Positions 1 through 24,917 of a stretch of DNA of 24,917 nucleotides are shown piece by piece. The stretch comes from a virus. The notes beneath the pieces were generated by a model. It made no database searches and was not told the DNA's origin. It was given only the letters and a program-made list of their open reading frames with translations. Made by a program: the position numbers and the translations under genes. The DNA lies in the IMG/VR virus record IMGVR_UViG_3300011116_000094, positions 1-24,917 of that record; one strand, given 5' to 3'. Each line of letters starts with the position of its first letter. Positions within the stretch are counted from its first letter, which is position 1.

Positions 1-498
1 TGACGCTCCAAACACCGCCTGAGCTGCCATCGTTTCAGAGGCAGTTGATGTTTCGTTGATCGTTGCCGGGAACGTGATAAAGCCAACGTCCGTGTCCGTC
101 CCGGTTGCTGATTCAGAGATCGTGGCAGGGAACGTGATGAACCCCACATCGCTGTCTGATGCTGTCACCGAGTCCGAGAACGGCGCATTGAAGGTACTTG
201 GCGCAACCAAGAAGGTATCTGAAACCAACGCACTCTCTGTAATACTCACCCCTAAGTCAGTGGCCGCTGCCAACAGATCTGCAGCTGTAAGACTCTCATT
301 TAATGCGGCGTTAAAAATTAACGCGCCAACGGCCGTACTATCGGAACCTGTAAGACTCTCATTTAATGCAGCGTTAAAAATTGACGCGCCAACAGCCGTA
401 CTATCTGAACCTGTAGCGCTTTCAGAAACAAAAACGTTTATAGCCCCCTCTGGGAGCGCCGAGAACGGGAACTCTGCGAATGAGCCAAAGCCAAACAT
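1..498 (-). CDS. Repeat-rich tail fibre/spike protein, N-terminal part (cut by window edge)
   Basis: The minus strand is open from an ATG at 498 to the left edge, giving 166 codons with no stop. The start overlaps the stop of the giant fibre upstream (TAATG), so the two are probably translationally coupled. After about 25 residues the protein becomes a run of 20-21-residue units that each begin with E/D-S/T-x-T-x-S/T-D and end in a phenylalanine-containing segment such as IFNAALN or ITFPATI; about seven units are visible. Two adjacent units are nearly identical at DNA level (see the 63-bp tandem repeat). Short Ser/Thr/Ala/Asp-rich beta repeats like this are typical of elongated phage fibre shafts and adhesins. 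Its position next to the giant fibre supports a host-contact role, but the receptor-binding end lies outside the window. The plus-strand frame across this stretch is only its antisense shadow. Confidence 0.75.
   Translation of the reverse strand, partial: MFGFGSFAEFPFSALPEGAINVFVSESATGSDSTAVGASIFNAALNESLTGSDSTAVGALIFNAALNESLTAADLLAAATDLGVSITESALVSDTFLVAPSTFNAPFSDSVTASDSDVGFITFPATISESATGTDTDVGFITFPATINETSTASETMAAQAVFGAS
287..412. repeat. 63-bp in-frame tandem duplication inside the partial fibre gene
   Basis: Bases 287-349 and 350-412 are two adjacent 63-bp copies, each starting GTAAGACTCTCATTTAATGC on the plus strand, with only a handful of substitutions. Because 63 bases is 21 codons, the duplication adds exactly one protein repeat unit to the minus-strand fibre gene and keeps the frame. 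It looks like a recent expansion by slippage or unequal recombination. Confidence 0.9.
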
Positions 499-3400
499 TA
501 GAAGAACAAGAAGAAGTTAGATGTTGCAGTCCCCGGAGCGGGGGCGACGTTGAAGTACCACCCTAAACTGCCGTTGTTCGTTGAGTTTGCGCCAGCGTAC
601 CATGTCGTATCAAGACTGAACGCCCTCACACCGGTGATCGTTAGGTAGTCAACGTTCGCTGCCGTTCCAGATCCGGTAAAGATCAGCGTACCCGGAGAAC
701 TCGCAGATGTACCTGTTACCGTCAGGATGTTGCCAACCGTGCCAGTAGCCGTCCATGAGGTCGTGACCCGCTGAGTCGTCGTTCCAATGTTGATTGTGTT
801 GGCACCAGCAGCGGTGCTGCTAATGGTCTTGAAGGTGTTGTTACCGCCGATTGATAGCGTACCGTTGCCGCCTTGATTCAGCGTGATGTTGGTGTAGGCA
901 ACGCCGCCGCCTTGAAAACTTTTAGAAGATGCGCTGGTTAGGCTAATTGTGCCGGTGCCGGTGACGGTGAGGTTAGTGGAGGTGGATGTAGTCCAACCTC
1001 CTGAGTTAGTTATAGTCCAAGTCCCAGAACCTATAGCAATAGTTCTTGTATTAGAATTTGAAGAACTTACACCGCCTTGAGTTGTGCTGCCTGACAGTGT
1101 TACATTATAAGTTACAGCGTCGAATGTCCCATTGGTTATAGTTATAGCTGGGGCACCGCCACTTCCAGTCGATGTAAAAGCATCTTGTAATGATACTGTT
1201 CCACCTACTGAATTAATAACCAAATATTGTGGAAAAGATTTTCCCTGACTCGTTATGGTTTGGCTTACGCGACCCAAAAATGTCAGGCTTGTAGCTCCAC
1301 CAGTTATGGTAGTCCCTGTTCCATTAATCCAATTTCCGTAAATTGAGGGTCCTGGCCCAGTAGCCAGCGTCATCGTGTTTGCCGTGCGAGCCGACATATC
1401 GATGGTGCCGATGTTGTAGGAGACATCGATGGTTATCGTGGCACCGCTGTTTAGCCCTGTGGCTTCAAAGATGCAGGTATCTTGCGCCAAAGGGAAGTTA
1501 TTTGCTGCAACCCCGCCCCCACTTGTTAAGGCCCAGCCTGTAGCGGACCAGCCGCCACCCGCTGCAAGGTTCCAATATTTGTTTGCCGCAGCGGTAAACG
1601 TGATTCCACTGTTGCCCTTACAGTCCCCCAGCCGAGTTCCAGATACCGGAGCCGCAGCACCCGCTATAGTGATGTCGCGAAAGTCTACATCCGTACCGGA
1701 GAACGCAGCGGCAGTGATCGTGCGGGTGGTGCCAATTGTGTTTGATTGGACAAACTGCCGCATCGTGGCGTTGGTGCCAGCGGAGAAGGTCAAAGTGCCG
1801 GTGACCGTTTGGTTGGCAGACAGGGCAATGGTCTTTAGGCCCGAAGAAGTAATGCCGGTGAAAGACAGATTGTTAAAGCTATTTACGCCGTTGATGGTGA
1901 TGGTAGTTCCGGGGCTGGTATTGGTAAAGCTGACGTTGTAGAAAGTTTGGTTGTTGCCAGAAAAGGTTGGCGAAGTGTCTGAGGAGTCAATCTGAGAGGT
2001 GCTTGCGGTAACAGTTAGGTTTGCACGAGTTGTTTCGGTTGTGCCAAAATTAATAAATCCAGAAAGTCCCAACGTTGTTGTTCCCGTGCCAAAGTTAATT
2101 GTGCGAGTATTTCCGTTATTAGACGCGATATTGCCCGCCGTTAAATTATAGGTGGAAAGATTAATAGAGCCATTCGTAACCGTCAGCGCTGACGTTCCTA
2201 TATTTAGCGCACTACCCAAACTCCACGAACAATCTACGCCATTTATTGTTATCGTGCTTGCCAGCGTTACCCCATTAGTCGTAAAAGTCAGTCCAGTCGA
2301 GTTGCTGGATAACGTCATGTTCCCAGTATATGTCCTCGTCAGTCCCGTTGCAGGAAGCGTTACGTTGCCGTGTATCCCGACCATTGCGGTCGATCCAGCA
2401 AGCGTCACATTGCCAGACAGCGGCCCAGCGATCGTGAGTGACTTCATCCGAATCCCGCCGGTCACGGCATCTACCGTAGCGGTATAGGCAGTTGCGTTAG
2501 AGGCTGAATCAAAGATCACATCATCGTGACTACGTGGAACCGCTGCTCCGGAACCGCCGCCAGAGCTAGTAGACCATCTCGCGGTATCCGACCAGTTGCC
2601 CGTGCCACCGACCCAGTAGCGGGTTCCATCAGCAGGTTTAGCCGTGCGGTAAACAGGCGCAGCTGCCGTTCCTGTGCTGTTGGCTCCAGCGTAGAACTCA
2701 CCGGGGCTTGTGGCTGCAAAGCCGATACTGCCCATTGCAAGGTAGTCAATACCGGATGTGCAAGAGCCAGCAAGGATGTGAGAGGTTCCTGTGCCTCCCA
2801 ACGTGACCACGTTACCCGCAGTGCCCGTGACAGTCCACTTGCCGAAGGTCTGATTGGTTGCTTGGAAGTCTATGGTATGTGCAACGGTTTTCGTGCTGGC
2901 AATCTCTGCAAATGTATTGTTTCCACCGATAAATAAAGTAGATGTGCCGGTTGTCCCGCCGATGGTGAGTTTATTGTAAGTAAAATCCCCGCCTTCAAAA
3001 GATCGTGTTGACGAGCTGGTGTTAGACAGAACAATATTGGCTGTGCCTTTATAAAAGTTTAAGCCAGATGCGGTTGGATTCCATACCGCGCCTGTGCCTG
3101 TTAAAGTCCATGTACCAGATCCCATTTTTAATGTTCTAGTAGATCCACTAGTTGACGCTGTAGTAAATGTCACATTGTATGTGACAGCATCAAATGTTCC
3201 TCCAGACAACGAAAACACACTTGTTGTTGTTAATGCATCAGCAAGCTGTACTACTGTTGAAATATTTATTACACTTATAGCTGTACCACCAAAGGACACT
3301 CCATTACTTGTAATTGTTTGTGTGCCATTTTTTGCAAACTGCATTGTTGCGTTAATTGAGCAAGTCACGCCAGTGCCAAATTTCCAATTTCCATAAACAG

Positions 3401-5678
3401 TCGGACCAGACGGCCCAGACAATGTCATTGCGCTCGTTCTTGCAGAAGCATCAAATGTTCCAACGTTCCGTGGCAAATTAAATGCTATGGTTCCAGCAGC
3501 CCCAGTATCATCAAACACCGCAGTATCTTGTGGCAGTGGAAATTGATTAATGTCTGGCGTTCCACCAGAAGTTGGACACCATCCCGTAGCAGTCCAGTTC
3601 TGTGATCCAGCAAGGTTCCAGTAAACGGTTTTTGGAGCAGGGAACGTAATTCCAGAGTTCCCACCGCAGTTACCTGCTCTGGTCGGCGATGATCCCGCAG
3701 CAGCTCCAGCAATCGTGATGTCTTGGAAGTCGCAGTCTGTTGCGGATAAAGTCCCTACAGTTAATATTACTGGAACTCCAGGTGAATTTGACCTAACACT
3801 TAATCGCCTAATTACTGTTGCTCCATTAACAGTCAAGGTGCCATTTATTGTTTGATTTTGAGAAAACGCCACATTTCTATATTCGCCACTAAATGATGGA
3901 GCGGCAACTGTTAAATTATTAAATGTGTTAACAAAATTTATTGTGTGATCGGCGTTGAATGTTCCCGTGCCTGTAAACGACACGTTATAAAACGTTACAC
4001 CGCCTCCGTTAATAGTTACGGCTGAATTATTGCTCGTCAAATTTATTTGTGAAGTACCAGCGCTAAATGTAAGGTTCGTTGCCGTTGACAACCCTATAGC
4101 CGAACCTGAACTACTTATTGTAACTGTGCTTGACCCCAACGCAATTGTCCTAACGTTGGAGTTGCTGGAAGACAAAGTCCCAGCAGTGACATTGAAGTTC
4201 TTGGTATCAAACGTGCCGTTGGTGACGGTGAGTATATTTGATCCAATATTCAGCGCATCAGCAAGCTGAACTGTGCCTCCGTAGGAGTCAACCGTTAACG
4301 CACCACCAAAGCTCTTGCCTGCACTGGTAATGGTCTGTGTGTTTCTACCGGAATAGGTTAATAAGGTTCCGCTCGATACGTTTGACCCAGAACCATTTAT
4401 CCAATTTCCGTAAATTGTAAAAGTTCCCAAGTTCAACGTCATCGCGCTCGTCCGTCCAGACATATCGACCGTCCCTGTGTAGGGAACAGCAGAGTCCATC
4501 GTAATCGTGCCGGTCACTGACCCGGCGTTAGTGAACGTGGCTGTGTCTTGAGCGAGCGGGAAGAAATTGGTATTGGGCGCTCCTGTAGAGGTATCCGACC
4601 AGCCGTTGGCAGACCAGTTCTGTGCGCCAGCAAGATTCCAATACACCGTCTTCGGCGCACTGAATGTGATCCCTCGGCATCCTCTTAAATCACCGATCCT
4701 CGTACCAGAGATCGGTGCAGCAGTACCAACAACGTAGATGTCCCGAAAGTCTGCGTCAGTCAGACTAGGAGCGGAGTTGATCGTGAGGGTTTGGGCTAGG
4801 CCGTAGGTAACACCTTGAAAAAAAACTCGTCGATTGCCTGCGGTGCTTGTGGTGGATAGGGTGCCGTTGATGGTTTGGCGAGAATCAAAAGTAACTTGAC
4901 GAATACCTACGGTAGATGGCGCGGTAATGGTTAAATTGTTGAAGGTATTAATACTAGTTATAAAATGCGTTGCCGCTATTCCTGATGTAAAAGACACATT
5001 ATAAAAAGTAACCCCAGTTGCAGTTACTGCCCCGCCAGCAAGACCGGTGCCAGAGCCTGTGCATATAATTGTTGACGTTCCAGCATTAAAAGTTAGATTA
5101 GTATTGGTTGAAAAATTTACCGAATTACCACTAGAACTTTGACTAAAAGTAAGGGTGCTGCCGTTCAGTGAAATTGTTCGAGTATTGCTGTTGTTAGACA
5201 CCAAATTTAGAGCGGTAACGGAATAATTACTGGCCGAAGTTGTAAACGTTCCCTGTGTGACGTTTAATGTATTAGACCCAACATTTAGTGCATCACCAAG
5301 CGTTACCGTAATACCTGCGCCGTTAATCGTTACCGGGCCAAGCGTTTTACCCGCGCTGGTTAGCGTTCCTGTTCCATTAAGCGTCAACGTACCGACATAA
5401 GTCACCGTCATCCCGGCAACCAAAGTAACGCTGCCAGACACCGTGATAGCCGCAGATCCCGCTAGAGTGCCGGTAAAGCCAGTGCAGTTGATTGACTTGG
5501 CCCCGGTGTTCCCTGTAGAGATGGTTACGGTGTTTGCGCCGGAAGCACCATCAAAGAACACATCGTCCGCAGACGTAGGGACAGCTTGTCCACCGGCACC
5601 GCCGGAGGTTAGCGCCCATTTGGTACCGGCAGTACCGTCCCACGCAGCCGTTCCACCGACCCAGTAGCGATCTGCCAC
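498..5678 (-). CDS. Giant modular tail fibre/adhesin (1726 aa)
   Basis: This is the largest gene in the window and is extremely rich in Thr, Ser, Gly and Asn, with alternating beta-strand patterns. Five tandem modules of about 340 residues can be seen. Each opens with an aromatic motif (RYWVGGT at 4 and 1020; YWNLA at 346, 685 and 1368) followed by a W...SGG...P...D..F pattern. Each module also carries one copy of an S-N-x-N-x-R-T-I-like motif (about residues 160, 503, 841, 1186 and 1538). Modules 1, 2 and 4 contain FYNVSF; modules 3 and 5 end in F/W-YAGANST. No transmembrane segment or enzymatic motif was seen. The start is a GTG at 5678, five bases before which lies an AGGG ribosome-binding site; it follows the upstream stop directly. 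A beta-helical or beta-sandwich fibre that contacts the host surface is the best reading, judged from composition, repeats and position. Its exact role in the virion is inferred. Confidence 0.8.
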   Translation of the reverse strand: MADRYWVGGTAAWDGTAGTKWALTSGGAGGQAVPTSADDVFFDGASGANTVTISTGNTGAKSINCTGFTGTLAGSAAITVSGSVTLVAGMTVTYVGTLTLNGTGTLTSAGKTLGPVTINGAGITVTLGDALNVGSNTLNVTQGTFTTSASNYSVTALNLVSNNSNTRTISLNGSTLTFSQSSSGNSVNFSTNTNLTFNAGTSTIICTGSGTGLAGGAVTATGVTFYNVSFTSGIAATHFITSINTFNNLTITAPSTVGIRQVTFDSRQTINGTLSTTSTAGNRRVFFQGVTYGLAQTLTINSAPSLTDADFRDIYVVGTAAPISGTRIGDLRGCRGITFSAPKTVYWNLAGAQNWSANGWSDTSTGAPNTNFFPLAQDTATFTNAGSVTGTITMDSAVPYTGTVDMSGRTSAMTLNLGTFTIYGNWINGSGSNVSSGTLLTYSGRNTQTITSAGKSFGGALTVDSYGGTVQLADALNIGSNILTVTNGTFDTKNFNVTAGTLSSSNSNVRTIALGSSTVTISSSGSAIGLSTATNLTFSAGTSQINLTSNNSAVTINGGGVTFYNVSFTGTGTFNADHTINFVNTFNNLTVAAPSFSGEYRNVAFSQNQTINGTLTVNGATVIRRLSVRSNSPGVPVILTVGTLSATDCDFQDITIAGAAAGSSPTRAGNCGGNSGITFPAPKTVYWNLAGSQNWTATGWCPTSGGTPDINQFPLPQDTAVFDDTGAAGTIAFNLPRNVGTFDASARTSAMTLSGPSGPTVYGNWKFGTGVTCSINATMQFAKNGTQTITSNGVSFGGTAISVINISTVVQLADALTTTSVFSLSGGTFDAVTYNVTFTTASTSGSTRTLKMGSGTWTLTGTGAVWNPTASGLNFYKGTANIVLSNTSSSTRSFEGGDFTYNKLTIGGTTGTSTLFIGGNNTFAEIASTKTVAHTIDFQATNQTFGKWTVTGTAGNVVTLGGTGTSHILAGSCTSGIDYLAMGSIGFAATSPGEFYAGANSTGTAAAPVYRTAKPADGTRYWVGGTGNWSDTARWSTSSGGGSGAAVPRSHDDVIFDSASNATAYTATVDAVTGGIRMKSLTIAGPLSGNVTLAGSTAMVGIHGNVTLPATGLTRTYTGNMTLSSNSTGLTFTTNGVTLASTITINGVDCSWSLGSALNIGTSALTVTNGSINLSTYNLTAGNIASNNGNTRTINFGTGTTTLGLSGFINFGTTETTRANLTVTASTSQIDSSDTSPTFSGNNQTFYNVSFTNTSPGTTITINGVNSFNNLSFTGITSSGLKTIALSANQTVTGTLTFSAGTNATMRQFVQSNTIGTTRTITAAAFSGTDVDFRDITIAGAAAPVSGTRLGDCKGNSGITFTAAANKYWNLAAGGGWSATGWALTSGGGVAANNFPLAQDTCIFEATGLNSGATITIDVSYNIGTIDMSARTANTMTLATGPGPSIYGNWINGTGTTITGGATSLTFLGRVSQTITSQGKSFPQYLVINSVGGTVSLQDAFTSTGSGGAPAITITNGTFDAVTYNVTLSGSTTQGGVSSSNSNTRTIAIGSGTWTITNSGGWTTSTSTNLTVTGTGTISLTSASSKSFQGGGVAYTNITLNQGGNGTLSIGGNNTFKTISSTAAGANTINIGTTTQRVTTSWTATGTVGNILTVTGTSASSPGTLIFTGSGTAANVDYLTITGVRAFSLDTTWYAGANSTNNGSLGWYFNVAPAPGTATSNFFLFF

Positions 5679-5680
5679 GG

Positions 5681-5953
5681 TTACACCCTATAGAACCAGA
5701 TGCCATCAATCTCGATCAGTTTGGCTCCAGAGGGCGGGACTCCTTCTAGCTTTTGATAGACCTCACCACCGATCTCTTTGGTGGTATCCGGCTGTTCTAC
5801 CGGGGGCGCGGTGACTACTGCGATCCAGTTGTCCCGGCGCTGCTCCTTCATGGCCTGGATCTCTGCCTCGGTGAAGGTGTGATCTTCCGGCAGGTGCAGA
5901 GCGTCAGCGAACTTGCCGTGCGGCGTTTCGAATTCAAAATCGATTTTGATCAT
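5681..5953 (-). CDS. Small conserved phage protein in the fibre operon (90 aa)
   Basis: A soluble, acidic 90-residue protein starting MIKIDFEFETPHGKF. It has the pattern DALHLPEDHTFTEAEIQAMK near residues 18-37, followed by QRRDNWIAVV. The start lies one base after the stop of the preceding gene (TAACATG), and the giant fibre follows two bases after its stop. Proteins of this look sit next to fibre genes in many aquatic phages. I do not know a function. A fibre assembly or chaperone role is possible from position alone. Confidence 0.75.
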   Translation of the reverse strand: MIKIDFEFETPHGKFADALHLPEDHTFTEAEIQAMKEQRRDNWIAVVTAPPVEQPDTTKEIGGEVYQKLEGVPPSGAKLIEIDGIWFYRV

Positions 5954-5954
5954 G

Positions 5955-6824
5955 TTATGCCTGCGTGGTTACTGCGACCACATCCCAGCGCGTGTTATTG
6001 GCGTTGTAGATGCAGCCGACATATGTGGTTTTGCTGATTGTCGTTGCGGTAGGAAGCGTTACGCCAATTACAGTGTAAGTGCCGTTCCAAGTCAACGCTC
6101 TCGATGTCCCGTTGTCCAGAATACGAAAGATCAGCTTGTTACCATCTACAGGAGTTCCGATTGGCGCGTTAATCTGCAACGCCGCCGCCTGTGCCGTTAC
6201 GACATACTGATCATACGCAGAAATATCAGGAGTGATGGCCGAGGTCGATGCAGTGCTAGATACTCTTGGGTCAATTCGTTTGTTGGTTAGGGTTTCAGCA
6301 CCATTTGTTGTGGCCTGATTGATCTGGGCTAAGACCTGAACAGTGCCGCTACTGTTTTTGAAGTACAGCTTTCCGTCAGCGGTGTTGACCACCAACTCAC
6401 CAGCGGAAAGGCTTGCGCCAGTCGGGACAGATCCAGGTGTGCTGCTGTACCTTAGTTGGATTGTCGTGACGTTGCCTGAATATGACGCTGATGTAGCGGG
6501 AACAATATCTGACCCGTCAATATAAACTGAACGCTCTGCGGGATACGTCAGGAACACATCCTTACTGCCTGACCCCCAGTTAACAGCCGACCCTGAATTG
6601 CTAGAGTCAAGAATCGTATCTCGACTGAGCGTAGTTCCAGAAGATGTGTACGTTCCGATACCGACTTCCCAGTCAGTACCATTTGTGACCGTATAGTAGG
6701 TTGTGTTTCCGTCACCGACGACAGAAAAGGATTGATAGCCCGTCACAGCACCGGCTAGTGTATAAGTGCCAGTGCTAGTCGTTGTTGTTGTCTCTTTTAC
6801 ACGGTCTTTTAGGACAAGCGCCAT
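5955..6824 (-). CDS. Tail/fibre structural protein (289 aa)
   Basis: The N-terminus (residues 1-110) reads MALVLKDRVKETTTTT, then ITLAG-like, GDGNTTYYTVT, WEVGIGTYT, TTLSRDTIL and a DVFLTYPAERSV segment. That pattern recurs in tail fibre and spike proteins of tailed phages, where it precedes a variable shaft. The middle contains G-x-L-Y-F-K-N-like beta elements (about 150-165) and a TLTNKRIDPRV motif that is common in fibres. The C-terminal third (about 200-289) looks like a compact beta domain ending in NNTRWDVVAVTTQA. It is Thr/Ser/Gly-rich and has no signal peptide. It is probably the baseplate-proximal fibre or a short fibre; the family assignment is from recognition rather than search. 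Confidence 0.75.
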   Translation of the reverse strand: MALVLKDRVKETTTTTSTGTYTLAGAVTGYQSFSVVGDGNTTYYTVTNGTDWEVGIGTYTSSGTTLSRDTILDSSNSGSAVNWGSGSKDVFLTYPAERSVYIDGSDIVPATSASYSGNVTTIQLRYSSTPGSVPTGASLSAGELVVNTADGKLYFKNSSGTVQVLAQINQATTNGAETLTNKRIDPRVSSTASTSAITPDISAYDQYVVTAQAAALQINAPIGTPVDGNKLIFRILDNGTSRALTWNGTYTVIGVTLPTATTISKTTYVGCIYNANNTRWDVVAVTTQA

Positions 6825-6836
6825 GACATCGGCCTA

Positions 6837-7418
6837 TTAGGCAGCATCTAGCGAGAACGTATAGGTCACATTCAGCGTATCGCCCGATACCACACTCCGG
6901 TCTCCGGGAGACTGGAAATCAGCGGCAGAGAACAGAATCCCTGTGGAGCCGCCTTTAGTATTGTTGCTGATCAAGAACGCGCCACCAATGGTCGTGGTGC
7001 CGTTGATGCTAAACGATGCTGGCGAGGCTGAGTTGCTAATCACCGAAGGATCTGCGGTCGTTGCCGTCCCAAACGTTGCAGCAGGACGGGTGGCGTTGCT
7101 GTAGGTCGTGTTCTCAGTCCAGCCAGCATGAAGAGCAGCGGTATCACCAGCAGCCGGATTGTTTGATGAAGCAGCGCCATACAGCCCAATATACCAAGCA
7201 GCAGAATACGACACACCCTTAAAGTACTGAGTGTTCATGTCCTGAAGACCCACGTTCACCACGAGGTTCTTGGACTCTGCTTCCCACTTACGATTGCCGT
7301 CTTTGTCGAGGCACTCAATATAGAACTTACCGCCCGCTTTGACTTTCTCGGTCGGTTGGACATGGCGTTCCACCGAAGCGGTCACGATGTCAGTAGATTT
7401 GGCTTTTTCGTGAGACAT
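6837..7418 (-). CDS. Putative virion/tail protein (193 aa)
   Basis: Residues 1-50 are charged (MSHEKAKSTDIV..., then KFYIECLDKDGNRKWEAESKN). They are followed by NLVVNVGLQDMNTQYF and AAWYIGLYG, then a Ser/Thr/Ala-rich beta-type C-terminal half ending in TLNVTYTFSLDAA. The pattern of a short charged head followed by a G-L-Y-G-containing beta domain is frequent in small structural proteins encoded next to tail fibres in aquatic podoviruses. The start follows the upstream stop by three bases. I recognise the neighbourhood and type but not a specific function; a minor tail or decoration role is the most likely. Confidence 0.65.
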   Translation of the reverse strand: MSHEKAKSTDIVTASVERHVQPTEKVKAGGKFYIECLDKDGNRKWEAESKNLVVNVGLQDMNTQYFKGVSYSAAWYIGLYGAASSNNPAAGDTAALHAGWTENTTYSNATRPAATFGTATTADPSVISNSASPASFSINGTTTIGGAFLISNNTKGGSTGILFSAADFQSPGDRSVVSGDTLNVTYTFSLDAA

Positions 7419-7421
7419 GAT

Positions 7422-7829
7422 TTACCCCAAACGAATGATTGCGGAAGTGTTGGTGGCAGTTGGAAACTGCACGGTAAATGTGCTGACGGAAGTTTTATCT
7501 GTGCCAAAATCTAAGACACATACAGCGCCATTATCACCAGCCTTGTAAATCAACGCGCCCCGAGCGGTGAACGCAGCAGACCAGCTAGGGTTGTTAAACG
7601 TAAGATACGCAATATTATCGTTAATAGCAACGGTAGCCCCCGTCAATAAAGCTGCAGCATACCCAGAAGCAGAAACCTCGCCGGTAGTCGTGTACGCGGT
7701 TGTACTGGCATTAAGCGTTGCATTGTTCGTATAGAGGGCCATGTAAAACGACCCGCTCGAAAAATTAAACGAGCCGGTCAGCAACCCCGTCTTAAACACG
7801 TCGCAAGTATAGTTGCCGGTGAAAGCCAT
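7422..7829 (-). CDS. Putative virion protein (135 aa)
   Basis: The protein begins MAFTGNYTCDVFKTGLL and continues with FYMALYTNNATLNASTTAY and a TTGEVSASGYAA segment, then a beta-rich remainder ending in TNTSAIIRLG. The F-x-x-A-L-Y-T...T-A-Y-T-T...E-V motif is one I associate with small structural proteins in tail gene clusters of aquatic phages. The start codon overlaps the upstream stop (TGATG), implying translational coupling. No enzymatic motifs or membrane segments are visible. A small head or tail surface protein is likely, but the exact role is unknown. Confidence 0.65.
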   Translation of the reverse strand: MAFTGNYTCDVFKTGLLTGSFNFSSGSFYMALYTNNATLNASTTAYTTTGEVSASGYAAALLTGATVAINDNIAYLTFNNPSWSAAFTARGALIYKAGDNGAVCVLDFGTDKTSVSTFTVQFPTATNTSAIIRLG

Positions 7830-8494
7830 CAGGTCACCGCCTGTCTGTATTGCCCAGACCGGTACGCATCTTGACGCTCCATACCGTCGCCCAGACGCTT
7901 AGCAAGAGCAAGTGCTTCTTTGTACTTACCATCGTAAAGCGTAATCAGATCTTGCTCACCCTTCATGTAGGTGTAAGCCTCAATCAGCGAACCGTACAAC
8001 AAGACCGAGTCAAAATTGTCGCCCAGCCAAGTTGTGTTAGCCGTGACGATTGACTCAGGATAGTAGTAATAGTGTAATTCGACGGTGTACGCGTTATCTG
8101 GCGTTGGGCCGAAAAGGAAAGACAGCTCCGTCGTAATCGTCGTACCAGACACCGTCGGACCAAACAACGCATAATATTTTGGAATGGCGGCATCAGTAGG
8201 CGACGGGTACGCTTGCCGAATGTAGTTCACATCTTTGTTCAGCAAATACTCATAGGCACCCGTGCCGTCAATAACCGCAAACGAGTAAACGGCAAGAAAA
8301 TCAAGCGGGCACGAAAGATACTTAATATTTGCAGACGTTGTTCCCGTCACGTTTTTACGCAGAGACGGGAACTGAACAGAGTTATAAATACGCTGTTCAG
8401 CCTGTTTAACAAAAACAGGAATCTGTGCAGCAAACTCGGTGCTGGTGTTTTCTGTGTACGCAACGAGTGCTGCAGAGAGCTCCGTGTAGTTCAC
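7829..8494 (-). CDS. Adaptor-like head-tail connector protein (221 aa)
   Basis: The N-terminal helical part has NYTELSAALVAYTE followed by FAAQIPVFVKQAEQRIYNSV and SLRKNVTG (residues 2-50). The middle is beta-rich (KYLSCPLDFLAVYSFAVI, PKYYALFG) and the C-terminal helices run from VLLYGSLIEAYTYMKGEQDL to the end. This order matches the phage adaptor class (P22 gp4-like/SU10-type), which binds the portal ring and prepares the tail attachment site. Translation probably starts at a GTG (8494) that overlaps the upstream stop as GTGA; no ATG is better placed. A second adaptor-like gene lies at 9376-10335. Which of the two contacts the portal directly cannot be told from sequence alone. Confidence 0.7.
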   Translation of the reverse strand: MNYTELSAALVAYTENTSTEFAAQIPVFVKQAEQRIYNSVQFPSLRKNVTGTTSANIKYLSCPLDFLAVYSFAVIDGTGAYEYLLNKDVNYIRQAYPSPTDAAIPKYYALFGPTVSGTTITTELSFLFGPTPDNAYTVELHYYYYPESIVTANTTWLGDNFDSVLLYGSLIEAYTYMKGEQDLITLYDGKYKEALALAKRLGDGMERQDAYRSGQYRQAVT

Positions 8495-8751
8495 GCCATC
8501 GGCCCTCTAGACATGACGCCTTTCGTTGCAGCGCCAGTGCCACGCATCTTGATGCCCGTCGTTTTAGCTTCTGGGCTGTAGCCGTGCCGATCAACACCGT
8601 ACACCGACATGTTCACGCTGTCCGCTTTGGTCGGTTCTGCATCATAACCATTACCCAAACGGACGTTATCGCCCGTCATAGTGTGCGCGGGCGCGTAGAC
8701 ATCGGCAGGGCCGATCTCTTTGCCCTTCACTTTCATGCTAAATTTAGCCAT
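8491..8751 (-). CDS. Small basic phage protein with RGTGAATKG C-terminus (86 aa)
   Basis: I start this gene at the ATG at 8751 (MAKFSMKVKGKEIGPADVYA), two bases from the upstream stop in the recurring TGACATG junction. The frame stays open upstream, but that extension overlaps the previous gene in full and has no ribosome-binding site. The protein has no membrane segment and ends in TGIKMRGTGAATKGVMSRGP, a Gly/Lys/Arg-rich tail of a kind I have seen on small proteins in aquatic phages. It lies between the zinc-ribbon/basic-protein genes and an adaptor gene. Function is unknown; a virion-associated role is inferred from context. Confidence 0.7.
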   Translation of the reverse strand: MAKFSMKVKGKEIGPADVYAPAHTMTGDNVRLGNGYDAEPTKADSVNMSVYGVDRHGYSPEAKTTGIKMRGTGAATKGVMSRGPMA

Positions 8752-8752
8752 G

Positions 8753-8929
8753 TCAGATCCCCGTGGCGCGAACAGAACGAACAGACTTCTTCTGGTTGGC
8801 AACCTTTGCAAGGTTACGTCCAAGCTGCCGCATCTGCGCGTTGGTTTTGCCGCCTTTAGCAAGTTTGGTCAGCGGCTTGCCGGGATGCATCGCTCGCTCG
8901 TGCTTGTGAACCGCTTTCTTCGCGTCCAT
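8753..8929 (-). CDS. Small strongly basic phage protein (58 aa)
   Basis: The preferred start is the ATG at 8929 (MDAKKAVHKHERAMHPGKP), which has an AGGAG ribosome-binding site six bases upstream. The longer open frame to 9049 overlaps the previous gene and lacks such a site. The protein is rich in Lys, Arg and His (HKHERAMHPGKPLTKL, then AKGGKTNAQMRQLGRNLAKV) and has no acidic patch or membrane segment. It probably forms one or two amphipathic helices. Small basic proteins like this recur in this cluster and could bind nucleic acid or be packaged with it, but no function is established. Confidence 0.65.
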   Translation of the reverse strand: MDAKKAVHKHERAMHPGKPLTKLAKGGKTNAQMRQLGRNLAKVANQKKSVRSVRATGI

Positions 8930-8940
8930 CGTGGACTCCT

Positions 8941-9372
8941 TCAGGTAGTCACTACCGTTACTGTACCAAGTTGAATCGTTAACACCAAGTTGTTTGGCGT
9001 TAATCCGGCATCGTTGGCTCTCGAGCCCCCGACAGGATTCCATCCCCACTGAATATCGCGACTGCCCGGACTTGGATACCCCACAGCATTTGGACCTGTA
9101 CCGCCATTTAAAGCGATCTGAAGCCCCGTAGTACCCGCCTGCTGATAACTGACATCAGGACGCGGTTCACGCACTGCCTGTGGATCATAGACCGGATACA
9201 TGCCCAACTGCAACTGTGGCTGATCAGGTTCCCAACATTCCGGACACACTTTAATGCTGACCATCTTTGTCTTGATTGTCAGCTTACGCAACTGTTTGAG
9301 CAAGTATCGTTGACCGCAGCGATCGCACTCGGCGATCGAATACTTACCGGCAGCGTACTTTGGCCCCGCCAT
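8941..9372 (-). CDS. Zinc-ribbon phage protein (143 aa)
   Basis: Two CxxC knuckles are visible, C16-x-x-C19 (ECDRCGQRY) and C43-x-x-C46 (VCPECWEPD), separated by 23 residues. This is the spacing expected of a small zinc ribbon that coordinates one zinc ion. The following 95 residues are Pro/Gly-rich with little predicted order and include a QWGWNPVGG segment. The start at 9372 follows the adaptor stop in a TGATGTATG junction. The gene sits between two adaptor-like genes, suggesting a structural or neck-assembly role rather than transcription control. That is inference from position; the zinc-binding call is from the motif. Confidence 0.75.
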   Translation of the reverse strand: MAGPKYAAGKYSIAECDRCGQRYLLKQLRKLTIKTKMVSIKVCPECWEPDQPQLQLGMYPVYDPQAVREPRPDVSYQQAGTTGLQIALNGGTGPNAVGYPSPGSRDIQWGWNPVGGSRANDAGLTPNNLVLTIQLGTVTVVTT

Positions 9373-9375
9373 ACA

Positions 9376-10335
9376 TCACCTGTAATACATAATGCGGGGA
9401 ACAAACCGATCGTTGGCTTTGTCGCGATCTTCTTCCGACGCCAACTGCCATTGCTGCTCGTAGTCTGCCTTCAGCATCGCAATCCGATCCGGCGTAGCGT
9501 TGGGCAACTTGATCGACAGGTAGTACGCCAACCCCGCCACCATGCAGTTCAGCAGTCTAAACGGAATGTCCTCCGTCTTCGTGCCCGTGCCCGCATCCTG
9601 CATCCGACGCAAGCGCCAGTACACAAACATGTAGAACGGATCACCAATCGAACCTTGATTGGGCAGCGGCCAGATATTGATCGACGGGGGCCGCACGACC
9701 GAGATCGCAGCACCAACGTTGTGTGTAGCGGCAATCGTGTTCTGTTGCCCGCGCCCGCAATAGCTAAAGTAGCCCGCCGTCGAACTGGGGCTCGGCTGAG
9801 TTAGATTGCTGTAACTGATGATCTCATTACCGATCTTCACAAAACCTGCGGCTGCAAACTGCGTGACATCATTGACGTAAATCGTCGTATCAGCCGGGGC
9901 GGCATTCTGTGTTGCCACCGTTGCCGTTGTCGCGTTTGACTCAGCCGTCTGACGGTTGATCCAGACTTGAATGGGCCGACCCGATGCGTACTTATTAGGA
10001 ATCGTAGAGTACGTGGACTCACTGATCCGATTAATGTTGATGTCGACTTGCGTCGTTCCGACACCTGCATTCGTGCGCGTGACCTGATCTAAAAGGTCGA
10101 TGGTGTCGTTGGGCAGCGCGTAGATGGCCTGATTAGGGTAGAGCGGAATCTGCCCTTGCTCAATCGTCCACAGATTAATGCCCCGGTTCGCCCACTCAAT
10201 CGTCAGCAGGTTCAAGCTACGCCGAGCCGTCCGAAAATCATAGCCCGTACGCAGCTCTTGCCCGCAACGCTCGAACGCCTCCTCAATGAGGTCGTTAACG
10301 TCAAGATTGAATGTGGCGGTACCGGTGGTAGTCAC
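9376..10335 (-). CDS. P22 gp4-like tail accessory/adaptor protein (319 aa)
   Basis: The N-terminal helical segment DLIEEAFERCGQELRTGYDF, then RRSLNLLTIEWANRG (residues 15-52), is characteristic of the adaptor proteins that dock under the portal ring and close the packaged capsid. Further signs are the YPNQAIYALP turn and the C-terminal helical block (about 255-319: EDIPFRLLNCMVAGLAYYLS, then YEQQWQLASEEDRDKANDR). Between about residues 145 and 210 lies an inserted beta domain with FVKIGNEIISY and YCGRGQQNT, a G-x-E-x-I-x-Y plus R-G-x-x-x-T pattern often seen as an insertion in this family. Translation starts at a GTG placed directly after the upstream TAA. The family call is confident; the exact partner in the neck is inferred from other phages. 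Confidence 0.85.
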   Translation of the reverse strand: MTTTGTATFNLDVNDLIEEAFERCGQELRTGYDFRTARRSLNLLTIEWANRGINLWTIEQGQIPLYPNQAIYALPNDTIDLLDQVTRTNAGVGTTQVDININRISESTYSTIPNKYASGRPIQVWINRQTAESNATTATVATQNAAPADTTIYVNDVTQFAAAGFVKIGNEIISYSNLTQPSPSSTAGYFSYCGRGQQNTIAATHNVGAAISVVRPPSINIWPLPNQGSIGDPFYMFVYWRLRRMQDAGTGTKTEDIPFRLLNCMVAGLAYYLSIKLPNATPDRIAMLKADYEQQWQLASEEDRDKANDRFVPRIMYYR

Positions 10336-10569
10336 TTATCTATACCTCGCCGTTTTTTGAGCAATGCCTTTAGGCTGACTAACAAACTGCTTTCCTTTAG
10401 CCTTGCCAGCCCGTTTCGCACGAGTTGTAGCGGCATACTCGGCAGGACTGAGAGCTTTGATAGCAGCTTCAGGAAGGTAACGTTCACCAGTCTTGGAGGA
10501 CGGTTTTCCACTCTTTGTTCTCCATTTCTGAGCGGTCCAGTCTTTAAGCGACTGCTGCGGGGCTTTCAA
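10336..10569 (-). CDS. Small basic conserved phage protein (77 aa)
   Basis: The protein reads SLKDWTAQKWRTKSGKPSSK, then ERYLPEAAIKALSPAEYAAT and KQFVSQPKGIAQKTARYR. I recognise this combination (W-T-x-Q-K-W-R-T-K-S-G-K-P-S, R-Y-L-P, E-Y-A-A-T) as a small conserved family of unknown function found in marine and freshwater phages. It is very rich in Lys and Arg. The only available start that covers the conserved part is a TTG at 10569 overlapping the upstream stop as TTGA. A G-rich stretch just upstream could serve as the ribosome-binding site. DNA or RNA binding is plausible from charge but not shown. Confidence 0.75.
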   Translation of the reverse strand: MKAPQQSLKDWTAQKWRTKSGKPSSKTGERYLPEAAIKALSPAEYAATTRAKRAGKAKGKQFVSQPKGIAQKTARYR

Positions 10570-10841
10570 TCTCGATACCCCCCACCCTTAGCCTTGTACT
10601 GCTTCGCTAGGAGCTGCGCTTTCCTCGCGGACCATTGCCCTGCCGCCGTACCCTGCACCGCCTGAGCCTTGATGCGGTTGAACAGTGCTTTACGCATCCC
10701 CGGCTTCGTGTAGTTGCCCGCAGCATTGACAGACCCACCCTCAGCATACTCATAAAACGCCGTATCGTCACGGCGTTGTTTTCGCTTCGGACCCGGCATC
10801 TTCCGGGGGCTAATAGCCCCCATCCCACGAGAAGCCATCAT
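10566..10841 (-). CDS. Small basic phage protein (91 aa)
   Basis: The start at 10841 (MMASRGMGAISPRK) has AAGGAG seven bases upstream, formed over the stop codon of the preceding gene. The open frame continues upstream to 10892 without a comparable site. The C-terminal two-thirds has the compact pattern AAGNYTKPGMRKALFNRIKA, then GTAAGQWSARKAQLLAKQYK and GGGYRD. I recognise this as a recurrent small domain in aquatic phages; it looks helical and is strongly basic. An AEGGSV segment precedes it, echoing the Gly-Gly-Ser-Val motif of neighbouring genes. Function is unknown. Its neighbours suggest a virion-associated or ejected protein. Confidence 0.7.
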   Translation of the reverse strand: MMASRGMGAISPRKMPGPKRKQRRDDTAFYEYAEGGSVNAAGNYTKPGMRKALFNRIKAQAVQGTAAGQWSARKAQLLAKQYKAKGGGYRD

Positions 10842-10852
10842 AGCGACGCTCC

Positions 10853-11167
10853 TTAGACGAAACGACCTTTCGTCTTGCCGCGTTGTGCACAACCGTCTGC
10901 ACGTTTGGAAGCTGAACTGACAGAGCCGCCCTTTGCCCGCTTCAACGTGCCCATCGCTGACCGACGAGAAATTTCAGCGGCTTTGCCGGACTCATCACGC
11001 AGCTTTTGCAGCTCGGCTTCCGCGTCCATTTTTCGCATCATTTCAGGCGATGGCGTCAGCTCATTGACCGGCGGTTTCGGCGTAGATGCTGGCGGTGCAC
11101 CAACGTCATCCGGAGGATTGACGCCCTCAAACGGGCCGACTACGTTGGGTTTACGTGGATTAGGCAT
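10853..11167 (-). CDS. Small phage protein with shared GGSVSSASKRADG C-terminal motif (104 aa)
   Basis: The N-terminal half is Pro/Asp-rich and probably disordered (MPNPRKPNVVGPFEGVNPPD). A short helix follows (about 40-70, with MMRKMDAEAELQKLRDE), then the basic tail KGGSVSSASKRADG, AQRGKTKGRFV. This tail is almost identical in protein sequence to the end of the gene at 11865-12371, while the DNA has changed at many third codon positions. The start follows the upstream stop by one base (TGACATG). No catalytic motif is visible. The conserved tail is the notable part; it may act as a packaging, capsid-targeting or nucleic-acid-binding tag, which is inference. Confidence 0.7.
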   Translation of the reverse strand: MPNPRKPNVVGPFEGVNPPDDVGAPPASTPKPPVNELTPSPEMMRKMDAEAELQKLRDESGKAAEISRRSAMGTLKRAKGGSVSSASKRADGCAQRGKTKGRFV

Positions 11168-11168
11168 G

Positions 11169-11597
11169 TCAGCACATCCCGCCTTTACGCATCACCACTT
11201 TCGTGCCCTTGGTCTTGCCTTTTTTGGCAATCCCATCAGCCGCTTTATGTCCGGCAGCTAGCCCGCCACCCGCCATCTTTTTGGTCTTGCCGCCGTACTT
11301 CATACCTTTGGCTTCGGCCATCTCGTGCTTGATCATAGCGGCGGGAGCACCTTTCTTTTTCATAAAGGCCACTTCTTTACCGACCATTGCTTTGGACTCT
11401 TTCATGGCACCACCTTCTTTAAAAAATTCCGAAGCGCCTTGATTGGTCTTCGGGCTGTTGATACGTTGCTGATCAGGACGCGGTCTATTGCTATCCTTAA
11501 ATTTAACACCTTTGTCGGCTTGCATAAACTCCATGCCCACGCGCTGTGGGATGCCGATGCGTTTGGCTGCGGCGGGGTTGTTAGCAACCAACGCCAT
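11169..11597 (-). CDS. Basic phage protein with Gly/Lys-rich C-terminus (142 aa)
   Basis: I start at the ATG at 11597 (MALVANNPAAAKRIGIPQRV), since the upstream extension to 11678 runs over the previous gene and looks non-coding in composition. The middle has EFMQADKGVKFKDSNRPR and a Lys/Met/Ala-rich helical region (about 75-110). The C-terminus is GGGLAAGHKAADGIAKKGKT, then KGTKVVMRKGGMC, a diverged version of the G-G-S-V-x-x-A-x-K-x-A-D-G-x-A-x-x-G-K-T tail of the neighbours. The ribosome-binding site is weak. The protein is strongly basic and has no membrane segment. Function unknown; a virion-internal or nucleic-acid-associated role is inferred from charge and context. Confidence 0.7.
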   Translation of the reverse strand: MALVANNPAAAKRIGIPQRVGMEFMQADKGVKFKDSNRPRPDQQRINSPKTNQGASEFFKEGGAMKESKAMVGKEVAFMKKKGAPAAMIKHEMAEAKGMKYGGKTKKMAGGGLAAGHKAADGIAKKGKTKGTKVVMRKGGMC

Positions 11598-11616
11598 AAG
11601 ATTGTGTTGCTTCTGA

Positions 11617-11865
11617 CTAGTTGAGGGCACTTCTCTGATCCTTGATGAACGCATCAATCTTGGCTTCCAAACGATCAAGACGATCTAGTACCCGATTGAT
11701 GTCGTTGTGTACTTCGACTTTCGTCACATACTCTTTGGCAACCTCTTCCCGAGTTTTGTTCAGGAGGATCTCAAGGCGTTTAAGCTCTGCGGCCTTCTCT
11801 TTGAAAACCCATGCAAACAGCCCAAGCGCTACAGTTAGGACTGTATTCCAAAGCGGCATTTCCAT
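11617..11865 (-). CDS. Single-TM coiled-coil phage protein (82 aa), spanin- or holin-accessory-like
   Basis: An N-terminal hydrophobic segment (MPLWNTVLTVALGLFAWVF, about residues 3-20) is followed by a long charged heptad-rich helix (KEKAAELKRLEILLNKTREE, then INRVLDRLDRLEAKIDAFI). This fits a protein anchored in the inner membrane with a coiled coil outside it. The preferred start is the ATG at 11865, which overlaps the upstream stop (TGATG); an in-frame GTG lies six bases further up. Proteins of this shape occur near lysis genes and are sometimes taken as inner-membrane spanins. It lies about 2 kb downstream of the endolysin, so a lysis role is possible but unproven. Confidence 0.7.
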   Translation of the reverse strand: MEMPLWNTVLTVALGLFAWVFKEKAAELKRLEILLNKTREEVAKEYVTKVEVHNDINRVLDRLDRLEAKIDAFIKDQRSALN

Positions 11866-12371
11866 CAGCACACCTTGCCACGAGTTTTGCCTCGCTGAGC
11901 GATACCGTCAGCGCGTTTAGAAGCGGAACTCACCGACCCGCCCGACGCCATTTTAATAGCGCCGCCTTTTTTATGTCCGTAGTCTGACGAAGGAAGAAAC
12001 GCAGGCCACCTAAGCTTATCAGGCGCTGTGTACTCGGTCTCGACGTTAGGATTAGCCTCTCTAAGTTTTGCTACGCGTATAACTTCTTGCATCCTTGCAG
12101 AAGGCTGCTCACGTGTTCGGGTTTTTTCACGTGCTAAAGCCGCACGAATAATTTTGTCCATTTCGGGCTGCGCACGCAATGCAGCGTCGCGTCCTTCAGC
12201 TTCCGCTTGCTGCTGACGCTTAATATCGTTTGCAAAACCTTCTGCCACAATATTGCGGTCTTGCGCCCCAAGCCCCGCATACATCAACGCCCTCTGCCTA
12301 ACATCATCTTGAATGTTCGGATTTTTATCGGCTAAAACGCCACCGCTTTGATATTTGCGTGCTTTTTTCAT
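11865..12371 (-). CDS. Basic phage protein with shared GGSVSSASKRADG C-terminal motif (168 aa)
   Basis: The ATG at 12371 (MKKARKYQSGGVLADKNPNI) follows the upstream stop by one base in the TGACATG junction. A start at 12422 would overlap the upstream gene by 50 bases and is less likely. The central region (about 20-125) is charged and helical (RQQQAEAEGRDAALRAQPEM, then REKTRTREQPSARMQEVIRV). The C-terminus reads HKKGGAIKMASGGSVSSASK, then RADGIAQRGKTRGKVC, matching the end of the gene at 10853-11167 and, more loosely, that at 11169-11597. There is no membrane segment or enzymatic motif. Function unknown; an internal virion protein is a reasonable guess from charge and neighbours. Confidence 0.7.
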   Translation of the reverse strand: MKKARKYQSGGVLADKNPNIQDDVRQRALMYAGLGAQDRNIVAEGFANDIKRQQQAEAEGRDAALRAQPEMDKIIRAALAREKTRTREQPSARMQEVIRVAKLREANPNVETEYTAPDKLRWPAFLPSSDYGHKKGGAIKMASGGSVSSASKRADGIAQRGKTRGKVC

Positions 12372-12372
12372 G

Positions 12373-12627
12373 TCAGCAATTCCAAGCGCGGAGAGACTTA
12401 TTAATCCGGCTGTTGGGATCATTTGCCGTTTTAGCGGAAGTAAGCTTTCGCTTCATCCCTTTCATCCGAGCACAAAATGAATCCCGGCGCTTTCCACCTT
12501 CAGGCTGAGGAGGCTTGAGACCCGGCTTGCCCGGATTAGCCGCATTGTAGCTGGCTCGGCCTTTGGCATTCAACCCACCCTTGGGGTTCTTGCCTTCCGC
12601 TCTCTGCCATGCAGGAGTCTTAGCCAT
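12373..12627 (-). CDS. Small basic conserved phage protein (84 aa)
   Basis: The sequence TPAWQRAEGKNPKGGLNAKG, then RASYNAANPGKPGLKPPQPE and GGKRRDSFCARMKGMKRKL is a pattern I recognise from many aquatic phages: the E-G-K-N-P-x-G-G-L-N-A-K-G-R-A-S-Y core and the S-F-C-A-R-M segment are its landmarks. Its family function is unknown to me. The protein is rich in Lys, Arg and Gly with a cysteine at C52 and a terminal W-N-C. A GAGG ribosome-binding site precedes the ATG. It follows the holin-like gene and opens the block of small basic proteins. Confidence 0.75.
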   Translation of the reverse strand: MAKTPAWQRAEGKNPKGGLNAKGRASYNAANPGKPGLKPPQPEGGKRRDSFCARMKGMKRKLTSAKTANDPNSRINKSLRAWNC

Positions 12628-12629
12628 GT

Positions 12630-13130
12630 TTACCTCTTTTGTTCTTTCAGCTCTGCCGTCAGCGCGTCAGTCTTCTCTTTGCTGCCAGCACTAGACCCGA
12701 GGAAGAAGTTCAGGATCGTTGCGACCACTGTGCCAAGGAGAAAGCCAAGTATCGTATCCGCAAAACGGACGTTGATTTCTGGAATCGTACCAAAGGTGAT
12801 AAAGAAAATATACGTGACTGCAGTGACGGACCAAAACGTCGCCAAATACATGACAAAGCGTTTGGAGAACGTATCATTTTGCTGCAATGCAGCGGTCTGC
12901 ATCGCCCGAGCGTCAGCCGTGTTTTTATTGGCTTGCTCGACCATGAACTCCTCATGCTTCATGGCAGACTCACGCAGAGCTTTGATCTCTTCTGCGTTCA
13001 TGTCGGGCTTTAGCTCAATCCCAGTCTTCTCTTGAACGTAGTCCAGCCCCTTGTCCACGACCGCCTGAGCAACCTTCGGCAGGTTGTTTGAAAGAAGGCT
13101 TGAGACGATACCGGCAAGAAGGGGGGCCAT
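12630..13130 (-). CDS. Holin-like membrane protein (166 aa)
   Basis: The N-terminal half is a hydrophobic stretch and charged helices (MAPLLAGIVSSLLSNNL, then AEEIKALRESAMKHEEFMVE). The C-terminal half has two clear membrane segments, about residues 91-114 (RFVMYLATFWSVTAVTYIFF) and 125-145 (TILGFLLGTVVATILNFFLG), followed by GSSAGSKEKTDAL. This resembles the holin class with a helical head and C-terminal membrane hairpin, including proteins related to the GTA-type three-TM holins. It would form membrane lesions that release the muramidase encoded at 14023-14499. The start follows the upstream stop by one base (TGACATG). The holin role is inferred from topology and position; a second two-TM protein lies at 13606-14022. 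Confidence 0.65.
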   Translation of the reverse strand: MAPLLAGIVSSLLSNNLPKVAQAVVDKGLDYVQEKTGIELKPDMNAEEIKALRESAMKHEEFMVEQANKNTADARAMQTAALQQNDTFSKRFVMYLATFWSVTAVTYIFFITFGTIPEINVRFADTILGFLLGTVVATILNFFLGSSAGSKEKTDALTAELKEQKR

Positions 13131-13131
13131 G

Positions 13132-13584
13132 TCAGTTTCTCAGGTTGAATGCTAAGTTTGGGTGCTTCGGGTAAATGACTACACGGTCACCTTCCGGGCA
13201 TTTGTACTTGATGGTCGCCAGCAATGTCGCTTTCCCAGGTGCCGGAACCTGTTTTAACGTCAGCAAATATGTAAACGTATCAATTTCGTGACTTGCAGGC
13301 CCTGCAAAGTTTGGGTTTGACGACACCGCTTCATGCACAACGTTGTTGCCGTCGCGAATTGCTGGAATAAACGACTCAACTGAACAATCGTCACGCTTCT
13401 TGATCCGGGCTACTGTTACCATGATTGGCTCGCCAATCTTCGTATCAGCGATCTTAAAGTGTTCTGGTGCCCACTGAATGATTTGATTGTCCAACAAGCC
13501 CCACTTGTCAAACAGCGTGTAACCACCGCCAAGCGCCGCAATGCTAGCGGCAACAGCAGCTATGGTTTTGTGAAAGTCAATCAT
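13132..13584 (-). CDS. Membrane-anchored protein in the lysis region (150 aa)
   Basis: A single hydrophobic N-terminal segment (IAAVAASIAALGGGYTLF, about residues 8-25) acts as a signal anchor. It is followed by a mostly beta-type domain with KIGEPIMVTVARIKKRDDCS and TFTYLLTLKQVPAPGKATLL and a C-terminal YKCPEGDRVVIYPKHPNL. Two cysteines (about 67 and 130) could form a disulfide outside the cytoplasm. The gene lies between two multi-TM proteins downstream of the endolysin. I do not recognise the family. A periplasmic lysis accessory role, or a virion/host-envelope function, would both fit; neither is shown. Confidence 0.6.
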   Translation of the reverse strand: MIDFHKTIAAVAASIAALGGGYTLFDKWGLLDNQIIQWAPEHFKIADTKIGEPIMVTVARIKKRDDCSVESFIPAIRDGNNVVHEAVSSNPNFAGPASHEIDTFTYLLTLKQVPAPGKATLLATIKYKCPEGDRVVIYPKHPNLAFNLRN

Positions 13585-13605
13585 TTCATCTTTGACTTAT
13601 GTCGT

Positions 13606-14022
13606 TTATTTCGAGGCGGTTATATGATCGTCGCCTTTAGTAACCGTTACACGCCCTTCGGTGACATCAACTTTCATAGGCGGCTCTTGTCGATCCAGCT
13701 TGTCAAGCTTTTCGATCAGCGTCTGGATGACTTGGAACTCGGGCTTTTCTTGCTTGGGTGTAGCCCCGGCGATCCCGTTGAGCATGGAAATAAGCGCGGT
13801 AAGCGAAGCACCTAAAAGACCCATCACAGCTGCGATCTTGTCGGACTCTAGGTACAGACTGGAGACAACGCCGATGATGACGATCAGGGTGATATAGAAG
13901 AGGCCATGCCTACCAATCGCTTTACCAGCGACTTCTTTGGCAGGGGCTTGAGCATCAAGCCTACGAAGCTCGACTTCCGCTTCGGCTCTCAGCTTGGCGA
14001 TTTCCTGCCGAAGATTGTTCAT
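13606..14022 (-). CDS. Two-TM membrane protein, holin candidate (138 aa)
   Basis: Residues 1-35 form a charged amphipathic helix (MNNLRQEIAKLRAEAEVELR). Two membrane segments follow at about 40-58 (LFYITLIVIIGVVSSLYL) and 62-85 (KIAAVMGLLGASLTALISML), then a coiled-coil-like and polar tail ending in TEGRVTVTKGDDHITASK. The ATG directly follows the endolysin stop (TAAATG), so the two are translated together. A small two-TM protein right behind the muramidase is the usual place for a holin or antiholin. Because another holin-like protein lies at 12630-13130, this could be one of a pair. The assignment rests on topology and position only. Confidence 0.6.
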   Translation of the reverse strand: MNNLRQEIAKLRAEAEVELRRLDAQAPAKEVAGKAIGRHGLFYITLIVIIGVVSSLYLESDKIAAVMGLLGASLTALISMLNGIAGATPKQEKPEFQVIQTLIEKLDKLDRQEPPMKVDVTEGRVTVTKGDDHITASK

Positions 14023-14499
14023 TTACGACTCCAACAAGCTTGCAATCCGTCTAGCCCACCCAGCAGAGAAAGACGGCCAATTCTTCATCTCCGTCATGGC
14101 TCGAAGCCGCCGAGCCAACATCTTCCGAAGCAGCCCATCAGGATTGACTTCATTGAGAGCGGCCAATGTCTTTGGCCCGAGCACCCCATCAGGCGTAGCT
14201 CCAACGGACTGCTGCAACCACTTCACCGCAGCTCCGACACCGCTATTGACCGCAGCATCGAACACAGCATACCGAACTACAGGAGGCAGCTTATCGGCTT
14301 GAACCGCATCCCAATACGACTTTTTGTAGATCGCCTTCGCAACATCCGTCGGCATATCTTTCATAGGGCCGTCATAGCAGTGCTCACGCGCTACAGCAAT
14401 CGTGACGCCCCACATCGTCTCCCCACCCGGATCATTCGGATGGTTTGAATACGACCCTTCATGACCAAGAAGCGTATGGAATGCGGTATCAAAGTCCAT
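14023..14499 (-). CDS. GH108-type endolysin, N-acetylmuramidase (158 aa)
   Basis: The N-terminus has the glycoside hydrolase family 108 signature: LLGHEGSYSNHPNDPGGETM followed by WGVT (residues 10-33), with E14 of H-E-G-S-Y as the expected catalytic acid. The middle contains KSYWDAVQADKLPPVVRYAV and FDAAVNSGVGAAVKWLQQS. The C-terminal third (about 85-155) resembles the peptidoglycan-binding module of this family (TPDGVLGPKTLAALN). The length is close to the usual phage enzymes. It would cut the glycan backbone of host peptidoglycan at lysis. No signal peptide is visible, so export should depend on a holin; two candidates follow downstream. The family assignment is strong; activity is inferred from the intact motif. 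Confidence 0.93.
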   Translation of the reverse strand: MDFDTAFHTLLGHEGSYSNHPNDPGGETMWGVTIAVAREHCYDGPMKDMPTDVAKAIYKKSYWDAVQADKLPPVVRYAVFDAAVNSGVGAAVKWLQQSVGATPDGVLGPKTLAALNEVNPDGLLRKMLARRLRAMTEMKNWPSFSAGWARRIASLLES

Positions 14500-14502
14500 A
14501 CA

Positions 14503-14784
14503 TCACCCGTAAAACACCGTGGCAGTCGTCGCAGTACCGGTCACAGTCACGTGCAGATCGGTGGCACAAACAACACCTTCGCCCGGAATCAACACTGAAA
14601 ACGGAGTACCGTTTGCCAGCGTAGTCGTTGAAAAAACAGTTGCACCACTAGCGCCGCCGTCTCTTACAACGACCGTGCCTGTAGTCGAACCCGGCGTCAC
14701 CACCAAACCTTTAAACCGAGTTCGACCACTAAACACTGTGGCTGTGGCACTAACGTACCCAGCTTTTACATCGGTCTGCATCAT
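14503..14784 (-). CDS. Small beta-rich phage protein (93 aa)
   Basis: The ATG at 14784 has TGGAGG six bases upstream. The protein is Thr/Val/Gly-rich and alternates in a beta pattern (AGYVSATATVFSGRTRFKGL, then GTVVVRDGGASGATVFSTTT and VCATDLHVTVTGTATTATVF). There are no helical or membrane segments. It lies between the 119-residue protein and the endolysin. Compact beta-sandwich proteins of this size in such positions are often capsid decoration or minor structural proteins, but I do not recognise a specific family and nothing more can be said from the sequence. Confidence 0.65.
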   Translation of the reverse strand: MMQTDVKAGYVSATATVFSGRTRFKGLVVTPGSTTGTVVVRDGGASGATVFSTTTLANGTPFSVLIPGEGVVCATDLHVTVTGTATTATVFYG

Positions 14785-14796
14785 GGCAAACCTCCA

Positions 14797-15156
14797 TTAG
14801 GACGCGGTCGTGATGGCGATCCAAGCAGCCGAACCACGCACATAGATACGGTCGTTCGTCGTCGTGCCGTCAGTACGAAGATACAGCGAACCTTGCGCAG
14901 CAGAAATTGTCGGCGCACCGGAACCAACAAAAATACCGAAGTTAGCGGTCGAGCTGATAAGAATCGCCGACATTCCACCCGAAGCAGGAGCCGTGCCGCT
15001 ATCTGCCGTGACATTACCCGTCGCGGAAACCGAATCCACGCTCATCGCGGGACCAATCGTCGAAGTGGTCGTAACCGCGCCCGTGGTCGAGTTAACGGAA
15101 ATAGTTTGAAAGCCGTTCTGGGACCGAACTGGACCGGAGAAGGTGGTATTAGACAT
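14797..15156 (-). CDS. Small virion-type protein (119 aa)
   Basis: The protein starts MSNTTFSGPVRSQNGFQTI, an S-x-x-T-F-S-G-P-V-R-S-x-N-G-F opening that recurs in small structural proteins of aquatic phages. A Ser/Thr/Ala-rich central part follows. The C-terminus is APTISAAQGSLYLRTDGTTT, then NDRIYVRGSAAWIAITTAS, a G-S-L-Y-L-R-T-D-G motif common in fibre and decoration proteins. It is the first gene after the capsid terminator and its leader carries a 10-bp inverted repeat. A ribosome-binding site (GTGAGG) precedes the ATG. A decoration or tail-related role is likely; the exact one is unknown. Confidence 0.7.
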   Translation of the reverse strand: MSNTTFSGPVRSQNGFQTISVNSTTGAVTTTSTIGPAMSVDSVSATGNVTADSGTAPASGGMSAILISSTANFGIFVGSGAPTISAAQGSLYLRTDGTTTNDRIYVRGSAAWIAITTAS

Positions 15157-15177
15157 TTAAGCCTCACATGCGAGTAG

Positions 15178-15222
15178 CGTGTATCAGTCTGCATGTCGTC
15201 AGCCGGGACTGCCTGATACACG
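15178..15222. repeat. 10-bp perfect inverted repeat in the leader of the post-capsid operon
   Basis: CGTGTATCAG at 15178-15187 and CTGATACACG at 15213-15222 are perfect reverse complements 25 bases apart. They lie between the capsid terminator and the 119-residue gene, so on the minus strand the structure would sit in the 5' leader of that gene, about 20 bases before its start. It could be an RNA hairpin or a protein-binding site. No good sigma70 promoter was seen in this 155-base gap. Confidence 0.7.
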
Positions 15223-15262
15223 GGATGACCCCGGAATAGTGCTGTTGTATCACACCTAATAT

Positions 15263-15290
15263 AAAAAAGAAAGGGGGCCGAAGCCCCCTT
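15263..15290 (-). terminator. Intrinsic terminator after the major capsid gene
   Basis: On the minus strand an 8-bp perfect stem (AAGGGGGC / GCCCCCTT) closes a TTCG tetraloop and is followed at once by TCTTTTTT. It lies about 20 bases after the capsid gene stop. This is a textbook rho-independent terminator and would insulate the highly expressed head genes from the lysis and tail genes downstream. Confidence 0.93.
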
Positions 15291-15310
15291 CCAATCAGTC
15301 ATTAAACTGA

Positions 15311-16219
15311 TTAAGCACCCGGCGAACCGTACATACCGAGCGGATCAGACCAGCCGAACGAATAACGCTCGCGAGCCTTGTACCGCACGTTACCGGTATC
15401 GAAGTCACCGTCCATCGAGTTCTGCAGCGGGGTCCGCACAAAGTGCTTCATACCGTTGGGAACATCGGTGGTCAGGAACCACGCGTTGGTATCGGTCAAG
15501 AAGTGGTTGACCGTGTAACCGCCCGGGATCGAGCCGTTGTTCTTCAGCGCGTTGATGTCGTTATCCGCAGTCGAGACGCGAAGCTCGGTCTCAAGCAGAC
15601 GGGTTGCAACGAACATCAGGGCCGGGGGAACAACAAGCTTCTTCGGCTTAGCAGCGATCAGCAGACCACGCTCATCCGTCCAGCCAGCGATCTGAATGAC
15701 CGCCGCCTCAAGCGACGTTTCGTTCAGGTCAGCAGCGGTAGAAGGCGTGTTGCTGTTGGTGCCGCCGGAGATCAACGGATGCGCCGTGCTAAACAACGAA
15801 ACGCCATCACCGCCGACATACGCGGAGTTGAAGCCGTTATTCAGAGTGGACGCCGCCTTGACCTGCTTGGTGTACGCCATCGCACGGGCCAGAGCCTTGG
15901 TGTAACGCGCCGACAGCGAGTCGTAGAGGTTGTCCTCAATCGCCTCTTCCGTCAGCGAGAAACCCAGAGCAATGGTTTCGTGGTTATAGCGAGCGGTCCA
16001 AGCTTCCTGCGCGTTATCGTAGGCAATCGCACTGCCCTCGTTCTTCACCGGAGCGGCGGAGAAGCCAGACAGTTTGGTTTCCTCTTCAAACGAACGCTCG
16101 GAGGTCTCGGTTTCGTAGATCTCTTTGTGCTCTTCGCCGTAACGCGAGTACTCCAGACCGAACAGCGCGTTCAGCCCGGGGAGCAGCTCTTTCAGTAGTT
16201 GTGCGCGTGAAATAGCCAT
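15311..16219 (-). CDS. Major capsid protein, Mu gpT-like (302 aa)
   Basis: Characteristic stretches are RAQLLKELLPGLNALFGLEY, RYGEEHKEIYETETSERSFE, NHETIALGFSLTEEAIEDNL and ARAMAYTKQVKAASTLNNGF in the first half, then LFSTAHPLISGG (about 143-154), KPKKLVVPPALMFVATRLLE (about 190-209) and WFLTTDVPNGMKHFVRTPLQ near the end. This matches the Mu gpT-like major head subunit class, which adopts the HK97 fold and forms the icosahedral shell. The length of about 300 residues is usual. It follows the scaffold and a capsid-associated protein, has an AGGGGA ribosome-binding site and is closed by a strong terminator, all as expected for the most expressed structural gene. Confidence 0.9.
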   Translation of the reverse strand: MAISRAQLLKELLPGLNALFGLEYSRYGEEHKEIYETETSERSFEEETKLSGFSAAPVKNEGSAIAYDNAQEAWTARYNHETIALGFSLTEEAIEDNLYDSLSARYTKALARAMAYTKQVKAASTLNNGFNSAYVGGDGVSLFSTAHPLISGGTNSNTPSTAADLNETSLEAAVIQIAGWTDERGLLIAAKPKKLVVPPALMFVATRLLETELRVSTADNDINALKNNGSIPGGYTVNHFLTDTNAWFLTTDVPNGMKHFVRTPLQNSMDGDFDTGNVRYKARERYSFGWSDPLGMYGSPGA

Positions 16220-16231
16220 TTAAGTTCCCCT

Positions 16232-17104
16232 TTAAGCAAGCGCCGTAGCGAACTGATAGCTGTGCCAGCCCTGATTCCACTTGACCAGCACCTCCGGATA
16301 CCCAATAAAGGTAAACGAAGAACTGGCAGCGGCGGTGAGGGTCGCAGCAACCGTTACAGTCGTACTGTTGACGTTGGTAACGTAATTGTAGTTACCGGGA
16401 GCACCGCCAGCCGTAGCTTGCGGGCAGATGACCTGCATACCAGCCTGAAGGCCAGTCACAGCAGCAGCCAACGTGATGGTCGTACCGGCCGATGACCCAG
16501 TGCCCGTCACGGTGTAAGCCGTCTCGGGAACCACGCCAATCACACGGAAAGGCAGCGACGTAGAAGCCACACGCACGTTACCGGTTCCGGTCGTAGGACC
16601 ATCGCCAGAGACTGCCATCTTCGAGTTGCCCGTCGTGGTGCTACCAGCGGTACCCGTAACAGCGTACACGTTAGTGCCAACAAACGACTGGTTTGCATAA
16701 CCAACAGCCGTAGCCGTGTTGCTCTCAGTCGAAGTCTGACCAACCATGACGACTTTGAAGACCGCCGACGGATCGTCCACCACATACGCCACGATGTCAT
16801 CCGCTGCAGTGCTCGCAGGATAATACTGAGCAAAGAGTTTCTGACCCGTCGACGGGTTGGTATACGAGCAGCCAACGAACACACCGATCAAACCAGCGAT
16901 CACCGAGGTGGGGCTGGTAGCGGCGGAGTAAGACGTTTTGATCAGAGTACCGTCAGTCGTGAGCTGGACCAGATCGCCATAAAACAGGCTGGTGGAATAG
17001 CTACGAGCAATCGGAATCTGTCGCGTAGCGCCAGCATACGGTAGCCCATTCAGCTCATTGATGGGTTTGAAACCATACGCGGCGTCAACAGAGGGGTAAG
17101 CCAT
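16232..17104 (-). CDS. Capsid-associated structural protein (290 aa)
   Basis: The N-terminal 60 residues, MAYPSVDAAYGFKPINELNG and then ATRQIPIARSYSTSLFYGDL, form a pattern I recognise from proteins encoded next to the major capsid gene in aquatic phages. The rest is a Thr/Ser/Ala/Val-rich beta protein with VVDDPSAVFKVVMVGQTS in the middle and an inserted repeat-like Thr-rich region (about 150-265), and ends in YPEVLVKWNQGWHSYQFA. It starts with a good AGGAG site. It probably decorates or stabilises the capsid, or forms head projections. That role is from context, not from a characterised relative. Confidence 0.75.
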   Translation of the reverse strand: MAYPSVDAAYGFKPINELNGLPYAGATRQIPIARSYSTSLFYGDLVQLTTDGTLIKTSYSAATSPTSVIAGLIGVFVGCSYTNPSTGQKLFAQYYPASTAADDIVAYVVDDPSAVFKVVMVGQTSTESNTATAVGYANQSFVGTNVYAVTGTAGSTTTGNSKMAVSGDGPTTGTGNVRVASTSLPFRVIGVVPETAYTVTGTGSSAGTTITLAAAVTGLQAGMQVICPQATAGGAPGNYNYVTNVNSTTVTVAATLTAAASSSFTFIGYPEVLVKWNQGWHSYQFATALA

Positions 17105-17120
17105 GTTTGACTCCTAAATG

Positions 17121-17570
17121 TTAAGTGCCTTTGCCAAAGCTCGTCGAAGACTTACGCTCTTTGAAGAGCGGCATCCTCGGGTCACTCTGACGCATAAGAT
17201 TGTTGTCCACAGACTCCATCTGACCTGCAGCCTGCCTATTGAAGTGATCATTACGCTGGGCTACAAATTCGACGGGCGTCTTGCAAAGCAACAAACCACC
17301 GATCTCAATATTGTCCCGAAACCGAGACGCAGGATCGACTAGCAGTCTAAACTTCGGTTGCTCTTCTACGGGCACCGGCTCCCAACCCTCACGGAGTTTC
17401 CCGGAAAGGTTACGAGGGTCCGCCGTATTGAGCGTAGAAACGCGAATCCACCGATACGCATATCCCGGCATCTTATCGGGTTCGGGAAGCGATTCGGGTT
17501 GCTGCCACTGCTTAGGACGAGCTTTAGATTCCCGCGTTTCAACGTCACGGGGCGTGCGACTTTCAGCCAT
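17121..17570 (-). CDS. Conserved phage head-region protein (149 aa)
   Basis: The N-terminus is charged and disordered, followed by PGYAYRWIRVSTLNTADPRN (about 35-54), LREGWEPVPVEE and IEIGGLLLCKTPVEFVAQRN (about 88-107). The C-terminus is basic and Ser-rich (KERKSSTSFGKGT). The Y-x-Y-R-W-I-R-V plus R-E-G-W-E-P-V plus G-G-L-L-L-C-K-x-P pattern is one I know from proteins lying between scaffold and capsid genes in aquatic phages. The start overlaps the scaffold stop by eight bases, with a GGAGG site just inside the scaffold gene. A role in head assembly is inferred from position. Confidence 0.75.
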   Translation of the reverse strand: MAESRTPRDVETRESKARPKQWQQPESLPEPDKMPGYAYRWIRVSTLNTADPRNLSGKLREGWEPVPVEEQPKFRLLVDPASRFRDNIEIGGLLLCKTPVEFVAQRNDHFNRQAAGQMESVDNNLMRQSDPRMPLFKERKSSTSFGKGT

Positions 17571-18510
17571 TTTGAGCCTCCATTTTCAACAGTTCCCGTG
17601 CGTATTGTTCCGGCGTTAGTCCCAGCTTTTTTGCGAGCTGAACTTGGCTTGCACGCAGCTTGATCTTGTTTGAAGACGTACTACGCGTAGCCGGAGCTAC
17701 TACGGTGCTAGCTTTCGCTTTTGACGCGGGCTTCGCATCCTCAGCCCCGAAAAAATCGGGGAAACGCTTCCGAATCGTTTTGTCCAACTCGGTATAGTAT
17801 TCATCTGACCCAACAGGCACACCAGACTCTTCCAATTCGGAGTGAAGTCCCAGTGCAAATGCCGTCATGCCCTTATTCGCGCCAAACCAAGGATTACGTT
17901 CTTGCCACGCCAACGCCTTAGTATCAGCCCGAGGTGCAGCCGGTTGAGCCGGTAAATTGTTTTGTACAGGAGTTTCAGCCTCTTGTAAAGGGGGGAGCCT
18001 AAAACTCTTTGCCTGCATCAGCTTGTAAGTTGCTGTCTGCAGCGCCTGCTGCGCTTCAACAATCTTGTCGGCGTCGAACTCTTCGTGCGCGGCCTTCAAT
18101 GCTTGTTTAGCTGCATTAAGCTCCATCTCTGCTGCATGTTGCGCAGTAGCGACATACTCTTTCTCTCCCGTCGCAAGCAGACTTTTAATCTGTTTGTTTT
18201 CTTCGAGAAGGCGTTGCGCCAGCGTAATTGCTTCCTGTTGTTCGCGCAAAGCGGCTTCTTTTTCACGACGTTCGTCATGCCAAACTTTTCGCATCTGCTT
18301 AAATTTGGTTTTGACTTTTTCGTCGTAATCTTCCAGCTCGTCTTGCTCAAGCTCTTCAACCAAAGGCTTGGGCAGCGGGGTACGTCCGCGATCTTCTGCA
18401 GGCGTATCATCCTCGATCTCAATTTCGAGATCAGGCGCTTCCTTTGCTTTGCCTTGTGCTTCTTCAGTTTCGTCAGGAAACTTAAATTCTTCTTCAGCGA
18501 GTTGAGGCAT
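17563..18510 (-). CDS. Capsid scaffolding protein (315 aa)
   Basis: The first 65 residues are acidic and disordered (DLEIEIEDDTPAEDRGRTPL, then EELEQDELEDYDEKVK). A long coiled coil follows at about 65-170 (KQMRKVWHDERREKEAALRE, QQEAITLAQRLLEENKQIKS). A Pro-rich linker leads to AWQERNPWFGANKGMTAFAL at 201-220, and the protein ends in a basic helical segment (KIKLRASQVQLAKKLGLTPE, about 282-301). An acidic coiled-coil body with a basic C-terminal helix, next to the capsid gene, is the standard scaffold layout: the C-terminal helix binds the coat subunits and the coil holds the inside of the procapsid. The start has AGAGGAG upstream. The call rests on architecture and context, since scaffolds share little sequence. 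Confidence 0.8.
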   Translation of the reverse strand: MPQLAEEEFKFPDETEEAQGKAKEAPDLEIEIEDDTPAEDRGRTPLPKPLVEELEQDELEDYDEKVKTKFKQMRKVWHDERREKEAALREQQEAITLAQRLLEENKQIKSLLATGEKEYVATAQHAAEMELNAAKQALKAAHEEFDADKIVEAQQALQTATYKLMQAKSFRLPPLQEAETPVQNNLPAQPAAPRADTKALAWQERNPWFGANKGMTAFALGLHSELEESGVPVGSDEYYTELDKTIRKRFPDFFGAEDAKPASKAKASTVVAPATRSTSSNKIKLRASQVQLAKKLGLTPEQYARELLKMEAQNG

Positions 18511-18522
18511 TTTGTGCTCCTC

Positions 18523-18939
18523 TTATTTGCGTCGAATGCCGCGTGGATCTTGAACCACGCCTTCAACCGAGTCATCGTTGATGAGTCGGAACTCTTTACC
18601 GTGAATCACCAGTCGAGAACCTGAGTACGGGCGAACCAGTACAAAGTCTCCTTTCTGGCACCACGGTCCCGTGGGGAAACGCGCCGCGTCCTTATAACAG
18701 TCTGGTCCTAACTCCACCACAAACAGCACCGTGGTTAGAGTTTCTTCCATCTGAATGGTTTCAGCAGATTTGGCAAGCCCGTTATCAAACTCCTTCTCCA
18801 CATCAGGTACCGCGCACAGAATGCGGTATCCCGAGGGTTTTGGGAGCTGCGTAGCTTTTTCTTCTGCGGTCGCGTCTGGTCGGTACATGCCAACCACTTG
18901 AGGGCTGCTGGGGTTTGTAGCCAGCAAAATTTCACTCAT
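18523..18939 (-). CDS. GroES-like co-chaperonin (Cpn10 fold, 138 aa)
   Basis: Residues 33-130 follow the order of a GroES domain: LPKPSGYRILCAVPDVEKEF (first strand and turn), a flexible stretch DNGLAKSAETIQMEETLT where the mobile loop should be, VLFVVELGPDCYKDAARFPT (a V-x-x-V-G-like strand and roof loop), QKGDFVLVRPYSGSRLVIHG (the K-x-G-D-x-V-L landmark), and EFRLINDDSVEGVV at the end. A 32-residue N-terminal extension and a short basic tail are additions to the bacterial form. The mobile loop lacks the usual I-V-L triplet. Phage co-chaperonins (T4 gp31 type) replace GroES on the host GroEL to fold the capsid protein, and the gene lies between portal and scaffold. The fold call is from motif order; activity is inferred. 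Confidence 0.75.
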   Translation of the reverse strand: MSEILLATNPSSPQVVGMYRPDATAEEKATQLPKPSGYRILCAVPDVEKEFDNGLAKSAETIQMEETLTTVLFVVELGPDCYKDAARFPTGPWCQKGDFVLVRPYSGSRLVIHGKEFRLINDDSVEGVVQDPRGIRRK

Positions 18940-19120
18940 CCGAGTACTCCATTTTTTGTTGAAGGTCTATGATGTAACCACGCGCAAGGAGTAGACCTCG
19001 AATCTCCCCGCACAACTTTTTATACTCTTCAAAATTAAGCGCCTTGCCCTCAGACAAATGATCTTTAAGCTGCGCAACTTTCTCATCGAGCTGAGAAACT
19101 AAAACTTCAAATGCGTCCAT
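18932..19120 (-). CDS. Small helical phage protein between portal and co-chaperonin (62 aa)
   Basis: The protein is almost entirely helical (MDAFEVLVSQLDEKVAQLKD, then EYKKLCGEIRGLLLARGYII and DLQQKMEYSDE). The ATG comes three bases after the portal stop, with a GAGGA site, and its end overlaps the next start by eight bases. Small helical proteins of this type with an L-C-G-E-I-R-G-L-L-x-A-R-x-Y-I-x-D-L core are common directly after the portal in aquatic podoviruses. I know no function; a portal or scaffold assembly factor is possible. Confidence 0.75.
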   Translation of the reverse strand: MDAFEVLVSQLDEKVAQLKDHLSEGKALNFEEYKKLCGEIRGLLLARGYIIDLQQKMEYSDE

Positions 19121-19123
19121 TTA

Positions 19124-21628
19124 TTAAGTCCTCGACCTTTCTTGACGGGCACGAAGACGTTCTTGCATGGCACGCAATTCTTTTTCGTTTTCCAAATCTG
19201 CGACAAACTTCAGTGCCTCTATATTCACAGACCGTTTGTTCTGCGTTTCAGTGTGGTACATCTGCGCTGCTGTCTTCATTGCATCAATCTGCGTGCGCTT
19301 ATTCTCTGTCGCCTGTTGGGCAGCAATCCGTTCACGTTCAATCTGCAATTGCTGCTGTTTAAGCGCTGCGTCAGCCTGATCTTTAGCCGCTTTACGCTGT
19401 TGGTCCTGCGCTTTGATCTGCATTTCTTGCATCTGCAACTGCACCAGCGGATCTTGCGCCTGTTGCTGCGCTTTCTGTTGTTGAACCTCTTGTTGATTCT
19501 TCTGGAGCAACTGCTGCGCAGCCTGTGCCAGCATCGGAGCCAACTGCGCCTCGACACGGGGGTCCATGTTGATTTCTTCGCCTGCCTCGTCTTTCTGAGG
19601 CGGCAACGCCATACCCATCTGCTGCTCAATCTGTTTGCGATACTCAAACCCAAGATGCTCGTTAATGTGCGCAAGCATCGCCTGCATGAGTTGCGGCGCA
19701 GACGGATTGTTCTGCATGAGCGCTTGGATCTTCGGATCTTGCATCGCTGACATGTGAACCGTGATGTGCGCCTGATGGTCCTGATACAAGAATGCCTTCA
19801 CGGGCTTACCCATCAGGACGTTCTGATTCTCAGTCACCGGGTCGGTCGGCTTCTGATCCTCATCCATCGGCACCAGCTTCTCAGCATTCTTGATACCCAG
19901 CACGTCCAGCATCTGCCTGTGCAGCAGCGGCATGTTGTAGATCTGCGGAGCCGCCTGAGCCAACTGCAGCACCGCTTGGTACTGGACGATCTTCTGCGCC
20001 ATCGTGCTGGCGTTCGGATCGCTGATGGGAATCACGTCCACATCGTCATAATCCGACCGCTTAGCCTGACGATCTCCAACCTCCGGCTCGTAGCTGTAGT
20101 CCTCTGGCGTGTACGCCGCGATGATCTTTTTCAGGAGTTTCAGCTCCTGTTTCATCGAATAGTGGATGCGGGCCTGCACCGCCGACATCGTTTTCAGCGT
20201 TCTCTCGAGAATGGCAAGCGTCGTCCCCACCGGAGCCTGCGCCGACATGTCACTGATCTGAAGATCGGCGGTATTCGCAAACCGACGCCCCTCCTCAATG
20301 ATCTTGTCCATCAATCCTGCCAAAACCTGACTGGGTTCTTTGTAGGGCAGAGGCAGCAGATTGTCCCGGATAGCACCGCTTGGCACGTCCACATCGCGCC
20401 ACTCTCCCGGGGAAATTGGCGTGTCATCGCCTTTCACCCGCATGCCACGGGCTTTGAAGCCTCCCGGAAGGTTCGAGAGCGTACCGGCGTCCACCAACTG
20501 CCGAAGGATTGATGTACTGCTCTTGGCGTAGGCTCCAATCAAGTGGATCAGACCAAAGCAATAGAACCCAAAGCCGGGAATGTAGCCGTAGTGCACCAGA
20601 TGCTGCCGCTTGGCGTGGGTCTTGTCGTCTTCTTCCCAGTTCCGACGGATAGCTAAAACCTGTTGCGTGCCTTTCTCAATAGTCACAATGTATGGCAGTT
20701 TGATGCCGTCTTCGTGTTCATAGCCGGGAAGATCGAGATCGACCTGCATCTCGAGCAGTTTGAACCGATCATCGGAGGTGGCACGAAAGCCCAGCTTCTC
20801 GGCGATTTTTTTCTCGACTTCATCGAGGATATTGACCGGTTCGCCCAAATCCACGTCTCGGTAGAACCCTGCCACTTGAAGGCGTTTCAGGTCATTCTCA
20901 GTCTTACGCATGACGTGGGTCACGCGAGGCGCAGTCTCAATATCTGAGGCTCCGTAGGGGACGACGATGTCTTCAGCGGGGACGAACACTGAGACCTGCC
21001 GCTCCATATTGGGATCGTAGTAGACCTTTTTGAACGCGTTACCGGCGAGGCCCAGACCCCACAGCATGCGCTCATGCTCAGGCCGGTACTCGACCATCCG
21101 CTCCATGAGCTGATAGTTCATGTCTTCCTGCACGCGTTCTGCAGACTGTTTCTTGGCAGGTGTTTCTTTGCCGATGATTTTGGTCTTGACCGGCCCGCCT
21201 GCGGGGAAGGTACTCATCATGGTCTCGGACTGAAACTTCACCAGCGCTTCGGAGAGCATCGGGTGATACACCCCGCACGCACCCTCCCAAGGCTCCGAGC
21301 GCTCCTCAATCTTCATCCCCAGCAACTCAAGCCCGTCCACGTACGTCTGCATCCAGTCCTTGCGACTGGAGATGTCATCCTCAAAGTCCGACAAAAGTTC
21401 AGCGGCTAGGGACTGCAGCTCGCCATCGTCCATGTACTCGGCCAAGTTGGCGTTGAAGTCTTCGGCAGTTTCTTTTCTGGGCACAAGCTCAATCTCAAGC
21501 CCATCCATACCGATGGTGACGGCGTCGGGATTCTCAATCTCGATTTCAATAGGTGCCGGATTAGGTTGTTGCGCCAAGTCGAGCGAAGCCGGTGTGGTGT
21601 AGAGCGCTTTGTCGATATTCGTTGCCAT
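19124..21628 (-). CDS. Portal protein, P22-like (834 aa)
   Basis: The landmark region runs from about residue 70 to 205: SLAAELLSDFEDDISSRKDW, MQTYVDGLELLGMKIEERSE, PWEGACGVYHPMLSEALVKF, then EYRPEHERMLWGLGLAGNAF and KKVYYDP. This is typical of large P22-type portals. A conserved LIGAYAKSSTSILRQLVDAG and GTLSNLPGGFKARGMRVKGD pattern follows in the middle. The C-terminal ~150 residues (from about 685) are Gln/Ala-rich and helical, matching the long barrel or crown extension of P22-type portals. The protein forms the dodecameric ring at one vertex, binds the terminase during packaging and the adaptors afterwards. It follows TerL, whose stop codon lies inside the TAGGAA ribosome-binding region. 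The size agrees with the large P22 portal rather than the smaller HK97-type. Confidence 0.9.
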   Translation of the reverse strand: MATNIDKALYTTPASLDLAQQPNPAPIEIEIENPDAVTIGMDGLEIELVPRKETAEDFNANLAEYMDDGELQSLAAELLSDFEDDISSRKDWMQTYVDGLELLGMKIEERSEPWEGACGVYHPMLSEALVKFQSETMMSTFPAGGPVKTKIIGKETPAKKQSAERVQEDMNYQLMERMVEYRPEHERMLWGLGLAGNAFKKVYYDPNMERQVSVFVPAEDIVVPYGASDIETAPRVTHVMRKTENDLKRLQVAGFYRDVDLGEPVNILDEVEKKIAEKLGFRATSDDRFKLLEMQVDLDLPGYEHEDGIKLPYIVTIEKGTQQVLAIRRNWEEDDKTHAKRQHLVHYGYIPGFGFYCFGLIHLIGAYAKSSTSILRQLVDAGTLSNLPGGFKARGMRVKGDDTPISPGEWRDVDVPSGAIRDNLLPLPYKEPSQVLAGLMDKIIEEGRRFANTADLQISDMSAQAPVGTTLAILERTLKTMSAVQARIHYSMKQELKLLKKIIAAYTPEDYSYEPEVGDRQAKRSDYDDVDVIPISDPNASTMAQKIVQYQAVLQLAQAAPQIYNMPLLHRQMLDVLGIKNAEKLVPMDEDQKPTDPVTENQNVLMGKPVKAFLYQDHQAHITVHMSAMQDPKIQALMQNNPSAPQLMQAMLAHINEHLGFEYRKQIEQQMGMALPPQKDEAGEEINMDPRVEAQLAPMLAQAAQQLLQKNQQEVQQQKAQQQAQDPLVQLQMQEMQIKAQDQQRKAAKDQADAALKQQQLQIERERIAAQQATENKRTQIDAMKTAAQMYHTETQNKRSVNIEALKFVADLENEKELRAMQERLRARQERSRT

Positions 21629-21636
21629 GTTTGTTC

Positions 21637-23166
21637 CTAGTAGTACGCCGCACGGCGTGACCTGAAGTATTGCTGATCTTCGCGACGATCATCAGTCAGC
21701 GACACAAACCCGCCCCGACGAAAGCGCATCAGTGCCATTGTGATGCAGTCGACATAGTCATCATGCTCGCCGTTGGGAAACTCAGCGCATTCATTGATCA
21801 ACTCGTGCGCCCAACGCAAGTCTGGTGCCCAGACGACGCTATCAAACAGGAGCGGTGCAACGGAGTTTACTCGCGCTCGCTTATCATTGGATACACCCGC
21901 CTTGCCTCGGGACGGGCTGTATTCCTCCACAAACATGTCCATTTGCCGCAATTCCTGAATCAGCGGCGCTCCTGCTGCCTTCTTCTCAATCAACAAACAG
22001 TCGGGCTCCCACTCCTTAAAATGCTCGAGGCAACGTTTTTTAAGGTCCGGAAACTCCAGCCGAGCCTTAAAGGCGTTCAACAAAATCAGCTCGTGACGGT
22101 TTTTATTCTCATTAAAGAACACACCCATCGTGACACAGGCGCTGTAGTCGTTATGGCTTTTTGTGTCGTGGGCAGTGTCCCAGACCTGCATCGTGAACTC
22201 CACCGGTGGCGGCGCATCCTGATCCCATAGCTGCCACCACTCTCTTTTAAGAATGGCTCCTTCTTCAGAAGTCGGATCTTGCATGTACTGCGCAGACCAG
22301 AACTGAGACTGCATGCCTGCGCGTTTAGCCTGCAACTGATCAATCGGCCACTGCTCAGGCCACAGGCTGCGTCCGGAAGGGAGAATGGCGGGGAACCGCA
22401 CCTCACGCCACGGCGTACTCTCAGGATTCTCTACCGCCCACTGCAGCGCACGCCCGATGGGATCTTTTTTCCCCCAGCGCGTACCAATCATAATGATCCG
22501 ACCCCCCGGCATCAGACGCTGAAGCGGGCCAACCTGCATATACTCCCACGCTGTGGAGAACGCTGCGTCAGGATTTGCCAGAACCGCCTGTTCTGACACC
22601 AAGTCGTCGGCAATCAGTAGGTGTGCGCCGTGACCGGCGACGTTTGCACCGATACCAATCGCTAAATACTTGCCCCCCGCCGTTGTCGTCCAGTTGTCAG
22701 ACGCACTTTTGTCCTTGGAGACCTGTGTTCCGGGGAAAATTTCTTGATAGGCAGGCGTATCGATCAGATTGCGCACCTTCCGACCAAAGTCTGCTGAGAG
22801 CGCCGCCGTGTGCGTCGCCATCATAATGTGGTGATGCGGGTTATGCCCGAGGTACCACGCCACAAACAGGTAGGCAATGGTCTCCGACTTCCCAAACCGA
22901 GGCGGCATCGAGACAGTCAGCCGCGTCTGCACCCCTTCCTTGACCTCGTGCAAGAGTGGTTTGAGAAAACGGTGATGCGGACCTTCTTTCCAGTTGGGAT
23001 ACAACCGCGCACAGAAGACAAGAAAGTCTTCCCGCGTGTTTTTGAGCGTTTTTTTCTGCTCCAACGACTCAATTTCGTCGAGCAACGCCTTCTTTTCAGC
23101 TTTGGGCAGGTTAGTTAAGTTAGCAAGCAACGCAGAAAGCGCCTGCTCGTCCAAATTCTCAAGCAT
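21637..23166 (-). CDS. terL: Terminase large subunit (509 aa)
   Basis: The ATPase domain has a Walker A-type SMPPRFGKSET (residues 86-96), a Walker B LLIADD (183-188) and a coupling-type IIMIGTRWGKKD (224-235). The C-terminal nuclease domain shows its three acidic landmarks: VWDTA with D330, LLIEKK with E394, and HDDYVD with D469, D470 and D473. All motifs appear intact. The enzyme cuts concatemeric phage DNA and drives it through the portal into the procapsid. The start lies inside the end of the upstream gene (ATGCTTGA, eight-base overlap), which supports co-translation with the small subunit. The length is normal for P22/T4-type large terminases. Confidence 0.96.
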   Translation of the reverse strand: MLENLDEQALSALLANLTNLPKAEKKALLDEIESLEQKKTLKNTREDFLVFCARLYPNWKEGPHHRFLKPLLHEVKEGVQTRLTVSMPPRFGKSETIAYLFVAWYLGHNPHHHIMMATHTAALSADFGRKVRNLIDTPAYQEIFPGTQVSKDKSASDNWTTTAGGKYLAIGIGANVAGHGAHLLIADDLVSEQAVLANPDAAFSTAWEYMQVGPLQRLMPGGRIIMIGTRWGKKDPIGRALQWAVENPESTPWREVRFPAILPSGRSLWPEQWPIDQLQAKRAGMQSQFWSAQYMQDPTSEEGAILKREWWQLWDQDAPPPVEFTMQVWDTAHDTKSHNDYSACVTMGVFFNENKNRHELILLNAFKARLEFPDLKKRCLEHFKEWEPDCLLIEKKAAGAPLIQELRQMDMFVEEYSPSRGKAGVSNDKRARVNSVAPLLFDSVVWAPDLRWAHELINECAEFPNGEHDDYVDCITMALMRFRRGGFVSLTDDRREDQQYFRSRRAAYY

Positions 23167-23782
23167 TGGTGCGCTCCGCTACCACGCTGATCTCGTCGTC
23201 CAGCTCTTTTTCTTGCGGTTCGTACTCAATTTCGGTAATAGACGCCCCGTCAGCAGGCGTCAGAAGCTTGGAGAGGCGCTCCCTCAACCGTTTTTCGATC
23301 TCTTCTTCCGACACATCCTTCTTAGTGACCTCCACACGCTCCGTGAAAAGCGCCACTTCCGTCACGTTGCCCAGCATTTGCAAAGCTTTGAGCCGGATTC
23401 TGGCGTCGGGATGGGTCGTTTCTTCGAGGATTTTAGAAACTGTGTAGCTACGCAGCTCTTTAGCTCGCTCCACAAACTCCCAGTCGTAGGCAGTCAGCAT
23501 GCCAACGAGGTGCTGCACCGCAGCGGGAGTCTTAATGGATGCTAGCGCAGTACGCTGCTCAGCGGTGTCTGGTGTGAAATTGAGCGCGTTGAACGCTTCT
23601 CGCGCTGCCGCCTGCTCTTGGCGCTCGGTAATGGACGTATCAGGCGGCACACCCAACTCTTTTAACCAATCAGCCGTTGCAGTCTGCGCGGACAGTATTT
23701 TAGAGGGTGCTGCTTTTTCCAGCGGTTCAAAATCCGCCTGCGTCTCCGGTTCTGGAGAAAAAGAAATCAACTGTTCAAACAT
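23159..23782 (-). CDS. Putative terminase small subunit (207 aa)
   Basis: The gene directly precedes TerL and overlaps it by eight bases. Its N-terminal ~55 residues are polar; the middle is helical (EQRTALASIKTPAAVQHLVG, then DWEFVERAKELRSYTVSKIL) and contains ARIRLKALQMLGNVTEVALF, TERVEVTKKDVSEEEIEKRL and RERL. The A-L-x-x-L-G-x-x-x-x-V-x-L-F-x-E-R-V segment followed by a helical E-x-x-x-R-L tail is what I expect of TerS-like proteins in aquatic phages, where this part mediates oligomer formation. The start has GGGAG nine bases upstream. A DNA-binding helix-turn-helix is not obvious, so recognition of the packaging site is inferred from position. Confidence 0.7.
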   Translation of the reverse strand: MFEQLISFSPEPETQADFEPLEKAAPSKILSAQTATADWLKELGVPPDTSITERQEQAAAREAFNALNFTPDTAEQRTALASIKTPAAVQHLVGMLTAYDWEFVERAKELRSYTVSKILEETTHPDARIRLKALQMLGNVTEVALFTERVEVTKKDVSEEEIEKRLRERLSKLLTPADGASITEIEYEPQEKELDDEISVVAERTNA

Positions 23783-23805
23783 GAGACTGTGCTCCCATTT
23801 TGTCC

Positions 23806-23834
23806 AATATACACCGCAGCGCTACAAGAAACAA
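23806..23834 (-). promoter_or_regulatory. Candidate sigma70-type promoter for the terminase operon
   Basis: On the minus strand TTGTTT (plus positions 23829-23834) is followed after 17 bases by TATATT (23806-23811), about 24 bases before the TerS start. Spacing is ideal and the -10 is good, but the -35 matches consensus only at TTG. An inverted pair TGTCCAA (23801-23807) and TTGGACA (23837-23843) brackets the promoter and could be an operator. Confidence 0.5.
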
Positions 23835-23868
23835 GTTTGGACAGAAAACACCGCAAAAATTTTATATA

Positions 23869-24029
23869 GGGGGGAGGGGGGTCGCGTTTTGAAAGGGTAG
23901 GGGGGTGTTGCACAGATAGGCGCTAGCGGGGTTTGGCAAAGAATTGGAAAAATGGGGAGTGTCGGTGCGAAACACTGTTCATGCCATGCCGCCGAGAGGC
24001 TCATTGCAGATTTGGGGGGTGGGGGTCGC
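23869..24029. repeat. Duplicated G-run motif (G6-N-G5/6-TCGC)
   Basis: GGGGGG-A-GGGGGG-TCGCG at 23869-23886 and GGGGGG-T-GGGGG-TCGCC at 24014-24030 are related copies 145 bases apart in the same orientation. A further GGG-TA-GGGGGG lies at 23895-23905. Together the first cluster has four G-runs and could fold as a G-quadruplex on the plus strand. Confidence 0.7.
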
Positions 24030-24057
24030 CACAAATAAGATGGCAAAAAAGGCCCTA

Positions 24058-24066
24058 TGCTATAAT
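24058..24066 (+). promoter_or_regulatory. Extended -10 promoter for the small-gene array
   Basis: TGCTATAAT is a perfect extended -10 element (TG-N-TATAAT). No good -35 is present at the usual distance, which extended -10 promoters can tolerate. A transcript would start near 24073, exactly where a CGTTG/CAACG hairpin (24074-24078 with 24088-24092) begins, so the RNA would have a stem at its 5' end. The palindrome at 24102-24117 lies about 30 bases downstream of this start. Confidence 0.75.
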
Positions 24067-24101
24067 GGAATCACGTTGTCAGTCAGGCAACGCAACCCTT
24101 T

Positions 24102-24117
24102 CGGGACACTTGTCCCG
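24102..24117. promoter_or_regulatory. Palindrome copy 1, CGGGACA-CT-TGTCCCG
   Basis: A perfect 7-bp palindrome with a two-base centre lies 18 bases before the 129-residue gene and is followed by TTTT. As RNA it can form CGGGAC-ACUU-GUCCCG, a six-bp stem with a four-base loop. It is the first of four related copies. It may be an operator, an attenuator-like terminator, or an mRNA leader hairpin. Confidence 0.85.
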
Positions 24118-24135
24118 TTTTCTTGGAGACGTACC

Positions 24136-24525
24136 ATGTCACTCAGCAAAGCCATCATCGCCGCCTTCAACGCAGCCGACCGCGAGGAGGGTGCCATCGC
24201 AGCCGTGAAGGCTGCGGCTGGACGGATGAGCGAGGCCAAGTTCACGGCGCTTGCGCAGGAGTGCGCGAGCTCGCACTACGCGGTTCCGCTCATCACGAAG
24301 AGCACGGGCAAGATCGTGTTCGACTCGAGTGCGGCGAAGTACGAGACCGCACGCAAGCGCGTGCAGAGGCTGGTCGCGGCCCTGTTCCCGAAGTCCACGC
24401 GGGACGAGGTCGAAATTCCGGCCGAGTTGTTGAAGGCGGCGGCAACGCTTGCCAAGCTTGCCAGTGAGTACGAGAGCTCGCGGTCGCTCGCCAGCAAGGC
24501 GCTCGCCGCCGCCTTCAGCAAGTGA
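24136..24525 (+). CDS. Small helical phage protein, first gene of the ribozyme array (129 aa)
   Basis: The ATG at 24136 has a TGGAG site seven bases upstream, so I prefer it to the longer open frame that starts at 23944 inside the G-rich region. The protein is Ala/Lys/Glu-rich and helical: SLSKAIIAAFNAADREEGAI, AAVKAAAGRMSEAKFTALAQ, then STGKIVFDSSAAKYETARKR near 55-75, and EIPAELLKAAATLAKLASEY and SLASKALAAAFSK at the end. No membrane segment, cysteine knuckle or known motif was found. Third codon positions are strongly G/C, unlike the minus-strand genes. I do not recognise the family. A small early protein acting on the host or on gene expression would fit the position. Confidence 0.8.
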   Translation: MSLSKAIIAAFNAADREEGAIAAVKAAAGRMSEAKFTALAQECASSHYAVPLITKSTGKIVFDSSAAKYETARKRVQRLVAALFPKSTRDEVEIPAELLKAAATLAKLASEYESSRSLASKALAAAFSK

Positions 24526-24536
24526 TTGACGGATTT

Positions 24537-24554
24537 CCGGGACAGCTGTCCCGG
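24537..24554. promoter_or_regulatory. Palindrome copy 2, CCGGGACAG/CTGTCCCGG
   Basis: A perfect 18-base palindrome begins 12 bases after the stop of the 129-residue gene and is followed by TTTTG. As RNA it folds as a seven-bp stem (CCGGGAC / GUCCCGG) with loop AGCU and a short U-run, which looks like a weak intrinsic terminator. Its right arm could instead pair with the left arm of palindrome 3 (24622-24628), lengthening the open stem of the ribozyme between them. Confidence 0.88.
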
Positions 24555-24561
24555 TTTTGAA

Positions 24562-24613
24562 GGGCGAAACCCGCGTGAGCGGGTCTAGGCGTGACGCGCC
24601 TACTGATGAGCCC
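24562..24613 (+). ncRNA. Type II hammerhead ribozyme 1
   Basis: All elements of a hammerhead are present. The core is CTGATGA (24603-24609), with GAA at 24566-24568 and the A69-T84 closing pair (24569/24584). Stem III is A-CCCGC (24569-24574) with GCGGG-T (24579-24584), capped by GTGA, a GNRA loop. The cleavage-site base is C24585, so cutting is expected after it. Stem I is TAGGCG (24586-24591) with CGCCTA (24597-24602) and loop TGACG. Stem II is GGGC (24562-24565) with GCCC (24610-24613) and is the open stem, which defines type II. Beyond an A.A mismatch, TTGA/TCAA and GTCCCGG/CCGGGAC can extend stem II. It lies between two small genes and is oriented with them, so it acts in their transcript. 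Activity is inferred from the intact core. Confidence 0.95.
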
Positions 24614-24622
24614 ATCAACTTC

Positions 24623-24638
24623 CGGGACATGTGTCCCG
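24623..24638. promoter_or_regulatory. Palindrome copy 3, CGGGACA-TG-TGTCCCG
   Basis: Identical arms to copies 1 and 2 with a different central dinucleotide, followed by CTTTTT. It starts ten bases after ribozyme 1 and precedes the ribosome-binding site of the 61-residue gene by ten bases. In the cleaved RNA it would be the second hairpin of the leader. Confidence 0.88.
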
Positions 24639-24659
24639 CTTTTTCCTCAGGAGCGTGTG

Positions 24660-24845
24660 ATGTATGACGAAAATTTAGAGACGACCGTGCACGAAATCGC
24701 CACCCGTATGTGGCAGCACCCCCGCGTGCGCGAGGAGTGCGCGAAGTGGGGCATGGACTTCCCCGAGTTCCTCGCAGACCGGATGCAGGTAGCACGTGCT
24801 GCCCGCGATGCGGGTGGCCCGTGGGTCGAAGCGCTGGACTTCTAG
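24660..24845 (+). CDS. Small protein encoded between the two hammerhead ribozymes (61 aa)
   Basis: The ATG at 24660 has AGGAG six bases upstream; the longer in-frame start at 24591 lies inside ribozyme 1 and is rejected. The protein reads MYDENLETTVHEIATRMWQH, then PRVREECAKWGMDFPEFLAD, RMQVARAARDAGGPWVEALD and a final F. It is acidic to neutral, probably two or three helices, with one cysteine and no membrane segment. The stop codon TAG ends on the first G of ribozyme 2 stem II, so gene and ribozyme are packed without spacing. I do not recognise the family. Codon use resembles the preceding small gene, and both look foreign to the structural block. Confidence 0.78.
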   Translation: MYDENLETTVHEIATRMWQHPRVREECAKWGMDFPEFLADRMQVARAARDAGGPWVEALDF

Positions 24846-24896
24846 GGCGAAACCCCCGCAAGGGGGTCTAGGCGTGACGCGCCTACTGATGAGCCC
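24845..24896 (+). ncRNA. Type II hammerhead ribozyme 2
   Basis: A second complete hammerhead. The core is CTGATGA (24886-24892) and GAA (24849-24851). Stem III is A-CCCCC (24852-24857) with GGGGG-T (24862-24867), capped by GCAA, a GNRA loop. The expected cleavage-site base is C24868. Stem I is TAGGCG (24869-24874) with CGCCTA (24880-24885) and loop TGACG. The open stem II is GGGC (24845-24848) with GCCC (24893-24896). It differs from ribozyme 1 at four of 52 bases: a G-C to C-G swap in stem III (24573/24580 versus 24856/24863) and two tetraloop bases that keep GNRA. The GUCA just after stem II (24897-24900) can pair with loop I (UGAC), a possible tertiary contact. Confidence 0.95.
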
Positions 24897-24905
24897 GTCA
24901 ACTTC

Positions 24906-24917
24906 CGGGACACCTGT
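24906..24917. promoter_or_regulatory. Palindrome copy 4, truncated by the window end
   Basis: CGGGACA-CC-TGT is the left arm, centre and start of the right arm of the same palindrome, in the same position relative to ribozyme 2 (TCAACTTC spacer) as copy 3 has to ribozyme 1. It predicts another small gene with its own ribosome-binding site shortly beyond the window. Confidence 0.85.

Follow-up and report, generated by a model that had tools for sequence, protein, structure and literature searches.

Paired type II hammerheads in a small-gene operon of a phage and the layout of hammerheads in phage genomes

Natural type II hammerhead ribozymes were described in 2011 by Perreault et al., who reported a pseudoknot between loop I and the tail, clusters of hammerheads in prophages, with several copies around single genes or short blocks of genes, and the hypothesis that these ribozymes process transcripts (PMC3088659). 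Three tandem hammerhead sets cleaved in vitro, and one in E. coli (PMC3088659). A 2017 review states the same arrangement for small non-conserved open reading frames (ORFs) (PMC6155905). RiboJ, a synthetic insulator with the sTRSV hammerhead, increases mRNA about 2-fold and protein 2-10-fold (PMC6206723).

We analyzed a stretch of 24,917 bases, an IMG/VR virus record (hereafter, the window), at the right end of which two type II hammerheads had been predicted, in a layout for which no described system was known to the predictor. The clusters of Perreault et al. are a clear precedent, and the claim of novelty therefore fails. The window motifs resemble those of the earlier prophage and phage hammerheads in the core, the type II permutation, the placement of several copies around single genes or short blocks and the proposed processing role; the two copies flank genes, in the gene orientation, in a phage genome. 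The differences are in stem I, which in the window ends with U-NNN-G, with a 3-nt loop, compared with the larger pseudoknot loop of the type II consensus, and in the hairpin between the ribozyme and the Shine-Dalgarno sequence. RiboJ shows the same order of hammerhead, hairpin, ribosome-binding site and gene but, unlike the window module, is synthetic and is placed behind a promoter rather than between genes (PMC6206723). By analogy, the window module might work like a natural look-alike of this insulator, matching its layout without being a member. What is added here is the nearly complete filling of gaps by hammerheads in three Streptomyces phages, the proximity of phage hammerheads to stop codons, and the hairpin and Shine-Dalgarno behind each window hammerhead; an incomplete literature search found no paper on such gap filling in Streptomyces phages or on stop-codon contact.

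Structure and conservation of the window hammerheads

Genes for the phage terminase large subunit, portal and major head protein are located on the − strand of the window, whereas the small-gene operon at its right end is on the + strand, divergent from these structural genes. Genes 1 and 2 of the operon are both on the + strand, and the motifs share their orientation, which bears out the predicted phage small-gene context; neither protein has a Pfam or PHROG match. Both hammerheads are also present in L101, a 50-kb contig that is 99.8% identical to the window over 10.8 kb. The features of the window end are as follows.

24061..24066, + strand: candidate -10 element TATAAT with TG before it (extended -10), from the sequence
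24102..24117, + strand: hairpin CGGGACA-NN-TGTCCCG in the gene 1 leader, terminator-like, then TTTT (repeat family D2; terminator-like scan on L101)
24136..24525, + strand: gene 1, 129-aa protein (ORF, IMG/VR homologs)
24537..24554, + strand: hairpin copy 2, between gene 1 and hammerhead 1 (repeat comparison)
24562..24613, + strand: hammerhead 1, type II, with stem II 24562-24565/24610-24613, GAAA 24566-24569, stem III 24569-24584 (GUGA loop), C17 at 24585, stem I 24586-24602 and CUGAUGA 24603-24609 (Rfam, fold, descriptor, covariation, model R1)
24585..24586, + strand: predicted cleavage site 1, after C24585 (from hammerhead numbering)
24614..24617, + strand: AUCA tail, three possible pairs with loop I (UGA) (pairing statistic weak for the subclass)
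24623..24638, + strand: hairpin copy 3, between hammerhead 1 and the gene 2 Shine-Dalgarno (repeat comparison, L101 terminator-like scan)
24649..24653, + strand: AGGAG, Shine-Dalgarno of gene 2 (sequence)
24660..24845, + strand: gene 2, 61-aa protein (ORF), with stop TAG 24843-24845, its G shared with hammerhead 2
24845..24896, + strand: hammerhead 2, type II, with C17 at 24868 and CUGAUGA 24886-24892 (Rfam, fold, model R1)
24868..24869, + strand: predicted cleavage site 2, after C24868 (from hammerhead numbering)
24897..24900, + strand: GUCA tail, four possible Watson-Crick pairs with loop I (UGAC) (pairing comparison)
24906..24917, + strand: hairpin copy 4, truncated at the window end (whole in L101 at 10778-10793)

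The TATAAT is only a lead to the -10 element of the operon promoter; a consensus scan, on the same region of L101, found no -35 element for it.

Both hammerheads lie at the predicted positions and on the predicted strand, with a complete core (C3-U-G-A-N7-G-A, G12-A-A-A, U16.1-H17), loop-closed stems I and III and an open stem II, as befits type II under the criteria of Perreault et al. (PMC3088659). For both copies, unconstrained RNAfold returned the exact hammerhead fold, with the three claimed stems and proper core-adjacent pairs (-25.6 kcal/mol, z -2.8, for copy 1 and -26.4 kcal/mol, z -3.3, for copy 2). The 52-mers show the four differences that had been listed: in stem III, a G-C pair is replaced by C-G, and the loop of this stem changes from GUGA to GCAA, which preserves the GNRA pattern. 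A strict type II descriptor (stem II of at least 4 pairs, stems I and III of at least 5 pairs each) yielded two matches in the window, whereas 10 Mb of Markov sequence with the dinucleotide composition of the window gave no match. The Rfam Hammerhead_II model (RF02276) matched both copies end to end, with the core fully aligned (30.1 and 30.3 bits; E 0.017 and 0.015 in the window), but below its gathering score of 37 bits; the same model gave no matches in 14 control genomes. Because this cut-off is an annotation threshold rather than a structural criterion, we assign the window motifs to the structural class and not to RF02276, and regard it as virtually certain that they are type II hammerhead ribozymes.

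The low Rfam score is, in our reading, explained by stem I, which throughout a short-loop subclass ends with G-U-(3 or 4 nt)-G. In IMG/VR, one narrow hammerhead pattern retrieved 98 stretches, and a stem I pattern retrieved 21. Among 33 distinct short-loop hammerheads (alignment A1), the tested pairs were intact in 429 of 429 cells; these pairs come from stems I and II and, in stem III, from the two positions next to the core, the inner part of stem III having been omitted because its gaps misalign. Two-sided changes were observed in 9 of the 13 tested pairs, the stem I counts being conservative for the rows of the 21-stretch set, which were retrieved with a fixed stem I pattern. The covariation score was 0.584, compared with 0.151 for shuffled alignments (0 of 500 shuffles reached the observed value) and at most 0.066 for slid controls, which are about ninefold below it or lower still. 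The compensatory changes keep all stems, and thus the RNA structure is under selection, as the original prediction had held. With scores below the Rfam threshold, hammerheads of this subclass would escape routine annotation.

Probable processing of the operon RNA

The main role of the window hammerheads is probably processing of the operon RNA, through co-transcriptional cutting into hairpin-ended units. Each hammerhead would fold as RNA polymerase passes and cut itself after C24585 or C24868, the claimed positions, which agree with the hammerhead numbering as predicted sites. The two cuts would yield a 283-nt single-gene RNA for gene 2, separated from its neighbors. Because stems I and III are closed hairpins in the type II topology, both new RNA ends would carry hairpins. 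The upstream product would terminate in the stem III hairpin followed by UC and bear a 2',3'-cyclic phosphate. The downstream product would carry a 5'-hydroxyl and form the stem I hairpin from its very first base, followed by the second hairpin and the Shine-Dalgarno. Each gene would thereby gain a 5' leader that is uniform and resists nucleases, as well as a protected 3' end, such that neighboring small genes could be expressed and degraded independently. Hairpin ends protect RNA in bacteria. Such protection agrees with the expression gains obtained with RiboJ (PMC6206723). Both the cleavage in the cell and the stabilizing or insulating effect are what we infer, with stabilization taken by analogy from other systems.

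The original prediction suggested regular self-processing of the operon transcript. Self-processing is the best reading, but "regular" is an overstatement, given that no hammerheads beyond these two were found in the 50 kb of L101. A pseudoknot between loop I and the 3' tail is common in type II hammerheads but not required, and this contact speeds cleavage. In the window, the tails just outside the 52-mers differ, copy 1 having AUCA and copy 2 GUCA, with three and four possible pairs with loop I (UGAC), respectively; a contact of only 3-4 bp counts against the processing reading. Across all type II hammerheads, loop I-tail pairing stands at 3.50 compared with 2.96 in shuffled controls (0 of 500 shuffles as high); for the short-loop subclass, the statistic is weak (2.49 versus 2.21, with 35 of 2000 shuffles as high). 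Also counting against activity here, 4 of the 18 consensus hammerheads that Perreault et al. assayed were inactive (PMC3088659).

Relatives of the window phage and the repeated hairpin

The window and L101 differ at 19 positions over 10.8 kb. Six of these are in the last 302 nt, all within the ribozyme, tail, hairpin or leader. The only core difference is at N7 of hammerhead 2 (24890), the free position of the hammerhead core, with U in the window and C in L101. Compared with L101, both ribozyme tails of the window carry similar deletions of 3-4 nt (24614-24917), whereas genes 1 and 2 have the same coding sequence in the two contigs; the twin deletions may have arisen by exchange between these repeats or may be an assembly artifact near the end of the contig.

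In a related phage (L102 and L103), gene 1 is 58% identical to that of the window, and the order gene-hammerhead-gene-hammerhead-gene is the same. In L102, stem II is GGAC/GUCC, compared with GGGC/GCCC in the window, and the first copy has different stems I and III. RF02276 did not match the two L102 hammerheads at E 0.01; model R1, which was built partly from them, gives them 62-65 bits, and R1 E-values are no independent evidence for the loci used in building it. A search with R1 found no hammerhead with the distant gene 1 homologs L104-L108, and the element is thus dispensable over longer times. BLAST against GenBank phages found no match for the 917-nt region or the gene 1 protein, and at best chance-level partial matches for the 66-nt ribozyme (E 2 or worse); the nearest GenBank terminases are at most 44% identical to that of the window phage. 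A search of genome contigs for a named host gave a single match, to a 4-kb contig of an alphaproteobacterial MAG.

The middle gene of L102 is unrelated to that of the window and L101, whereas the flanking hammerhead, tail and hairpin are conserved. The hammerhead-hairpin module could, then, be mainly a mobile or recombination-prone repeat, with shared flanks that swap the small gene and cleavage that makes insertion into an operon harmless. The share of the window-L101 differences that falls within the repeats, the parallel loss from both tails and the absence of the element from more distant relatives all fit this possibility. However, selection on the RNA structure, evident from the compensatory changes, speaks against it, and adjacent copies in one phage seldom share stem I (6 of 200) or stem III (11 of 200), unlike what would be expected from recent spread. 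We therefore consider a mainly mobile nature unlikely.

The palindrome (C)CGGGACA-NN-TGTCCCG(G), frequently with a T run behind it, is present in about 10 copies in 9 kb of the window phage (in L101, at 9967, 10403, 10491, 10778, 11168, 11804, 12700, 13120, 13978 and 14794; in the window, at 24102, 24538, 24623 and 24906) and also in L102/L103. The copy at L101:11804 is within an ORF, the one such case, and L104 has its own version, with one extra G-C pair in most copies. The window phage and L102 share the series hammerhead, tail, hairpin, AGGAG, ATG. The hairpin also precedes gene 1, which has no ribozyme there, and hence is not specific to the hammerhead module. Together with the T run, it may act as a transcription terminator as well; a terminator, an attenuator and a mobile palindrome are the candidate readings.

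Layout of hammerheads across phage genomes

The layout analysis covered 257 distinct type II hammerheads of phages, all from the retrieved loci, with ORFs delineated by a simple custom caller. In 93% of these, compared with 43% of random positions, an upstream ORF on the same strand has its stop within -100 to +10 of the ribozyme start, and in 64%, compared with 10%, within -12 to +6. Downstream, a start preceded by a Shine-Dalgarno is found in 96% versus 51%, at a median distance of 25 nt (quartiles 23-28).

Like the window, the Streptomyces phages Daudau, Sentinel and Triumph (Arquatrovirinae) carry type II hammerheads in the gene orientation in the gaps of their small-gene arms. Under the deposited annotation, all 29 Rfam matches in these phages are on the gene strand and none is within a gene. 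In the small-gene arms, a hammerhead is present in 22 of the 24 gaps that are 60 nt or longer, whereas the median of hammerhead-free gaps is -4 nt, that is, the genes overlap (Fisher p 1e-13, 50-nt cut). The ribozymes therefore split the arm into blocks of overlapping genes that are probably coupled in translation. Being related, the three phages do not represent independent events. Their arrays differ from the window in having 9-10 copies per stretch rather than two, a larger loop I, and 25 of 29 copies at or above the Rfam cut-off, which the window copies do not reach. With hammerheads in nearly all long gaps, these phages make the role of phage hammerheads testable, and could directly settle the question of whether ribozymes cut a phage operon into blocks. 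In Triumph, an OCR-like antirestriction gene (L132:6149-6547) adjoins a hammerhead (L132:6563-6625), with the hammerhead upstream, a pairing that echoes the ardA-hammerhead link of Perreault et al. (PMC3088659).

A different locus, L125:3844-6037, contains five hammerheads in 2.2 kb, one behind nearly every small gene; in three of these, the TAG stop shares its G with stem II, and the repeated tail, (AACC)ACGAAAGGCCAC, contains a Shine-Dalgarno.

Altogether, 112 of the 257 hammerheads, including window hammerhead 2 and all five of L125, have the upstream stop no more than 3 nt from their first base, and in 31 the last base of the stop is the first base of stem II. Phage hammerheads might thus serve as translation-linked punctuation, whereby a stop-bound ribosome masks the ribozyme, upstream translation times the cutting into coupled blocks, and the downstream start becomes exposed about 25 nt beyond the ribozyme; taken jointly, these propositions make a tentative and rather improbable reading. 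Given the contact or overlap of the stop codon with stem II, we also considered that the ribozymes are switches, with cleavage gated by terminating ribosomes or by a factor that reads the short loop I-tail contact. A ribosome on such a stop would be expected to cover stem II and GAAA. However, any intergenic element sits near a stop in compact phage genomes, and hammerhead 1 starts 36 nt from the stop of gene 1, so that a switch appears quite improbable.

The flanking hammerheads also might free a gene-length RNA that is circularized, by the reverse ribozyme reaction or an RNA ligase, into a stable circular mRNA. Stem II is the same in both window copies, and likewise in both L102 copies, so that the excised RNA could re-form a hammerhead from its two ends. 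Against this, Perreault et al. sought circular and spliced products and found none (PMC3088659), and stem II compatibility is at chance, in 148 of 200 adjacent pairs compared with 147.7 when shuffled, although this test is low in power because GGC/GCC dominates. Circular mRNA is, in our assessment, highly improbable. Circularization via matching stem II of neighbors had appeared favored without 3-bp stems (17 of 25 versus 8.3) and was rejected once these were included. Compared with processing of the operon RNA, control by ribosomes, exchange of genes and circle formation are all less likely, yet each is testable. That the motifs are inactive or chance hammerhead-like sequences, as their sub-threshold Rfam scores and the inactive consensus hammerheads elsewhere (PMC3088659) might suggest, is hardly credible in view of the empty descriptor search of random sequence, the covariation, the presence of two copies and the conserved order in the related phage.

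In ten phage loci (L005, L011, L037, L053, L055, L058, L062, L073, L082 and L093), two unlike hammerheads lie back to back, about 65 nt from start to start (61-75); double cleavage at such sites would free an RNA of about 60 nt without a gene.
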